From assembly GCF_009177095.1 (NCBI RefSeq), contig NZ_AP021861.1, forward strand, positions 4,818,501-4,882,500: a stretch of DNA of 64,000 bases, read 5' to 3'. Below the pieces are notes generated by a model. It searched no databases and had not been told where the DNA came from. It worked only from the letters and a program-made list of their open reading frames with translations. The stretch is from Lacipirellula parvula (GTDB lineage: Bacteria > Planctomycetota > Planctomycetia > Pirellulales > Lacipirellulaceae). Both the position numbers and the translations under genes were made by a program. Positions 1 through 64,000 of this stretch are shown piece by piece. Within the stretch, counting starts at the first letter, position 1. Each line of letters opens with the position of its first letter.

Positions 1-695
1 TGATCCGACGCCCGTTTCGCCAGTCCAGTATGACCTCCGAACGCAGCGAGCGAACTGATGGGGCCGCGACAAAAAATCCGATCGAGCCGCCGCAACGGGG
101 CCGCCGCGGGGAACGTGCGGATCGTCCCGCTGGCCAGTTCGAAGCCGGCCGGGTGCATGATCTTCTTGCCGAGGTTCTCCCACACGTCGTTGAAGTCCCC
201 GCCAATCACCAGCGGCGTTTCCGCCCCCAGCTTAGAGAATAGCTCGCCCCCCAGCAGACGCCGAAGCTGGATTTGCCGCTCGAAACCTGCGAGGCCGAGA
301 TGAACATTCGCCAATCCAATCGTCCGCGCGTGGCCGCGCACCTCCGTCTCCACCTGGCAGACGAGCGCACAGCGCCGCTTCTTCAGCGGGATCGTGAGAT
401 CGACGTCGACCGCATCGATGATCGGCCAGCGGCTCAAGATCGCGTTGCCGTAGTGGCCAACCGAGCGGAGCCGCACGTTGCGCTGATAAGCGCGATGGGG
501 AAGCTCGACCGCTTCAGCAAGCAAATCAACCTGGCAATCATGCCGCGACCGCTTGGCCCCGTCATCAACTTCCTGCAGGAAGGCAACGTCGGGCTGGTAG
601 TGCCGGATCGTTTCGATGATCCGCGCGAGGTCGTAGCGACGGTCGAGACCGCCGATCCCCTTGTGGATGTTGTAACTCAGCAGCCGGAATTGCAT
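1..695 (-). CDS. Endonuclease/exonuclease/phosphatase family protein (C-terminus cut by window edge)
   Basis: Reading the minus strand from an ATG at 695 gives 231 codons that run off base 1. The N-terminus has SYNIHKG and FLQEV (Glu near residue 41). GNAILSRWP, ANVHLG and GGDFND follow, the usual order of metal-binding and catalytic blocks in EEP (DNase I/exonuclease III-like) phosphodiesterases. The last visible codons read A-S-D and then CA, so the closing SDH motif lies exactly at the window edge and little is missing. No signal peptide is seen, so it is probably cytoplasmic. The substrate cannot be told: DNA repair, phospholipid and cyclic-nucleotide hydrolases share this fold. It lies downstream of mcsAB on the same strand. 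Confidence 0.85.
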   Translation of the reverse strand, partial: MQFRLLSYNIHKGIGGLDRRYDLARIIETIRHYQPDVAFLQEVDDGAKRSRHDCQVDLLAEAVELPHRAYQRNVRLRSVGHYGNAILSRWPIIDAVDVDLTIPLKKRRCALVCQVETEVRGHARTIGLANVHLGLAGFERQIQLRRLLGGELFSKLGAETPLVIGGDFNDVWENLGKKIMHPAGFELASGTIRTFPAAAPLRRLDRIFCRGPISSLAAFGGHTGLAKRASD

Positions 696-749
696 GCCAC
701 AAGACTGAGGGGAGGGGGGCGCCGAGTCAAGTGCGGACCGCCCATTCCG

Positions 750-1838
750 CTAGTTATGCGAAATGTTCCCCTTCGACTCGCCATTCAAATGGCGCCGGAG
801 ATAGGTGGCCCGTTCGATGTTGCGATCCGCCTGATCAAGCTCGACGCCCGACAGCTTTTGCAGGTGAGCCGGCTGCGTGTGGATCAGCAGCTTGTTAACC
901 GTCGGGATCGACAGGTCGTTGATCAGCCCCAGGTTGATCCCCATCCGCACGCTCGAGAGGAGATGCATCGTCTCCTCGCTGCTGATCGTTTGCGCGGTCC
1001 GCAGAATGCCGTAGGCGCGGCTCACGCGGTCGTGGAGCGTCTCTTGGCTGTTCTCAATGAGGAAGCTGCGGGCTTGGCGCTCGTAGTCGATGAGCACCGG
1101 CACGACATCAGCTACCTTCTTACCGAGCTCTTCTTCCGTCTGCCCGAGGGTGACTTGGTTGCTGATCTGGTAGAAGTCGCCGGTCGCCTGCGAACCTTCG
1201 CCGTAGAGGCCGCGGACGGCGAGGTTGATTTTGTGGAGGCTCTTAAACACCTTCTCAATCTGACGCGTGATCGCCAGCGCTGGCAGGTGGAGCATCACGC
1301 TCACGCGAACGCCGGTGCCCGTATTGGTGGGGCACGCGGTGAGGTAACCGAGCCGTTCGTTGTAGGCGTAGGTGACCTGCTCCTCGATCATGTCGTCGAG
1401 CTTCGTCGCCTGCTCCCACGCATCGGCCAGCGCGAGGCCGCTATGCATCACCTGGATCCGCAGGTGATCTTCCTCGTTGATCATCACGCTGAAGCATTCC
1501 GACGGATCGACGAACACCGCCCGCGCCCCTTCGCTCGAGGCATGCTCGCGGCTGATCAACTGGCGTTCGACCAGGAACTGCCGATCGACGTCGGCGAGAT
1601 CGTTGACGTTCAGGTAGATCGATTCGCCCGGCGCCTTGCCGGAAGTGCGCAGCGCTTCGACGCGGCCATGCAGAATCTTCTCGATCTCAGCGCGATCGGC
1701 GTCGGTAGCCCGCGAAATGAACGGGAAGTCGGCCAAGTTCCGCGCCAGCCGGATGCGGCTCGAGATCACGATGTCGGACTCGGGGCCGGAGCCGCGGAGC
1801 CATTCACCGCTCGTGCTGGCGAGATCGTCGAGAGTCAT
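750..1838 (-). CDS. mcsB: McsB-type protein-arginine kinase
   Basis: This 362-aa protein belongs to the ATP:guanido phosphotransferase family and has the length usual for McsB (about 350-365 aa). It phosphorylates arginine side chains, which marks proteins for Clp proteolysis in Firmicutes. Visible blocks are SSRIRLARN near the N-terminus (phosphagen-kinase nucleotide site), CPTNTGTG with the catalytic Cys, and HTQPAHLQ near the C-terminus. The start ATG at 1838 is preceded on the minus strand by CTCCTTAT read as ATAAGGAG in the opposite sense, so no clear ribosome site is seen. It lies 120 bp downstream of mcsA on the same strand, as in the classic mcsA-mcsB operon. No ctsR or clpC is in view. 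Confidence 0.93.
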   Translation of the reverse strand: MTLDDLASTSGEWLRGSGPESDIVISSRIRLARNLADFPFISRATDADRAEIEKILHGRVEALRTSGKAPGESIYLNVNDLADVDRQFLVERQLISREHASSEGARAVFVDPSECFSVMINEEDHLRIQVMHSGLALADAWEQATKLDDMIEEQVTYAYNERLGYLTACPTNTGTGVRVSVMLHLPALAITRQIEKVFKSLHKINLAVRGLYGEGSQATGDFYQISNQVTLGQTEEELGKKVADVVPVLIDYERQARSFLIENSQETLHDRVSRAYGILRTAQTISSEETMHLLSSVRMGINLGLINDLSIPTVNKLLIHTQPAHLQKLSGVELDQADRNIERATYLRRHLNGESKGNISHN

Positions 1839-1872
1839 AAGGAGGCGTCAGGTGCTAGTTGTGGTGACTTGG

Positions 1873-1903
1873 TAGCCGCGGGTCAACGACCCGCCGGAGC
1901 GGC
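1873..1903. repeat. 31-bp REP-like palindrome, copy 1
   Basis: This 31-nt sequence contains a 7-bp stem (GCGGGTC / GACCCGC) with an AAC loop, and GCCGC / GCGGC arms outside it. An identical 31-nt copy in the same orientation occurs at 17380-17410. Here it sits between mcsA and mcsB and could fold in the operon mRNA. Confidence 0.8.
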
Positions 1904-1958
1904 GCTCAAACGGTGCAACAGTGGAACTGCTAAGCATCCCGCTCAGCAGCACAACTCG

Positions 1959-2492
1959 CTATTGCTCGCCTTTCGCTTCGCGAAACCCCGCTTCAATCTC
2001 ACGGATCTTATCGCGAATCTCCGAAGCTCGTTCGTACTCTTCCGACGAAACGGCTTCCTTCATCTCGCGGCGGAGGCGAATGAGTTGCGTTTGCTGATCG
2101 GCGCCATGCGGGCAGCGTTTGGGGACTTTGCCCATGTGTTGCGTCTGATCGTGGATGCTCATCAGCAGTGGCTCGAGATCCTTCTCGAAGAACACATAGT
2201 CGTGCGGGCAGCCGAGGCGACCTTGCTTGCGAAACTGCAGGAAGGTGATCCCGCAGACCGGGCAGGCGCGTTGATCGAGCCGGGCCAGATCGTCCGCCGT
2301 TTCGCCGACGGCCAAATGCTGAGCAAGCAAACCCGCCATGGCCGGCATCCCTTCCACGTCCTGGGCCTCTTCCTGCGACGGCGTGAGGAACGACTGCGCA
2401 CATTCCTCGCAGAGGTGAAGTTCGCTCGGTTCGCCATCGACCAGATCGGTGATGTGAAACGTAGCGGGGCGATCGCACTTTTGGCATTTCAT
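1959..2492 (-). CDS. mcsA: McsA-like zinc-finger/UVR-domain activator of McsB
   Basis: The 177-aa product starts MKCQKCDRPATF. It has a CxxC pair near residues 3-6, a second CEEC pair near 35, and CPVCG plus GCPHDY further on, the zinc-binding pattern of McsA. The C-terminus carries a UVR motif (EEYERASEIRDKIREIE). McsA binds and stimulates the arginine kinase McsB. The frame is open upstream to 2663, but the start at 2492 is preceded by AGGAG with 8-nt spacing and begins exactly at the zinc finger, so 2492 is chosen. It is followed by mcsB on the same strand, which supports both names. Confidence 0.9.
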   Translation of the reverse strand: MKCQKCDRPATFHITDLVDGEPSELHLCEECAQSFLTPSQEEAQDVEGMPAMAGLLAQHLAVGETADDLARLDQRACPVCGITFLQFRKQGRLGCPHDYVFFEKDLEPLLMSIHDQTQHMGKVPKRCPHGADQQTQLIRLRREMKEAVSSEEYERASEIRDKIREIEAGFREAKGEQ

Positions 2493-2929
2493 GGCAGCGT
2501 CTCCTGGCGGGCGGGGCGGCGTTCCTTCGGCGGCAAGCCGGGCGCCCTGCGATCCAAACAATCGAGACGCCGACGACCGAACCTTGAGCAGGCGTCGCGC
2601 CTCTCCCAGAAGGAGTGCGCGATCGAACCGAAGGCTCGGTCCGCGCTGAAGAAACCGCTCCACGCTATGGGGATTCTAGCCGTGGGGGGGGTAGTGTCAA
2701 GGTAAGCGTCAGCAGCGATAAGCCGTTGTCCCGTTTGGACATGGGTCGCCGCCGACAGCGAAGTTGTGGGCCCTCTCTGGGGGTGATAAAGTGACGCTTG
2801 CAGACCGCGGAACGTGGGAAGTCGACCCCTCGGGCCAAGGCGCCGCCGACCGCTGGCGAAGCGCATCGCCGAGCGTTCGCCCCTTGCCGTCGACTCCCGC
2901 TACCCGCCCCCATCAGGTTTGGACGATTC

Positions 2930-4465
2930 ATGGCCCATCTTCCCTCGCTCGAGCGGTTCGTCGAACTAGCTCAAGGCGCCGACTTTGTACCCGTCTATCG
3001 TGAGCTACTGAGCGACGCCCTCTCGCCGGTGCAAGCGTTCAATCGCCTCGATCGCGGCCAAGCCGCCGGACTATTCGAAAGCGTCATCGGCGGCGAAAAA
3101 GTTGGCCGCTACAGCTTCGTGGCCAGCGATCCCTTCCTGCTGCTCGAAGCTCGCGGCACGCAAGTGAAGGTCAGCCGCCGCAGCAACGCCGGCGGCAAAG
3201 AGGCGTGGGCGACCGAAGAACAAGAGGTCGCGAACCCGCTCGAAACGCTCCGCGAGCTCGTGCAAGCAGTCCGCGTCGTGCATCTGCCAGAGCTCCCCCC
3301 GTTCATCGGCGGGGCCGTCGGCTACGCCGGGTACGACACCGTTCGCTACGTCGAACGCCTCCCCAACGCCCCGACCGACGACCGCAGCCTGCCTGACCTC
3401 GCGTTCGGGTTGTTCGACCACATGGTGGTCTTCGACAACGTGCGGAAGACGGTCCATGTTCTCGTGCTGGCCGACCTCCGTGACGCCGAGGATGACGACG
3501 AGATCGCTCGCCGCCATCAGGCCGCGTGCAAGCGGGTAGACGGCTACATCGCAGCACTCAACACGCCGGCCGACGGCCTGCAGCTGGCCGACATCGACGC
3601 CCGCGGGCCGGTGACGCTGCCGTTCAAATCGAACTTCACGCAAACTGAGTTCGAGCAAGCGGTGCGGAAGTGCGTCGAGTACATTCGCGCCGGCGATATC
3701 TTCCAAGTGGTGATCTCGCAGCGGCTGGAGGTCGACTTCGATTGCCCGCCGTTCGAACTCTACCGCACGTTGCGGGTGGTGAACCCGAGTCCGTTCATGT
3801 TCTACCTGCGGATGCCAGGGACGACGCTCGTCGGTAGTTCGCCGGAGATTATGGTTCGCGTCGTCGACGGACTCGCGACGGTCCGCCCGCTCGCCGGCAC
3901 ACGGCCCCGCGGCGCCAACGAAGAAGAAGATGCCCGCCTGGCGGCCGACTTGCTCGCCGACCCGAAGGAGTGTGCCGAGCACGTGATGCTCGTCGACCTC
4001 GGCCGCAACGACGTCGGCCGCGTGGCGGAGTTCGGCTCGGTGGAAATCTCCGACGTGATGGTGATCGAGCGTTACAGTCACGTGATGCACATCACCTCGA
4101 ACGTCACCGGCCAGTTGCGCGACGATTGCGATGCGTTTGACGCCCTCGCCGCCTGCTTGCCTGCAGGCACCGTCTCGGGCGCGCCGAAGGTGCGGGCGAT
4201 GGAGATCATCGACGAAATCGAACCCCACCGCCGCGGCCCGTACGCAGGCGCCGTGGGGTACATCGACTTCGCCGGCAACATGGACACCTGCATCGCGCTC
4301 CGCACGGTGGTGCTGAAGGACAAGAAGGCCTACGTCCAAGCAGGCGCCGGCATCGTCGCCGACAGCGTCCCGGCGATGGAGTACCAGGAAACGCTCAACA
4401 AAGCTCGGGGAGCGTTGAAGGCGATTGAAGTGACGAAGCAGCGCAATCTGCCGAACAACAAGTAG
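2930..4465 (+). CDS. trpE: Anthranilate synthase component I
   Basis: The 511-aa chorismate-binding enzyme makes anthranilate from chorismate, with ammonia supplied by a TrpG subunit; this is the first committed step of tryptophan synthesis. The C-terminal signature [16 protein letters not shown] and the end [12 protein letters not shown] are clear, as is [11 protein letters not shown]. Near the N-terminus, LFESV corresponds to the LLES tryptophan-feedback motif. The frame is open upstream to 2798, but that part is low-complexity Arg/Pro sequence, so the ATG at 2930 is preferred. The ribosome site is weak. No trpG, trpD or leader peptide with Trp codons was seen nearby. Aminodeoxychorismate synthase (PabB) is the main alternative, but the length and motifs fit TrpE better. 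Confidence 0.92.
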
Positions 4466-4503
4466 CCCGTTAGAATTGGCTATACGCAGCCTGATACCAA
4501 TGC

Positions 4504-4588
4504 GTCCGTTGTCAGTGGTCAGTGGTCCGTTGCGAATTGCAAGTTCGCATTTACATCAACTGACCACGGACAACGGACCACGGACAAT
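4504..4588. repeat. Inverted array of degenerate heptamer repeats
   Basis: Four head-to-tail 7-mers (GTCCGTT, GTCAGTG, GTCAGTG, GTCCGTT) fill 4504-4531. Four related 7-mers in reverse orientation fill 4561-4588. Between them a GCGAA/TTCGC hairpin sits in a 29-nt spacer. The array ends 5 bp before the algH ATG, so it lies in the 5' leader. Confidence 0.75.
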
Positions 4589-4593
4589 CCGCC

Positions 4594-5145
4594 ATGAAAT
4601 CACTCGCCGGTCAATTCCTCGTTGCGTCTCCGCATCTGAAGGATCCCAACTTCTCCAAGACCGTCGTGCTCATGCTGCAGCACGAAGAGCAGGGCGCCCT
4701 CGGCGTGATTATCAATCGTCCCGGCGATAAGACCGTCGACGACGTCTGGAAGATGATCGGCAACGATCCGGTCGACAGCGACATGCCGGTCTACGTCGGC
4801 GGACCGGTGCCTGGTCCGCTCATCGCGCTTCACAATCAGCGCGAGTTCGGCGAGAAAGAGATTCATCCGAAGCTCTTTATGTCGATGCAGAAAGACACGA
4901 TCGATCTGCTTGTGCGCCGCCACGACGCCAAGTTCCGCCTCTTCAGCGGCCACTCCGGCTGGGGCGGTGGGCAGCTTGAGGAAGAGATGGAAGTCGGCGG
5001 CTGGCTCACCTCGCCAGCGCGAGTGAGCGATATCTTTTCCGATCCCGAAGGGGTCTGGAAACGCGTTTGCAGTGAGATCGGCCTGCGGATCTCAGCGCCC
5101 AACCTCTCGCCTGATCAACGTCCGCCTGACGTTAATCTGAACTGA
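4594..5145 (+). CDS. YqgE/AlgH family protein (UPF0301)
   Basis: This 183-aa protein opens MKSLAGQFLVASP and contains NFSKTVVLML, GALGVIINRP, VYVGGPV and FSGHSGWGGGQLE, the conserved blocks of the YqgE/AlgH family in their usual order and length. The family fold is known but the biochemical role is unclear; in Pseudomonas it was linked to alginate regulation. The ATG follows an inverted heptamer array with only 5 bp between, and no standard ribosome site is present. It stands alone, 128 bp after trpE on the same strand. Confidence 0.9.
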   Translation: MKSLAGQFLVASPHLKDPNFSKTVVLMLQHEEQGALGVIINRPGDKTVDDVWKMIGNDPVDSDMPVYVGGPVPGPLIALHNQREFGEKEIHPKLFMSMQKDTIDLLVRRHDAKFRLFSGHSGWGGGQLEEEMEVGGWLTSPARVSDIFSDPEGVWKRVCSEIGLRISAPNLSPDQRPPDVNLN

Positions 5146-5156
5146 AGTGGTGAGAA

Positions 5157-5364
5157 GTCTCTCGCAAAGGCGCTAAGACGCAAAGAAGACGGAATACATA
5201 AGTAGCTCCGTCTTCCGATCTGAACTCTGCGCCTCCGCGCCTCTGCGAGAGTCCGTAATTAACAGGCTCTCGCAGAGGCGCGGAGACGCAGAGGCAGTAA
5301 TTCGGCCCGCCACTCGCTTGCTTATTTCTTTGCGTGTCTTTGCGCCTTGGCGACTTTGCGAGAC
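5157..5364. repeat. Nested inverted repeat (two concentric arm pairs)
   Basis: The outer arms 5157-5187 and 5326-5364 are imperfect reverse complements built from CGCAAAG-like units. The inner arms 5225-5251 and 5267-5293 match at 26 of 27 positions. The whole could fold into one long stem. It fills most of the gap between algH and the DUF1549/DUF1553 gene. No convincing gene was found in 5146-5555. Confidence 0.8.
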
Positions 5365-5483
5365 AAAAACAAGCATGCAGACCGCGATTCATCGCCCAAT
5401 CGCGGCGGTAAGATGCGCAGATTTCTACATCGTTTGGCGAGAAATGCATACTGCGATCGCTACGACCTGCGGCCATCAGCGGG

Positions 5484-5489
5484 TATGAT
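5484..5489 (+). promoter_or_regulatory. Probable -10 box upstream of the DUF1549/DUF1553 gene
   Basis: TATGAT lies about 73 nt before the chosen ATG, in a GCGGG-TATGAT context like that of the small-gene promoters in the element. No clear -35 box is visible. Confidence 0.35.
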
Positions 5490-5561
5490 GGAGCATATGG
5501 CAGCGGCCGCGTCACACGGCGGGCCGACTGAGACTTCCGACTCCACTCCGAGGTTTTGCGG

Positions 5562-8500
5562 ATGGTGCGTCGAGGGACTTTTCTCTTACAGCAATTCGCC
5601 GCTGCGGCGGCGATCTGTTCTTGGTTCGCAGTGAACCTGGCTAGCGCGAGCGATGCGCTGCAGTTCAACCGCGATATCCGCCCGATCCTCTCGGACAAGT
5701 GCTTCGCCTGCCACGGCCCTGAGGCGGCGTCGCGCGAGGGAGGCTTTCGACTCGACCTGCGCGAGAGCGCCGTCGGCGAGGCCGATTCGGGTTCGATCCC
5801 CGTCGTGCCGGACCAGCCCGACGCCAGCGAGTTGATTGCCCGCATCACCAGCGACGACGAATCGCTGCGGATGCCGCCGGCCGATAGCCACAAGACGCTG
5901 ACGCCGGAGGAAGTCGACACGCTCCGCCGCTGGATCGCTCAGGGCGCCGAATGGCAGCAGCACTGGTCGTTCACGGCTCCCGTCCGCCCAGACCTGCCGG
6001 CGGTGGAACACGAGAACTGGCCGCGCGGGCCGATCGATCGGTTCATCGTCGCGCGACTCGAACAAGAACAACTCGCTCCCGTCGCCGAGGCCGATCGCAC
6101 CACGCTGCTGCGGCGGGTGACGCTCGACCTTACCGGCTTGCCGCCGACGCCCGCCGAAGTCGATGCCTTCCTCGCCGACAATCGTCCCGACGCCTATGAG
6201 CGGGCTGTCGACAAACTACTCGCCTCGCCCCGCTACGGCGAGCATATGGCACGGTTCTGGCTCGACGCCGCCCGCTACGGCGACACGCATGGCCTCCATC
6301 TCGACAACTACCGCGAGATGTGGCCGTACCGCGACTGGGTGGTGCAAGCCTTCAACCGCAACCTGCCGTTCGACGATTTCATCGTCGAGCAACTCGCCGG
6401 CGACCTGCTGCCGAACGCGACCGATGACCAGTTGATCGCCAGCGGATTTAATCGCTGCCATGTCTCGACGAACGAAGGGGGCGTGATTCCCGAGGAGGTC
6501 TACGTCACCGCGGTGATCGATCGCGTCGACACCTTCGGCACCGTGATGCTTGGTCTCACGGTCGGTTGCACTCGCTGCCACGATCACAAATACGATCCGC
6601 TCACGCAGGGCGATTTCTACTCGCTGTTCGCGTACTTCAACAGCCTCGACGGCAACGAGATGGACGGCAACCGCGAAGACCCGGCGCCAGTGATTCGCGC
6701 GCCGCTGCCGGAGCAAACGGCCCGGCTGGCGGAACTCGACAAGCAGATCGCCGCCGCCGAAGCGAAGCTCGCGGCCGATTGGCCGGAACTCGATGAGCAG
6801 CAGGTCGAGTGGGAACGGCAGTTCGCTGCGGATGAGCCGAAAGTGGAGTCGGTCGGCGGTTCGAACACCGAGCCAGCTGCCGCCGCGCCGAATCAAGCCA
6901 CAGAAGGCAAGACCTATCTCGCCATCAGCGATTGGTACACCGTTGGCCCCTTCTCCGATCCCGAGCGTTACCTGAAGAGCAAAAAGCATGGCCCCGAAGG
7001 GAAGCCGGTGAAGCTTGATCGGAAGTTCAAGCTCGCCACGGGCGCGGAGATCGGCTGGGTGCGCAAGCCGGAGTGGGTCGACGGCGTCGTCTACAACGAT
7101 CTGCCAGGCGATCCTGCGGCGAACTTCCTCTACCGTTCGATCACCGTCGGCAAGCCGCAGCAGCTTGAGATCTCGCTCGGCAGCGACGACGGCGTGCGGG
7201 TCTACCTCAACGGCAAGCTGCTCCTTAAGCGAGATGATCCACGCGCGGCTGCGGCCGATCAAGAGAAGCTGACGCTCAAGCTGAAGAAGGGCGAGAACCA
7301 GCTACTGGTGAAGATCCTGAACTTCGGCGCGCAGTCGGGGTTCTACTTTGCCGCGAAGACCGATCAGCCGATCATGCCGCCCGACGTGCTCGCCGCGGCA
7401 ACGAAGCCGGCTGGCGAACGGAGCGAGCAAGAAGCTGGTTTGGTGCGGCAGTTCTTCCGCAACACGGCCGCCAAGTCGCCGGAGCTCGACCAACTGCGCA
7501 CGCAGCTTGGCGCCGCCCGCAGCGAACGGACCGAAGTTGACCGCAACGTGGCGACGACGCTCGTCTTCAAAGAGATGGCGACGCCCAAGCCAGCATACAT
7601 CCTTAACCGGGGCGAGTACGACCAGCATGGCGCGGAAGTGAGCCGGCGAACGCCGACGATGCTCCCGCCGATGGACGCGGCGGCGGCGAACAATCGTCTG
7701 GGCCTCGCGCAGTGGGTGGTGGCTCGCGAGAACCCGCTCGCCGCCCGCGTGGCGGTGAATCGTTTCTGGCAGCAGTTCTTCGGTGTGGGCTTGGTGAAGA
7801 CCTCGAACGACTTCGGCGCCCAAGGCGAGCCGCCGAGCCATCCGGAGCTGCTCGACTTCCTAGCGGTCGACTTCATTGATAGCGGCTGGGACGTCAAACG
7901 ACTCGTTCGCGAGTTAGTCACATCGGCAGCTTACCGGCAGACATCGCACGTCGATCCTGAGCTCTACCGCCGCGACCCCGAGAATCGCCTACTAGCTCGC
8001 GGCGCCCGCTTCCGGCTCGACGCCGAGATGCTCCGCGATCAGGCGCTCTTCACGAGCGGGCTGCTTGTGGAGCAGATGGGGGGGCCGAGCGTTAAACCGC
8101 CGCAACCGGCTGGGTTGTGGGAAGCGGTCGGCTACTCGGGTTCGAACACGGTGAACTTCGTCGCCGACGAAGGGAAGGAAAAAGTTCATCGTCGGACGCT
8201 CTACACGTTCATCAAGCGGACGGCCCCGCCGCCGGAGATGAACACGTTCGACGCCCCGTCGCGGGAGTCGTGCATCGTCCGCCGCGAGCGGACGAACACG
8301 CCGCTGCAAGCGTTGCTCCTCCTCAACGATCCGCAATATGTGGAAGCGGCTCGCGGGTTGGCGGAACGAACCCTCAGTGAAGGGGGCGACTCGATCGAAC
8401 GCCGCGCGAGATTCCTCTTCCACACCGCCGCGTGCCGACAGCCGAGCATCGACGAACTTGCTAACTTGGTGGAGGCGTACCAACAGGAACTTGCCAACTA

Positions 8501-8645
8501 TCGCGCCGACGGCGCCGCCGCGGAAGCACTACTCGCTGCGGGCGGCGCTCCGGCCGACGCCGCGGTGGATCGCGCAGAACTCGCCGCCTGGACGATGGCG
8601 GCCAACGTGGTGCTGAACCTCGACGAAGTCGTCACCCGCAACTAA
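5562..8645 (+). CDS. Planctomycete cytochrome-like DUF1549/DUF1553 protein
   Basis: The 1027-aa protein begins with a signal peptide (hydrophobic residues 6-29). A PSCyt1-type haem motif CFACH follows at residues 47-51. Then come a DUF1549 region (IDRFIVARLEQ, LTGLPPTP, FWLDAARYGDTHG) with a second haem-like CTRCHDHKYDP, a middle insert resembling a PA14-like beta domain (LGSDDGVRVYLNG), and a C-terminal DUF1553 region (NRFWQQFFG, RRTLYTFIKRT). Such proteins are exported and abundant in planctomycetes; their substrate is not established. ATG 5562 has GAGG 8 nt upstream and is preferred to the in-frame TTG at 5556. It is followed by a DUF1501 gene, the usual partner, so the two probably act together. 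Confidence 0.93.
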   Translation: MVRRGTFLLQQFAAAAAICSWFAVNLASASDALQFNRDIRPILSDKCFACHGPEAASREGGFRLDLRESAVGEADSGSIPVVPDQPDASELIARITSDDESLRMPPADSHKTLTPEEVDTLRRWIAQGAEWQQHWSFTAPVRPDLPAVEHENWPRGPIDRFIVARLEQEQLAPVAEADRTTLLRRVTLDLTGLPPTPAEVDAFLADNRPDAYERAVDKLLASPRYGEHMARFWLDAARYGDTHGLHLDNYREMWPYRDWVVQAFNRNLPFDDFIVEQLAGDLLPNATDDQLIASGFNRCHVSTNEGGVIPEEVYVTAVIDRVDTFGTVMLGLTVGCTRCHDHKYDPLTQGDFYSLFAYFNSLDGNEMDGNREDPAPVIRAPLPEQTARLAELDKQIAAAEAKLAADWPELDEQQVEWERQFAADEPKVESVGGSNTEPAAAAPNQATEGKTYLAISDWYTVGPFSDPERYLKSKKHGPEGKPVKLDRKFKLATGAEIGWVRKPEWVDGVVYNDLPGDPAANFLYRSITVGKPQQLEISLGSDDGVRVYLNGKLLLKRDDPRAAAADQEKLTLKLKKGENQLLVKILNFGAQSGFYFAAKTDQPIMPPDVLAAATKPAGERSEQEAGLVRQFFRNTAAKSPELDQLRTQLGAARSERTEVDRNVATTLVFKEMATPKPAYILNRGEYDQHGAEVSRRTPTMLPPMDAAAANNRLGLAQWVVARENPLAARVAVNRFWQQFFGVGLVKTSNDFGAQGEPPSHPELLDFLAVDFIDSGWDVKRLVRELVTSAAYRQTSHVDPELYRRDPENRLLARGARFRLDAEMLRDQALFTSGLLVEQMGGPSVKPPQPAGLWEAVGYSGSNTVNFVADEGKEKVHRRTLYTFIKRTAPPPEMNTFDAPSRESCIVRRERTNTPLQALLLLNDPQYVEAARGLAERTLSEGGDSIERRARFLFHTAACRQPSIDELANLVEAYQQELANYRADGAAAEALLAAGGAPADAAVDRAELAAWTMAANVVLNLDEVVTRN

Positions 8646-8677
8646 CGGTGCAACCGAGACTGAATTAACCGACACGC

Positions 8678-8734
8678 CCATTTAGCCGCGGGCGATAGCC
8701 CGCGATTCCCGCCGCAAGCGGCAGGGCTAAATGG
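8678..8734. repeat. Three-way-junction REP-like element
   Basis: Outer arms of 10 bp (CCATTTAGCC and its reverse complement) enclose two hairpins: a 7-bp stem CGCGGGC/GCCCGCG with a GATA loop, and GCCGC/GCGGC with an AA loop. It lies in the mRNA between the DUF1549/DUF1553 and DUF1501 genes. Confidence 0.75.
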
Positions 8735-8754
8735 CCCGATAAGGACGTAACGCG

Positions 8755-10236
<1,482 letters not shown>

Positions 10237-10287
10237 GGGCGAGAACGGCGCCGAAGGCTCACACTCACTGAGCTAGGACGCCGCATT

Positions 10288-10313
10288 GGACTGGTCGCTT
10301 AAGCGACCAGTCC
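10288..10313. terminator. Perfect 26-bp palindrome after the DUF1501 gene
   Basis: GGACTGGTCGCTT is followed immediately by its exact reverse complement, 52 bp after the DUF1501 stop codon. It can form a strong hairpin but has no T-tract, so it may be an mRNA 3' stabiliser or a protein site instead of an intrinsic terminator. Confidence 0.45.
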
Positions 10314-10437
10314 GCACGGGTTCGCCCCCGCGCGGGAGAGCGAGGCGGGGCTGCGCCCCTTGCGGGGCGTTGCGGTCGAGAGGCATAATTGCCGATTCGT
10401 TTTTCCTCGCCCGCCTCCGCTATCTGGTTGCAAGTCC

Positions 10438-11340
10438 ATGTCGCTGCTCGTCGTTGGTTCCGTCGCGATTGATAACGTCGAAACGCCTCTTGAGCGGCGG
10501 GATAACGTCCTAGGCGGCTCGGCAACCCACTTCTCGATCGCTGCCAGCTTCTTCACCGGCGTGCGGCTCGTCGGCGTCGTGGGCGACGACTGGCCCCAAC
10601 AGCACACGGAACTGCTCAACGGCCGTGGCATCGATACCTCAGGCCTGCAGATCGTGCCGGGTGGCAAGACGTTCACCTGGACCGGCCGCTATGAACCGAA
10701 CATGAACGATCGCGAGACGCTCGACGTTCAGTTGAACGTGTTCGGCGAGTTCGACCCGAAGCTCCCCGAGTCGTACCGCAGCGCGAAGTACGTCTTCCTC
10801 GCCAACGGCGTGCCGGGCGTGCAGTCGAAGGTGCTTGAGCAGGTGCCGGGACGCCGCCTCGTCGTGGCCGATACGATGGATCTGTGGATCAACATCATGC
10901 GGGCCGATCTCGATGCGCTGCTGAAAAATCTTGACGGCCTCGTGCTCAACGACAGCGAAGCGAAGCTGCTCACCGGCTCTCAGAACCTTGTCGCCGCCGG
11001 TCGCGCCGTCCAGCGAATGGGGCCGAAGTTCGTCGTCATCAAGAAGGGCGAACATGGCGCCATGTTCTTCGGCGAACACGAAACCTACGTGCTCCCGGCG
11101 TACCCGACGGAGCGCGTCGTCGATCCAACCGGCGCCGGCGACACCTTTGCCGGCGGCATGATGGGCTACCTCACTGAGCAAGATTCGTTCGACGCCGAGA
11201 CGCTGAAGACGGCGATGGCCTACGGCATCGTCGCCGCCAGCTTCAACGTCGAAGGTTTCGGCACCGAGCGGATGCAGCAGCTCAACCGCGAAGACATCGA
11301 AAAGCGGATGGGCGACTACCGGAAGATGCTGAGCTTCTAA
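10438..11340 (+). CDS. PfkB-family sugar/nucleoside kinase
   Basis: This 300-aa ribokinase-like protein has the N-terminal glycine block NVLGGSATHFSIAAS and the C-terminal signature DPTGAGDTFAGG containing the catalytic Asp. FVVIKKGEHGAM is the usual strand before the ATP site. The family phosphorylates sugars or nucleosides; the substrate cannot be read from sequence. The frame is open upstream to 10360, but ATG 10438 begins exactly at the first conserved strand (MSLLVVGSVAID). Its TAA overlaps the ATG of the next gene (TAATG), so the two are translationally coupled. Confidence 0.92.
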   Translation: MSLLVVGSVAIDNVETPLERRDNVLGGSATHFSIAASFFTGVRLVGVVGDDWPQQHTELLNGRGIDTSGLQIVPGGKTFTWTGRYEPNMNDRETLDVQLNVFGEFDPKLPESYRSAKYVFLANGVPGVQSKVLEQVPGRRLVVADTMDLWINIMRADLDALLKNLDGLVLNDSEAKLLTGSQNLVAAGRAVQRMGPKFVVIKKGEHGAMFFGEHETYVLPAYPTERVVDPTGAGDTFAGGMMGYLTEQDSFDAETLKTAMAYGIVAASFNVEGFGTERMQQLNREDIEKRMGDYRKMLSF

Positions 11341-11909
11341 TGGCAAAGACTCGCACCTTTATCGCCGTCGAAGCCGTCGACCAGGTTCACGCCTCGGCGC
11401 TCGGCGTCATCGATCGGCTTCGCTCCGCCACCGACAACGTCAAGTGGGTGGAGCCCGACAACCTCCATTGGACGCTCCACTTTTTGGGCGACCTTGGCGA
11501 CGTCGAGATGGCGGAAGTCTGCCTGCGGACCGTGCGAACGGCGGCAAAGCACGAAGGATTTACGCTCGAAGCCCGCGGAATCGGGGCTTTCCCGACGATT
11601 GAACGTCCGCGGGCGCTGTGGCTCGGCGCCGGCGAAGGTCATGAGCAGCTCTGCGACTTACAGGCCGACATCGAACGAGCGATCGAATCGCTCGGCTTCC
11701 GCGCAGAGCGGCGGCAATTCGTCCCGCATCTGACGCTCGGTCGGGTAGGGCAGGGGAGCCACGGCGGCTCGTTGCTGACCGAACGACTGGAGAAGCTTAC
11801 CGACTTCGATGGCGGAGCGATGGGCGTCGATTCGGTCACTGTTTACGCGAGTGAGCTGACGCGCGAGGGGCCGACATACCACGTCCTCGCACGGGCGCCG
11901 CTCGGCTGA
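11340..11909 (+). CDS. thpR: RNA 2',3'-cyclic phosphodiesterase (2'-5' RNA ligase family)
   Basis: The 189-aa protein has two HxTx motifs, HWTL near residue 41 and HLTL near residue 128. These are the paired catalytic His/Thr of the 2H phosphoesterase superfamily, at the spacing seen in ThpR/LigT. It is expected to open 2',3'-cyclic phosphates on RNA ends in the cytoplasm. Translation starts at an ATG sharing one base with the stop codon of the sugar kinase gene, so expression should depend on that gene. Confidence 0.92.
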   Translation: MAKTRTFIAVEAVDQVHASALGVIDRLRSATDNVKWVEPDNLHWTLHFLGDLGDVEMAEVCLRTVRTAAKHEGFTLEARGIGAFPTIERPRALWLGAGEGHEQLCDLQADIERAIESLGFRAERRQFVPHLTLGRVGQGSHGGSLLTERLEKLTDFDGGAMGVDSVTVYASELTREGPTYHVLARAPLG

Positions 11910-11919
11910 GAACGCATGC

Positions 11920-14346
11920 TCAAATTGCGTCGAGTTCTGCGAGCAGTTCGTCGGTCAGTTTAAGTTCGGCAGCGAACTGCGGCTCGTTCGGGTGCTGCTC
12001 GACGAGTTCCCGCAAGATGCGCTGCGATTCTTGCAGCTTCGCCCGCGCGTCGTCTGTGCGGTAAATGTCCGCCAATAATTCGCCGGTCGCTCGCAGTGCG
12101 ACGCCCAAGTCGCACTGGTGGCGGGGCGAGGCGTCTCCCGCGGCTTGCAACGTTTGCAACCGCTTCGTCGCTGACTCGAGCGACTCGAGGGCTCCGCTCG
12201 TTTCGCCGTCGGCGCTGAACTGCATGCCGAGGTTCATTTCGATCCCGGCAAGATCGGCGGCGTACTCCGGGACGCTCGGATTGCGGTCGGCGAGTTCGCG
12301 CATCGCCGCGCGTGCGGCGCTGAGCGCCGCGACCGCTTCTTCCGGACGGCCGCTGGCTGCTTCGACGTCTCCGAGCATCCGTTGGCAAAGGGCGAGCCGC
12401 CGACTGTTTTCGAAGTCGGCGGGATTGGCGGTTGCCAGGGTGCCGAACGTCGCGATGGCCTCCGCCAGATTCTGCTTGGCGCCGACGAGATCGCCTTGCT
12501 GGATCCGCACCTGCGCCAAATTGAAATCGCCCATCCCAAGATCGCGGCGCAGCGTTTGGGGAGTTTCATCGCCGTTGAGCTGCGCCCGCCGCAGCGTTTG
12601 CGCCCGCTCCAACTGTTTAATCGCTGCTGCAGCATCGCCAGCAGCCAGATCGAGCAGCCCTAGGTTCATCAAACTGCTCGCGAGCGTTCGAGCGGCCTCG
12701 GCGTCATCCGGGCGCTGCTTGGCGATCGCTTCGCGCAACTCGGCCGCTTGGGTGAAGTACCGCCGAGCCGACTTGTTTTGCTTGAGGTTCTGGTGCGCCC
12801 GGCCGAGTGCGTTGAGCGTTTGTGCATACTCGACTTCCAATTCAGTCCGCACGCTTCCCGAGCTTTTCGCCACGAGCTGCTGCTGAACCTCCGCAGCTCG
12901 CTCGTAGTGCTCAATTGCCGGCGTTGCGGAATCGATCGTCTCGATCATGCGGCCGACGAAAAACTCGGCCTGCGCCACCTCTTGCCGCAGTTGCGGATCG
13001 TCGCCCCGCTCCTTGAGGAACTCTTGGTAGTACTCCAGCGCTTGCTTCAAGAGCGCATCGCGGAGCGGTTGCATGCCAGGCTGATTGAGCAGCGTCTCTT
13101 CGCTCACGCGAATGTAGTACTGCCGCACGGCGTCTTGCGCGAGCTGAAAATTCCGCTCAGCCCGATCGCGCTGCACCTTGAGCAAGCCGACGCCGACGGT
13201 CAAACCGGCGATCGCGAGCAAAGCGACGACGGAGACACTCGTGACGAACGATCGATGACGCCGCACCCACCGCCAACTCCGCGCGGCCAGCGATTCGCGG
13301 TGGGCCGCCACCGGTTCGTCGGCGAGGTACCGCTCGACGTCGAGAGCCAGCGCCCGGGCCGAAGCGTATCGCTGCGACGGCTGGCGGGCCATCGCCTTGA
13401 GGCAAATCGCTTGCAACGGCCGCGGCGTCTCGGCACGGACTTCCCGCGGAGGTTTGAAACGGCCCTGCTGAACGCGGAAGACAACGTCCTCCGCGGCGCC
13501 GTCGAACGGCGGTTGCCCTGTGAGCAAATGATAGAGCGTCGCGCCCAGTCCGTAGACGTCGCTCGCCGCGGTGAGCTGATCGAGCCGACCTGACGCCTGC
13601 TCGGGACTCATGTATTGCGTCGTGCCGACGATCCGCCCCGCTTGCGTTTGATCGGTTTGAGCCCGATGCGACGGCGTGACCGGCAACAACTCGAAGTCGT
13701 CGGCCGCCGCTTTCCCATCGAGCGTCTTCGCCAGTCCCCAATCGACAACGAACGTTTCGCCGAATGCGCCAAGCATGATGTTGCCCGGCTTCAGGTCGCG
13801 ATGAATCACATTGCGACTGTGGGCATAGTCGACAGCTTGGCAAACCGAGACGAACCGCGCCAGCAACTGGCGAAACTCAAGTTCCTTCTCCGGCCGACTC
13901 GCAGACTTGTCGAAGTAGTCTTCGATCGCCATCCGCAAATCAACGCCGCGGACGAACTGCATCGCGTAGTAAGGCCGACCGTCGGCAAATTCGCCGAGAC
14001 TGTAGACCGGCACGATGCCAGGATGCTCAAGGTTGCCGGTGATCTCCGCCTCGCGGACGAAGCGGCGGCGATTCTCATGGTCGTCGGCGTACGCCGGCAG
14101 AATTTCCTTGAGCGCAATCTCGCGATTCAGTTCGCCGTCTTGGGCGATCATCAACCGCCCGAGGCCGCCTTGCTGGTGGAGCCGCAGCACCGTGAAGCGC
14201 TGCCGCTCCGCCGAGTAGGTCCACGCATTGGGGCCGTTGGGGTCTTGCGTGTTGAAACGGTCGTCGCGAGTCCGCGAATCGGCGCGATCGTTGGTCCCGC
14301 CCGAATCAGGATCATGCTGAGCAGGATCGGCCATAGAGACGCTCAA
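11920..14346 (-). CDS. Ser/Thr protein kinase with membrane anchor and TPR repeats
   Basis: The 808-aa protein has a Hanks-type kinase domain at about 50-330. Lys80 sits in REIALK, the catalytic loop is HRDLKPGN (Asp184), a DWG replaces DFG at 202-204, and YMSPEQ follows. A transmembrane helix follows near 365-390, then a long alpha-helical TPR-like C-terminal region rich in Ala, Leu and Glu, probably outside the membrane. The usual glycine-rich loop reads QQGGLGRL. Such kinases are numerous in planctomycetes and likely sense an envelope signal. The ATG at 14346 is used; a second Met lies four codons in. It is convergent with thpR, 10 bp apart. Confidence 0.93.
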   Translation of the reverse strand: MSVSMADPAQHDPDSGGTNDRADSRTRDDRFNTQDPNGPNAWTYSAERQRFTVLRLHQQGGLGRLMIAQDGELNREIALKEILPAYADDHENRRRFVREAEITGNLEHPGIVPVYSLGEFADGRPYYAMQFVRGVDLRMAIEDYFDKSASRPEKELEFRQLLARFVSVCQAVDYAHSRNVIHRDLKPGNIMLGAFGETFVVDWGLAKTLDGKAAADDFELLPVTPSHRAQTDQTQAGRIVGTTQYMSPEQASGRLDQLTAASDVYGLGATLYHLLTGQPPFDGAAEDVVFRVQQGRFKPPREVRAETPRPLQAICLKAMARQPSQRYASARALALDVERYLADEPVAAHRESLAARSWRWVRRHRSFVTSVSVVALLAIAGLTVGVGLLKVQRDRAERNFQLAQDAVRQYYIRVSEETLLNQPGMQPLRDALLKQALEYYQEFLKERGDDPQLRQEVAQAEFFVGRMIETIDSATPAIEHYERAAEVQQQLVAKSSGSVRTELEVEYAQTLNALGRAHQNLKQNKSARRYFTQAAELREAIAKQRPDDAEAARTLASSLMNLGLLDLAAGDAAAAIKQLERAQTLRRAQLNGDETPQTLRRDLGMGDFNLAQVRIQQGDLVGAKQNLAEAIATFGTLATANPADFENSRRLALCQRMLGDVEAASGRPEEAVAALSAARAAMRELADRNPSVPEYAADLAGIEMNLGMQFSADGETSGALESLESATKRLQTLQAAGDASPRHQCDLGVALRATGELLADIYRTDDARAKLQESQRILRELVEQHPNEPQFAAELKLTDELLAELDAI

Positions 14347-14397
14347 GTGCGGAGTTGGATGCAGCCGCTAGTTTCGCTTCGCAAGAGAAGTTGTGGC

Positions 14398-14491
14398 TCC
14401 CTCCCCCTTGAGGGGAGGGCGGGGGAGGGGGTGGAACCCTGGTACCCGCTTCTGCCACCCCTCCCTAACCCTCCCCCTCAAGGGGAGGGGA
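14398..14491. repeat. GC-rich inverted repeat between kinase and outer-membrane protein genes
   Basis: Arms 14398-14434 and 14455-14491 (about 37 nt each) are imperfect reverse complements made of CCCTCCCC-type blocks. They would form a long hairpin on either strand. It lies downstream of the outer-membrane protein gene and upstream of the kinase gene on the minus strand. Confidence 0.75.
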
Positions 14492-14511
14492 CCTCAAGGT
14501 TCCAGCCGCCG

Positions 14512-15990
14512 CTAGAACCGCCGCTGCACCTGCGTATTGTACTCGAAATCGAACCCGCAACAGTTCTGGATCGGGGCGACCACGCCGTTCGTGAAGACCC
14601 AATTGCCGACTTCGATCGAGACGCCGGTCGCGGCGTTGAGGATGTCGACGCGGTTATCTTGGTTGCCGATCGTAATTGTCTGCAACGGGACCGTGCCGAT
14701 TGAGGATTGGGTGGTGAGCGGAATGTTCGTCAGGTTTGCGTCTTGCAATGTCGACGTGTAGTGAAGTTCAAACAGCCCGGAGACGCGGTGGTAGCGGTTC
14801 GGGTTTTGGTTCTGGCTGAAGATGTAGCCCCAACCTAGGTTCAGCCGCATCAGCGTTTGCGAGAACAACTCCGCCCGCACCGGCACCGGCGTGTAGTAGT
14901 CGTAGAACCCGATCGGGTTGCCGACGCTGTCGAGGAACAGCGTGGCGCCATCGCCGTTTACCGTCACGCGGGACGGATTGGCGGCGACTTCGACCTGGAA
15001 GAAGCCTTGATGGAACCACCGCGCCGGCGGCGCATAAGCCCAGGCAAGGAAGGGGGAGATGTAAACCGTCTCGTTGGCGAATACGGATTGGAACGCTACG
15101 GCCTCGTCGGCGATGACGCCGGGCGAGTTGGGAAATTCCACTTGGCCATCGACGGCCAGTTGGTAGTTCACGTCGCGCGCCGTCGGCAATGTGAACCCGA
15201 CGCCGCCTGAGAGCGCGAACGTCTCCCGTTCCGTTAGCAGCATCTTGAAGATTGCGGACACGTTGCCTAGCGCCACTTCGCGGCCGCCGCTGTCGCTCAC
15301 CAATGGATCGACCACGCCGAAACTGGGCGCGATGATCGAGTAGATGTCGGACTGCATCTGGTGCTGAATCGGGACGCGAATCTCTAGCGATCCGGTCCGA
15401 TCCCAGAAGGTATTTTCCCACGCGAGCGTATGCTGGTCGAGGTTCACCGTCTCGTTGAACTGGTACGCCGAGACCCGCGACGCATTCTGGAAATGACGGT
15501 AACTCCAGTAGACGCGATCGGTGGGAAGCGGCGAGTTCGCTTCCGAAATATTGAGCCGACTGCAGGCAAGCGTTGGGTGAGCGAGGTCGGCGGTGACGAG
15601 GCCGTCGAACCCAATGCACGAGCCGGCGCCCGTGTCGCCAATCATGTAGGGCACGCTGGCCAAACCAATCGCCGTCGCGGAACGGAGCGCGGGGCGTTGC
15701 ATCGTCGCGGGCGTTCGCGTCGGCAGCGGCGGCCGCATCGCTGGCGGCTGCATCAGCGGCGAGTAGAGCATCTGGGCCGGCGCCACATCGGGATCGATCG
15801 CCAACTCGGTGGGCGCTCGGTCGCTCACCGACCAATCATGCAGCGTCATGGCCCCAACGGCCCAATCGTCAGCGGAGCTCTGCTCGCCGCACCAATAGTC
15901 GGTCGTCGTCGCCTGGAGATGCGACGACGCAATGCCGCCTTGCAGGGCTAGCGCGCACCCTAGAAACGATGCATGAGCACGGCGAAACAT
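14512..15990 (-). CDS. Probable outer-membrane beta-barrel protein
   Basis: This 492-aa protein has a short N-terminal export signal (MFRRAHASFLGCALAL). A Pro-rich stretch at about 75-105 follows, then a long region of alternating polar and aromatic residues typical of beta strands (VYWSYRHFQNAS, FALSGGVGFTLPTA, VYISPFLAWAYAP). The last residue is Phe, the usual end of outer-membrane barrels. No enzyme motif was seen and I do not recognise a named family. It is divergent from the exporter gene that follows. The start ATG at 15990 gives a good signal peptide. Confidence 0.7.
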   Translation of the reverse strand: MFRRAHASFLGCALALQGGIASSHLQATTTDYWCGEQSSADDWAVGAMTLHDWSVSDRAPTELAIDPDVAPAQMLYSPLMQPPAMRPPLPTRTPATMQRPALRSATAIGLASVPYMIGDTGAGSCIGFDGLVTADLAHPTLACSRLNISEANSPLPTDRVYWSYRHFQNASRVSAYQFNETVNLDQHTLAWENTFWDRTGSLEIRVPIQHQMQSDIYSIIAPSFGVVDPLVSDSGGREVALGNVSAIFKMLLTERETFALSGGVGFTLPTARDVNYQLAVDGQVEFPNSPGVIADEAVAFQSVFANETVYISPFLAWAYAPPARWFHQGFFQVEVAANPSRVTVNGDGATLFLDSVGNPIGFYDYYTPVPVRAELFSQTLMRLNLGWGYIFSQNQNPNRYHRVSGLFELHYTSTLQDANLTNIPLTTQSSIGTVPLQTITIGNQDNRVDILNAATGVSIEVGNWVFTNGVVAPIQNCCGFDFEYNTQVQRRF

Positions 15991-16158
15991 TGCTCAACTC
16001 GCGGGACGAATAATGCGACACCTGACGCATCATCGGCTGGCACGGGGAACCGCAATCAGCCGGTTGTAACGCTGGCGCCGATCTTGGCGACATCGAAAGG
16101 TGGGGTTATACCGGTCTTACGGTCTGTAGTAGCCAGAATTGGTTCCACGGAGAGCGAA

Positions 16159-17382
16159 TTGCGTACGACCCCATCCAGCCCTGAGCAGCCAGCAGCAACG
16201 AAACCTACAGCGGGGGGTTGGCGACTGCTCGTGTTGCTCGGTCTCCTGTCGGCTTTCTCGCCATTGGCGATCGACATGTATCTGCCGGCATTTCCGCAGA
16301 TGGAACACGATCTCGCCGCGGCGCCGGGGCGAGTGGAATTGACGCTCTCGCTGTTCTTGGCGGGCCTCGCAACCGGGCAATATGTCATCGGCCCCCTCAG
16401 CGACCGGACTGGCCGTCGCGCGCCGCTGCTCATTGGCTGCGGCGTCTACTCGCTGGCCGCGCTCGGCTGCCCGCTCGCGCCGACGGTCGAGTGGCTGATC
16501 GTGCTGCGGTTTGTGATGGGCTTTGCCGGAGCGGCGGGACTTGTCGTCTCCCGCGCCGTGGTGCGTGATCTGTTTGATGAAAAGCGCTCCGCCAGCGTTT
16601 ACTCGCTAATGATGATGGTGACCGGCATCGCCCCGATCGTGGCGCCGCTGATCGGTGGTTTCTTGCTGGGGCACTTCACTTGGCACGCGATCTTCTGGAC
16701 GCTCGCGGCGATTGGCATCGCCAGCGGGGCCGCGGTGGCGTTCGATCTGCGGGAATCGCTGCCGCCGGAGCGGCGTCTTGCTCAGCCGCTCGACGCCGTC
16801 ATCCGCCGCAGCGTAACAATCCTCGCCGATCTGCGGTTCATCGGCTACGCGCTCGCGATCGGATTTTCTTACGGAGCGCTGTTCGCGTATATCACCGGAT
16901 CGCCGAAGATTTACATCGACTACTTTGAGACGACGCCGCAGGCATTCAGCGGCTTCTTTGCGAGCAACGCCATCGTGCTGCTCGCGACGGCGCAGCTCAA
17001 TCGCCTGCTACTGCGACGATACTCGCCTCACGCGCTACTTCGTTTCGCCGCTATCGTGGCATTCGTCGGCGGCGTGACGCTCGTCGCGTTCACGCTGGGG
17101 AATGCTGGCTTCTGGCCATTTCAGCTCACGCTCTGCATTTGCATCGCGACGCTCGGGCTGATCTTTCCCAACGCCACCGCTGCGGCGATGGCTCCGTTTG
17201 GCCGCGAAGCTGGTGGCGCCTCGGCCGTGTTGGGATTGCTGCAGTACATCATCGGCGCCTTCGCCGGCGCTGCGGTCGGTTTACTGAGCGGAACGACGCC
17301 GCTCGCGATGGCCGCCACCCTCACCGCTTGCGAAGCGGGCGTCTTCGCCGTCATCTTCTGGAGCGAACGCCACCGCCAGTAG
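16159..17382 (+). CDS. Bcr/CflA-type multidrug efflux transporter (MFS)
   Basis: The product is a 12-helix major-facilitator protein. The first helix ends SPLAIDMYLPAFPQM, a Bcr/CflA landmark, and GPLSDRTGRRAPL is the loop 2-3 motif. DHA1-family members of this kind export drugs such as bicyclomycin or chloramphenicol. The frame is open from 15973, but that would overlap the divergent outer-membrane gene and adds unstructured sequence. A TTG at 16159 with GGAG 6 nt upstream gives a 407-aa protein of usual length and is chosen here; no ATG occurs before the first helix. Its TAG stop is the first three bases of a REP-like repeat. Confidence 0.88.
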   Translation: MRTTPSSPEQPAATKPTAGGWRLLVLLGLLSAFSPLAIDMYLPAFPQMEHDLAAAPGRVELTLSLFLAGLATGQYVIGPLSDRTGRRAPLLIGCGVYSLAALGCPLAPTVEWLIVLRFVMGFAGAAGLVVSRAVVRDLFDEKRSASVYSLMMMVTGIAPIVAPLIGGFLLGHFTWHAIFWTLAAIGIASGAAVAFDLRESLPPERRLAQPLDAVIRRSVTILADLRFIGYALAIGFSYGALFAYITGSPKIYIDYFETTPQAFSGFFASNAIVLLATAQLNRLLLRRYSPHALLRFAAIVAFVGGVTLVAFTLGNAGFWPFQLTLCICIATLGLIFPNATAAAMAPFGREAGGASAVLGLLQYIIGAFAGAAVGLLSGTTPLAMAATLTACEAGVFAVIFWSERHRQ

Positions 17383-17410
17383 CCGCGGGTCAACGACCCG
17401 CCGGAGCGGC
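17380..17410. repeat. 31-bp REP-like palindrome, copy 2
   Basis: This is identical over 31 nt and in the same orientation to 1873-1903. The first three bases are the TAG stop codon of the exporter gene, so the repeat forms the start of its 3' untranslated region. Confidence 0.85.
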
Positions 17411-17486
17411 AACGAGAAATCGCCGCCAATCGCTTGCGAAGAGTAAATCGCGGATGGCCGACGCGGAGCCGACTCAATCCCCCCGG

Positions 17487-19427
17487 TCACTGACCGGGGG
17501 CTAATTTTTCGTCCGGCGAATCGTCCTTCACCGCCCCGCCACTCTGCGGATCAACCGCCAATTGCAGATTTTCGTCATCCACCGTGTAAAACACATACCC
17601 GTACATCATCTCTTCGAACGTCTGCTGCCCCTCACGAACTTCCGCTGACGGATCGGGGTTGTACGGATTAAACGCCGAGTTATCGAAGTGCGCAACCGCT
17701 TCGAAACGCGTGCCGGCGGGGAACCGTTTGGCGCCTTTCGGCAAGTAATACGGCAGTTGCCAATCAAAGCTGTAATTCGGAATCATCAACAGCGTCTGCG
17801 GCTCACTACCCGGCGAGTGGGCGCGGAACGTCACGTCTTTCCCGCGCACGTGCATGTGAGCGAACATCCCATACGCGGTCACGTCGCGGTCAACAGTGCG
17901 GCTCGCATCCAACCGGTGGAACGGCGCGTGCGGGGGAATCTTAAAACCGTGGCTCGCCAATTCGACGTAGCGAAGTTCCTTCGTTACGCGCTCGCGCGGA
18001 AAACGAAAACCGACGCGAATGCGACACTTCTCCGGCTTGCCGGTCGTCGTGAGATGGACCTGCAGCCCCAACATCGAACCGGCCGGAATCTTCCCCGCGA
18101 CGCCGTCGCCCAGTTGCATCGGCCCGCCGCCCGGCACGTAACCGGTGACCAATTTGGCGTTCCGGCCATCACCGCCAATCGGGATGAGGCCGAGATTGCA
18201 GTGATGGACGACGCGCGGGTTGTCGGGCAGCACTTCGGCCGCTTCGAACCACATGTCCTGCGTGAACAGCTTCGGCAGCACGGCATAGCGATAGTCGACG
18301 TAACCTTCGGCCGGCACATCGAATTCCGCGAGTGCCGTGAGCACCAGATCGGGCTCGCCGATCGACCACTTGCGATTGGCCCATGTGTCGTCGCTCGATG
18401 CGTTATCACTAATGGCGGCTTCATTTGCCGCTGGGTCGGGTTTGATGGTAACGTACCCCGATGGCTTTGCTCGCCCGAGCGGCATGCCGCCGCGCACCCA
18501 GGCGATGATCGCCTCACGATCCTCGGCCGGCATCTCGCGGCAGTTCGTGAACTCGCCATGTTCGCTGGCCGCATACCACGGCGGCATGCGACGCTCGGCC
18601 ACGACCTCGGCAATCATTTCGCCATTGGCCGCCACTTCGTCGAACGTCTCCAACGCGAACGGCGCCGCAGTATTTTCTTGATGGCATTCGGTGCAATGCT
18701 TCGCCATCAGGCCTGCAATTGATTCAACGTACGTAGGCGGTTGCTCCGGCGTATTGGCGGGCAGTGCTGTGATCCGGCAACCATCCACCGGCGTTTCCGT
18801 AACGGCTATTGGGCGATCGGCAAGCAGAGCGTCAATCGCGTCGCGAAGCTCCTGCTTCACTGCGCCGGCAGTTGTTCCGCTCAGCCGAATTTGGTTGTCG
18901 ATTCGGCCTCGGTACCTCAGCCGCCGCTCGGCGTCGATCACGACGACCTCCGGCGTCCTATCGACGCCGCAGGCCGCCACGCACTGTCCGTCGGTATCTT
19001 TCACTAAAGGGAACGGCACGTCGAACTCGACTCCCTGCGCCGCCACGTCGAGGATCGAATCTTCCGCTCCAACGTTGACCGCCAGAAACTGCACGCCTTG
19101 CTCGCGGTACGCGGCTTCCAATTCCTTCAACCGCGGCCAATAGCGCTGCACGAGCGGGCAAGTCGTGTTCGTGAACACCAACACGAACGCCCGTCGCGGC
19201 GTTGGAAAGGTCTTCGCGCTGAAGTCGTCTAGCGAACGCGGCAGAAACCACGTGTCATGGAACTCGAACCGCACGACTTCGTCACCTACCTGCGGACGCG
19301 CGGGCGGCTCACCGTCACTCCGCAACTCGGCGGCGAAAGCCGCGCCGCCGATCGACGCCAGCGCCCACAGAGCCGTTAGGGTGCACAACCTTCTGAACAT
19401 TCGAACCACGACAGCGCGGCCATTCAT
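17487..19427 (-). CDS. Exported redoxin / cytochrome c / copper-monooxygenase-like fusion
   Basis: The 646-aa product has a signal peptide (MFRRLCTLTALWALA region). A thioredoxin-like redoxin domain follows, with one active-site Cys in NTTCPLVQRYWPR. Next is a single haem c motif CTECH in the middle, and then a C-terminal part resembling the peptidylglycine/dopamine monooxygenase copper domains, with VVHHCN and HMHVRG as candidate copper ligands. It probably acts in the periplasm in electron transfer or oxygenation; the substrate is unknown. The frame is open to 19622, but starts at 19427 or 19400 give the signal peptide and avoid overlap with the divergent PAP2 gene. Confidence 0.82.
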   Translation of the reverse strand: MNGRAVVVRMFRRLCTLTALWALASIGGAAFAAELRSDGEPPARPQVGDEVVRFEFHDTWFLPRSLDDFSAKTFPTPRRAFVLVFTNTTCPLVQRYWPRLKELEAAYREQGVQFLAVNVGAEDSILDVAAQGVEFDVPFPLVKDTDGQCVAACGVDRTPEVVVIDAERRLRYRGRIDNQIRLSGTTAGAVKQELRDAIDALLADRPIAVTETPVDGCRITALPANTPEQPPTYVESIAGLMAKHCTECHQENTAAPFALETFDEVAANGEMIAEVVAERRMPPWYAASEHGEFTNCREMPAEDREAIIAWVRGGMPLGRAKPSGYVTIKPDPAANEAAISDNASSDDTWANRKWSIGEPDLVLTALAEFDVPAEGYVDYRYAVLPKLFTQDMWFEAAEVLPDNPRVVHHCNLGLIPIGGDGRNAKLVTGYVPGGGPMQLGDGVAGKIPAGSMLGLQVHLTTTGKPEKCRIRVGFRFPRERVTKELRYVELASHGFKIPPHAPFHRLDASRTVDRDVTAYGMFAHMHVRGKDVTFRAHSPGSEPQTLLMIPNYSFDWQLPYYLPKGAKRFPAGTRFEAVAHFDNSAFNPYNPDPSAEVREGQQTFEEMMYGYVFYTVDDENLQLAVDPQSGGAVKDDSPDEKLAPGQ

Positions 19428-19552
19428 CGGCAAAGCACTCGCGAGGGGAGTTGAAGAGACGGCCCAGACGCGCGGAGCGCCTGCCAAGAATATGGTAATC
19501 TCCTGCAGGCGACTGGGCCTAGCCGCTAAAGATCTCATGCTCCATGTAAAAA

Positions 19553-20203
19553 ATGAACGCTCCGAATCCATATCGTAGCTTACTCGCCCGCACGGCCGTC
19601 GCGCTGGCGGTCTGCATTCCACTGGTAGTTGTCTGCTATTTCTTCGTCGACAAACCGGTCGCGTTCTTCGTCCACGATCATGGCATCCCGCAGACGCCGA
19701 CCATCAAGTGGCTCACCGAGCCGCCGCCGCTCGTGCAAGGCTGGGCCCCGTTGTTGGTAGCAATCATGCTCGCTGCGTGGGCATGGTGCACGCCTAGCTT
19801 GTGGCAACGAACGCTGGTAATCGCGTGCCTGAGCCTCATTGTCGCCGATCAGTGTCGCGAATCTCTCGGCGACGTCTGCGGTCGTTACTGGCCCGAGACG
19901 TGGCACGACAACAATCCATCGCTCATCGGCACTGGCGCCTACGGTTTTCATCCGTTCAAAACGGGCGACGACATCGGCAGCTTTCCATCAGGCCATGCAT
20001 CGCGCATCGCTGGCTTCGCGGGTGTGTTTTGGATCGTCTATCCGCGGCGTCGTTGGCTGTGTCTGGTTGTCGCCGCGCCGATGGCGCTCAGCCTGATTGC
20101 GATGAACTACCACTTCGTCGGCGATGTGATCGCCGGCAGCTTCCTAGGCGGGATTGTCGCCACGTACGCAGCCACGCTGGCCAAGCTAGATACGAAAAGC
20201 TAA
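19553..20203 (+). CDS. PAP2-superfamily membrane protein with degenerate active site
   Basis: The 216-aa protein has about five hydrophobic helices. It keeps two of the three PAP2 phosphatase blocks: FPSGHASR (145-148 is PSGH) and NYHFVGD (185-191). However, the KxxxGRxRP block reads GDVCGRYWP, and the SR before the second His block reads SL, so a Lys and two phosphate-binding Arg residues appear to be missing. It may be a variant lipid phosphatase or inactive. No ribosome site is visible before the ATG. It is divergent from the redoxin fusion gene. Confidence 0.78.
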   Translation: MNAPNPYRSLLARTAVALAVCIPLVVVCYFFVDKPVAFFVHDHGIPQTPTIKWLTEPPPLVQGWAPLLVAIMLAAWAWCTPSLWQRTLVIACLSLIVADQCRESLGDVCGRYWPETWHDNNPSLIGTGAYGFHPFKTGDDIGSFPSGHASRIAGFAGVFWIVYPRRRWLCLVVAAPMALSLIAMNYHFVGDVIAGSFLGGIVATYAATLAKLDTKS

Positions 20204-20385
20204 ACGAATGCATCTCGTTGTCGCTCAATGATTTCGCGTTATTGAGACAACGCGCAACTCGCTAAAATCGCGGCGGAACGGACGCATTCGTCCAATCGTA
20301 GTGGACATCTCTAGGAGCGCGCTGCGGATATGATAAAATGATGCCCAGTGTCACTTTTTTAACGTGTTTTTTATAGGAGTGTTCC

Positions 20386-21246
20386 GTGAGCCAAGAAACT
20401 GGTTCGGACAGCGACAGTGAAGACCATAGTATGGGCGGCGTCTTGGGCCACGAGCCGGGGACGCCGCGGAAGCGAATCGTCGGGCCGGCGTTCAAGGCCG
20501 TCTTTCAATTCGCGAAGTTCATGATCACGCTGCCGATCATCCTCGTGCGTGGACGCCGAGGGAAAATTGAGGAAGTGACCGTTTACTCGGCGCATCCTAG
20601 CTTCTTCTTGTGGCTGCTAATTGCAGTCGGCTTTGCGTCGAGCGCCGTCGTCGCTCGATATCCGCAAGAGGCGGGCCTTTTCGGCTGGGTCTATGTCTGG
20701 GTATTGCTCTACTTTCTCGTGACGCTGATGTATGACGTCAGCGCCCGCAAGTTGGGCTTCTGGACGTTGATCTTTGCCCTGCTTTGGCTCGGTTCGAAGT
20801 ATGTCGAACATATCAAGAATGTCGCGGTACTTGGCTCGGTGTTTGAATATCTGGCGGATCTTAAGCCGGAATTCGACGTCGGCACGGCGACGGCGCTGAG
20901 TTGGTTATTGCTCCTGCCGTGGATCGGTTCGCTGCTCCACATGGCCCTCAACGGCCGCAAGCGGTTCACGCCTAATGAAATCGGCGAGTTCCACTTTGGC
21001 GAGGGTAGCGAATTGACCGACCGGACGGGGCTCCGCTTCCGGACGCGCTATCGCGACGTACTGGAAACGATGCTGACGTTCGGCGGCGGCGACCTCATCG
21101 CCGTCGACAACCATCAGAACGTCATCAAGCGCTGGGACAACATCGTAGGGCTCTACTTCATCTGGAAAGATCTCGATCGCGTGCTCCATCAGCGCGCGGC
21201 GGTGGTCGATCTGGGGGATGATAACGCTGCGAGCGAGCAACGCTAG
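20386..21246 (+). CDS. Membrane protein of unknown function
   Basis: The 286-aa protein is not recognised. The first 40 residues are polar. Hydrophobic helices lie near 70-90, 100-115, 120-135 and 170-185, and the C-terminal 100 residues are soluble, with GGGDLIAVDNHQNVIKRWDN. The start is GTG, supported by AGGAG 5-6 nt upstream. Candidate -10 boxes TATGAT and TAAAAT occur near 20330. A strong hairpin follows the gene, so it is probably a single transcription unit. Confidence 0.7.
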   Translation: MSQETGSDSDSEDHSMGGVLGHEPGTPRKRIVGPAFKAVFQFAKFMITLPIILVRGRRGKIEEVTVYSAHPSFFLWLLIAVGFASSAVVARYPQEAGLFGWVYVWVLLYFLVTLMYDVSARKLGFWTLIFALLWLGSKYVEHIKNVAVLGSVFEYLADLKPEFDVGTATALSWLLLLPWIGSLLHMALNGRKRFTPNEIGEFHFGEGSELTDRTGLRFRTRYRDVLETMLTFGGGDLIAVDNHQNVIKRWDNIVGLYFIWKDLDRVLHQRAAVVDLGDDNAASEQR

Positions 21247-21300
21247 ACTACCGTTGCCTCGCCTGTTGTTCGCTTCTACTTTTGTCGTTGCAAACTTAGG

Positions 21301-21337
21301 GGGCCGCTGCTGTCTGGCAATCCAGCTGCAGCGGCCC
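21301..21337 (+). terminator. GC-rich hairpin between two membrane protein genes
   Basis: The arms GGGCCGCTGC and GCAGCGGCCC enclose a smaller CTGG/CCAG stem. It has no long T-run. It ends about 6 bp before the next ATG, so it could equally hide that gene's ribosome site. Confidence 0.5.
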
Positions 21338-21343
21338 TGATGA

Positions 21344-23380
21344 ATGAATCAAATGAATTCGAGCACCGCCCCGTCGCGGGCTCATGCCTGGCCGTTAGTT
21401 CTGTGCCTAGTCGGCGTCGACTATTTCAGCACGCTCGCCTACCTGCCGTCGATGGCGGTTGAAGCCGCCGGCTCGCTCGCGCCGATCGCCGCCGCCGGCG
21501 TCGTCCTGGTGACGTTCGTGCTGGCGCTGCCGATTTACTGGTACGTCGTGGGGCGCTCATCAGATGGTCGTGGCGCCACCGGCCTGCTCGAAGATCTCAC
21601 GCCCGGCTGGCGCGGCAAGATGATCGTGCTGACGCTGCTCGGCTTCGCCGCGGCCGACTTCGTCATCACCCGCAGTTTGTCGCTCGCTGATGCGGCGATT
21701 CACCTGATTCACAACCCGCATGGCCAGCGCTTGCTGGAGCGGTTGCCGCAAACCTTCTTGGGCGAGGATCCGGCCTCATGGTCGTGGTGGGAACGCGCGG
21801 CCTCGCTCGTGATGGCACCGCAAGTGGCCGTCACGCTGGGGCTGTCGATCGTCTCGTTCGGCCTGTGGCAGTTGATCAAGAACGGTCTTTCACGGCGCAT
21901 GCTGTGGACAACCGCAGTTGCGACCGTGCTCTACCTTGGGCTTGTGGCAATCGTCGTCGTTAGCGGCATCGTTTATCTTGGCCGTCATCCGGAGATTATC
22001 AGCGATGAGCTTGCCGTGCTGCGGTTCGACGACGGCGACGCTGCTGCGAGCGTTTCGCTCGGTTGGCGTTGGGAGTGGGTGCAAATCATTCTCTGGTCGT
22101 TTCCGCAGATGGCTCTCGGCCTCAGTGGATTCGAAATGCTGATGACCGTCGCGCCGCAAGTCGCCGGCAATGCCAACGACTCTCCGAAGCATCCTCGCGG
22201 ACGGATTCGCAACACGCGCAAGCTAATGCTGACCGCGGCGATCATCATGTCGGTCTATCTCGTCAGCGCGGTGACAGTCACCTCGATGCTTGCTCCGCGC
22301 AGCGCGCTCGCACCGGGCGGCGCTGCGGAGCATCGCGCACTCGCCTATCTCGCTCATGGTTCGCCATTGGCCAACGGCGAGCCTGGCAGCGCACTCAATC
22401 CGCTGTTCAGTCACGATTTCGGCGATCTGTTCGATCTTTCTACTGCGTTCGTGCTCTGCCTCGCGGGGATCAGCGTCACGTTAGGGCTGAAGAACCTGCT
22501 GCCGCACTATCTTCATCGCCTCGGGATGGAAATCGGCTGGGCCGGCAAGGTCGGAGCGATCCTCCACCTCCTGAACGTCATCATTCTCGTCGTGACGGTC
22601 GTGTTTCACGCGAGCCCCGCCTCGCTGCAGTGGGCCTACGCCACGAGCGTGCTGGTGCTACTCGCCGGGGCGGCGATCGCAGCGTCGCGCGATCTCTTCA
22701 GCCGCCGGCCCCGCACCATCCGTCGGGTTGCGGGCGGCTCGGCCGCGGCGATCGGCGCGGGGCTGTTTCTTGCTCTCACCGGCATCACCTTGCTGATCAA
22801 TCACTCAGGCATCACCATCGCGTTGGCGTTTGTGACGGCGATCGTCCTCAGTTCGTTTATCTCGCGCTGGATTCGCAGCACGGAGTTGCGGTTCGAGGGA
22901 TTCGACTTCGCGAACGAACACTCGCAAACCCGTTGGCGTGAACTCTCGAAGCGCGGCCCTCGTGTGCTGGCGCCGCACCGACCCGGGCTGATGTCACTCG
23001 CGGATCGCCGCCACGCGTTACTCCGCGACTATCGCCTGGCGGCCGACGAAGCGGTGCTGTTCGTTGAAGTGACCCTCGGCGATCCGAGCGACTTCTACCA
23101 ACGGCCGCTCATGCGCGTCGAGTGTGAAGAGAACGTCGAAGTGCTACGGGTCTCGCACTGCGTGAGCGTCGCTCACGTGTTGGCCGCGATTTGCCTGGAG
23201 ATGTGCGACGACGAAACGCCGCCGCCGGAGATTGTCTTCGGCTGGTCGAACGAGGCACCCCTCGCCGCCAACTTGAACTTTCTGTTGCTCGGCGAGGGCA
23301 ACGTTCCGTGGATGGTGCGAGAACTAGTCCTCAACGCGGGGTTGCCCGCGCATCGCCAACCACGAATCCTCATTGGCTAG
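21344..23380 (+). CDS. APC-superfamily permease with soluble C-terminal domain
   Basis: The 678-aa protein has about 12 hydrophobic helices between residues 15 and 510. It starts with VLCLVGVDYFSTLAYLP, an amino acid/polyamine/organocation transporter-type first helix. It then has about 160 soluble residues (from WIRSTELRFEGFDF) that could regulate it, as in KimA- or KUP-type potassium importers. Substrate unknown. Three close ATG codons compete (21340 out of frame, 21344 and 21353). It converges with the peroxidase gene: the two stop codons overlap in a shared CTAG. Confidence 0.8.
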   Translation: MNQMNSSTAPSRAHAWPLVLCLVGVDYFSTLAYLPSMAVEAAGSLAPIAAAGVVLVTFVLALPIYWYVVGRSSDGRGATGLLEDLTPGWRGKMIVLTLLGFAAADFVITRSLSLADAAIHLIHNPHGQRLLERLPQTFLGEDPASWSWWERAASLVMAPQVAVTLGLSIVSFGLWQLIKNGLSRRMLWTTAVATVLYLGLVAIVVVSGIVYLGRHPEIISDELAVLRFDDGDAAASVSLGWRWEWVQIILWSFPQMALGLSGFEMLMTVAPQVAGNANDSPKHPRGRIRNTRKLMLTAAIIMSVYLVSAVTVTSMLAPRSALAPGGAAEHRALAYLAHGSPLANGEPGSALNPLFSHDFGDLFDLSTAFVLCLAGISVTLGLKNLLPHYLHRLGMEIGWAGKVGAILHLLNVIILVVTVVFHASPASLQWAYATSVLVLLAGAAIAASRDLFSRRPRTIRRVAGGSAAAIGAGLFLALTGITLLINHSGITIALAFVTAIVLSSFISRWIRSTELRFEGFDFANEHSQTRWRELSKRGPRVLAPHRPGLMSLADRRHALLRDYRLAADEAVLFVEVTLGDPSDFYQRPLMRVECEENVEVLRVSHCVSVAHVLAAICLEMCDDETPPPEIVFGWSNEAPLAANLNFLLLGEGNVPWMVRELVLNAGLPAHRQPRILIG

Positions 23381-25287
23381 GCGACTCGGCGGGAAACTGC
23401 GCGACGAGTCACGCCGACCAGGGCAGTAGCGCCAAGAATCGCGAGGCCAATCGCAGTCGGCTCCGGCACTGCCGCGGCCGTTGGCGTCGCGGAACTCTTG
23501 CCGTAGTTGCGTTGCCATTCGAGGAAGTCGGCGCCCGTCATCGATCCGTTGGCAAACCCTGTCTTCCACACGGCAAGATCGGCCGCGTTGACGGCGCCGT
23601 CATTGTTGAAGTCGCCGGCAATCGGATTCGCGGGCGAAGGAATTCCCGCGAAGAACAAATTGCTCGAAATGTTGGTGAGGCCCGTGTTCAGTTTGATGAT
23701 GTCGGCGAGCTTGATCGTGTTCAAATTGATAATCGACGCGATGTCGGCGTTCAGCACGCCGCCTGTGTAGAGCCCATTGTAGTCGCCGGTGTAAAAGAAT
23801 CGATCGCCGTCGCGCGACCGCGTGAACTGATCTTTGAAGATCTCGGTCATTAACGGGCCAAGGCTGGTGCCGGCGATATGATTTTCCGCCAGAGCGCCCA
23901 CCAGAGCGTCAACGTTATTAATGTTGTTGCCATACAACGTCCTGATTGCATTCCGATTCGCGGTCGTCGTATCCATTGCGTTAAAGTTGGCAAGCGACGG
24001 CAAAAAATACGCGGCTCGCAGTTCGTTGTAATCGACGATGCCGTGATCGCGTCCGCGCTGGATATCCACCGCCGCGAGGTCGGTGCCGCCCGCGCCGGGC
24101 GGGCCGAACATGACATTCCGGACCGAGTCGTTGAACAGCAAATCGATCTCCTGCGACTTCTGCAGCGACGCTCCCATCAGCACTTTGTCGACCATCGTCG
24201 GGTCGTTCGTGATCAGCGCTGGATTAAAAAATGCGTTAGCGAAGGCGACGTTGGCGACTGTTTGGCTGTTATTGTCCGCCAGCAGCAGCGAACTGCCGAC
24301 CGTGCTATGCCCGAACCGAAACACCGCGCTCGAGAACGAGTTCGTAACCGTTCCGTCCTTCGAGGCGTTGTAAACGAAGTCTTGCGGCTTGGGAGCGGCC
24401 GTCCCCATCAGAGCAGGCAGAAACTCTTTGTAGGTAATTGCCTGCACCTCGGCGCCGACGATCTTTCGCGCGAGGTTGTATTGTTCCTGGGCGTTTAGGC
24501 TTGGCTTCTGCGCCGCGATAATATCGACCAAGCGATTGTGCTCGCGGGCGAATACAGTCTGCAGCGACGTAAGCAGCGAGTTTTCGTTGGCGCGAATATC
24601 ACCGGCGACGAACAGCTGGCTCGCGGGCGTCGGGCCATTGTTTTGGTTTGTCAGTCCCGTCGTATTGTATGGGAGGAGATTATTGGCGCTCGTCTGCAGT
24701 TTGGCGCCCGATCCGTTGTTGGTTCTCAGCGCCTTCGCACGAGCGTCGTCCGAGCCGTAGATTTGCGACCCGTCGATCCAAGAAGTCACTTCATTGACCT
24801 GTTCGCGACCGCCGTTGATCACGTACTTCGAGCGATTGAAGGCGATCGGGTTCGGACCAAGCGGATCGTTGGGGTCGAGGATATCGATATTCGCGACGCC
24901 GTTCACCGACGAGTTAAGCGTCAGCCCCATGTCATGATCGAGGAATTGTCCCCATCCCATGATGTAGTTGCTCAGCCCGCGGACGCTCGGCGTGTCGGCC
25001 GTTTGCTTAAAGATGGTGTTCGAGATCGTACGCGCATTGGGACGCACCGGCGGCATGATCATCGCGCCGCCTGCGGTGGCGTAGTCCGTCAAATAGTTGA
25101 CGCGAATGATTTGAGAGCCGGCTGAACCGCGCTGCCAATCGCTGAAGTGGTTGTACGTTCCATTAATAAACCGATCATGCGTTTGGGCGCAGGCGACGCT
25201 GCACTGAGCGCTGATCGCCGCCGCAAGCAGAGCTGACAGGGCGAGCCGCTGGAAAGCAAGATGCAACACTTCAAAGTTCCGCGTCAA
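23377..25287 (-). CDS. Secreted animal-type haem peroxidase with dockerin and PEP-CTERM
   Basis: The 636-aa protein has a signal peptide. Its peroxidase domain carries MGWGQFLDHDMGL (distal His), ITYKEFLPALMG, FRFGHSTV (likely proximal His) and DIQRGRDHG, the hallmarks of the peroxidase-cyclooxygenase superfamily. A dockerin-type calcium repeat (DFNNDGAVNAADLAVW) follows, and a VPEPTAIG PEP-CTERM anchor with a terminal helix and Arg-rich tail ends it. It should be exported and processed by an exosortase at the surface. The likely reaction is peroxide-dependent oxidation. About 440 bp without a gene lie upstream. Confidence 0.92.
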   Translation of the reverse strand: MTRNFEVLHLAFQRLALSALLAAAISAQCSVACAQTHDRFINGTYNHFSDWQRGSAGSQIIRVNYLTDYATAGGAMIMPPVRPNARTISNTIFKQTADTPSVRGLSNYIMGWGQFLDHDMGLTLNSSVNGVANIDILDPNDPLGPNPIAFNRSKYVINGGREQVNEVTSWIDGSQIYGSDDARAKALRTNNGSGAKLQTSANNLLPYNTTGLTNQNNGPTPASQLFVAGDIRANENSLLTSLQTVFAREHNRLVDIIAAQKPSLNAQEQYNLARKIVGAEVQAITYKEFLPALMGTAAPKPQDFVYNASKDGTVTNSFSSAVFRFGHSTVGSSLLLADNNSQTVANVAFANAFFNPALITNDPTMVDKVLMGASLQKSQEIDLLFNDSVRNVMFGPPGAGGTDLAAVDIQRGRDHGIVDYNELRAAYFLPSLANFNAMDTTTANRNAIRTLYGNNINNVDALVGALAENHIAGTSLGPLMTEIFKDQFTRSRDGDRFFYTGDYNGLYTGGVLNADIASIINLNTIKLADIIKLNTGLTNISSNLFFAGIPSPANPIAGDFNNDGAVNAADLAVWKTGFANGSMTGADFLEWQRNYGKSSATPTAAAVPEPTAIGLAILGATALVGVTRRAVSRRVA

Positions 25288-25724
25288 AGGTGCGAAGCAG
25301 GCTTGGCTGGAGAGGCATTGCGGGGCGTACTCTGAGCCCCCCGCGACGAGAGAACCTCTTGGCGACCAACTTTCAGTCTAGTTGTCCTCGCCGATCGAAC
25401 AACGAAAATGACGCCGACCCGTTGCTTCCGAAGGACCGATTGTAGGGGCTGTGCCTCGACAGAGGCGGCAATACAGCCGCATTCACAGCTTTTCGCGGAG
25501 ATTGGCGGGGTCGGCCGATGGACAGGAGCGCCGCGCGCCGCCCAGGCATGGATGGTAGCTCATTTGGGGATTGCCGCACCTTCTCGGCGGCCAAGGGGTG
25601 GCAATCGGCAGGTTTGCTGATGAAATGGGAGGACCGTCCTGTTCGAAAGGTTCGAATCTCAGCACCTCAAGCGTCGTCGCAGCGCCCCAACTCACTCACT
25701 TGTGTCCTAGCATCGCCTCAAACC
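25288..25724. other. Intergenic region without recognisable gene
   Basis: This 437-bp gap separates two divergent genes and must hold both promoters. Open frames here lack ribosome sites and protein-like composition. I see no clear hairpin or repeat. Confidence 0.5.
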
Positions 25725-26648
25725 ATGTCTACCAGTTCCGCTTTCAATCGCACTTCGCTTCTCTTCGCAGCAAGCCTACTTGCCGTCGTCTTCAGCTCGT
25801 CCCAAGTGGCGGGCGCCGATGCGGTTGGCTCGGCAAGCAGCGTGAGGTTAAAAATATTGAGCTGCAATGTTCGCGTCCCGCAACCTGAAGACGAACAGGC
25901 AGGCGACGGCTGGGAAGCGCGGCGGCAACTATGCGGCGACGTCATTGTCGCCCAACGCGCCGACGTTGTGTGCCTGCAGGAAGCGCGCGGTTATCAAGTC
26001 GACGAACTGAAGCGTCGGTTACCAGACTTCGACTCGACCGGCATGTCGCTGCCCGTGCGAGAGGTAGTGCAGAACAATGCGATTATGTATTCCCGCAAAC
26101 GATTCGAGCTTATCTCCTCGGGCGGCTTTTGGTTTTCTGAGCAACCCCATGTTGCCGGCAGTTTTGGCTGGGACACGAAGTCCCCTCGTCACGCCAACTG
26201 GGCGCGTCTCCGAGATCGCGACAACAGCGCCGAGTTCATTGTTTGGAACACTCACTTCGACCACATCGGCCAACAGGCGCGCGAAGAGCAGGCCCGCATG
26301 GTGATTGAAGCGTCGGCAGCGTTCGATCCGGTTGGCATTCCACAGGTCCTTACTGGCGACATGAATGCAAAAGCCTCGAACCGTGCCATCGAAGTTCTGA
26401 AGGAGGGCGGGTGGCACGACACCTACGCCGCGCTCCACGGCCCCCGAGACCCTGGCTTTACGTTCCATGGATTCAAGGGCGAAGCCCGAAAGGCCAAAGG
26501 GGGCGGCGGCAAGATCGACTGGATCTTTACCCGCGGCGACATCAAACCTCTTAACGCGGAGATCATTCGCGACGGTCGCGACGGGAGGTACCCCAGCGAT
26601 CACTACTTTCTGTCGGCCACGCTCGAACTGCCGATAAACGCTAAGTAG
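25725..26648 (+). CDS. Exported endonuclease/exonuclease/phosphatase family protein
   Basis: The 307-aa protein starts with a signal peptide (MSTSSAFNRTSLLFAASL). It then has the EEP blocks LSCNVRVP, VVCLQEARG (catalytic Glu), WNTHFDHIG, TGDMNA, KIDWIFTR and YPSDHYFLSA. All catalytic residues seem present. It is likely a secreted phosphodiesterase or nuclease. The frame is open from 25518, but ATG 25725 gives the signal peptide. Its last 46 bp overlap, tail to tail, the C-terminal fragment of the disrupted PEP-CTERM gene. Confidence 0.9.
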   Translation: MSTSSAFNRTSLLFAASLLAVVFSSSQVAGADAVGSASSVRLKILSCNVRVPQPEDEQAGDGWEARRQLCGDVIVAQRADVVCLQEARGYQVDELKRRLPDFDSTGMSLPVREVVQNNAIMYSRKRFELISSGGFWFSEQPHVAGSFGWDTKSPRHANWARLRDRDNSAEFIVWNTHFDHIGQQAREEQARMVIEASAAFDPVGIPQVLTGDMNAKASNRAIEVLKEGGWHDTYAALHGPRDPGFTFHGFKGEARKAKGGGGKIDWIFTRGDIKPLNAEIIRDGRDGRYPSDHYFLSATLELPINAK

Positions 26649-27280
26649 AAGCGACAATCAGTCCACCCTAACGCGCCGCATCGCCCCCAACGTCGACAGC
26701 GGCGAATGATCGCGAGCGCGAACGCCGCGAGCACCGCTGCCGCAGGCTCAGGAACAGTCGTACTCGCATTGTCGCTTCCCGTGTACGCCCGCTGCCACGC
26801 CAGAAAGTCGGCGCCGTCGACGACGCCGTTGCCGTTCGCGTCCCCAGGCGACAGCTTGCCAAATCCGCTCTTCCACTGGGCAAGATCCGCGGCGTCGACG
26901 TCGCCGTCATGGTCGAAGTCGGCGGGACTCACAGGCGCCGTCGCGACAACGGTGAGCGCGAGCGTGTCGACGCTTCGCGTAGCTGACCACGCGCGATCGC
27001 TCGGTAGCGCGGGCAGGTTCATCGCGTCGAACGACGTGAGTCCGCCGGTCGCTTTGAGAATCGGAAATTTATCGCCGATTGCTGGGACGAATCCCCCCAC
27101 CAGCGAGACGTCGAGCGTTCCGCCGAGCGTCGCCGCTCCGAACACCAGCAATTGGTCGAACTGGGCGTGCAACGGGCTAGAATTATCGACGCCGCCGAGT
27201 TCGATCGACAGCGTTCCCCCCGGCTGCTGCACATAGCCCGTGATTCCTGCAATTCGGCGGGAAATTTGAAGGGCGAGCAC
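26603..27280 (-). pseudogene. C-terminal fragment of PEP-CTERM gene split by the element
   Basis: Codons from 27238 downwards belong to the host gene. They encode GYVQQPGGTLSIELGG, a beta-helix-like end, two dockerin-type calcium repeats (DFDHDGDVDAADL, DANGNGVVDGADF) and VPEPAAAVLAAFALAII, a PEP-CTERM anchor. The 14 codons before 27238 belong to the inserted element. The N-terminal part lies at 45654-47605. Both parts share the GYVQQP codons within the 17-bp repeat and are in the same frame across it. As it stands the fragment has no proper start or signal peptide. Confidence 0.88.
27222..27238. repeat. attL: 17-bp direct repeat at the left end of the element
   Basis: GGCTGCTGCACATAGCC here is identical and in the same orientation at 45654-45670. 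The core has GGCT/AGCC inverted ends around a 9-bp centre, as expected for a tyrosine-recombinase crossover site. Confidence 0.88.
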
Positions 27281-27284
27281 AAAA

Positions 27285-27307
27285 GCGGCGCACGATGCGG
27301 CGCACGA
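27285..27307. repeat. Two 11-bp direct repeats just inside attL
   Basis: GCGGCGCACGA occurs twice, 12 bp apart, about 50 bp from attL. The place and spacing suit an accessory site for integrase or excisionase, but this is inference. Confidence 0.45.
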
Positions 27308-27447
27308 CGGGGCAGGGCGGCTCCGGTAGAATGAATCTTCGCCGAGTTTGGGACCTCATGAATCCCACAGGCCGCCATCCGTTTCGGGACCACACCCCCG
27401 GGCGGTTGGCGGCCGGCTCGGCTCTTTTTGCAAAGGTGTGGTTTTTC

Positions 27448-28245
27448 ATGCACGACTTCCATCGTCTGCTCGCGTTCACGCGGGCGGCGGAAAACTGCTA
27501 TGGATTGGCTCGTCAAATTGTTGACGGCTACAGCGACGCTCCCGAGTTCTCGCGATTTTTGAGCGTTGAGGGCCGTCCATACTGCCAGCCCACCGCCAAC
27601 TGGCAGGCTAGATCTCACATGGACGGCGCCGAGAAAGACTTCGCGGCACTTGAAGACGCTGTTCGCGAGTGGGATGGGGCGGCCAGGGTGGCTGTGGACT
27701 ACGTTCAGAAGGCAGCTTCAAACCAACACTTCCCGGTCATTAGCGTGCTGGGTTCCTCTTGTGCGTCGGCCCACGAAGCGGCGCGTCAATTCGCCCAGGC
27801 AGTCCGCGGGGTGTTCTCCAAGGTCGCAGGCGACGGCGACATTGAGCAAGCGTTCGATCTTGCTCGACTGCTCGTGGAGTTCCGCACCGTGCCGGATTTC
27901 AGCGCATTCATCGCTCGGGAGAGCTTGGCAGCCGAAGACCTTACACCTGCGTTGCCGGACGATGAGGAGCCCGATGAGGTTGAAGTTGTCGAGCCGCTAG
28001 AAGCGGACCCCGCAGCTGTCTACTTCCCTCGGGAACTTCACGAAGAAATGGGCGTTTCCGCTCCGACGTGGAACACCGCCGCCCGTGGGGCTGGTGTGAC
28101 GCCGTGTCGTCGCGGGCAGCGCGATCATCGGTATACGAAGGCTGAACGCTTGGCGGTGCTGAAGTATTTTGCGGACAACAGCCCGACTCTGGCCAATAAA
28201 AAACGAGCCCAGGAACTGCTGGAAATCGAAAAGAAATCAAAATGA
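27448..28245 (+). CDS. Unknown element protein with C-terminal DNA-binding-like region
   Basis: The 265-aa protein is not recognised. Two segments resemble each other: ARQIVDGYSDAPEFSRF near residue 21 and ARLLVEFRTVPDFSAF near residue 139, so the N-terminal part looks like an internal duplication. An acidic linker (DDEEPDEVEVVEPLE) follows. The C-terminus, with LHEEMGVSAPTWNTAARGAG and many basic residues, resembles a helix-turn-helix. A regulator is plausible. The frame is open from 27295 with several ATGs; 27448 is chosen because protein-like sequence starts there and AAAGG lies upstream. TAGAAT at 27327 may be its -10 box. Confidence 0.65.
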   Translation: MHDFHRLLAFTRAAENCYGLARQIVDGYSDAPEFSRFLSVEGRPYCQPTANWQARSHMDGAEKDFAALEDAVREWDGAARVAVDYVQKAASNQHFPVISVLGSSCASAHEAARQFAQAVRGVFSKVAGDGDIEQAFDLARLLVEFRTVPDFSAFIARESLAAEDLTPALPDDEEPDEVEVVEPLEADPAAVYFPRELHEEMGVSAPTWNTAARGAGVTPCRRGQRDHRYTKAERLAVLKYFADNSPTLANKKRAQELLEIEKKSK

Positions 28246-28272
28246 AATCGAAAGATAGAGAAGAAATCGAAA
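28222..28272. repeat. Four iteron-like GAAATCGAAA direct repeats
   Basis: Copies start at 28222, 28233, 28244 and 28263; the second reads GAAATCAAAA. The spacings are 11, 11 and 19 bp, so the first three lie on one face of the helix. They overlap the end of the regulator-like gene and lie upstream of the excisionase-like and primase genes, and may be an operator or a replication origin. Confidence 0.7.
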
Positions 28273-28379
28273 GCCAGTTTTCTTAGATTCTGCGGTCTGT
28301 TTTGCGGCGGTAGCATTCGCCCATGCAAGCCAACGACGACGCGTTTGTCGTCACGGCAATTCACGCATGGAGCGAATCA

Positions 28380-28568
28380 ATGCAAAAGACTGCCACGCCC
28401 CCACCGGCACCGTCACCGTACCGGACGAAGGCGGAAGCTGCGGAATACATCCGCTGCTCAGTCCGCACTCTCGACCGCCTGGACCTCCCCCGCATCAAAC
28501 GCGGAGGCCGGGTTCTCTTCCACATCAAGTCGCTTGACGCGGCGATGTTGGCCCTCGAATCGAAGTAA
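28380..28568 (+). CDS. Excisionase-like small HTH protein
   Basis: The 62-aa protein contains TKAEAAEYIRCSVRTLDR and then LPRIKRGGRVLFHIKSLDAAM, the pattern of the AlpA/Xis-type MerR-like helix-turn-helix (family helix_turn_helix_17). Such proteins bend DNA for excision or regulate element genes. The start at 28380 has GGAG 7 nt upstream and is preferred to 28323. It lies 11 bp before the primase gene, so the two are probably co-transcribed. Confidence 0.8.
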   Translation: MQKTATPPPAPSPYRTKAEAAEYIRCSVRTLDRLDLPRIKRGGRVLFHIKSLDAAMLALESK

Positions 28569-28579
28569 GGGGCCGACTG

Positions 28580-30871
28580 ATGCAGGAAGCAACGATCAAT
28601 GGTCACGACGTTCTCGACGACCTCTTAGAAGAGGGCGAACGGCTGATTGCCCGCGGGTGGCGAATCATCCCCTGCAACGGCAAGATTCCCTGCGACTACC
28701 GCGGCGAGCCGGCGAAGGGATGGAACAAGCTGCCGGCGACGGTCGAACGGCTGCGAATCGGCCTCAAGGCGGCAAGCGATCCTGGCATCGGGCTCGTCAT
28801 GGGCGCCGACTCCAAGAAGATCGACATGGAAGTCGACGACGACAGCGAGATCAAAGCCCGCGACCACCTTTGGCGAGATGTTGAACGCCCCGTGACGCTG
28901 GCGTTTCAATCGAAGCGAGGCCGCCACGATATTTACGCCTTCGATCCGCGGCTGGCGTCGATTCCGTTTGAGGTCTTGGAGTATAGCGACGGCGACGGCA
29001 ACAAGTTCAAGATTCGACTGGGCACGAACGACGGAGGCGCCCAATCGGTAATCCCGCCGACAGCGCCGCGGGCTTGGATCGAAGGACTTGGCCCCGACGA
29101 TGTCGACGCCGCGCTGCTCCCTGATGTCGTCGTACTGCGCTTGCTCGCGTGTGCAGAGGCTAAAAAGCCGAAACAGACTCGCTCGCGACCAACGGGAGTT
29201 GGTATCCGTCATGACGCCCTCGACGCAGTCCGCAAGTCGACGACGAACATGGAGGACGGCGGCGACGGCAGCAAGCGATTGTTTACGGCGGCTTGCCGGT
29301 CGGTCGAGCTCAACTGCAGCGACATCGAAGCGGTTGCGACCATCAACGCCTACGCGGCCGAACGTCCGTTCCCCAAGGGATTCACTGATGCCGAAATCCT
29401 GCAGCGAATCCGTGATGCCGAGGGGGTGGTGCAGCGCGGCGAAGCGTTGGCGATTCGCAACTACGAAGAGGTGGAGATCGAAGAAGAAGGCGAAACCAAA
29501 GTTATTAAAGTACCGTCCCCAATTGGGGATGTAGTGGCTGCGGCGAAGTTCGTCACGGGCAACTGGCCTCGCCGTAGCGGTGGCACGCTGTTCGTCGACG
29601 ACAGCCATGGCCTGGCATTCCTCGAGAAGAATCCGACGCCAGCGCTGTTTGGATTCCTCCGCAGCCGCTGCAACAACGTTGATTGGTACTCTAGCGGCAG
29701 GTTTTGCACGCAATCGGAGTTCGCGAGCGAGTTCACCCGCACGGCTACCACCTATGACTCGATCGAGAACACGCCGCACGAACCGGCGCGGCCCGCCACG
29801 TACTACCGCTGCGACGTTCCGCCCGCTGGCGATGGGCGATATCTCCGCAAGTTCCTCGACCTGTTTAGGCCCGAGACAACGATCGATCGCGACCTGATCC
29901 AAGCGGCGGCCATGTCGCTGCTGTGGGGCGGACCGTTCGGCGCAACGCCAGCCTTCGCGGTCACTTCCGACCACGGAAGAGGCGTCGGCAAAACGAGCAT
30001 GGTGCAATTGCTCACGCGAATCGTCGGCGGGTCGATCGACGTTTCGGCGAACGAGGATGGCGACAAGTTGACGACGCGGCTGCTGACTCCCGCGGCTCGC
30101 ACCAAGCGAGCGGCCCTATGGGACAACATCAAGTCGATGAAGTTGTCGTCGGAGAAGATCGAAGCACTCATCACGGCGCCAGAGATCAGCGGGAGGCAGT
30201 TGTACGTCGGCGAAGGCACGCGGCCGAACAATTTAGTTTGGTTCCTGACGCTCAACGCTCCAAGCATGAGCACGGACTTAGCGCAGCGGAGCATCCCAAT
30301 CAAGTTGGTTCGCGGCGACAACTCAGGCCCGTGGCTCGAGAACGCCAATCGGTTCGTTGACGACAACCGCCAACGCCTTATCGGCGACATCATCGGCGCG
30401 CTGCGGGCCGAGCCATTCCCGCTTAGGACGTTTGGCCGCTGGGCGGCATGGGAGCAAGCGATCGTTTCCCGCCTCCCTGAACCGGGCGAAGCACAGCAAG
30501 TGATCGCGGAACGGCAAGCAGCGATCAACACCGACCTAGACGAGTCGGAGATCGTCGAAGAGTTCTTCTGCGACCAACTCGCGAAGCTCGGCTACGACGT
30601 GCAGCAAGAATCAATCCGCATCCCCTCAGCCGTCGCCGCTCGGTGGTATGGCTGGGCGATCAATGAGCCAGTGCGGTCGACGGTGGCGTCGAAGCGGATG
30701 CACCAACTTTCCGCCGAGGGGCAGATGAAGCGGTTGGCGCCAGAGCCGGGGCGGTCGCATGGCCGTTGCTACGTCTGGACCGGCCCAGCTGCGAATGTGT
30801 TTTACGCAAACATCGCAAATGACCTACTTCACCGGATTTCAGCCAATCGGGCGGACACTCAGGACGGGTAG
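28580..30871 (+). CDS. PrimPol-like primase fused to a helicase-like ATPase
   Basis: The 763-aa protein has an N-terminal bifunctional primase/polymerase-like region: ARGWRIIPCNGKIPC near 24-38, the acidic IDMEVDDD near 81-88 where the catalytic Asp pair is expected, and GRHDIYAF near 114-121. The C-terminal half has a Walker A loop GRGVGKTS at about 466-473 and ALWDN and FLTLNAP further on, like superfamily 3/D5 helicases of phages and plasmids. It should start replication of the element. It is downstream of the iterons, which could be its origin. A helicase-only role cannot be excluded. Confidence 0.85.
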   Translation: MQEATINGHDVLDDLLEEGERLIARGWRIIPCNGKIPCDYRGEPAKGWNKLPATVERLRIGLKAASDPGIGLVMGADSKKIDMEVDDDSEIKARDHLWRDVERPVTLAFQSKRGRHDIYAFDPRLASIPFEVLEYSDGDGNKFKIRLGTNDGGAQSVIPPTAPRAWIEGLGPDDVDAALLPDVVVLRLLACAEAKKPKQTRSRPTGVGIRHDALDAVRKSTTNMEDGGDGSKRLFTAACRSVELNCSDIEAVATINAYAAERPFPKGFTDAEILQRIRDAEGVVQRGEALAIRNYEEVEIEEEGETKVIKVPSPIGDVVAAAKFVTGNWPRRSGGTLFVDDSHGLAFLEKNPTPALFGFLRSRCNNVDWYSSGRFCTQSEFASEFTRTATTYDSIENTPHEPARPATYYRCDVPPAGDGRYLRKFLDLFRPETTIDRDLIQAAAMSLLWGGPFGATPAFAVTSDHGRGVGKTSMVQLLTRIVGGSIDVSANEDGDKLTTRLLTPAARTKRAALWDNIKSMKLSSEKIEALITAPEISGRQLYVGEGTRPNNLVWFLTLNAPSMSTDLAQRSIPIKLVRGDNSGPWLENANRFVDDNRQRLIGDIIGALRAEPFPLRTFGRWAAWEQAIVSRLPEPGEAQQVIAERQAAINTDLDESEIVEEFFCDQLAKLGYDVQQESIRIPSAVAARWYGWAINEPVRSTVASKRMHQLSAEGQMKRLAPEPGRSHGRCYVWTGPAANVFYANIANDLLHRISANRADTQDG

Positions 30872-30945
30872 GACGGCAGTTCAACACTGTATCCCATACG
30901 CGAGAGCTTTTTCTAATTCAGTCTCTATATGTCCAGGGGGACACA

Positions 30946-31167
30946 ATGCAAAACTCCCGTCCTACCCGTCCTCGTTGTCCTCGTGACGAGTCAGTCGCCG
31001 ATCGCATTTCAGCCCTACTGGCGAGGTGTGAGGGTGTGCGTCTCGCCCGCGACCTGCCCACCACGTTCGATGCCAAAGGCGAGGCAGCAGCGAGGCGGAT
31101 CGCCGAGGCTGAGGCTGGACGGACTCTCTGTAAAACGTGTCCGATGCAAGCGGTGCGACCGGGGTAG
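30946..31167 (+). CDS. Small unknown protein, 73 aa
   Basis: This Arg-rich small protein ends CKTCPMQAVRPG, with a CxxC pair that may bind metal with the earlier Cys residues. I do not recognise it. Translation is well supported by AGGGGG 5-6 nt before the ATG. It follows the primase gene by 74 bp and is followed 8 bp after its stop by a strong hairpin, so it probably ends a transcript. Confidence 0.6.
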   Translation: MQNSRPTRPRCPRDESVADRISALLARCEGVRLARDLPTTFDAKGEAAARRIAEAEAGRTLCKTCPMQAVRPG

Positions 31168-31175
31168 GGATGGAC

Positions 31176-31221
31176 GGAAGGACCCTGGTCAAATTTTGAC
31201 CAGCTTTTCCAGGGTCCTTCC
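31176..31221 (+). terminator. Compound hairpin after the 73-aa gene
   Basis: GGAAGGACCCTGG (31176-31188) pairs perfectly with CCAGGGTCCTTCC (31209-31221). Its loop region overlaps a second palindrome GGTCAAA-T-TTTGACC, so two exclusive folds are possible. TTTT lies within the loop, not after the stem, so an ordinary intrinsic terminator is not certain. Confidence 0.5.
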
Positions 31222-31246
31222 GGCCAGTTTCTGAGCCGGACGCAGC

Positions 31247-31636
31247 TTGCATCGAAGGCACTTTACACATAGTCCGTCCGACCCCGAACGAACCGTTTTA
31301 GCCCCGCAGGAGCCACCAGATGCCCCACAACACACGATCATCCTCGACACGAACCGAATGCTACGTAACATCGCCGACGCAGCAGCGCGCCAGCACGGCG
31401 CTGCAGTCGAACGCTCCAAATTCTTCCGAGAGCAGGAACGAACGAGCGCGTTAGCTGAAGCCCAGTGGGTTCGCCGCCGCGTGGCTTCGTTCGCGGCAAT
31501 GGTGCTCACGCCGTCGCAGGCGAAGCGGCATCAGCAGGCCCTCGTCGAAATGGGCGCCGATGGCCTCGTCGAGCTCACCCCGTCGCACGTCCGCGTGACC
31601 GACAAGGGCCGGGAGCAACTGACCAATGCCGGTTGA
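31247..31636 (+). CDS. Unknown element protein, about 129 aa
   Basis: This alpha-helical basic protein (FFREQERTSALAEAQWVRRR) ends with a winged-helix-like TDKGREQL. I do not recognise a family. The start is unclear: the longest frame begins with TTG 31247 and has no ribosome site, the first in-frame ATG is 31358, and a good AGGAG at 31308 serves an ATG in another frame. It overlaps the next gene by 11 bp, which supports an operon. Confidence 0.5.
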   Translation: MHRRHFTHSPSDPERTVLAPQEPPDAPQHTIILDTNRMLRNIADAAARQHGAAVERSKFFREQERTSALAEAQWVRRRVASFAAMVLTPSQAKRHQQALVEMGADGLVELTPSHVRVTDKGREQLTNAG

Positions 31637-31898
31637 TTGGACCAACGTGCCGACGGTCGAGATCCCGCCCCCGCCGAAGGCATACTGCCCGGCGTGCCAG
31701 AGCGGCGACTTCACGATCGTTCGCTCAATGGGCGACCAGGGCGACGGCAGCGTGTTCCGTCGTTGCGTGTGCCGCAGCTGCAGCGCGCCGTTTCTCGTCG
31801 TCGTTGATCCGATGCTTGCCAGTGACTGGCAGGATCAAGTGGACACCTCGGTAGAGTACCAACATCACCCGAACCGCGAAGGTAACAATGTTCGCTGA
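31626..31898 (+). CDS. Small zinc-ribbon protein, 90 aa
   Basis: The protein has CPAC near residue 21 and CVCRSC near residue 47, spaced like a four-Cys zinc ribbon, within YCPACQSGDFTIVRS and RCVCRSCSAPFLVV. This resembles phage zinc-finger regulators or zinc ribbons of unknown role. The ribosome site GGGAG is 10 nt upstream. It overlaps the genes on both sides by about 11 bp, so translation is likely coupled. Confidence 0.7.
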   Translation: MPVDWTNVPTVEIPPPPKAYCPACQSGDFTIVRSMGDQGDGSVFRRCVCRSCSAPFLVVVDPMLASDWQDQVDTSVEYQHHPNREGNNVR

Positions 31899-32541
31899 AC
31901 TCCACCAAATGGCCGCCACGATCTACCCGGAAGCGAATCCGAACATCGTCGCGCAGCCCGACGCGTGGCCGACGCCCATTCACTGCTCGGCGTACTGCGT
32001 GCCGACGATTACCGCGACGATGCGGGAATACCTGCAGAGCGCCGGAGCGTGGACAGAACCACGCCCGCTGATCGTCATGGTCGACCCGACCGACGACTCC
32101 GCGGCGTCGCGCGGCATCTTCATTCACGAACTTGCCCACATTCCGGGCGATTTGGAGCAACCTGCAGAAACGCCGATCACTGCCGATCGCAGGTTTCGAC
32201 AGGACGCCGAGTTCGCCTATCTCGCGCTCACCCCGATCATCACCGACGAACCACCATGGGCCGGACACGACGCGGCCTTCATCCGCCGAGCATTGCACCT
32301 GCACCATCGCGCTGTTGGCCACGGCTGGGCGCTCGGCGTGCGTGACCTGTCGATCGCAGGTCTCCGCTACGGATTAAGTTCCGCATTCGACTACTGGCTC
32401 GCGATTGGCGACGAGCCGCTTCGCTGTGAATCGATGCTACTCGCCGAGATTGAACAACTTCCACCACCTGCGGACTTTGCCTCGCTATGGGAGCGCGACC
32501 AAGCCGCCTACTACACCCATGCTCGAAAGGAAAACGCATGA
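31888..32541 (+). CDS. Putative zinc metallopeptidase-like element protein
   Basis: The 217-aa protein has FIHELAHIPG near residue 78, fitting the HExxH zinc-peptidase motif. Further His and Glu residues could supply a third ligand. Nothing else places it in a family, so the peptidase call rests on one motif. AAGG lies 5 nt before the ATG. It overlaps the gene before it by 11 bp, and its stop overlaps the ATG of the next gene (ATGA), so it is part of a tightly packed operon. Confidence 0.55.
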   Translation: MFAELHQMAATIYPEANPNIVAQPDAWPTPIHCSAYCVPTITATMREYLQSAGAWTEPRPLIVMVDPTDDSAASRGIFIHELAHIPGDLEQPAETPITADRRFRQDAEFAYLALTPIITDEPPWAGHDAAFIRRALHLHHRAVGHGWALGVRDLSIAGLRYGLSSAFDYWLAIGDEPLRCESMLLAEIEQLPPPADFASLWERDQAAYYTHARKENA

Positions 32542-33260
32542 GCACCGCTGTCTTTGACCAATTGGAACAACTGAAGGCGCAACGCCTGGAGGCGTTCGAA
32601 GAACTCGCCGTGAGGCTCGCCGCCGACGAGGAAGTCGACGTGGCCACGATCGAACAGGTTTGTCGCGAAGCCGATCGAGAGCCAAGTTCGCTTCGCTCGC
32701 TCGTGACCAAGTTGGCGGAGCGACGACGACTCCGTGAAGAGCACAAGCGTCTGCCGGCCGTGATCGCGCAACGTGAAGCCCTGCAGGCTAAGATCGACGA
32801 GGCAAACGCCGAACTCGAGGCTGCGGTTCAGCGGCATCAGGTTGCCTGCCATCCGCTGCAATGGGAGCAGCGACAGCTCCTAGACGACATGATTCGCCTG
32901 GAGCAGATTCCCGCCAAGCTGGGCGTGGAATGCCCGCTGCAGCATCTTCACCGGCGCCAGAGCTCGCTGCAACGTCGTCAGCAGTCGCTTGAGCGAGCGG
33001 TGAACGATGCGGAATACACGCTCCGCGGTCACCAATCGACGCTGGCCAACGCTGCACGCGAACGGAATCGAAACATTCCAACGCCCTGGCTTCATTCCGA
33101 TGCGCCGCCTGAAGCGTCGGAGATCGAGAGCAATGACCCGCTCCGTGATTTGAAGCTGGCTGTCGTGCATGCGGCGGCGATGTTAGCGAAGGCGCGCAAG
33201 GCGAGTTCCGAGGCAGCGGCCGAAGCGTCACGCACTTGGGATGAGATGGTTAACTACTAG
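32538..33260 (+). CDS. Coiled-coil protein of unknown function
   Basis: The 240-aa protein is almost wholly alpha-helical, with heptad-like Leu/Ala spacing (LEQLKAQRLEAFEELAVRLA and EALQAKIDEANAELEAAVQR). A role in structure or as a scaffold is possible; no catalytic motif is seen. ATG 32538 overlaps the stop of the metallopeptidase-like gene and has AAGGA upstream, so it is preferred to the in-frame start at 32487. Confidence 0.65.
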   Translation: MSTAVFDQLEQLKAQRLEAFEELAVRLAADEEVDVATIEQVCREADREPSSLRSLVTKLAERRRLREEHKRLPAVIAQREALQAKIDEANAELEAAVQRHQVACHPLQWEQRQLLDDMIRLEQIPAKLGVECPLQHLHRRQSSLQRRQQSLERAVNDAEYTLRGHQSTLANAARERNRNIPTPWLHSDAPPEASEIESNDPLRDLKLAVVHAAAMLAKARKASSEAAAEASRTWDEMVNY

Positions 33261-33285
33261 CCCTGCGGGGCGGAAAGGAATTCAC

Positions 33286-34059
33286 GTGTCAGGAAGATTT
33301 CTCTACTTCGTCGGCGGCGATCAGCGACCGGTCGATTTTGAGAAGCTCGCCAAGTGGCAATTGAGCTTCGCGATCGAAACGTCGATCGAGAACCGGCCTG
33401 TGAGCACGGGGCCGAGTGGCGGGGCCGGCAACGTGTTCATGGAGGATGCGCCGGGCGTTGACGCTGGGTATTATCCTGACGACCAGACATGGTCGAAGAT
33501 GCCCGCCGTCGAAGGCCGCCCCGAGCTGTGGATCGGCTACTGGAACGATCGCAAGCCGACGCCGCAAACGCTCAAGCGTGCCAAGCTTCTCCGCGGCCCG
33601 GTGCTCACGCTCGCTGACGGCAACGAGTGGCAAGTGCCGATCGTCCGCCGCTACGACGGGGCCGCGCAGCAGTGGCAATGCGAGTTGCCGGCGTACCTCG
33701 CCTTCGATGGCACCGGGAAGGTCGGCCCCGGACGCCCGCTGGCGAAGTACGCCCACCTCTGGGATGCGACCGCCACGATCGCAGAACTCCAGTTCGCCAA
33801 AGACGCCGGCGACGAAGCCCGTGAGCCGACGCAAGATGAGTTGTTGGCGGCGGTGTCGGCGCTGATGGGGGCGAACTACCGCGTCAGCCTGCCGGAGCTG
33901 ATCGCCCTGGAAGCCCTCGAAGAGACTCACTTAGCGCTGATCGTCATGGTCGCGGTCCGCTACGAGTCGCTGGTGAACTGGCTGACGACGGTTCAAAAAA
34001 AAAGCAGCGACCTACCGACCCTGAGTGGTGCGACTTCATCCGATGGCGAAGCGGCCTAG
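33286..34059 (+). CDS. Tail-chaperone-like protein with possible -1 frameshift extension to 34115
   Basis: The 257-aa zero-frame product starts at GTG 33286 (AAAGGA 6 nt upstream). It has a folded-looking N-terminal part and a helical stretch up to WLTTVQKK. There an A9 run (33995-34003) allows a slip. The -1 frame continues 37 codons (including PTDPEWCDFIRWRSGLAPNY) to TAA 34113-34115, 1 bp before the tape-measure-like ATG. The zero-frame tail is Ser/Ala-rich and less protein-like. This layout matches phage G/GT tail-assembly chaperones, but no family match was recognised, so a simple frameshift mutation remains possible. Confidence 0.6.
   Translation: MSGRFLYFVGGDQRPVDFEKLAKWQLSFAIETSIENRPVSTGPSGGAGNVFMEDAPGVDAGYYPDDQTWSKMPAVEGRPELWIGYWNDRKPTPQTLKRAKLLRGPVLTLADGNEWQVPIVRRYDGAAQQWQCELPAYLAFDGTGKVGPGRPLAKYAHLWDATATIAELQFAKDAGDEAREPTQDELLAAVSALMGANYRVSLPELIALEALEETHLALIVMVAVRYESLVNWLTTVQKKSSDLPTLSGATSSDGEAA
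33995..34004 (+). promoter_or_regulatory. A9G slippery tract, candidate -1 ribosomal frameshift site
   Basis: The zero frame reads CAA AAA AAA AGC. A slip by one base on A-AAA-AAA gives AAG CAG CGA and a 37-codon extension. The heptamer is like the dnaX slippery type. Confidence 0.55.
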
Positions 34060-34116
34060 CCCCGAACTACCAACCGACCTGGGCCGATCTCAAGGGCCTC
34101 GCACTGGAGCTTTAAC

Positions 34117-35742
34117 ATGTCAGCGAAATTCACCATCTCCGGCGACTCATCGTCCGCTGTCAAAGCCGTCGGCGATCTCAATAAGGCGCTCGACGCCGCC
34201 GAGGAGACCGCGCAAGGCGCCACGAAGGCGACGACGAAGATGATCAACGAGGCTTCTCGAATCAAGGAGAGCCTAGACCCGCAGCTCAAGTACAACAACG
34301 CCGTCGAGAAAATGGCGGCGTTGGTGAAGTCGGGCGCGCTGAGCCACGACGAAGCGGCCCGCAAGGTCGCGCAGTACCGCAAGCGACTCGACGAAGCCGG
34401 CAAATCCGGCGACGACGCATTCGGCGCGAAGGCGTTGTCGTCGCTCAAGAGCTTCGCGGGCGGTGTGCTGTCGGCCACGGCGATCGTCTCCGAACTTCGT
34501 TCTCAGCTCGAAGCGGTCAATCGCGAGAATGAAAAAGCGGCGCAAGCCAAGCTGGGGGCGGCCGACGCCGAGGCGGCATTACGGGAGAGCACGTCTAAAG
34601 ACCCGAAGCGGAATTGGATCGTTGCTCAGGCGAAGCAGATTGCGCAAGACCGGAAGATGAGCGAAGCGGGCATCTACCAGATGGTGGAAACCGCTTACGC
34701 CGCCGGTGGTGATCCTGATCTTGCTATTAACTCTGTTCGCGAGGCGACGAAGCAGAGCCGGAACATCGAACGCGCCACGGCGACCGCTGGCGGCATCGGC
34801 GATATCTACAACTCGACGAACATCAAGGACGTTGAGGAAGCGGCCGGCTACTTGGCGATCACGCAGGCTACCAGCCGCATCAAGGGCGAGAAGGTCGCCA
34901 AGAGCATCGCCGGCACGGCCAGCAGTTACACGTCGCAAGGTGGCAGCGAAGCCGCAGCGGCTGCGGTCCTCTCCGCGTTGTCCGTCGCTGGCGCCGACGC
35001 CGAGGGCGACATCTCCCGATCGGCTGCGATCGGCCTGCAGACCAAGTCCCGGGACTGGTTCGCAAAGAACGGCAAGAACTTCGGCCTCACGGACGCGAGC
35101 CAGTACGACATCATCGACGAGCGCATCGCACTGCTGCAGTCGAATCCCGAGATGGCGAAGCAGTTTCTCGGCAGCACGAAGTTCGAAGCCGCGAGCGAAG
35201 GCGCCATCGCCAAGCTGCTGCAGGATAAGGGGACGATCGACCTGTATCGAAACGCCTATACCGCCAACGACGAAGCCAGCGAGCGCATCGCCGCTGCTCG
35301 CGATCGCGCCAAGTTCGTTGGCGAGGGGCCGCTGCAAAACTACGCGATGACCGAGCAGGCGATTCAGAACGAGATGGACCAGATGCGCATCAGCGGCGAC
35401 GCCGCCTTGAGTGAGGAACGTCGCAACGATGTGTTCGAATTGAGTCGACGACTCGAGGGCAACGGTCGCGGTCACGCCAGCTGGCTCAAGTTCATGGCAG
35501 AGACCGGCCCGACGCTCAGCAACGACGAAGCGATCGATCAGTTGAAGAAGGGCATGGCGATGCAAGATTGGCGCACAGGCGGCATGGATGCCATGCGTGA
35601 GAGCGGATCGCCAGCAGCCATGGGTGAAGTCGCGCGTCGCGAAACTGCCGAACGATTGTTGGCGGAACTTGAGAAGCAGACGCAGGCGCTCCAGGCAATC
35701 CAAACGAAGCAGAACTCACGAGTCAGTGCTCAGCAAGAGTAG
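34117..35742 (+). CDS. Tape-measure-like protein
   Basis: The 541-aa protein is long, helical and Ala/Glu/Lys-rich. Its N-terminus MSAKFTISGDSSSAVKAVGD resembles phage tail tape-measure proteins, with coiled coil in the first 170 residues. It also lies directly after the slippery-tract gene, as tape measures do. There is no transmembrane segment or lysozyme domain, and it is short for a full tape measure, so the call is tentative. GGAG lies 7 nt before the ATG, within the -1 frame end of the preceding gene. Confidence 0.5.
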   Translation: MSAKFTISGDSSSAVKAVGDLNKALDAAEETAQGATKATTKMINEASRIKESLDPQLKYNNAVEKMAALVKSGALSHDEAARKVAQYRKRLDEAGKSGDDAFGAKALSSLKSFAGGVLSATAIVSELRSQLEAVNRENEKAAQAKLGAADAEAALRESTSKDPKRNWIVAQAKQIAQDRKMSEAGIYQMVETAYAAGGDPDLAINSVREATKQSRNIERATATAGGIGDIYNSTNIKDVEEAAGYLAITQATSRIKGEKVAKSIAGTASSYTSQGGSEAAAAAVLSALSVAGADAEGDISRSAAIGLQTKSRDWFAKNGKNFGLTDASQYDIIDERIALLQSNPEMAKQFLGSTKFEAASEGAIAKLLQDKGTIDLYRNAYTANDEASERIAAARDRAKFVGEGPLQNYAMTEQAIQNEMDQMRISGDAALSEERRNDVFELSRRLEGNGRGHASWLKFMAETGPTLSNDEAIDQLKKGMAMQDWRTGGMDAMRESGSPAAMGEVARRETAERLLAELEKQTQALQAIQTKQNSRVSAQQE

Positions 35743-35766
35743 TCACCAACCCCAAGGAGTTTGAAA

Positions 35767-36057
35767 ATGATCTTCACCGTAACCGTTAGTTCCGATGTCT
35801 CGGTCTCGCTCTTCGACAATCCCGAGTACTTGATGACGGCGCGGCAGATTGCGCGCGACCCGCGGTGCGCCATCAAGGGCGTTGTCTGCGAAGTCGGCGA
35901 GCCGGATGGCTAACCCTACCAAGTCGTGTTCTCGATCGAGGCGCCAAGCTACGACGAGGTTGGTTTGGTGATTCGCGCCGCCATCGAGGGGAACCTCGGA
36001 TCGGTTCACCGGTCGGTCAACGACCTGGCCGGGCAGGCAGCGCTGGCTGCGACGTGA
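35767..36057 (+). pseudogene. Small gene interrupted by an in-frame TAA
   Basis: ATG 35767 has a strong AAGGAG 7 nt upstream and opens a 48-codon frame (MIFTVTVSSDVSVSLFDN...) ending at TAA 35911-35913. The same frame then continues for 47 sense codons with protein-like composition (QVVFSIEAPSYDEVGLVI) to TGA 36055-36057. This looks like one 96-residue protein with a nonsense codon. A second start at GTG 35926 has no ribosome site. I do not recognise the protein. Confidence 0.55.
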
Positions 36058-36147
36058 ATGCAGTCGAACGATCCATCGCCGGAACAGATCGAAGCCGCGA
36101 CGGCCCAGATCCGCGCGACGAGCCCGCGGTGGGGGCGCCGGAAGTAG
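36058..36147 (+). CDS. 29-aa mini-protein with a PSPEQI motif
   Basis: The ATG follows the preceding TGA directly (TGAATG). The product contains PSPEQIEAATAQIRA, which resembles PTPEQIAEACAEIHQ in the element gene at 42783. This shared motif, and the coupling, are the only evidence that it is real. Function unknown. Confidence 0.45.
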   Translation: MQSNDPSPEQIEAATAQIRATSPRWGRRK

Positions 36148-36561
36148 AAGCTGACGAGTTGGGCGAATAGCCTGGCTGTTCTTTGACAATTCGAATTGGC
36201 CCGCGTCGCGTGAGTAGCGTCCCGGCGCGGGCGGTGCGAATCTATTGCGCAACTCCTGCGCATAAAGATTGCATATAACTCTGACAAAATTGAAATGCTT
36301 ATGAAGCAGGTGCTGGAACCGGCCATTACTGAGTTTGCGGCATACCGGTTGCTATCACCGGTCGACGGCCGTACTGGCAACTCCATGATCCACTCCATGG
36401 CGCAAGCGAATGAAGCCATGACGGTCTGAACGTGACCGTTTCTATTGCCTCGGCTTTTTTACCAGTCTCCGAAAAATTCTCTTACTTAGGGCACTGGATT
36501 TCACGAACCGCCAGCCAACATCAGCTGGTATGGGCATCCTCTCGTTTTGGAGTCTTGCAGA
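36148..36561. other. Gap upstream of amt
   Basis: This stretch holds GCCCGCG/CGCGGGC inverted arms near 36199-36231 and a 44-codon frame (36295-36429, start MLMKQVLEPAITEF) without a ribosome site. Base composition becomes more AT-rich towards amt. The amt promoter must lie here, but no clear sigma-70 or sigma-54 box was found. Confidence 0.4.
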
Positions 36562-38313
36562 ATGTCAATGACGCATTGCAGTTTCAACTGGGGTGGGCTC
36601 AGGCTGCGACGATTGTCCGTCGCGCTATTCGTCCTCGGCGCGATTGTCGCAACTCCGTTGGTTGCGATATCGCAAGAAAGTGAGGAACCGCCCGCACCCT
36701 CAGTTGAAACTGAAGTGGCAGTCGAGGAAACCGAGGTCGCCTCGCCAACGTACCTTGCGCCAGCTGCGGAGGGCGGCGCCTGGCCGGATGCTGGCGGGGG
36801 CGCTGCTGGGTACTGGACAACTCCAGGAGCGGGGCCGGTTGGCGACGGCGCCCCGGCAGAGATGACGCCGGATAAGCTTTACGATCGAATTTCACACAAC
36901 TTGTTTTCGATCAACGTAGTATGGGTGATCATGGCGGGATGCTTGGTCATGTTCATGCAAGCCGGATTCATGATGGTGGAGACCGGTTTGTGTCGCGCGA
37001 AGAACTCAGCGCACACATCTGCTATGAATCTAATGATCTACCCGCTCGGATGCCTCGCATTCTGGGCTTACGGCTTTGGGATTGGTTGGGGCAATTGGTG
37101 GAACGCTCCAGTAGCCCCCGGGTGGTACTCCCCAATTGGACCGGGGACCGTTGCACTCGACAGTGGGTTCTCAATTACAACTGGCGAAGGCGATGCGGCG
37201 AAGAGCTTCGGAATTTGCGGCACCGAAGGATTCTTTCTCTCGGGAATGGATGACGTCAGCATCATGACGCTGTTTTTCTTCATGATGGTGTTCATGGACA
37301 CGACGGCAACGATTCCAACTGGAACTCTTGCGGAGAGATGGGCTTGGAAGAACTTTGTGCTGTTCGGCCTTTGGGTCGCGCTTCCTTACTGTCTTTACGC
37401 TCATTGGGTGTGGGGCGGAGGATGGCTGGCTCAGTCCGGTAAGAACTGGGGATTAGGTCATGGTGCAGTGGATTTTGCCGGGTCGGGTGTTGTCCATTCG
37501 ATGGGCGGAATCATCGCGCTGGTTGGTGGGATAATCATCGGCCCGCGGATTGGAAAATACGTCGATGGAAAGCCGCGCGCTATCCCAGGCCACAACATTC
37601 CGATGGTAGTCGCAGGAACGTTTGTGCTTGCGTTCGGGTGGTTCGGTTTTAACGCCGGTTCCACTTTATCTGGAACGGATTTAAGGCTAGCCACCGTCGT
37701 CGTGAACACCATGCTGGCAAGCGTAGCCGGTGCGATCTCGTGCATGTTCTACATGATGCTGCGAGGCCTGAAACCAGATCCGTCAATGATTTGCAACGGC
37801 ATGTTGGCGGGGTTAGTTGCAGTGACAGCTCCTTGCGCGTTCATCGATAGTTGGGCGGCTGTCGTCATCGGCGGTATCGCGGGCGTCCTTGTGGTGATCA
37901 GCGTGTTCTTTTGGGATCGCATGGGTATCGACGACCCGGTCGGCGCGATTTCTGTTCACGGCGTGAACGGCCTGTGGGGCGTCTTATCGCTCGGACTCTT
38001 TGCCAATGGCAAATATGGGATGGGATGGAATGGCGTCGTTAGAGAGAAGTGGGATTCAACACTCGATTCTGATGGCGTCCTGACTGACGGAGTCAGAGGA
38101 CTGTTTTACGGCGATTCCTCCCAACTCATGGCTCAAGCGCTGAGTGCGGTGACTGTTGTGGTATTTGGCGGTGTGATGGCCTACGTGTGGTTCAAGGTGA
38201 GTAACTTGATTACTCCGCTGCGTGTCCCGCACGATGTTGAGGTTGGCGGTCTCGATATACCTGAGATGGGAGCGATGGGCTATCCAGATTTCATGCCATC
38301 TCCTAACGCGTAG
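36562..38313 (+). CDS. amt: Ammonium transporter
   Basis: The 583-aa Amt/MEP/Rh protein conducts ammonium across the inner membrane. A signal-like helix at about 16-37 is followed by an acidic Pro-rich stretch of roughly 65 residues, then the channel. Both pore histidines are present, in VVHSMGG (His312) and ISVHGVNG (His466). Other landmarks are WVIMAGCLVMFMQAGFMMVETG and DTTATIPTGTLAERW. It is longer than typical Amt because of the N-terminal extension. ATG 36562 has GGAG about 9 nt upstream; an earlier TTG at 36547 is less likely. It is followed by glnK. Third-codon positions are visibly richer in A and T than in neighbours, suggesting foreign origin. Confidence 0.94.
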   Translation: MSMTHCSFNWGGLRLRRLSVALFVLGAIVATPLVAISQESEEPPAPSVETEVAVEETEVASPTYLAPAAEGGAWPDAGGGAAGYWTTPGAGPVGDGAPAEMTPDKLYDRISHNLFSINVVWVIMAGCLVMFMQAGFMMVETGLCRAKNSAHTSAMNLMIYPLGCLAFWAYGFGIGWGNWWNAPVAPGWYSPIGPGTVALDSGFSITTGEGDAAKSFGICGTEGFFLSGMDDVSIMTLFFFMMVFMDTTATIPTGTLAERWAWKNFVLFGLWVALPYCLYAHWVWGGGWLAQSGKNWGLGHGAVDFAGSGVVHSMGGIIALVGGIIIGPRIGKYVDGKPRAIPGHNIPMVVAGTFVLAFGWFGFNAGSTLSGTDLRLATVVVNTMLASVAGAISCMFYMMLRGLKPDPSMICNGMLAGLVAVTAPCAFIDSWAAVVIGGIAGVLVVISVFFWDRMGIDDPVGAISVHGVNGLWGVLSLGLFANGKYGMGWNGVVREKWDSTLDSDGVLTDGVRGLFYGDSSQLMAQALSAVTVVVFGGVMAYVWFKVSNLITPLRVPHDVEVGGLDIPEMGAMGYPDFMPSPNA

Positions 38314-38385
38314 TGATTCGGATGAGTAGTTTGACCAATGCTCGCTTTCGGCCCTCGTAGGGCTGGAAAGGATGCCCATCGGCCT

Positions 38386-38412
38386 GGGCAGTAGCGACAC
38401 TCTGCCCGGGCC
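38386..38412 (+). terminator. Hairpin between amt and glnK
   Basis: GGGCAG pairs with CTGCCC around a short loop, and GTGGGTTTTGATATT follows. It could end or attenuate the amt transcript. It lies just before a weak sigma-54-like GG-N10-GC (38416-38429). Confidence 0.4.
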
Positions 38413-38440
38413 GTGGGTTTTGATATTGCAATGTCATTAG

Positions 38441-38797
<357 letters not shown>

Positions 38798-38839
38798 ATT
38801 GCAGAGTTGCCTTCCTCTCCCACCCGCCTCGGCGGCGGT

Positions 38840-38845
38840 TAGAAT
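38840..38845 (+). promoter_or_regulatory. TAGAAT -10 box, 7 nt before the ATG at 38853
   Basis: The spacing puts transcription start at the A of ATG, so the mRNA would be leaderless. The context is GCGGT-TAGAAT-GGGCGGC-ATG. Confidence 0.55.
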
Positions 38846-38852
38846 GGGCGGC

Positions 38853-39035
38853 ATGATCCGACAGAAACGCCAAATTTCACTGCGGCCGCTGCTCATCTCG
38901 GCAGGTGTTGCGATAGTGGTTGGATTCGCTGTCGGCAGCGTGCTAATCGGCTGGTTTGCAGGTTTGAGCGTGGCAATCCTTTTCGGCCTGCGAGACGAGG
39001 ACCCGCCCAGTAGCGACTTACCTCAGCGGCACTAA
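38853..39035 (+). CDS. Small membrane protein, 60 aa
   Basis: One long hydrophobic stretch (LLISAGVAIVVGFAVGSVLI, then WFAGLSVAILFG) could form two helices with a short turn, between a basic N-terminus MIRQKR and an acidic tail. No family is recognised. A TAGAAT box 7 nt upstream of the ATG and no Shine-Dalgarno site suggest a leaderless mRNA. It lies 55 bp after glnK but has its own promoter. Confidence 0.55.
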   Translation: MIRQKRQISLRPLLISAGVAIVVGFAVGSVLIGWFAGLSVAILFGLRDEDPPSSDLPQRH

Positions 39036-39087
39036 TCCGCCCCGGAATCCGGCGGCTAGGTCTGCTTTCGCTGGGGAGCAGCGGGAG

Positions 39088-39093
39088 TAGAAT
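39088..39093 (+). promoter_or_regulatory. TAGAAT -10 box, 7 nt before the ATG at 39101
   Basis: The architecture matches 38840: GGGAG-TAGAAT-GTGGGGT-ATG. The box itself contains the overlapping in-frame ATG at 39092, which would lie upstream of the predicted transcript start. Confidence 0.5.
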
Positions 39094-39100
39094 GTGGGGT

Positions 39101-39382
39101 ATGGGCATCGTCGAGCGACTAATGATTGAGGCCGCGGCAAAACACCCCCGGGGGCTTACCGAAGAGGAGGCATTGGACGCGATCGTTCCTCCCGACGCCC
39201 CAACGCTACGATACCTACCAGCGTACAAGCATTGCTTCAAGCGACTCGAGCGGCGCGGAATGTTGGAATGGATACCCGCAATTAGAAACCCCGCACGCTA
39301 CAGCCCGTCGACAAGGGCCCTGGAGGAACTCGCTCAACTCTCTTCGAAGCCTGACGCTGGATCAAACGACACAGCCACCTAG
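39101..39382 (+). CDS. Small winged-helix-like protein, 93 aa
   Basis: The product MGIVERLMIEAAAKHPRGLT... has a helical N-terminal half, with KRLERRGMLEW and ARYSPSTRALEEL further on, like a small winged-helix DNA-binding fold (ending ALEELAQL). A regulatory role is possible but unproven. Start 39101 is chosen because TAGAAT lies 7 nt before it. No ribosome site is present. Confidence 0.5.
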   Translation: MGIVERLMIEAAAKHPRGLTEEEALDAIVPPDAPTLRYLPAYKHCFKRLERRGMLEWIPAIRNPARYSPSTRALEELAQLSSKPDAGSNDTAT

Positions 39383-39383
39383 G

Positions 39384-39420
39384 TTTCGCCCCGCCCGTCG
39401 CCAGCGGGCGTAAGAGGTGG
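39384..39420. repeat. TTTCGCCCCGCCCG repeat, copy 1
   Basis: TTTCGCCCCGCCCGTCGCCAGCGGG is shared, with one mismatch, with 40688-40712. The copy here is not followed by a recognised gene start, whereas the second copy directly precedes a -10 box. Confidence 0.6.
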
Positions 39421-39503
39421 CATTGCAACGGCGACTCTCCAATCGCTAATCTTTCAGGTAGTTGTGTAGATTTAGAGAGTTTCAAACGGAGCGACGCTTT
39501 GCT

Positions 39504-39974
39504 ATGGATGGCTTCCCTCCCGCCTTGCTAGCAGCGTTTTCGGTTAGCGAAGGCGAGGCAATTCGCAGCTGGTGGGCGACTCTCGGTGACGTTGACCGCG
39601 ACCGCATTATCGAACTCTGGGATGAACGCCTAGAGGTCTGTTTCTTTGCGCCGCAAGCGGACGAAGCAGGGAGGGCGGATGAGTGGTCTCAATTGCCGGA
39701 AGTTGAGGGCGGCCGCTTTGTGCCGCACGATGACAGCGGGGCTCGCGAGTGGGGGCCAGGATATTTTGAGTACTTGCTCCAGCATCCTGAATTTGTCATC
39801 ACATACGAACCTGAGCTGCACAAGCTTTATCCAACCTGCACTCAACACGCTGTGGCGAGAGCCTGCGTGACTTCTGGCTCGGTGCCGGTCCAATTTTCAT
39901 GCCCAGTTAACATGCATGATTGTCCCCTGCTTCGACTACGTGGCGGCCGGCTAACGCGTGCTAAGGTGAATTGA
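39504..39974 (+). CDS. Unknown protein, 156 aa
   Basis: The product has an alpha-helical, acidic N-terminal half (FSVSEGEAIRSWWATLGDVD, IIELWDERLEVCFF) and a Cys-containing C-terminal half. It is rich in Trp and Asp/Glu and looks soluble. I do not recognise it. ATG 39504 has GGAG about 13 nt upstream; the frame is open from 39462. It may be a remnant or an orphan cargo gene. Confidence 0.5.
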   Translation: MDGFPPALLAAFSVSEGEAIRSWWATLGDVDRDRIIELWDERLEVCFFAPQADEAGRADEWSQLPEVEGGRFVPHDDSGAREWGPGYFEYLLQHPEFVITYEPELHKLYPTCTQHAVARACVTSGSVPVQFSCPVNMHDCPLLRLRGGRLTRAKVN

Positions 39975-40109
39975 GCTATGCCGCTTCGCGATAGTAGTAA
40001 ATGCGTCGCCCATAACCGGCGCAGAAAACGGCAGTCACGAATCGCACATCTTGCGGCCAGCGGCGGGGTAGGGAACTAGGCGGGGGCAGAAATTCTGAGA
40101 TTCCACGAT

Positions 40110-40115
40110 TACAAT
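40110..40115 (+). promoter_or_regulatory. TACAAT -10 box, 6 nt before the ATG at 40122
   Basis: The short distance to the ATG again implies a leaderless transcript. Confidence 0.5.
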
Positions 40116-40121
40116 TCGCGA

Positions 40122-40457
40122 ATGGCACCATCTCTTATTGTCATCGCGACTCTGATAGTCTTAATCATCTTCGTCTCACTCACGCAGGGGCCTGAAGCCG
40201 GTTTAGGAATTAGCGTTCTTGTCGCAGTGGTGGGGGCCATTGTCCTGCCACTGACTTCTCGCCTGCGTAGCCGCTCGATGCGTAACCTTCGACGCGTCAC
40301 GCTGTTGATTTGGGCACTGACGCTTTACTGTTGGTATCAAGCGGGTGTTAAAGAAGACGTTAGGTTGGGGATGTTGACCCTTCTAGGCCTTATCGTTGCC
40401 GGTGTGCTGACCGTCGCCTACTGGTCGGGACGGTCGGACGGGAATGACTCCGTGTAA
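40122..40457 (+). CDS. Small membrane protein, 111 aa
   Basis: Four hydrophobic segments are visible: LIVIATLIVLIIFVSLT, ISVLVAVVGAIVLPL, VTLLIWALTLYCWY and GMLTLLGLIVAGVLTVAY. Basic loops (SRLRSRSMRNLRR) lie between them. It is likely an inner-membrane protein. No family is recognised. TACAAT 6 nt upstream and no ribosome site suggest leaderless expression. Confidence 0.55.
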   Translation: MAPSLIVIATLIVLIIFVSLTQGPEAGLGISVLVAVVGAIVLPLTSRLRSRSMRNLRRVTLLIWALTLYCWYQAGVKEDVRLGMLTLLGLIVAGVLTVAYWSGRSDGNDSV

Positions 40458-40500
40458 CTGAGCAATGCCGGGTTAGTTTGCGGCCGGAGAGCGGGAGCGG

Positions 40501-40506
40501 TAGAGT
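40501..40506 (+). promoter_or_regulatory. TAGAGT -10 box, 7 nt before the ATG at 40514
   Basis: The context GAGCGG-TAGAGT-GGCGGGC-ATG is almost the same as at 38840. Confidence 0.5.
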
Positions 40507-40513
40507 GGCGGGC

Positions 40514-40660
40514 ATGATTGGCGACGACTGGATCACCGGCTGGATAATTGACGGCTTGGCGAAGCGATTCGGCAAGGGGACCGTGGCCGGCTGGATTACG
40601 ATCGTGGCGATGTTGGTAGCGGTTGTTGCCATCGCTTGCTTCGCTGCCGGCATTACCTGA
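40514..40660 (+). CDS. Small membrane protein, 48 aa
   Basis: An amphipathic start (MIGDDWITGWIIDGLAKRFG) is followed by one membrane helix (WITIVAMLVAVVAIACFAAG). The size and layout recall small hydrophobic toxins or membrane regulators, but there is no further support. Leaderless-type -10 box 7 nt upstream. Confidence 0.5.
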   Translation: MIGDDWITGWIIDGLAKRFGKGTVAGWITIVAMLVAVVAIACFAAGIT

Positions 40661-40687
40661 GGCACATCCGTTCCCTTGCGGCCTTTC

Positions 40688-40712
40688 TTTCGCCCCGCCC
40701 GTTGCCAGCGGG
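40688..40712. repeat. TTTCGCCCCGCCCG repeat, copy 2
   Basis: This is the second copy of the 25-nt repeat also at 39384, with one mismatch. Its CCCG/CGGG ends can pair. It runs directly into the TATAGT box of the next small gene. Confidence 0.6.
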
Positions 40713-40718
40713 TATAGT
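40713..40718 (+). promoter_or_regulatory. TATAGT -10 box, 7 nt before the ATG at 40726
   Basis: It has the same GGGCGGC-ATG context as 38840. Confidence 0.5.
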
Positions 40719-40725
40719 GGGCGGC

Positions 40726-40845
40726 ATGAAGCGACCTTTCCGATACAGCTTAGAGTCTTTGCTGTACGCGACGGTGCTGCTCGCAGTGTTGTTGACGCTG
40801 ATTCATTTGGCGTGGTCCGCCTTCAAAGCAACAGCCGACTGCTAG
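40726..40845 (+). CDS. Small membrane protein, 39 aa
   Basis: After a basic start (MKRPFRYSLESL) there is one helix (LYATVLLAVLLTLIHLAW). The MKRPFRYSLESLL-type start resembles N-terminal segments common in small planctomycete membrane proteins, but the function is unknown. Its promoter box lies 7 nt upstream. Confidence 0.5.
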   Translation: MKRPFRYSLESLLYATVLLAVLLTLIHLAWSAFKATADC

Positions 40846-40927
40846 AACAACCCACCCATTGCCTCAACCTCCAGCGACCCATCCGTCAGCGGCCGCATCA
40901 ACTCGAGGCGGGCAGCGGCCGGCGGGG

Positions 40928-41308
40928 CTACATGTGGCCGGGGTTCTCTGCGGTGCGTTCCGGCATTGTGACGACAAAAGCTTCGATCGGAAGTGCCGCG
41001 GGGACGTTGCGACTTGGGTTGAAGCAGACGTGCGTATGTATTTTGCGACGATTCGCTTCCAATAAAAAGTCAACGCAGCTTGTGGCGCTCATGGGGAATG
41101 GCTGCCATTCGACACCAAGACTTCGACTCTCAATGTATTCGCCACACAGCTGGGTCGATGAGAAGAGCAGGACTGCGTTGCTACCCGCCGGCGGTGGCTC
41201 AAGCGGTCCGGACGCAGGGTGCGTTAGTGGCATAGAAAAGAATGCCGCTCGCCCTGGTTCGTCGCCGAGGGCAGCGATGGCAAGGTATTCTTGAAGTGGA
41301 ATGTTCAT
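40928..41308 (-). CDS. Unknown protein, 126 aa
   Basis: The soluble product starts MNIPLQEYLAIAALGDEP and contains VLLFSSTQLCGEYIES and LPIEAFVVTM. The pattern is vaguely like SseB-type domains, but this is not a firm match. Start 41308 is preferred to 41344 because the ATG lies in the same GGGCGGC-ATG context as the other small genes, with AGATT just upstream. It lies head to tail with the next small minus-strand gene. Confidence 0.5.
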   Translation of the reverse strand: MNIPLQEYLAIAALGDEPGRAAFFSMPLTHPASGPLEPPPAGSNAVLLFSSTQLCGEYIESRSLGVEWQPFPMSATSCVDFLLEANRRKIHTHVCFNPSRNVPAALPIEAFVVTMPERTAENPGHM

Positions 41309-41357
41309 GCCGCCCAATCTCGCCCCTCCCCATGCAATTTGCAAGCGTTGGGGATCG

Positions 41358-41531
41358 CTATTGCAGGAGAAGCCGGAACGCCCCGAGTAAGACCGCCACG
41401 CCCGTCGTGATCATGACAAGAAGCCTTAAGCTCACTCGGTCCCACTTCGCTCCCATCGCCACGCACACCACGGCGACCTGACCGGCGAGCACGATCGCGA
41501 GCATCAAGCCGACAGCGACTAAAGTTCTCAT
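41358..41531 (-). CDS. Small membrane protein, 57 aa
   Basis: Two hydrophobic segments (MRTLVAVGLMLAIVLAGQVA and LRLLVMITTGVAVLLGAF) flank a short polar loop with MGAKWDRVS. It is likely an inner-membrane hairpin. No family is recognised. The open frame extends to 41708, but ATG 41531 has TACAAT exactly 7 nt upstream on the minus strand. Confidence 0.5.
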   Translation of the reverse strand: MRTLVAVGLMLAIVLAGQVAVVCVAMGAKWDRVSLRLLVMITTGVAVLLGAFRLLLQ

Positions 41532-41538
41532 GGCTTTG

Positions 41539-41544
41539 ATTGTA
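41539..41544 (-). promoter_or_regulatory. TACAAT -10 box (minus strand), 7 nt before the ATG at 41531
   Basis: This is the same leaderless architecture on the opposite strand. Confidence 0.5.
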
Positions 41545-41632
41545 ATCGACTGAGAAACGGACCTCGCCAGCGCCACGCTCGTGCGTCTCCGCCGCTCCGC
41601 CCGACCGTCGAGTCGCGAAACGCGGGAAGCTG

Positions 41633-42262
41633 CTAGCGGGGCAGCAGGCGGCTTGAGAGGCGGATGGGCATCGCCAGCCCCGCAACGGCTGCCACAACTA
41701 ACGCCCAAGAATGTGGCTCGGGTACAACTTCAATCTCGAAGCCGATATTGTTACGCACGCCTAACACCTGTCTCGCAACAGGTGGCGAACCGATCCACAG
41801 ATTACTCCCACTCGCACCAATACTCGGGTTGCCAAATAGGACAACTTCGATGTTGTGCTCTTGATGAAATGCTACGCCCAGCTTGGAGTTTGGGGGTAAA
41901 CGGATATTCAGCGGGCGTAAGTCAACAGATTCTATCAACTTGACTTCCCCGTGCGGCATCGGGGTAGAACTGCTGACTTGAATGCGGCCGAGCGAAGGGC
42001 CGTTGGGCAGCCCCGTTGCACCGTCAAACAGGTGGAATTCGATGCTTGTAGTGTAACTCCGACTGCCGACTATATTTTGCTGACCGTAGAAACGGAAACG
42101 CGATAGCGTGCCGCCGCCGACGATTTGAGCGTCGTCCCACCATACTGCACTTCCTACCACCCAATGTTGGCTGGCCGTTAAAGCGGAGTAGACCGTTGCC
42201 GCTTTCGACAGTGAGCACTGCCACAACAATAGCGCTAAGAAAAGAGCCAGTTTCAGTTTCAT
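41633..42262 (-). CDS. PEP-CTERM protein carried by the element
   Basis: The 209-aa protein has a signal peptide (MKLKLALFLALLLWQCSL). A beta-rich domain follows (GGTLSRFRFYGQQNIVG, LGVAFHQEHNIEVVLFG). It ends with VPEPHSWALVVAAVAGL and an Arg-containing tail, the exosortase-processed anchor. It should be displayed on or released from the cell surface. AGGAAGG lies about 8 nt before ATG 42262. Its presence inside the element implies reliance on a host exosortase. Confidence 0.85.
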   Translation of the reverse strand: MKLKLALFLALLLWQCSLSKAATVYSALTASQHWVVGSAVWWDDAQIVGGGTLSRFRFYGQQNIVGSRSYTTSIEFHLFDGATGLPNGPSLGRIQVSSSTPMPHGEVKLIESVDLRPLNIRLPPNSKLGVAFHQEHNIEVVLFGNPSIGASGSNLWIGSPPVARQVLGVRNNIGFEIEVVPEPHSWALVVAAVAGLAMPIRLSSRLLPR

Positions 42263-42782
42263 TATCAAGCCTTCCTGATGCCCCTGGCCAGTTTCAATAT
42301 AGCTAATCGCCCGAATCGCACCACAGACTGAAGCGTTGATATTCCTCAGCTGCTTCTATTGCAAAAACTCGGCACTCGGGCACAATGGCGAGCGTCGTTT
42401 CCCTAGTTGCACCGCGTAACTGGGGGAGAGGGCGACCTGGGCCTGAATAACCCAGCGATCCACAGTTGGCCTGTTGGCTGACTGAGCACAAGCGTCCGGC
42501 GCCGCATTGCGCTGGTAGTTGGTGAGACAATCTGATGAACGCCACATCTGACCTGAGGCCCGCGCGCGAAGGTCGCCTATCAAGCTATGAACCCGGTAGC
42601 GGGGGAGCAAGACGGCGACGGGGACTTGTGCCCTTATTCACTTCGTTCGCGGGCCTCAGGTCATTTAGAAGCGAGCGTTGGATTGTCAGACTGGCGCCCC
42701 AGCCACGGGGGCGTCGGCCCCACCTGGGGCACCTCTCTTCGCTACGGCATTTGCCGCGCTCGCCATGGAAGGTTCTCTTGTC
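42263..42782. other. Gap with a long inverted repeat
   Basis: Apart from the inverted repeat at 42549-42663, a weak minus-strand frame (42303-42545, GTG start) ends FAIEAAEEYQRFSLWCDSGD, which looks protein-like; it may be a gene remnant. No ribosome site supports it. Confidence 0.4.
42549..42663. repeat. Inverted repeat with 23-nt arms
   Basis: Arms 42549-42571 and 42641-42663 match at 21 of 23 positions (TGACCTGAGGCCCGCG then GCGAAG or AACGAAG). The 69-nt loop is GC-rich. It lies about 120 bp before the next plus-strand gene and could fold in its leader. Confidence 0.7.
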
Positions 42783-43619
42783 ATGGCTACGATCACCAAG
42801 CCCCGTCGCGCCGCCGAGTACATCCCGACTCCCGAGCAGATCGCCGAAGCCTGTGCTGAAATCCATCAGCGTCGGCTAGCGGCGTTTGATGACGATTCGC
42901 CGGTAGATGAAAAGAAGCTTAAGGCGCGATTGAGATCGCGTCGGCGACTTGCTGCCACGAAAGCCGCCGCCAACCTCGAACTGCAGCAGACCGACGAAAC
43001 CGTCACCGAACCGGCGGACCTCGACGAGCACCGCGACCCGCGGCAAGTCGAGCAGTGGATTCCCGTGCCGACGGTGGATGAGCCGAAGTCGATCGGCCGG
43101 CAACCTGCAGCACAGCGGCATCGCAACGAGTTCTACACGCGGTTCTTTCCGAACTGGGCGAAGCTGACGACGCGGCACGAACGCGCTGCCCGCAACGAAG
43201 CGCTACAACGGCGCCGTGAGCGGCCATACCACGGCCCGCAGACCGTGCCGACGTGGACGATCGAAGCATCATTCGGCGATCGCACGGCCCGCCAACGGAT
43301 CGACGACGAACTGCAGGCCCTGGGCGTCATCCGAGGCGCCGCCGCGGAGATTGCGACGATGCCGTGCTATCTCGCACTGCAACGCCGCATCCTCGCTCGC
43401 TACCTCTGGGGCATGAAGCGCGAAGGCCGCAAGGTTCCACGCAACCGGCCGACCAACTGGGGCTTCAAGCTGGCTAACCAGCTGATGCAGGAGATCGAAG
43501 AGGGCGAGCCGATCGACCTCGACGACTGCTGCCCGGCGGCTGTGCAGCGTGTGGCTGCTGACGCGTGCCGTGTTCGCGTGAAGCGGGATGTGATTCCGTT
43601 TCGGGCAAAGCGGCGCTAA
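42783..43619 (+). CDS. Conserved-looking unknown element protein with PTPEQI motif
   Basis: The 278-aa, highly basic protein contains EYIPTPEQIAEACAEIHQ near its start and Arg-rich helices (ARLRSRRRLAATKAAANL, RNEALQRRRERPYHGP). A later part reads YLALQRRILARYLWGMKREG. It is perhaps DNA-binding. The PTPEQI motif recurs in the 29-aa gene at 36058. ATG 42783 has GGAAGG 10 nt upstream; the frame is open from 42678. Confidence 0.65.
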   Translation: MATITKPRRAAEYIPTPEQIAEACAEIHQRRLAAFDDDSPVDEKKLKARLRSRRRLAATKAAANLELQQTDETVTEPADLDEHRDPRQVEQWIPVPTVDEPKSIGRQPAAQRHRNEFYTRFFPNWAKLTTRHERAARNEALQRRRERPYHGPQTVPTWTIEASFGDRTARQRIDDELQALGVIRGAAAEIATMPCYLALQRRILARYLWGMKREGRKVPRNRPTNWGFKLANQLMQEIEEGEPIDLDDCCPAAVQRVAADACRVRVKRDVIPFRAKRR

Positions 43620-43655
43620 GCGAATGAGGCGACCCGTCGCGGGCAGGCGGCGGGG

Positions 43656-44288
43656 TTATTTGCGGCGGCGGAGGACCGCGAGGGCGACAAGTGAGCTGAC
43701 GGCGAGTGTGCAGGTCGTTGGCTCAGGCACCGCCACCGCGGATGCGTCTACGACTGTGGCAAGAATTGCGCCGACGCCTTGGGTGACGAATCTCATCGAG
43801 GGCCAGGTCGCGTCCTCGAAATCGAAGGGTTTGGGATAGAACGGATGTTGGCCATCGAAGAAAGTGCTTGCGAAGTGTGGCAACAGAATTGAAGACTCGA
43901 CCGTCTGCCCGCCAATCTGGAATCGCATGACCGGAAAATGGAGTGCATCACCCAAGCCCGGTGAGTCGTTGTCGATGATCCACGTTAGGCTTGGCGAGGG
44001 AACGAACGACGCGGCGTAAGTGCCATCTGCCGCAGCGGAACCACTAACCGTCAATGAGGCGACAGTGTTTGTGTTGATCGGCCAAAACGTCCCTGAAGGA
44101 CTTGAGGCGATTGGCGCTGTGGCCGCTGCGTCCCACGTCAGGTTGAGTTGTAATTGGGCGTTAGCTAGTAGATATCCCGGTGCCTGGGGAGTGGCCACCA
44201 GATCGATTTTGTAGTGCAAAGGCGCAGCCTGAATCGACGACGCGAGCAATCCAACGACGGCCATCAAAGCCAATCCCAGTCTTTCCAT
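43656..44288 (-). CDS. Second PEP-CTERM protein carried by the element
   Basis: The 210-aa protein has a signal peptide (MERLGLALMAVVGLLASS), a beta-rich body (ANAQLQLNLTWDAA, SLTWIIDNDSPGLG) and the C-terminal VPEPTTCTLAVSSLVALAV with an RRRK tail. It is a likely exosortase substrate for the cell surface. AGGAG is 6 nt before the ATG. It is divergent from the integrase, 107 bp apart. Confidence 0.85.
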   Translation of the reverse strand: MERLGLALMAVVGLLASSIQAAPLHYKIDLVATPQAPGYLLANAQLQLNLTWDAAATAPIASSPSGTFWPINTNTVASLTVSGSAAADGTYAASFVPSPSLTWIIDNDSPGLGDALHFPVMRFQIGGQTVESSILLPHFASTFFDGQHPFYPKPFDFEDATWPSMRFVTQGVGAILATVVDASAVAVPEPTTCTLAVSSLVALAVLRRRK

Positions 44289-44395
44289 GCGCCTCTCCTA
44301 TTTAGTCAGTCTCTCGAGTGATTTACACGTCGCCAGCATTCTAATTCCACATCCTGAATAGTGCAATTTCCCCCTAACCCTTTGGAGACCCACCA

Positions 44396-45601
44396 ATGGC
44401 AACCCTTTCCGAAGACCCCGGCAAACGGGGCAACACCTTCCGCGTCGGCTTTATGAACGCCGACCGCAAACGCAAGACCGTCCGCCTCGGCGCCATGCCT
44501 AAGAAGAAGGCGGAGAACATCCGCGGGCACGTCGACCAGCTAGAGGCGTGTCTCTTCGACGGGAGCGCGCCGCCGGTGAAGACCGCGGCTTGGCTGGCCG
44601 ACGTGGGCGACGTGCTGCGGGGCCGGATGGAAAAAGCTGGGCTCGTCGGTTCGTCCGAGAAGATCGTGATCCCGACTCTGGTCGCTCTTATCGACCAGTA
44701 CCGATCGCGGCCGGCATGGAAGTCGCTGAAGCCGGCGACGGTAAAAGCCATTACGCAATCTATTCGCGACCTGCTCCTGTACTTCGGTTCGGAGCGGCGG
44801 ATTGACCGCATCACCGAACTTGCGGCGGAAGACTTTGCGGCCCATCTACTCGCCCCGAAAGAGGCGGGTGGGCGGGAGCTGGCCAAATCGACCGTACTGC
44901 AGATCGACAACTTCGCTCACCGGCTGTTCCGCTTCGCAATTCGCCAACGCTTCATGGACTCAAATCCGTTTGAGAACGCGCCGCGTGGCAACTGCCTCCG
45001 GGGAAACAACGTATTCGTCACCCGCGAAGAAGTCGCGAAGGTGATGGCGCAGATGCCGAACAGCGAATTCCGCCTGATGCTCGGCCTTTCGCGGTTCGGC
45101 GCCTTGCGCGTGCCGTCAGAGACCAACCGTTTGCGCTGGGCGGATGTCGATTGGGCTGGAAAGAAGTTCCTGGTGCGGTCGCCGAAAACGGAGCGCCACG
45201 AGGGCAAGGAAAGCCGCTGGGTGCCGATCTTCCCGGAACTGATGCCGCTGCTCCAAGAGCGATGGGACGAGGCAGGGGAGGGCGAGGAGCTTGTGCTGCC
45301 GTCGATCGCCAAACACCCCAACAATTCGGGCACGGTTCGCAACGCCGTCATCCGCGCCGGCCTCCGGCCATGGTCGAGGCTTTTCCACAGTTGCCGAAGC
45401 AGCCGACAGACGGAACTCGAGCAGCAGTACCCAACGTATGTCGTCTGCGAATGGTGCGGGAACAGCGTGAACGTGGCGAGAAGGCACTACCTCCAGGTCA
45501 CGGAATCGCACTTCGCGACGGCGGCGCAAATTCCGGCGCAGACACCGTCCGCCACGGTGCGACACGGCGAGCCAATCGCTTTTGCAGCGATGGCGAAATA
45601 G
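44396..45601 (+). CDS. int: Tyrosine site-specific integrase
   Basis: The 401-aa recombinase has a SAM-like N-terminal DNA-binding region (about 90-200) and a catalytic domain. Arg238 sits in FGALRVPSE, His331 and Arg334 in LFHSCRSSR, and the nucleophile Tyr365 in RRHYLQVT; a GNS precedes it. It should join attP and attB and excise the element with help from the excisionase-like protein. GGAG lies 8 nt before the ATG. The gene ends 52 bp before attR, the usual place for an integrase next to its own site. Confidence 0.94.
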   Translation: MATLSEDPGKRGNTFRVGFMNADRKRKTVRLGAMPKKKAENIRGHVDQLEACLFDGSAPPVKTAAWLADVGDVLRGRMEKAGLVGSSEKIVIPTLVALIDQYRSRPAWKSLKPATVKAITQSIRDLLLYFGSERRIDRITELAAEDFAAHLLAPKEAGGRELAKSTVLQIDNFAHRLFRFAIRQRFMDSNPFENAPRGNCLRGNNVFVTREEVAKVMAQMPNSEFRLMLGLSRFGALRVPSETNRLRWADVDWAGKKFLVRSPKTERHEGKESRWVPIFPELMPLLQERWDEAGEGEELVLPSIAKHPNNSGTVRNAVIRAGLRPWSRLFHSCRSSRQTELEQQYPTYVVCEWCGNSVNVARRHYLQVTESHFATAAQIPAQTPSATVRHGEPIAFAAMAK

Positions 45602-45640
45602 CCGAACTGTCTAGCGTTGTCGCCGCGTGGCGTGTTGTGT

Positions 45641-47605
45641 CTAGGAGCCTAATGGCTGCTGCACATAGCCGCCGTCGATCGCGAGGATGCCAGTCGAGAG
45701 CCCCGGACTCGTCGCACCCGCGCTAATGACTTGGCCCACGAGCGTCCCCTTGCCAGCCAATCGACCGTTTGCAGCCAGGTGAACGCCATCGGTCACCGTG
45801 AGAACGCCTGATTCGGGAAGTTCGAGCGTCATTTGCCCCGCGCCGCCCCCGAGAGTTAGTTCGCGAATGGTGACGCTGCCGGAAGGTCCGACGACGGTGG
45901 TCGCTTGAGCGCCGACAAGATCGATGCGGTGAACGCTTGAAGGCGCGATGCCGAGCGTCCAGTTGGCTGCGGCGTCCCACTGACCGCCGGTGGAGCTTCG
46001 CCAACTCAAATTGGGGGTGTACAGAACCGCCGCCTCGTCCCCGCCGACAAACGTTGCCTTGTAGGCAAGTTGGCCATGGTCGTTGAGTGCACGCTGCCGG
46101 CCGTCCCCGCCGCCAGCACCGCCGACGAACTCCAGCGCAGTGATCGTGCGACCAGCCATGACGTCGCCAGTGCGAGCAATGATGCGCCCGTCGCCCGTCG
46201 CGTCCATCATCCACAAACCTTGGTTGTTCTCGTCACCGACTCCTCCGGCGCCGTTCTCAAGCGTCGCCGCGAACGCCGCCAGCCCGTCGTTGTTCGAAGC
46301 GAGAGCTCCGAACTCGGCGAACTTTGTCGCAGAGGCGCCCGGTACTCCCCCGACGCCAGAACGGGCGATTAGCGCTCCACGGGTCTCGTCGACGGCCCAG
46401 ATTCCGCGCGAGGTCGTTGGCGTGACGCCGCCGACGCCGGTTCGCAACGTGCCGCTGAAAAGCGTTGGACCTGAATCGCTCAACACCGGCGCGCCGAGTG
46501 CGTCGAATTCACTTTGCGGTACGCCGGGCGCCGCGTTTCCGGTCCGCGCAACCAGTTGGTTCACGCCGTTGAACGTCCAAATGCCGCGGTCGTTTGCCGA
46601 GGTCACCGTTCCTTGGAGAAGAAGCTCGCCGCTGTAGGCCAACTTTCCGGCGGAGTTAATTCTTGAGTCGCTCAAGCCCCGAAAGGATGCACCGGGAACC
46701 CCGGCGACGTTGCCCGAGCCCGTGCGAGCCACGAGCACGTCGCCCGTCGCGCCGCCCGCTCGCCACAAAGCGAGGGAATCGTCTGGCGTGACGCCGCCGG
46801 TTCTCGGAAGCATCGTCCCCAAAAACACGGTTTGACCAACGCGGTTCACTCCTTCGACCGAAGGGACTAAAAGCTGTCCGCCGTCCGTCTGCGGAATCGT
46901 GCTGGTTCCTTCACGAAGGAGCATCTCCTTCGCGCCGTGGGCATCCCGCCAAACGCCGCGAGAAGATGATGTGTCGACGCCGCCCAACGAACGCTTAAGT
47001 CGCGCGTTGTATACCAGAATATCGCTGGACGAGTGGAGTAACAGAAAACCAAACGTGTCGAACTGCGCGCTCTGCAATTGCGGACCAGGTACGACGCCCG
47101 TCGTCGCTGTGATCGCCGCTGTGGTCATCGAGCCGTTGGCCGAAACGCGCCAGAGCCCTTGTTTGCCGCCATCGGTGGCGCCGCGGAAGACGACGTCGCC
47201 GTCATCGGCAATGGACGCTGCGCCGAATGCCGAGATGCTGCTCCCGTCGCCAAGGTTGCCGGCTCCCTTTCGCACCAATAGTCGGCGCGTGCCGCCGTCG
47301 ATCACCCACAGGGCTGCGTCATTGTTGGGCTGGACGCCTGCGACTCCTTCGAGCAGTCGCGCTTGCAGCAGCACCTGCCCCGAGTCGTTCAGCGTCGGTG
47401 CAGAAACGCCGGCTAACATAGCGCCCGAGCCTCCCGGCTGCAGGTCGCCGCTCATCGCGATGATCTGCTGTTCGCCGAGCGCTGACTCGACGCCGCACGC
47501 GAATGCCAAGACCGCCAAGGCAATCGTGGCCGCTTTCCTTGAGAGTGAACGAGGCGACGAAAACAATCGACGCAGCACCATGCTGCGCAACAAACGAGGG
47601 CTCAT
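45641..47605 (-). pseudogene. N-terminal part of PEP-CTERM gene split by the element
   Basis: The start ATG 47605 has GGAG 7 nt upstream and a signal peptide (LSRKAATIALAVLAFACG). The body is made of repeated NDSGQVLLQARL / NRVGQTVFLGTM units, each followed by ALW or GIW and a VARTG stretch, a beta-propeller-like tandem repeat. A beta-helix-like end follows (LTLGGGAGQMTLELPESG). At GYVQQP the frame enters the element and stops after L-G-S at 45641. The missing end is 26603-27238. Intact, the protein would have about 856 residues. A truncated, unanchored secreted protein may still be made. Confidence 0.88.
45654..45670. repeat. attR: 17-bp direct repeat at the right end of the element
   Basis: This is identical to 27222-27238. 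Read on the minus strand it encodes G-Y-V-Q-Q-P in the host gene. Confidence 0.88.
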
Positions 47606-47937
47606 GTAGTGACTCCATGGAGCGCACGGCTTGAGCCTTCCATGGAGCGTACAGAGAATCCGTCCGCAACGACAAAACAGATCGTCGCCGCTTATTTGAG
47701 ATTGCCAGACTAGCGGCCTATACGCCATATATCAAATGGTTTTTAAGGATTTTCCTGAGAAATCCCTTGATGCTCAAAAAGCCGCAGAAGTGCAGGCCGT
47801 TTGCAATATATTGCCCGTCGTTGTGAGGTTTCTTGCAGTCGTTTACCATACTTCGAAGGCAAAATGGTCCGCAGTGGTAGTGCAAATCACTCATTCAACG
47901 CGACTGAAAACGTCCGCGACTCCAGGCAAAACACTCG
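47606..47937. other. Intergenic region without gene
   Basis: This region separates two divergent genes. Near 47614 CTCCATGGAG is a short palindrome. I see no recognisable gene or other structure in it. Confidence 0.5.
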
Positions 47938-49158
47938 ATGTCCTCTTCCTCCGCTCCGACGCACCAGGACGAATTCCAGTCTCCCTCGCTGCCCGACCAG
48001 GTCGCCGCTGCGAAGGGACGCTACACGGAAGTCTTCGGAAATCCACCCCATTGGGTCGTCGCCGCTCCGGGACGCGTAAATCTCATCGGCGAACACACCG
48101 ACTACAACGCCGGCTTCGTCTTCCCGCTTGCCATCGAACGGTACACGGTGATCGCCGCTGGTCGGCCGCTGAAAACAGCTGCCAGCGACGCTGTCCGCGT
48201 TCACAGCACGCTGTTTGATGAAACGGCCGAGTTCTCGTTGAGCAACCTTGAACCCAAGCGTCGCGATTGGACCAGTTACCTCCGCGGCGCCTTTGCCGGT
48301 TGCATTGAGCGCGGGCTCCATCCCGGCACGCTCGACCTAGTCGTCGACTCGAAGGTTCCGCAAGGAGGCGGGCTCTCCAGCAGCGCAGCGCTCGAAGTCG
48401 CCACGGCAACGCTGGTCGAAGCGGTTACGGGACGCACGCTCGATCCAGTCGACAAGTCGCGGCTAGCGCAAAAGGCTGAACACGAGTACGCCGGTATGCC
48501 GTGCGGGATTATGGATCAGTTCAGCTCGGCCCTCGGCGCCGCCGGCAAGCTGCTGCTGATCGATTGCCGCACAGAGACGGCCGAATTAATCCCGCTCGAT
48601 GATCCTGGCGTCGCGGTGCTGGTGATCAACAGCAACGTGAAGCACGAACTCACCGGCAGCGAGTACCCCGAACGCCGCGCTCAGTGCGAGCAGTCGGCCA
48701 AGCTACTTGGCGCCGCGACGCTCCGCGACGTCAGCTCGGAGCAGTTGGAAGCAAACCGTGCGAAACTCGATCCATTGCTTTATCGCCGAGCGCACCACGT
48801 GGTCGGTGAAATCGAACGGACCACCCGCGCTGCGGCAGCACTTCAGGCGGGCGATTGGCCGTTGGTCGGCGAGCTGATGTATGCCAGCCACGCCTCGCTG
48901 CGCGACGACTTCGAAGTCAGTTGCCCGGAGCTCGACGTTCTCGTAGAAGCCGCCCAACAAATCGGCGCCGAGGGAGGCGTCATCGGCGCCCGCATGACCG
49001 GCGGCGGTTTCGGCGGCTGCATCGTCGCGCTCGTCCGCGCGGGACGGGAACGCGAAATCGCCGATCGCATCGGCGCCATCTACCTTGAACGAACTGGGCT
49101 CACGGCGACGCCATTCGTGACGAAACCGGCTCGCGGGGCGCACATCGTCGAAGGGTAG
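47938..49158 (+). CDS. galK: Galactokinase
   Basis: The 406-aa GHMP kinase phosphorylates galactose to galactose-1-phosphate in the Leloir pathway. The galactokinase signature PGRVNLIGEHTDYNAGFV lies near residue 44, the ATP loop is PQGGGLSSSAALEVA, and the third motif is GARMTGGGFGGC. The length is typical. No galT or galE is adjacent, so it works with genes elsewhere. No clear ribosome site precedes the ATG. Confidence 0.96.
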   Translation: MSSSSAPTHQDEFQSPSLPDQVAAAKGRYTEVFGNPPHWVVAAPGRVNLIGEHTDYNAGFVFPLAIERYTVIAAGRPLKTAASDAVRVHSTLFDETAEFSLSNLEPKRRDWTSYLRGAFAGCIERGLHPGTLDLVVDSKVPQGGGLSSSAALEVATATLVEAVTGRTLDPVDKSRLAQKAEHEYAGMPCGIMDQFSSALGAAGKLLLIDCRTETAELIPLDDPGVAVLVINSNVKHELTGSEYPERRAQCEQSAKLLGAATLRDVSSEQLEANRAKLDPLLYRRAHHVVGEIERTTRAAAALQAGDWPLVGELMYASHASLRDDFEVSCPELDVLVEAAQQIGAEGGVIGARMTGGGFGGCIVALVRAGREREIADRIGAIYLERTGLTATPFVTKPARGAHIVEG

Positions 49159-49263
49159 GGGAGCGCCTGCGCGGCATCAACCCGCGAAGGGTGTCATGGC
49201 CGCAGCGGCACTCCACACTGCCCCTCAGCGCTGCTGAAAAACCACCAAGCCGAAACCAGGGCA

Positions 49264-49295
49264 GCATGCTCACGCCTAGAGGGGCGAGAGCATGC
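49264..49295. terminator. Hairpin between galK and the esterase gene
   Basis: GCATGCTC pairs with GAGCATGC, and CGCC with GGCG inside. It lies between two convergent genes and could end both transcripts, but no T-run follows. Confidence 0.5.
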
Positions 49296-49322
49296 CACCC
49301 GAGATTTCTTAGCGGTCACTCG

Positions 49323-50777
49323 CTACTTCTTTGATCGGAACGGCGAAGCCGGCAACCCTTCGGCGTTGAACAGATTCCCTTCCGGGAACGCCGCCCAATT
49401 GTATCGGACCACCTTCGGCTCGTTGACGCCATCGGCCGAGACAACGACCTCGGCCCCTTCGATCACCGCGTTGGCGGGCACGAACTTTCCGTCGTCGCCG
49501 GCCACCTCAAAACCCTTGAGGGCGCCATCGGCCTTCAAGCCGCCGCCGATTTCCGCGAAGGTGACGTGGGCCTTGCCGTCAGTGACCTTCAGTTCCTTGA
49601 ACATTGGCCCCGAATAGACGAGGTCTTCGCCGTAGGCAACCTTGCGAGCGGCCAACGCGAGCCGCTTGCCGACGTCTTGCTTGTTGCGCGGGTGAATGTC
49701 CTTGCGGTCGCCGATGTCGGTCGTCACGGCCATGCCGGTGTTCGGCGACTCAAGCGTTTCGACCTGGGCTTCACGCAGCGGCGGCCAGCTGTCGCCGCCC
49801 GGTTCGAAGGCGGCGAGTTGCACCAACAGGAACGGGAATTCGCCCTGGCCCCAACGATTCCGCCAGTCAGCAATCATCAGCTTCGAGAGTTCAGCGTACT
49901 CCCCATGCCGACCGGCGTTGCTCTCGCCTTGGTACCAGATGGCCCCGCGAATGCCGTACGGAATCACCGACGACAACATGCCGTTGAACAACGACGCCGG
50001 CTGATCTTGCGGACGCTCTTGGCGGTGCTTCTTCACCTCTTCGGTAGTCGGCTCCTGATCGGCAGCGGCGACCGCTGGTTTGAACGTGTCGCTCGACTCG
50101 AGCGCCTCGCGGCTTACCCAGGCTTCCATCTGCGTGCCGCCCCAATTGCAGCCGATCAGGCCGATCGGCACGTTTAGCTCTTTGTGCAAATCGCGGGCGA
50201 AGTAGTACGCCACGGCCGAAAACTCAGTGATATTTTCTGGCTTCACTGGCTGCCAGCCGGCCGACTTGAACGAGTCGAGCGGCTTGGCCGAGGTGACGTT
50301 TGGCACGTCGACGAACCGAATCTCCGGCCAATCGGCCGCGGCGGCTTCGCTCTCGGCGTCCTTCGACGCTCGGATCGGCCACTCCATGTTTGACTGTCCT
50401 GAAGCGACCCACACGTCGCCCACGAGGATGTCGGTCATGTGAGCCGTTTCGCCATCCGACGCGACCGACAGTTCCAGCGGTCCGCCGCCCGCCTTGAGCG
50501 GGGTGAAGCTCACCGTCCACTTGCCATCTTTATCGGCGGTGGCTTCTTTGGTTTGGCCGGCGAGCTTCACTTCGACCTTGGCTCCCGGCGCCGCGGCGCC
50601 CCAGATCGGCAACTTGATGTCGCGCTGCAGGACCATGTGATCAGAGAAGATCGATGCGAGCGAAAGTTTCTTCGCAGTCGCCGTCTCGGTGGTCGCTTGA
50701 GCGAACGATTGCGAGCTCGTTGCCGAAATCGCGAGAGCTACCAATGCCGAGACGAAAGCGCGTGCCGCTACATTCAT
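49323..50777 (-). CDS. Sialate O-acetylesterase-like exported esterase
   Basis: The 484-aa protein has a signal peptide (FVSALVALAISATSS). SGNH-type blocks are visible: VASGQSNMEW with the catalytic Ser, GAIWYQGESN, and DIHPRNKQDVG with the likely catalytic His. This order is that of the SASA/DUF303 family, which removes acetyl groups from sialic acid or other sugars outside the cell. Start 50777 gives the signal peptide; the frame is open to 50933. It stands alone in view. Confidence 0.9.
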   Translation of the reverse strand: MNVAARAFVSALVALAISATSSQSFAQATTETATAKKLSLASIFSDHMVLQRDIKLPIWGAAAPGAKVEVKLAGQTKEATADKDGKWTVSFTPLKAGGGPLELSVASDGETAHMTDILVGDVWVASGQSNMEWPIRASKDAESEAAAADWPEIRFVDVPNVTSAKPLDSFKSAGWQPVKPENITEFSAVAYYFARDLHKELNVPIGLIGCNWGGTQMEAWVSREALESSDTFKPAVAAADQEPTTEEVKKHRQERPQDQPASLFNGMLSSVIPYGIRGAIWYQGESNAGRHGEYAELSKLMIADWRNRWGQGEFPFLLVQLAAFEPGGDSWPPLREAQVETLESPNTGMAVTTDIGDRKDIHPRNKQDVGKRLALAARKVAYGEDLVYSGPMFKELKVTDGKAHVTFAEIGGGLKADGALKGFEVAGDDGKFVPANAVIEGAEVVVSADGVNEPKVVRYNWAAFPEGNLFNAEGLPASPFRSKK

Positions 50778-50947
50778 GGCGAGAACATCCTCGGGGCCGA
50801 ACAGTGGAAAATGGCTGGTCGCCGAAGAGTCGCACGAGCGCGATGACCAGCCGGCCCGCATTCTAACAGGTCCGGCAGCGAGAAGAAAACTAGCGCCGGC
50901 GAGGCGATCCGCTCGAAAAATAGAGGCTGACAACGCAGCTCGCGGAG

Positions 50948-51796
50948 CTACGCAGCCCGGCGGCGTTCATCCGGCGTCGCGACGCGCGGCGCGTCAACAG
51001 CCCTTTTGCGCCGACGGAAGCGATTCCCGAGATCGAGCAATCCGGGAGCAAACCGCTTCACCCAGTAGGTGAGCCGCGCGTAGGGCTGCATCACCACGAC
51101 CGCCTGATTGCGATAGATGGCTCGCACGGCGCGGTTGGCGATTGCCTCAGGAGTCGCCAACAACCACGCGGGCGGTCGTTTGTTCTCTCGCAGATCCTCG
51201 CCTCGCGGCGCCGCAGCGAAAAGGTTCGTGTCGACCAACCCGGGGCAGAGCGCTGTGACGCCGACGCCTTGCCGCCCGAACTCCGCGCGAAGTGATTCGC
51301 TCAAGCCCACTATCGCAAACTTGCTCGTCGAGTATGCAGCGACGCGGCTTAGGCCCACGAGACCGCAAATGCTTGCCACGTTGAGAATGTGCGACTCTTG
51401 CCGCGACAGCAGCGTCGGCAACAGTTCGCGAATGAACTGCACGGGAGCGTGCAGGTTGATCGCCAGGAGCTGATCCCAATGCTCGGCCGACATTTTGGTC
51501 GTGCGGCCGTAATAGGTGATGCCGGCGTTGTTCACCAGCAGGTCGACGCCGCCCCACTGGTCGAGCAAGTGTGCAATGGCCGCACTCACCTGCGCGGGCT
51601 GCCCGACGTCGCAATGGCGACCGATTACCTCGACGCGACGCTGCTTCACTTCCGCGACAACGCTGGCCAACGCGACGGCGTTGACGTCGAGCAGGTAGAG
51701 GTTCGCCCCTTCCTCGGCAAGCCGCAGCGCGATCGCGCGGCCGATGCCCGAGGCAGCGCCAGTGACGAGTGCAGATTTTCCGCGAATCTGGCGCAT
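50948..51796 (-). CDS. Short-chain dehydrogenase/reductase
   Basis: The 282-aa protein has the classical SDR landmarks: VTGAASGIG (NAD(P) loop), NNAG, a catalytic Ser in the following strand, and YSTSK. CPGLVDTN is the usual late motif. A basic C-terminus (RFRRRKRAVD) may contact membranes. The substrate is unknown. It lies downstream of the PhyH-like gene on the same strand, but a terminator hairpin separates them. The frame is open to 51877 from a TTG; ATG 51796 begins exactly before the nucleotide fold. Confidence 0.92.
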   Translation of the reverse strand: MRQIRGKSALVTGAASGIGRAIALRLAEEGANLYLLDVNAVALASVVAEVKQRRVEVIGRHCDVGQPAQVSAAIAHLLDQWGGVDLLVNNAGITYYGRTTKMSAEHWDQLLAINLHAPVQFIRELLPTLLSRQESHILNVASICGLVGLSRVAAYSTSKFAIVGLSESLRAEFGRQGVGVTALCPGLVDTNLFAAAPRGEDLRENKRPPAWLLATPEAIANRAVRAIYRNQAVVVMQPYARLTYWVKRFAPGLLDLGNRFRRRKRAVDAPRVATPDERRRAA

Positions 51797-51875
51797 GCTA
51801 GCGAAGGCCCCCCGGCCCAAAGCTCCCACATCGAGTAGATCGTCGGCTATCTCTATTTCGGCATTCTGAACCAAC

Positions 51876-51909
51876 AAAAACAGCCCCGACCATAGCTTGG
51901 TCGGGGCTG
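51876..51909 (-). terminator. Intrinsic terminator after the PhyH-like gene
   Basis: A perfect 12-bp stem (CAGCCCCGACCA and complement) with a 5-nt loop is followed on the minus strand by TTTTT. It lies 54 bp after the stop of the PhyH-like gene. Confidence 0.85.
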
Positions 51910-51962
51910 TTTCGTTTCCGTTATCCCCGCCCTCGAAGGGACTCGAAGGGAGGAGACATGCA

Positions 51963-53066
51963 CTAGGCGGCCTTACGCAGCGGCAAGCCTTGCGAATCGT
52001 ACGACGGATCCGCCAGCTTCCGCGTGCGGCTCAGCATGTAGCGATCCTCGCCGCGGAGCGAGACGACGCCCCAGTTGTCGAGGTGGTACTTGCCGCCGTT
52101 GTACACGCTGCGGTACTTCTTCACGCCGGGGTACACCGCGAGGTTGGTCGGAACGGCACGCAGGTTGAACGCCAACCGGTGACGGTCGGTCGTGTTCGCT
52201 TGCGAGCCATGGATGCAGCGTTCCATGAAAATAATGAACTGGCCCGACTTGCAAGGGACGCGAACGACCTTGCTCGGGTCGCGATCGTATTCAAGGGAGT
52301 AGGCGGCGTTGTAAAAGCCTTCTTCGCCGCCGAACTTAACCGTGTGAACCTGCTTGTGCGAACCTTTCACGAAGTCCAAGCAACCGTTCTCGTGGGTCGC
52401 GTCGTCGACGGCGATCCAAACCGTCAGCTGGAAGATTTCATCGCGGTTGGCCGGATGAAGGGCCGGAACCTGATAGTCTTCCACCATAAAAGTGCTAGCT
52501 TGGTGGAACTGAATCGCCGGGGCCTTCGGCGGCTTATGGAACATCTGCGTCCGCCACACGTTGAGGTCCGGACCAAGAATCTGGGCCAAACGCTCGGTGA
52601 TCGCCGGGTGCTTCATGTAGCCCCACAGGCGGGGATTTTCGAAGTGACGGTCGCGCGGCGTAACGAAGCCGTAGGTTTGCGACACCGACTTCTCCGCGTC
52701 GAGCATGTCTTTGCGGAAGTCGGCCATTTCTTCCGGGGCGAACGCGTCGAGCGGACCAATGAAGCCATCTTCGTAGAACTTACGCAGTTGCTTCTCGGTG
52801 AGGCGCCACTTGGGGTCGACGACGACCTTCGGTTCGCAATTGGCCGGCACTTTGAATTCGCACGGCTGATCGATATAAGCGCGGGTCAGGCCCGAGCTGA
52901 TGAGAACCCAGTAAACCTTGAAGTCCCAGTTCTTAATGATATTGCGAATGTCGCGGGGCAGGAAAAACGTCGGCAGCCGCGTCGCCTTATACGCCATCAA
53001 CAAGGTGAGAATCGGGAGCGCGATTGCCCGTTGCCAAAGCGGCCGGACCTTCGGATGGAGATTCAT
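51963..53066 (-). CDS. Phytanoyl-CoA-dioxygenase-like iron enzyme with an HxA motif (halogenase-like)
   Basis: The 367-aa protein has the PhyH fold pattern, with LTVWIAVDDATHENGCLDFV and a second iron His in ERCIHGS (His286). Arg297 and Arg303 are candidates for 2-oxoglutarate binding. The first iron motif reads FHQASTF, so His188-x-Ala190 replaces the usual HxD. In SyrB2-type halogenases the same change (from memory WHQADTF) opens the iron for chloride. It may therefore be a chlorinating enzyme, or an inactive relative. A hydrophobic stretch (10-35) suggests membrane association. AAGGA precedes the ATG. Confidence 0.75.
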   Translation of the reverse strand: MNLHPKVRPLWQRAIALPILTLLMAYKATRLPTFFLPRDIRNIIKNWDFKVYWVLISSGLTRAYIDQPCEFKVPANCEPKVVVDPKWRLTEKQLRKFYEDGFIGPLDAFAPEEMADFRKDMLDAEKSVSQTYGFVTPRDRHFENPRLWGYMKHPAITERLAQILGPDLNVWRTQMFHKPPKAPAIQFHQASTFMVEDYQVPALHPANRDEIFQLTVWIAVDDATHENGCLDFVKGSHKQVHTVKFGGEEGFYNAAYSLEYDRDPSKVVRVPCKSGQFIIFMERCIHGSQANTTDRHRLAFNLRAVPTNLAVYPGVKKYRSVYNGGKYHLDNWGVVSLRGEDRYMLSRTRKLADPSYDSQGLPLRKAA

Positions 53067-53479
53067 GGACTTCGCTTCCTTGCGAAAAGTGGGGGGAGAA
53101 AAGACGCCTGCCCATCGCCAGCGATGCTATCACGCGACCTGGCCGCCTAGGCAAAATTTTCTACATGAATCAACTATCGGAGGATCGGTTGCTTCCGATT
53201 CAATGATTTCCCCCGCAGTCAGCCTGATGACGCAAAACTGTATGCGGCGGGTGCAAAAAAGCATCTCGATTTGCAATCTGCCGGCGTAAAGCAGCTCGTA
53301 GGCTCAAGCTCCGGCAGCGCTGCTATCAATATTGCCCGTGGAAATCCACGCCGAAGCGCTTCTCGGCAATGCTGGCGCCTTCCACACAGACCTGCCCCGA
53401 AGCGCGTAGTCATTGATTTCCGCCCAAATCACCAAAAAGCTATCCGCTTGGCGCCAGTCTTGTTACAATCGGCCCCGGA
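53067..53479. other. Intergenic region without gene
   Basis: This divergent gap of 413 bp contains a TTACAAT -10-like box at 53463-53469 upstream of the vWA gene. No repeat or gene was recognised. Confidence 0.5.
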
Positions 53480-53536
53480 TTGTTGCCCGCAGGAAGCACT
53501 CGGGGCGCCCGCATCGTCTCTCCTGCGGCCCGGCCG

Positions 53537-54979
53537 ATGTCCAATTCTCCCGCCGAAGGCGCCTCTGAGGCCGAACTGCGCAGCTTCGTTCTCGAAGTGA
53601 CCGCGCGGCAGCCCAATGGCGTCGCTGATGCAACCGATGCGTCGACGTCTCCGCTTAGCATTCCGACGGCTCAGTCGGTCGAAGTGAAGCGCCGCCGACC
53701 TCGAACCAATAGCGTTACGTCGCCAATCGCGAGTGATGCAGAAGCGACGCAAGAAGCCGAAAACGTCGGCGTTCGGATCGACGCCGCGGCCGATGCTTCG
53801 CCCGTGCCTCAGCCATCGCATACCGTCGCCTCAGCCCCTAAGTCCGCGAAGGCTGAAGCGAACTCCATCAAACCGACAGCAGCACCAGAACTCATCCGAC
53901 CAGTCGAGCCCATCGCTCCCGCTCCACCTCAGCGTTCGCTCCCCGCTTGGTTCGCCAGCCTCAGCGTCCACCTGACGATGCTTGCGGTGCTCGCCACGGT
54001 TAGCCTCGCTACCGTCGATCCGCCGCGCCAGCTCGAAATGATCTTCGACTCCGCGCCAGCCTCTGAGGTGGAAGAAGTCGTCTTCGAAGAGCCTGCGGAA
54101 CCGATCGTCGATGCGACGGCAGACGTGGGTGCACTGGTCGCCGACGAGATCCCCTCGGAAGTGATCGACCCCGGTGCAGCCGCATTCGGCGGCTTCTCGC
54201 TCGACGAAGGCCTCGGCACGGGCCTCGATACGCCGGGCGGTACGGCGCCCATTGGCACGCCCGGCGGGGGCGGGCTGCTTGGCGAAGCGGGATCGCTCCT
54301 CGGCGCGGCCGGCGGTACAGGAACTGGAACCTTCGGCAGCGGCCTGGGCGCGGCGCCAACCGCCAAGTTCTTCGGCGCCGAGATAGCTGGGCGCCGAATT
54401 GTCTTCGTGCTCGACAACTCGGGCAGCATGCAGGGGGGCCGACTCGAAACTGTGATCGCCGAACTGCTTAACTGCCTCGATCGCCTCCGCGACGACCAGG
54501 AGTTTTACATTCTGTTCCACAGCGACGCCGTCTATCCGATGCTCTATCCCGATCCGATCGATCGCTACCTCCGCCCGACCGACGCGAACAAGCGGATGGT
54601 GGCCGCGTGGCTCGACACGGTCGAACTCTGCCTGGGAGATTCGGTCGAGGACGCGATCAACGCCGCGGCGATGATCGAACCCGACACGGTCTTCCTGCTG
54701 AGCGACGGCCGCATCCAGGGCGACAACAAGTTCCGCGTGCTGATGAACGGCAACGCCCGCAATTTCCCGATCCATACGTTTGCCGTCGGCATGAACGGCA
54801 GCGTCGCGGGCCGCAAGAATCTGCAAATGATCGCCGACGCCAACGGCGGTGATTTCACGGAGTCGGCAATCCCGCCCGAGATGCGCGACCTCTCGCGCAA
54901 CCACTTGCGGCCATACCACAACCAGACGCCCGGCCTCGTTTGGGGCCGCAACGTCAAACCGTTCAAGTTCGGCAAGTGA
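53537..54979 (+). CDS. Membrane-anchored vWA-domain protein
   Basis: The 480-aa protein has an unstructured polar N-terminal half and one helix (LHLTML-like SLSVHLTMLAVLATVSLAT). A Gly-rich linker (GGTGTGTFGSGLG) follows, then a von Willebrand A domain with the metal site VLDNSGSM and VFLLSDG near its end. The layout recalls planctomycete TonB-like or secretion-related proteins with a vWA tail. It probably binds partners through the metal site. Start ATG 53537 is chosen over TTG 53480. Confidence 0.83.
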   Translation: MSNSPAEGASEAELRSFVLEVTARQPNGVADATDASTSPLSIPTAQSVEVKRRRPRTNSVTSPIASDAEATQEAENVGVRIDAAADASPVPQPSHTVASAPKSAKAEANSIKPTAAPELIRPVEPIAPAPPQRSLPAWFASLSVHLTMLAVLATVSLATVDPPRQLEMIFDSAPASEVEEVVFEEPAEPIVDATADVGALVADEIPSEVIDPGAAAFGGFSLDEGLGTGLDTPGGTAPIGTPGGGGLLGEAGSLLGAAGGTGTGTFGSGLGAAPTAKFFGAEIAGRRIVFVLDNSGSMQGGRLETVIAELLNCLDRLRDDQEFYILFHSDAVYPMLYPDPIDRYLRPTDANKRMVAAWLDTVELCLGDSVEDAINAAAMIEPDTVFLLSDGRIQGDNKFRVLMNGNARNFPIHTFAVGMNGSVAGRKNLQMIADANGGDFTESAIPPEMRDLSRNHLRPYHNQTPGLVWGRNVKPFKFGK

Positions 54980-54983
54980 CCCT

Positions 54984-55008
54984 CGTTCCCACGCTCCGCG
55001 TGGGAACG
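54984..55008. repeat. CGTTCCCACGC palindrome
   Basis: An 11-bp perfect stem with a 3-nt loop (TCC) lies 5 bp after the vWA stop. A second GCCGC/GCGGC hairpin follows at about 55018. It is repeat-like and may also act as a terminator. Confidence 0.6.
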
Positions 55009-55072
55009 CCTACAACGCCGCTCCGCGGCGCGCAGAACAGGCATGCAGCCGACGAAAAGATCGCCGACCCGC

Positions 55073-55078
55073 TAAATT
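55073..55078 (+). promoter_or_regulatory. TAAATT -10 box, 6 nt before the ATG at 55085
   Basis: Leaderless-type spacing, as with the small genes inside the element. Confidence 0.45.
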
Positions 55079-55084
55079 ATCCGT

Positions 55085-55273
55085 ATGGACGACGAAACTA
55101 AGACGCTGCTGCGAGAGATCCGCGATCTGCAGCGTGAGCAACTGGAACTGACGCGAAAAATCTATTCCGGCGTCCCGCCCTGGCTGAACTGGCATTTCAG
55201 CCTCCGCCAAGTCCTGATCGTGGTGACGGTCGTGGCAGTCGTGCTGGGCACTCTCGTCATGGTGAACCGATGA
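55085..55273 (+). CDS. Small membrane protein, 62 aa
   Basis: A charged coiled-coil-like start (ETKTLLREIRDLQREQLEL) precedes one helix (LRQVLIVVTVVAVVLGTLVM). Small proteins of this layout are widespread in planctomycetes; no function can be named. The -10 box lies 6 nt upstream and there is no ribosome site. Confidence 0.65.
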   Translation: MDDETKTLLREIRDLQREQLELTRKIYSGVPPWLNWHFSLRQVLIVVTVVAVVLGTLVMVNR

Positions 55274-55304
55274 AAGCCCAGCGAGAAAGATGGCCGCCAC
55301 AAGC

Positions 55305-55310
55305 TATAAT
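55305..55310 (+). promoter_or_regulatory. Consensus TATAAT -10 box, 6 nt before the ATG at 55317
   Basis: A perfect TATAAT with 6 nt to the ATG predicts a leaderless mRNA. Confidence 0.6.
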
Positions 55311-55316
55311 TCCAGC

Positions 55317-55538
55317 ATGAAACGCCTACCCCCTCGACTCCGCTGCGAAGTCTGCGGCGACATCGCGACCGTCCTCGCCGACAATCTGCGCGTCTGGAAC
55401 GAAATCTGCGCCCTTCCCAACGGCGATCCACGCCGCGCTGAAGGAGTCTGGATGGACACCGAGTGCCCCAACTGCGGCATCAATCGCCAGGTGATTTACC
55501 CGCCGGAGAAGGAAGACAACCGCGAGATCATCTTCTAA
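55317..55538 (+). CDS. Small zinc-ribbon-like protein, 73 aa
   Basis: The product has CEVCGD near residue 10 and CPNCG near residue 52, spaced like a zinc ribbon, between MKRLPPRLR and a charged tail. It may bind nucleic acid. The promoter TATAAT lies 6 nt before this ATG, so the upstream in-frame start at 55290 is rejected. Confidence 0.65.
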   Translation: MKRLPPRLRCEVCGDIATVLADNLRVWNEICALPNGDPRRAEGVWMDTECPNCGINRQVIYPPEKEDNREIIF

Positions 55539-55543
55539 AAGAC

Positions 55544-55650
55544 GAACCACTAAGACGCCAAGGCACGAAAGAAATCACGAAGAGCGCCGAACTCAATTCT
55601 CTCGGAGTTACTTCGTGCAGCTCTTAATTCCTTCGAGCCTTCGTGGTTGG
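55544..55650. repeat. Imperfect inverted repeat
   Basis: Arms 55544-55582 and 55611-55650, built from AACCAC, CGAAG and similar units, are reverse complements with several mismatches. It resembles the other long inverted repeats at 5157 and 57093. Confidence 0.55.
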
Positions 55651-55665
55651 CATTCCCACCAGCGC

Positions 55666-55763
55666 AAAAAAAGCGGGCCTCGAACGAGTCAAAGACACTT
55701 TGACTGCGACAGATCGGTCAGGGGCAAGTGAACCGATCCGCCAAAACTTCGTTCGAGGCCCCG
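55666..55763 (-). ncRNA. Candidate structured small RNA or three-way-junction repeat
   Basis: A perfect 13-bp outer stem (55675-55687 with 55749-55761) encloses an 8-bp hairpin with a 3-nt loop (55687-55705) and a 7-bp hairpin with a 13-nt C-rich loop on the minus strand (55712-55738). Read on the minus strand it is followed by a U7 tract (55666-55672), as at an intrinsic terminator. It lies in a 700-bp gap with no gene. It might be a small RNA, a terminator or a mobile palindromic repeat. Confidence 0.4.
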
Positions 55764-56256
55764 CGGGCCAGTGAGATTGGGTCGCCCGGCAGCTTTCACC
55801 GTCAGGCGACGCACCTATTAGATGCACGCGATGTGCCAATGCTTGCGCGACGTCGCGCGCCGCGCGTCGACGCGTCAACGCAACCGCTGCTCGCTACTCG
55901 CTTTAGCGTGAGACAAAAGAAACGTATTCAACGCTTTACGGCGGCAAACGCCTACCAGCAACTAGGCGATTTCGCTACGGCGTTCTTCCCCACCCTGTCT
56001 CGTCCCGCCGCATTCGCACCTCGCGTTTCAATCCGGGGTCAAACTCCACCGCTTCGCGTCCCAAGTTGAGATTGCTCGTCGCCAACGGCCACCGTAAAGT
56101 GATTCCAGCAGGCTCCTTACAGCGTTTGGTAAAATCGCCAAACCCTCATCTCCTGCTGACCGTAAATAGGAAGCGGGCTATATTGCCAAGCTTTCGCCGC
56201 CCGCGCCATCGCCGCTTGCGGCTTCGCCTCCATCGTCGTCCGCAGGAATCGTCGCC
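55764..56256. other. Intergenic region upstream of kdsA
   Basis: No protein-like frame is seen. TATATT at about 56178 may be the kdsA -10 box. Confidence 0.4.
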
Positions 56257-57081
56257 GTGCCCCACAATCCCGCCCGCATTGGTCCCTATCTGTGCGGCGC
56301 CGGTCAGCCCCTCCTGTGGATCGCCGGCCCCTGCGTCCTCGAAGATTTCGGCGCCGCCCTCCATATCGCGGAGGAACTGAAACGCATCGCAAGCGCCGTC
56401 GGCGTGCAGCTCGTCTTCAAGGCGTCGTTCGATAAGGCCAACCGCACGAGCGTCAATTCATTCCGCGGTCCTGGCCTCGCCGCCGGCTTGCAAATCCTTG
56501 CCGACGTCCGCGACAAAACCGGCTTGCCGATCACCACCGACATTCACGAGTCGTCGCAAGCCGCCCCCGCCGGCGAAGTGGTCGACGTGCTGCAAATCCC
56601 CGCCTTCCTGGCGCGACAGACCGACCTGCTCGTCGCGGCTGCGCAAACCGGCAAGCCGGTCCATGTGAAGAAGGGGCAGTTCATGGCCCCCAATGACATG
56701 CGGCATGTGATCACGAAGCTAGGGGAGGGGGGCTGCGAAGACGTCCTCCTCTGCGAGCGCGGCACCTTCTTCGGCTACGGCCGGCTGGTGAGCGACATGC
56801 GTTCGATCCCGCAAATGCAGGCCCTAGGCTGCCCGGTGGTGTTCGACGCCACCCACAGCGTGCAAGAGCCAGGCGGCCTCGGCGATAAGACGGGCGGCAA
56901 CCGTGCGATGGTTGAACCGCTAGCCCGCGCCGCGATGGCCCTCGGCGCCGACGGCCTCTTCACCGAAACGCATCCCGAACCCGACAAGTCGCCCAGCGAT
57001 GGCCCCAACATGATCCCCCTCGGCGAAATCGAAGCGGTGATGCGGCGACTCCTGAAGATCCGCGCGGCCGCGCTTGGTTAA
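56257..57081 (+). CDS. kdsA: 3-deoxy-8-phosphooctulonate (KDO-8-P) synthase
   Basis: The 274-aa enzyme condenses arabinose-5-phosphate and PEP to KDO-8-phosphate, for lipopolysaccharide core synthesis. The conserved blocks [61 protein letters not shown] and [19 protein letters not shown] are all present. The start is GTG 56257, with AGGA 9 nt upstream. Its presence indicates that the host makes KDO-containing lipopolysaccharide. It stands alone, followed by a large inverted repeat. Confidence 0.96.
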
Positions 57082-57092
57082 CGTTCCGTTTG

Positions 57093-57254
57093 AACCGCCA
57101 AGACGCCAAGAGCGCCAAGGAAAAATACATAAGAATGCTGGAACCGCGGATGAACGCCGATGAACGCAGATAGGATGGGGATCTGTTATTTTTCACCTGC
57201 GTTTATCTGCGGTTTCCAGTTTCTTCCTTGGCGCTCTTGGCGTCCTTGGCGGTT
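57093..57254. repeat. Large nested inverted repeat after kdsA
   Basis: Arms 57093-57122 and 57224-57254 match except for one inserted base (AACCGCCAAG... against ...CTTGGCGGTT). Inside, AACCGCGGATGAACGC-like units face AAACGCAGATAAAC-type units. It ends 23 bp before the next ATG. Confidence 0.8.
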
Positions 57255-57277
57255 AAATCTCTTTCATTCCTAACGAC

Positions 57278-59488
57278 ATGAAAAATAATCCCTGGGTCTG
57301 GATCTCCGCCGTCGCGGCCGTGGTCGTCACGGCGCTGATCGTTTCCAGCGCGAATCGCTCCGCTCCGACTCGCGGCCGCACGCTGGGGCGAGACAGCGTC
57401 GACGGCGGGGCTTTCCTCCGCAGCGTTGCCGCGACGCTCAACGATCTTGCCAACAGCGTCGACCTGGAACTCCAGCCCGCGCAGCCGATTCTCACGGCCT
57501 CAACCAGCAGCGACGGCAAGGAAGTCCTCGCCACTGTCTCCGAGAACCCCGCCTCTCCCGACGGCCAGTACAACTACCTGCTCGCCAACAGCGGCAATGC
57601 GAACTTCCTATCCGTCGGCGTCGAGCCGGGCGACATCGTCCGGTACTACGTCAACATGGATGAAGAGTCGGCCGAGCGCGGCATCGACCAGAAAGCAGCC
57701 GCGCTCGAACTGCGCGTGCGCCGCCTCGATTCGCGCGATCCTGAAAACGCCCTCATCATCGAAACGCCGCTGAACGGCCCCTCGCCGACGCCGGCCCGCG
57801 TTGAAATCTGGCGCTATTCCGACAAGCGCATGGATGCGATTCGCTCTGCTCTCAACCGCTATAACAAGCTTCGTTTGCCGGCGCTCGGCTGGGAACCGGC
57901 TCCTGACCTCGGCGCGTTGCAGCAGATTGTCGAACGCGCGAACCAATGGTTTCGCAGCCGCCCGCTCGCCGACAAAGACTGGAAGCGCGAACCGCTGCTC
58001 GTCGGCGTCGTCGCTGAACTCCCGAAGCCGACTACCGAGCCACAACAACGCGCTTTCGCCAGCCTGGAAAAGATGCTCTCCACCGAGGAGCTGCGCGACG
58101 GCGTTTTCGCCGACTGGGAAGGCCGTGCACTTGCCGAGGCGGTATGGGCCCGCGACGTCGCTCTGTGGGCCCGCGGCACGGCCGACACCGACGAGAAGGT
58201 AGCCGCCGCGCTGTTCGACTGGACGGTTCGCAACGTGCAGCTCGATCCCACGCCGACGCTGTTCGCCGACCGGACCGCGGGCGGCGAAAACAAAACCGAG
58301 GCCAATGCAGAACCGGCTGACTCGATCCACCGACCATGGCAAGCAATGGTGTTTGGCCACGGCAGCGCCGCTCACCGCGCGTGGGTCTTCGTTGAATTGC
58401 TGCGGCAACAAAACATTGCCGCGGCAATCATTCGCCCGTTGGAAGGCGATCCCGCCAAACTGCCGCTGCTCGTCGGCGTCTTCATCGGCGACGAAGTGCA
58501 GCTGTTCGATCCGCAACTCGGCTTGCCGCTCCGCAATAAGGACGGCGGCGTCGCCACGCTCGCTGAAGTCTCCGCCGACGACTCGCTGCTGCGTCAGTTC
58601 GACGTCGACGGCGAGTACGCCTACGGCGCCACGGCTGAACAAATGGCGGGGGTCGAAGCCTTCATCGTCGCCAGCCCGCTGCAGCTCTCTCGGCGCGCCC
58701 AGGAATTAGAGAAGGCACTGGAAGGCGAGAACTTCGTTCGCCTTGCCGCCGATCCGCAGGCCGTCGCCGCTCGCCTCGCGAAAGTCCCGCAAGTCCAACA
58801 AACCAAGTTGTGGACGTTGCCCTACCAGTCGTACCTCGACGAACAAACAATCGGCCCGAATTCACGCGAGCTGTCGATCAACGAATTCGCGCCGTTCGCC
58901 GAGCGCCCGCTCCTGTGGAAGGGACGCGCGCTGCATCTGCAAGGCAACAAAGGGATTCGCGCCGAAGAACGGAGCGACCCGCTTGCTGAAGCACGGCAAG
59001 GCCATCTTGAAGCGCTGGTCCTCTACCAAGACGGCTCTGTTCGTCCCAGTAATAAGAAGCTCGACGCATTCGACGCGCTCAAGGACGCGAAAGGACCAGT
59101 CTACTCCGCCAGCAAAGCCGCAGCCGGGTATTGGCTCGGCCTGTTGAGCTACGACCGCGGCAACTACGACGTCGCCCTCGATTGGCTTGGCGAGCGCACT
59201 CTCAATCAAGAGCGCTCCAGTCGCTGGGCTAACGGCGCTCGTTACAACCTCGCCCGCACCCATGAAGCTCTCGGGCATAACGACGAAGCAGTGAAGCTGC
59301 TGCAATCCGACCCGAAGGATGCCCCGCAACGCCACGGCAACTTGCTGCGGGCGAAGCAACTTGCCGCCGGGGCCCCCGCGGCCGATGAACCGGCTGACGC
59401 GGCAGCTGAAGAGGCGGACGCTGAGCCTGCCGCAGATTCAACTTCGCCCGAGCCAACGGAACCCGCAGCAGACGCCGCCACGAAGTAA
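57278..59488 (+). CDS. Membrane-anchored transglutaminase-like/TPR protein, catalytic Cys not seen
   Basis: The 736-aa protein has an N-terminal helix (WISAVAAVVVTALIV). A long middle region has GHGSAAHRAWVFVELLRQQN, which lines up with the transglutaminase-like active-site helix, but the usual Cys is Ala or His. Helical repeats follow near 640-690 (AAGYWLGLLSYDRGNYDVAL), like TPRs. An Ala/Glu/Pro-rich tail ends it. It is probably periplasmic and non-catalytic, perhaps a binding or scaffold protein. The inverted repeat ends 23 bp upstream. There is no clear ribosome site. Confidence 0.75.
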   Translation: MKNNPWVWISAVAAVVVTALIVSSANRSAPTRGRTLGRDSVDGGAFLRSVAATLNDLANSVDLELQPAQPILTASTSSDGKEVLATVSENPASPDGQYNYLLANSGNANFLSVGVEPGDIVRYYVNMDEESAERGIDQKAAALELRVRRLDSRDPENALIIETPLNGPSPTPARVEIWRYSDKRMDAIRSALNRYNKLRLPALGWEPAPDLGALQQIVERANQWFRSRPLADKDWKREPLLVGVVAELPKPTTEPQQRAFASLEKMLSTEELRDGVFADWEGRALAEAVWARDVALWARGTADTDEKVAAALFDWTVRNVQLDPTPTLFADRTAGGENKTEANAEPADSIHRPWQAMVFGHGSAAHRAWVFVELLRQQNIAAAIIRPLEGDPAKLPLLVGVFIGDEVQLFDPQLGLPLRNKDGGVATLAEVSADDSLLRQFDVDGEYAYGATAEQMAGVEAFIVASPLQLSRRAQELEKALEGENFVRLAADPQAVAARLAKVPQVQQTKLWTLPYQSYLDEQTIGPNSRELSINEFAPFAERPLLWKGRALHLQGNKGIRAEERSDPLAEARQGHLEALVLYQDGSVRPSNKKLDAFDALKDAKGPVYSASKAAAGYWLGLLSYDRGNYDVALDWLGERTLNQERSSRWANGARYNLARTHEALGHNDEAVKLLQSDPKDAPQRHGNLLRAKQLAAGAPAADEPADAAAEEADAEPAADSTSPEPTEPAADAATK

Positions 59489-59530
59489 TGCTCACTGAGT
59501 TACCAGGCTCGCCTTGCGGAACAGCATGCC

Positions 59531-60010
59531 ATGAACGTCGATCTCACGCCCACGCTCGTGGAGATGTACCGCGAAACGTTCGAAGGCGAGGTCCACCCTG
59601 GCTGGACTTGGATCGTCGGCGGCGCGCCTGAAGAATCCGTCCTTGGCACGCTGCAAGCGCTCACCGCCGAGCAAGCCTACGCCGAGCCCGCGTCCGGCCG
59701 CCAACCAATCGCTGCCCATGCAAACCATCTCAAGTACGCGCTCGAACTGACGCTTCGTCGCCTCCATGGGGAGAACCCGCCGACCGACTGGCCCGGCAGC
59801 TTCAACCCCGGCCCCGCGTTGCCTGCCGCTTGGGAGAATCTGCAAGCCGACTTGCGGCAGGCCTACGAGGGCGTGCTGGACTTCTTCAACGCGCTGCGCG
59901 ACAAACCGATCGCCGAATGGCAACCGATCCATGCCGTCGGCCTCTCGGCGATGATCGGCCACAACGCCTACCACCTCGGCGCTATCCGGCAGCTGCTGCC
60001 ACGTTCGTGA
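59531..60010 (+). CDS. DinB-like metal-binding protein
   Basis: The 159-aa protein has the four-helix DinB/YfiT pattern with three likely metal His residues, in AHANHLKYALEL near 65 and IGHNAYHLGAIRQL near the C-terminus. Members include thiol transferases and DNA-damage-induced proteins; the actual role is unknown. It follows the preceding gene by 42 bp on the same strand and might share its transcript. Confidence 0.85.
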   Translation: MNVDLTPTLVEMYRETFEGEVHPGWTWIVGGAPEESVLGTLQALTAEQAYAEPASGRQPIAAHANHLKYALELTLRRLHGENPPTDWPGSFNPGPALPAAWENLQADLRQAYEGVLDFFNALRDKPIAEWQPIHAVGLSAMIGHNAYHLGAIRQLLPRS

Positions 60011-60055
60011 TACGTTCGCCCATACTTTACCCGCAGGTATCAGTTCTCCCTGCTC

Positions 60056-60349
60056 CTACTCCCGCGGAGTAGCGTCCACCTGCGGCCAGCGTTCCCACCA
60101 GTGGTCATCCACGGCGTGGTCGCGTGGGCCGTGATACTTCCAATGGACCGCTTCTTGGAGCGTGAGTTTGCGAATTCCACAATTCGAGATGCTGCATCCC
60201 GAGGGTGTTCCGTCGACGAGCGAAACTCCGTAGACGCCGTCCAAATCTTCCGGCGAATTGCCTTCGATGCACAGGCAAGGATGGAAGCGACAATCCTCGT
60301 AAAGTTCTCCCGGCAACAATTCGCCCGGTTGGCTGATCAAGGTTGGCAT
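60056..60349 (-). CDS. Unknown protein, 97 aa
   Basis: The protein is Cys-, Trp- and acid-rich (YEDCRFHPCLCIEGN, SISNCGIRKL, DDHWWERWPQ). Four to five Cys residues could bind metal. I do not recognise a family. It converges with the DinB-like gene and lies upstream of nothing obvious. Composition and length suggest a real gene. Confidence 0.65.
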   Translation of the reverse strand: MPTLISQPGELLPGELYEDCRFHPCLCIEGNSPEDLDGVYGVSLVDGTPSGCSISNCGIRKLTLQEAVHWKYHGPRDHAVDDHWWERWPQVDATPRE

Positions 60350-60401
60350 CGCTTACTCACGTAGTAATCAGTAGAAGACGGCGGTTGTGATCGGAGCGAG
60401 T

Positions 60402-60830
60402 TTAACCGCCTTCCCCCGGCACCATCACCATCCAGCCGACGCCGAACTTATCCGTCAGCATCCCGTACTTCGGCGACCAAAACGTCTTCGCGAGCGGCAT
60501 CGTCACTTTGCCTCCCTCCGCCAGCGCCGCAAACGCCCGTTCCGCTTCTGCTTCGCTTGCTGTTTGAAAGACAAGCGCGAACCCTGCGAACTTCGACTTG
60601 TCGTCGCACCCGTCGGAGCAAAGGACGCGCGTCTCGCCGACCGTAAACTCCGCATGCATCACCTTCGTCTCGAACCCGGGCTGCAGCATCCCCGGCGGCG
60701 GCGGGGCAGGGCTCTCGTTGAACCGCATCAGCATCCCCGGCTTCGCGCCGATCGCCGATTGGTAAAATGCAATCGCCTCGTCACAGCGGCCGCTGAAGAA
60801 GAGGTAGTTCAACACTTGGGGAGCGCTCAT
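60402..60830 (-). CDS. PhnB-like VOC-family protein
   Basis: The 142-aa protein starts with APQVLNYLFFSGRCDEAIAFY and contains VMHAEFTVGE, FAGFALVFQTAS and FGVGWMVMV, the landmarks of the PhnB/YjdN branch of the vicinal-oxygen-chelate superfamily (glyoxalase/bleomycin-resistance fold). Members bind metal through two beta-alpha-beta units; many have unknown substrates. No operon partner is clear. Confidence 0.9.
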   Translation of the reverse strand: MSAPQVLNYLFFSGRCDEAIAFYQSAIGAKPGMLMRFNESPAPPPPGMLQPGFETKVMHAEFTVGETRVLCSDGCDDKSKFAGFALVFQTASEAEAERAFAALAEGGKVTMPLAKTFWSPKYGMLTDKFGVGWMVMVPGEGG

Positions 60831-61041
60831 ATCGGCCTCGCGGAGTTAGAAGCGTGCCAGTTGATTCGTCTTGCTAGCATTCACAGCGACCGATCTTAGC
60901 TGAATTCATCCGCGAAATGAATTCTCCGAGCGATTTAATGGTCTCGCCTCTCTAACAAAACCGAAAGAAAGAAAACGGCTGCGTTTCGTTGCAGCTCGCT
61001 CTCATCGCACGACTCTTCTTCCTCATCTCAGCATACTGCTC

Positions 61042-62781
61042 ATGCTCATCTGGATGCGAACCCGCATCTTGCTGGCGGCGCTTTGCGGCGTCTTCGCGGT
61101 TGCGGAACTGCGCGCCGAAGAAACGCCAAGCGACGTAACAGGGCAGGGGAGTTCCACCGCAACCTCCGCCGCAGAGACGAGCGAATCGCCTAGCACTCCG
61201 CCGCTTGTCACGCTCCCGCCGATCGACTCAGCGAGGAACGCTCCGCCGGTTGCGTCTCCCGCCGGCGTCGTGACGCCCGCTGCGGCCCACCAGCTCGTCA
61301 ACCCGGCCGACCCGTCAGCGTCGTCCGATCAACTCCTGGTCCCCACCGAGCGTCTCACCGCGCTCGAAGATCGGATCCAACAGCTCGAACAAGACCTCGC
61401 CACGCAACAAGCCGAATCAGCTGAAGTCGAAAAGCTCGACGTCGACAACCTCATGATCCCCAGTTGGGGCCGCGAAGGCTTTCAAGCCGAGTCGCCCGAC
61501 AAAGAATTCAAAATCCACGTCGGCGGCCGCGTGCAACTCGACGGCGTCGCCCTCTCGGCGCCCGACCTCGTGCTCGGCGGCGTCGGCGATCAGGACGCTG
61601 TCGACTTCCGCCGCGCCCGCATCCGCATCGACGGCACGATGTATTACACGATGCAGTGGGCCGCCGAGTTCGACTTCGTCAACGCCTTCGACGCCGATCC
61701 CACGAACCCCGCCGACTACGTCAACGCCTTCGGCGGCGACGCGATGCACACTGTCGTGCCGACCGATCTGTGGTGGGACTTCAGCGAGATGCCTCTGCTC
61801 GGCAATGTTCGCATCGGCAATCAAAAGGATCCCATCGGCCTCGAGCACATCCAAAGCAGCCGCTTTCTCGACTTCATGGAACGCTCCTACCTGCAGGACG
61901 CCTTCTTCGGGCCGTTCAACAACGGCTTCTCGCCGGGCATCATGGTTCACAGCTACAACGAAGCTGAAACGGTCACTTGGCAATACGGCATCTTCCGCAA
62001 CACGCAGAACTCGTTTGCGTACGACATCGGCGATAGCCAGTACGCCGCCACCGGCCGCATCACCTGCGTCCCATGGTCCGACTGCGACGATCGCGAGCTC
62101 ATCCACCTCGCCGTTGCCGGTTCGTACCGCGGCCTCGATCAGGAAGAGGAAGTCTCGACCGGCAACATCCGCGTCCGCAGCCGCGCGTCGCTCCGTAACG
62201 GCCCCGGCCCGCTCAACCCAACGATCGCCGACACCAACTTCGCCGGCCGCATCTTTGCTGACAACCAGTTGCTGCTGAACCCCGAGTTCGCCTACGTCCA
62301 CGGCCCGTGGCTCTTCCAGAGCGAATACTGCGGCGGCTGGATCAACGGCGGCACGTTCACGCCGATCGGCGGCGCCCCCATCGACCCCGGTCAGGTCTTC
62401 TTTCAAGGAAGCTACGTCAACGTCCTTTACTTCCTCACCGGGGAGCACCGCGCCTACGACCGCCACGAAGCCCGCTTCGGCCGCGTGATCCCCAACGAAA
62501 ACGCGATGCGACTCCGCGACGGCACGCTCACGGGCCTAGGCGCCTGGCAAATCGGCGCCCGCTACGGCTTCCTCGACCTCAACGACGCCGGTATCGCCGG
62601 CGGCTACATTCAAGATTTGACGCTCGGCCTCAACTGGTTCCTGAACCCGCACGCGAAGCTGCAGTTCAACTACATCGCCGACCACGTCGACAATCGCCTC
62701 CGCAACAACGCCGGCGTCGTCACTGCGGTGAACGACGCCTTCCTCACCGGCTTCGGGGTGCGGTTCGCTTGCGATTTCTAG
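61042..62781 (+). CDS. OprO/OprP-like porin
   Basis: The 579-aa protein has a signal peptide (LAALCGVFAVAELRA). A Ser/Ala/Pro-rich linker and a coiled coil near 105-130 (LEDRIQQLEQDLATQQ) follow. A beta-barrel then begins with FKIHVGGRVQLDG and FRRARIRIDGTMY, like the phosphate-selective porins O and P. The C-terminus ends GVRFACDF with the terminal Phe needed for outer-membrane assembly. It probably lets anions or sugars through the outer membrane. Start 61042 or the second Met at 61054 gives the same signal. Confidence 0.88.
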   Translation: MLIWMRTRILLAALCGVFAVAELRAEETPSDVTGQGSSTATSAAETSESPSTPPLVTLPPIDSARNAPPVASPAGVVTPAAAHQLVNPADPSASSDQLLVPTERLTALEDRIQQLEQDLATQQAESAEVEKLDVDNLMIPSWGREGFQAESPDKEFKIHVGGRVQLDGVALSAPDLVLGGVGDQDAVDFRRARIRIDGTMYYTMQWAAEFDFVNAFDADPTNPADYVNAFGGDAMHTVVPTDLWWDFSEMPLLGNVRIGNQKDPIGLEHIQSSRFLDFMERSYLQDAFFGPFNNGFSPGIMVHSYNEAETVTWQYGIFRNTQNSFAYDIGDSQYAATGRITCVPWSDCDDRELIHLAVAGSYRGLDQEEEVSTGNIRVRSRASLRNGPGPLNPTIADTNFAGRIFADNQLLLNPEFAYVHGPWLFQSEYCGGWINGGTFTPIGGAPIDPGQVFFQGSYVNVLYFLTGEHRAYDRHEARFGRVIPNENAMRLRDGTLTGLGAWQIGARYGFLDLNDAGIAGGYIQDLTLGLNWFLNPHAKLQFNYIADHVDNRLRNNAGVVTAVNDAFLTGFGVRFACDF

Positions 62782-63200
62782 CGGCAACCGACGTCTGAAC
62801 GGCGGTATTAAACTCTCCGCGAAGTCGAAGCCGCGATTTCATCAAACCAGACTGACGACAGGCGTCGTCCATCTGATCCGCGCGCAGCCGCACTCAAGCC
62901 GGTCGGACCGGTAATTCCGCCTTGGCGCTTCTGCGCGTCTGCCGACCATGAACATGGTTGCACGACGCTCATGCTATCGCGCTTCGCTCGATTGAGCATG
63001 AACGCTAAGCGCTCACTCGTCGCACGTCGCCATTTGAACGGTCGGAAGCCCCCTCCGCATTTCAGTGCGGCATAGCCGTTGCTCCTAATGAAAACGAACT
63101 GATGTCGTGCATCAGCTCGTGTGAAGCTTGCCTCGCAATCGACAGCGTGCAAGACGGAACAATGCAACAGACCAACGACAACGACTAGGGAGAAGCGGCG
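62782..63200. other. Intergenic region without recognisable gene
   Basis: A minus-strand frame across 62808-63167 lacks a ribosome site and looks random. GCACTGAAAT-like short palindromes occur. No clear function. Confidence 0.4.
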
Positions 63201-64000
63201 ATGAAATCGAATACGACCAAGCGACTAGGATTTATCTTCGCGGCTGCAGCCGCCCTGCTCATGGCGACGCCCGATTCCGCCTTCGCGCAACGCGGCGGCG
63301 GCGGTGGGCGTGGAGGCGGCGGACATGGAGGAGGCGCCCATGGCGGTGGCCCCGGTCGCGGCGGCGGTGGAGGGGGCGGCGGTTTCCACGGCGGAGGTGG
63401 GGGCGGCCCGCGCGGCGGTGGTAACCACGGAGGCGGCAACCACGGCGGCGGAGGTCCGCAGGGCCCATCCGGACCAGGCGGCCACTCTCACGCGAACCCA
63501 GGCGGGCCGGGCCGCGGCCCAGGGAACGGCAACCACGGCGATCCTCGCGGAGGGCATGGCGGTTATGGAAACAATTGGAACTCCGGCCCAGGCCGCGGCC
63601 TCAGCAACTTCTACGGCGGCAATTTTTATCGCTCGCCGTACGGCTATGGACCGAACCGTTACGGATCAGGCTACCGCGGCTACGGCAACTTCGGTCGCCC
63701 TGGCTACGGCATGGGCCTAGGCGTCGGCTACGGAAACTACGGCTACGGCTACTTCCCTTGGTACGCCGGACTCGCCGCGTACGGACTCGGCGCAGGACGG
63801 GGCTACGGCAGCGGCACGTTCATTGGGCAAAGCTACTCGACGAACTCCGCTCCAGTTGTGGTTGAGCAAGCCCAGACGGCGCAAAGCGTCGCAGCGGAGA
63901 ACGACTATGTGCCGCAGTTCAACGACACCGTCGCCGAGCTTGGCACGCGCGTCGACGGCGGCGCGGCCTTGGGCATCACCATGGATCCGGAATACCCCAA
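63201..64000 (+). CDS. Gly-rich secreted protein, cut by the window edge
   Basis: The frame starts at ATG 63201 (GGGAG 8 nt upstream) and runs 266 codons to the window end without a stop. It has a signal peptide (GFIFAAAAALLMAT). A low-complexity Gly/His/Arg tract at about 31-125, a Tyr/Gly-rich part (GYGNYGYGYFPWYAG) and a more ordinary segment with LGITMDPEYP follow. The last part resembles the start of a PDZ-like domain. It is probably exported; function unknown. Confidence 0.75.
   Translation, partial: MKSNTTKRLGFIFAAAAALLMATPDSAFAQRGGGGGRGGGGHGGGAHGGGPGRGGGGGGGGFHGGGGGGPRGGGNHGGGNHGGGGPQGPSGPGGHSHANPGGPGRGPGNGNHGDPRGGHGGYGNNWNSGPGRGLSNFYGGNFYRSPYGYGPNRYGSGYRGYGNFGRPGYGMGLGVGYGNYGYGYFPWYAGLAAYGLGAGRGYGSGTFIGQSYSTNSAPVVVEQAQTAQSVAAENDYVPQFNDTVAELGTRVDGGAALGITMDPEYP

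Follow-up and report, generated by a model that had tools for sequence, protein, structure and literature searches.

A conserved two-histidine PhyH-family protein of Lacipirellulaceae is a candidate stand-alone Fe(II)/2-oxoglutarate halogenase

The window, a 64,000-nucleotide stretch of Lacipirellula parvula DNA, carries on its minus strand an open reading frame that starts with ATG and runs from 53066 to 51963 (51963..53066), encoding a protein of 367 amino acids. PhyH (PF05721) was the one confident Pfam domain in the translation (102.5 bits against a cut-off of 22), and assignment to this family of Fe/2-oxoglutarate (2OG) enzymes agrees with the modeled fold. A plus-strand open reading frame lying over the gene (51897-53150) was taken as a shadow frame. 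A script run on the translation located FHQAS at residue 187 and returned His188, Ala190, His286, Arg297 and Arg303 at the positions claimed in the original prediction. The codons of His188-Gln189-Ala190 (52497..52505, minus strand) specify HxA in place of HxD; by alignment, His286 (52209..52211, minus strand) is the second metal His, and the Arg297-Arg303 segment (52158..52178, minus strand) supplies two Arg that each align with a conserved Arg of SyrB2. Four residues before His286, at what is henceforth referred to as the minus-4 position, the gene encodes Glu282 (52221..52223, minus strand), an acid of ambiguous role that is probably second sphere.

The protein also contains an N-terminal extension that had not been described in the original prediction. 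This part comprises residues 1-85 (52812..53066, minus strand), includes a hydrophobic helix at residues 10-29 and falls outside the region covered by SyrB2 and CytC3. The fold matches listed mostly span residues 83-362. Hydropathy of the extension was moderate, with a median best 19-residue mean of 1.2 across 30 sequences. The enzyme is probably membrane-near, but this hydropathy is too moderate to claim a membrane span.

Immediately downstream on the same strand lies a short-chain dehydrogenase gene (50948..51877, minus strand), with a likely start ATG at 51796. Directly 3' of the enzyme gene, between it and the dehydrogenase, a scan and a reading of the sequence revealed a hairpin of 16 pairs followed by a T-rich tail (51877..51913, minus strand), which may be an intrinsic terminator. 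The terminator scan gave 2 hits, corresponding to both strands of the hairpin repeat, with 3.4 expected in shuffles, a count that is not unusual; the promoter scan gave 0 sites with 0.7 expected. Because the hairpin and its T-rich tail separate the two genes, co-transcription of enzyme and dehydrogenase in the window appears doubtful. None of the genome's 6 PP-binding matches lies in the 64-kb window, and no adenylation (AMP-binding) domain was detected in the eight large open reading frames scanned between 45.6 and 59.5 kb. The earlier statement that no obvious biosynthetic cluster surrounds the gene therefore holds for the window. An unlinked carrier protein is possible, as six PP-binding matches exist elsewhere in the genome.

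Of 43 genomes from the window's family, taken to be Lacipirellulaceae, 35 carry the gene as a single copy; with only good assemblies counted, the figure is 26 of 28. Orthologue carriers include Lacipirellula limnantheis (L002) as well as Botrimarina and Aeoliella (L004, L005, L007), two genera placed in Lacipirellulaceae by the title of PMC7717034. The 23 genomes from the same order but outside the family gave matches at approximately 30% identity or none. Outside the family, a draw of 392 genomes from the phylum returned strong matches in three genomes of a single genus, g42, and weaker ones in one genome of g54, a genus inferred to be Alienimonas. All six g42 genomes examined carry the gene. 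In the tree, the three g42 rows included branch from within the Lacipirellulaceae rows (support 97/91, with those rows at 100/99). This nesting was read as a transfer between families, in which the gene apparently moved from Lacipirellulaceae into g42 (L092-L094, L126-L128). A distant version is present in two g54 genomes. One scan of viral_contigs returned no viral relative. Among the matches listed in literature searches on planctomycete halogenases, Lacipirellula and planctomycete or halogenase PhyH proteins, no title or abstract start describes the enzyme, and none reports a chlorinated product from a Lacipirellulaceae strain.

The neighboring short-chain dehydrogenase named in the original prediction was borne out and is conserved beside the enzyme. 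In all 22 Lacipirellulaceae-type loci examined, of which the window is one, it lay next to the enzyme gene on its downstream side and in the same orientation; the synteny sample numbered 27 loci and left out L004, L005, L009 and other orthologue loci. The remaining five loci (three g42, one g54 and one remote) gave no dehydrogenase match. In the three g42 loci read, the enzyme stands among unrelated genes, and a dehydrogenase search at 1e-45 found no match in the three g42 genomes and one g54 genome tested. An obligatory partnership with the dehydrogenase was thus ruled out for g42, where three loci and three genomes are without it.

Ala190 is strictly conserved. None of His188, Ala190, Glu282, His286, Arg297 and Arg303 varied in an alignment of 30 sequences, made up of the window protein and 29 orthologues of 55-97% identity; many further residues around the metal site were likewise invariant. 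Over the whole clade, Ala190 and Glu282 were present in 43/43 aligned rows, equivalent to 42 distinct proteins with the window's included, since L016 and L103 represent two trimmings of a single gene. The residues were read in 33 of the 35 family carriers (the window's among them, G448 and G453 not), in L006 (a Pirellulales MAG), in 6 g42 proteins and in 2 g54 proteins. Across all 84 aligned rows, the equivalent of Arg297 was found in 84 and that of Arg303 in 83. Comparison of the window gene with three close relatives gave dN/dS values of 0.032, 0.047 and 0.111. Among close relatives, codon 190 shows silent variation only (GCT, GCC, GCA). Other PhyH stretches retrieved from five genomes at 1e-5 were HxD in 18 of 18 cases, of which the window's own genome contributed 3. 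The invariance in 42 proteins ruled out sequencing error or chance as the source of Ala190. Close homologues retaining HxD, which the original prediction had named as evidence against it, did not appear: 42 of 42 were HxA. Together, the invariance of Ala190, the low dN/dS and the silent codon changes indicate that the substitution is old and fixed in the clade, in a gene under purifying selection.

A comparison with SyrB2-type halogenases had been proposed, and SyrB2 (6.6e-32) and CytC3 (2.4e-27) were indeed the best solved relatives by sequence, followed by ThoJ (9e-14). The SyrB2 alignment pairs HQAsTF with HQADTF, IHGS with MHAS, and two Arg with two Arg, so that HxA, the second His and the 2OG Arg of the SyrB2-type halogenase motif are all present in the translation. 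Such a motif should be read with caution, as HxA/HxG searches are described in PMC12871659 as prone to false positives. An AlphaFold2 model built with 30 sequences (pLDDT 82.9, pTM 0.85) gave the best structural alignments, among the matches listed, to SyrB2 (Z 28.4 over 263 residues) and CytC3 (24.8), followed by ThoJ (Z 23.3) and the proline hydroxylase H11 (21.9). The enzyme thus has in common with SyrB2 and CytC3 the PhyH fold, HQA followed by TF, the second His and two Arg, and with SyrB2 a C-terminal GG-x(3)-L-x(2)-W/Y-G stretch. It differs from them in identity (27-32% in the fold alignment), in the extra 85-residue N-terminal part and in bearing Glu where they have Ser at minus 4. The TIGR01762 profile, named in the original prediction as a check, scored 159.1 bits, under its 226.3 cut-off, although it was still the best NCBIfam model of the enzyme (1.4e-46). 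Two g54 relatives also scored under the cut-off (134.7 and 139.7 bits), and none of the 392 genomes in the phylum draw contained a match above it.

Ten alignment columns were common to the enzyme and the SyrB2/HxV-type rows to the exclusion of HxD rows, while a single column ran the opposite way. A tree was built on 41 of the 84 aligned rows. One half of this tree (97/97) contained the planctomycete HxA, SyrB2-type, HxV and Vibrio HxE rows, and the other half contained all 13 HxD rows used together with HxG and HxH rows; several branches in it are long. One clade for carboxylate loss, uniting the planctomycete HxA rows with the SyrB2/HxV rows, gave an AU p of 0.56, and joining the f1 and g42 rows with the SyrB2/HxV rows gave 0.50. 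The planctomycete HxA rows as one group had support of 61/0. A single origin of ligand loss shared with the SyrB2/HxV-type rows is thus neither rejected nor shown.

Some of the relatives come from plasmids. HxV PhyH proteins near the SyrB2-type chlorinases were found in Nostoc, Streptomyces, Burkholderia stagnalis and Nonomuraea (L070, L071, L133, L075); one of them, L071, is annotated as a "chlorinating enzyme". Val113 of the halogenase HctB is a published parallel to their HxV. A Vibrio europaeus plasmid (L073) encodes an HxE relative with Glu at minus 4; its gene lies downstream of one for a non-ribosomal peptide synthetase, with a TauD-like dioxygenase gene next to it.

Glu282 bears directly on the chemistry to be expected. 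The original prediction had named another acidic residue taking the ligand place as evidence against it. An acid does stand invariantly at minus 4 to His286, and the present data are compatible with a place for it either on or off the metal. In the 84 rows, this position was Ser in 6/6 SyrB2-type HxA rows and Ala in 3/4 HxV rows; an acid, Asp or Glu, occupied it in 23/28 HxD rows (Glu specifically in 9/28), the HxD rows being the best matches of relative searches and not a random sample. Given these frequencies, the pocket appears from the alignment to keep a hydroxylase-like feature at minus 4. The nine HxD proteins with Glu (L044, L045, L047, L048, L050, L056, L068, L069, L136) resemble the enzyme in the PhyH domain, the minus-4 Glu and the surround of the second His. 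They differ in keeping the Asp ligand and in being without the long loop after HxD, and in 8 of the 9, those scanned, the aligned part begins past the N-terminal extension. The Vibrio HxE protein likewise carries its minus-4 Glu together with a normal acid.

The enzyme therefore departs from the non-acidic residue (Ser) that SyrB2 and CytC3 have at minus 4, but this trait is not universal among halogenases, as HctB has Glu. HctB, the hectochlorin fatty-acyl halogenase, acts as described in PMC6218459 on a hexanoyl chain bound to a carrier protein and uses His111, Val113, Glu223 (equivalent to His227 minus 4), His227 and Arg245. The same source describes Glu223 as unique to HctB among reported non-haem iron halogenases; its calculations propose that Glu223 favours chlorination, and its model places the residue in the second sphere. 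By these published residues, HctB and the enzyme both have a non-carboxylate at the HxD place, Glu at minus 4 and an Arg after the second His. HctB differs in having Val in place of Ala and in its three-domain structure. An acid in this register also occurs in the human aspartate/asparagine beta-hydroxylase AspH, which according to PMC13168262 has His679 and His725 only and does not halogenate. There, Asp721 (equivalent to His725 minus 4) hydrogen-bonds the iron-bound water W1 in the free site, and the D721A variant is substantially less active. AspH and the enzyme are alike, by published residues, in having two His, no carboxylate ligand and an acid at minus 4, and differ in that AspH substrates are protein domains. 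By analogy with these two enzymes, an acid in the minus-4 register is compatible with both chemistries, chlorination (HctB) and hydroxylation (AspH). Replacement of the Asp of prolyl 4-hydroxylase with Ala or Gly is described in PMC2767507 as yielding no halogenase.

The distant version of the enzyme provided a possible link to a chlorinated lipid. Both g54 genomes encode an HxA/Glu enzyme; if g54 is Alienimonas, G417 would be A. californiensis-type and G498 most likely A. chondri. Over residues 10-341, a stretch that takes in the N-terminal extension, the G417 enzyme and the window protein share 37% identity; in this one g54 protein compared, the extension aligns from residue 8-10. In both genomes the HxA gene is directly followed, on its own strand, by a gene for a weakly PapA5/WS-DGAT-like protein of 486-531 amino acids (L095 11046-12503, plus strand; L147 8416-10008, minus strand), in frames chosen by codon-position GC. 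Scores against PapA_C were 27.5 and 18.1 bits, under the cut-off of 30, and for the one protein tested the PapA5 and wax-ester synthase matches were far under cut-off. It had no solved relative at 0.01 and no match in the window's genome at 1e-5; 32-34% matches were found in 2 of 6 Lacipirellulaceae genomes tested. PapA5-type enzymes form esters from acyl thioesters.

Alienimonas chondri makes alichondrichlorin, described in PMC12078418 as an ester between 4-hydroxybenzoate and a chlorinated fatty acid; its genes are given there as "currently unknown". The title of its primary paper calls the compound chlorohydrin-containing. The association of the HxA enzyme with alichondrichlorin is suggestive and not proof. 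An epoxide is an alternative route to a chlorohydrin. Partial Trp_halogenase (PF04820) matches of at most 52 bits (Pfam cut-off 21) were observed in all five genomes tested, Alienimonas included, with one of approximately 42 bits in each g54 genome; the same search matched 2 of 14 control genomes. Other halogenase candidates may therefore exist in these genomes. Planctomycetes probably have further chlorination routes, given that Rhodopirellula baltica is reported to hold a chlorinated fatty acid and that the 23 same-order genomes, among which R. baltica was not identified, gave only matches at approximately 30% or none.

Taken together, sequence and model comparisons lead us to regard the enzyme as a new stand-alone two-His PhyH subfamily. 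The reading that we favor for its chemistry, a stand-alone and probably membrane-near Fe(II)/2OG halogenase of an aliphatic chain, has in our estimate an even chance of being correct. The original prediction of a chlorinating enzyme is borne out in part: the SyrB2-like two-His site and the kinship hold, but the protein does not reach the TIGR01762 cut-off. In such a halogenase, His188 and His286 would bind iron, Arg297 would bind 2OG, and Ala190 would free the usual Asp place for chloride. Reaction with O2 and 2OG would then generate a chloro-ferryl species that abstracts a substrate hydrogen, and the resulting carbon radical would take chlorine. Glu282 and Arg303 may sit in the second sphere beside the chloride, like Glu223 and Arg245 of HctB in published calculations (PMC6218459).

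Several observations favor the halogenase: SyrB2 and CytC3 are nearest by both sequence and fold, the shared columns stand at 10 to 1, Ala190 is invariant, HctB has the same register, an acyltransferase-like gene lies beside the g54 enzymes, and alichondrichlorin is made by A. chondri. It is weakened by the sub-cut-off TIGR01762 score, by Glu and not Ser at minus 4, and by the AspH and prolyl 4-hydroxylase precedents. The absence of a carrier match in the window, the weakness of the acyltransferase matches, the partial Trp_halogenase matches and the epoxide route also count against it, as does the present tree, which does not establish the planctomycete HxA and SyrB2-type rows as one clade excluding the Vibrio HxE protein.

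An AspH-like hydroxylase, in which two His and a water occupy the iron, Glu282 holds the water, chloride is excluded and the substrate is hydroxylated, is a serious contender to which we assign a lower probability. The enzyme has the features of that site that were compared (two His, no carboxylate, an acid at minus 4), with Glu282 invariant and in the same register as Asp721, and an acid at this position is usual in the HxD relatives. The dehydrogenase adjacent in all 22 Lacipirellulaceae-type loci could oxidise the resulting alcohol. This argument is tempered by the three g42 loci and genomes that are without the dehydrogenase and by the hairpin that parts the two genes in the window. The enzyme is nearest to chlorinases in sequence and fold, and AspH is presumably from a different branch of the superfamily; its absence from the 50 fold matches listed and the 21 sequence matches does not bear on kinship. 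HctB, moreover, halogenates despite Glu in the same register (PMC6218459).

Relocation of the ligand, with Glu282 reaching the iron in place of Asp to restore a normal 2-His-1-carboxylate oxygenase, was judged improbable. Glu282 accompanies Ala190 in every clade row, and its side chain has one carbon more than that of the AspH Asp beside the iron-bound water. The nine HxD rows and the HxE Vibrio protein, however, carry Glu plus a normal acid, so that its presence does not go hand in hand with ligand loss, and Glu223 is second sphere in the HctB model (PMC6218459). Least probable of all is a relative that is inactive or no longer an oxygenase, its catalysis gone with the Asp and binding its remaining role. 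Pseudoenzymes are often marked by a missing metal ligand, but both His, both Arg and many residues around the metal site are invariant here and dN/dS is 0.03-0.11.

If the enzyme is a halogenase, its substrate would by analogy be a lipid or fatty-acyl compound, most likely a fatty-acyl thioester or lipid, as suggested by the N-terminal hydrophobic helix, by comparison with HctB and by the neighboring acyltransferase-like and dehydrogenase genes; chlorination of a lipid by this clade is plausible. Known Fe/2OG halogenases of the PhyH fold occur in sporadic natural-product clusters and mostly act on carrier-bound substrates. Consistent with that rule, a carrier-protein gene was found in 5 of 5 plasmid loci annotated "chlorinating enzyme", in which respect SyrB2/CytC3-type systems differ from the window with no carrier-protein match. 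A more elaborate proposal, which we offer only tentatively, is an as yet undescribed clade of carrier-independent lipid or fatty-acyl chlorinases, pairing a body like that of SyrB2 with the Glu of HctB and an N-terminal part directed to the membrane. This clade would be near-core and single-copy in Lacipirellulaceae, its Alienimonas members would chlorinate the alichondrichlorin fatty acid, and the PapA5-like neighbor would join the 4-hydroxybenzoate. The clade also offers candidates for the genes behind this chlorinated planctomycete lipid, which PMC12078418 gives as unknown.

A halogenase of this kind would make chlorination a regular part of the physiology of a bacterial family, carried out by a stand-alone two-His enzyme kept in most members. 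A hydroxylase would stand next to AspH as another natural lineage of two-His hydroxylases with a water ligand. In either case, the pairing of Ala190 with Glu282 makes the choice between Cl and OH directly testable with one protein and a handful of point variants.

Other replacements of HxD were observed among the more distant PhyH proteins. In genome G207, a PhyH domain with HxG and a minus-4 Glu lies near the C-terminal end of a 911-934 amino acid open frame (L049/L097, 7874-10606, plus strand) that has no Pfam match besides PhyH. A Halorussus plasmid (L077) encodes an archaeal PhyH protein in which HxH replaces HxD, giving a possible three-His site.
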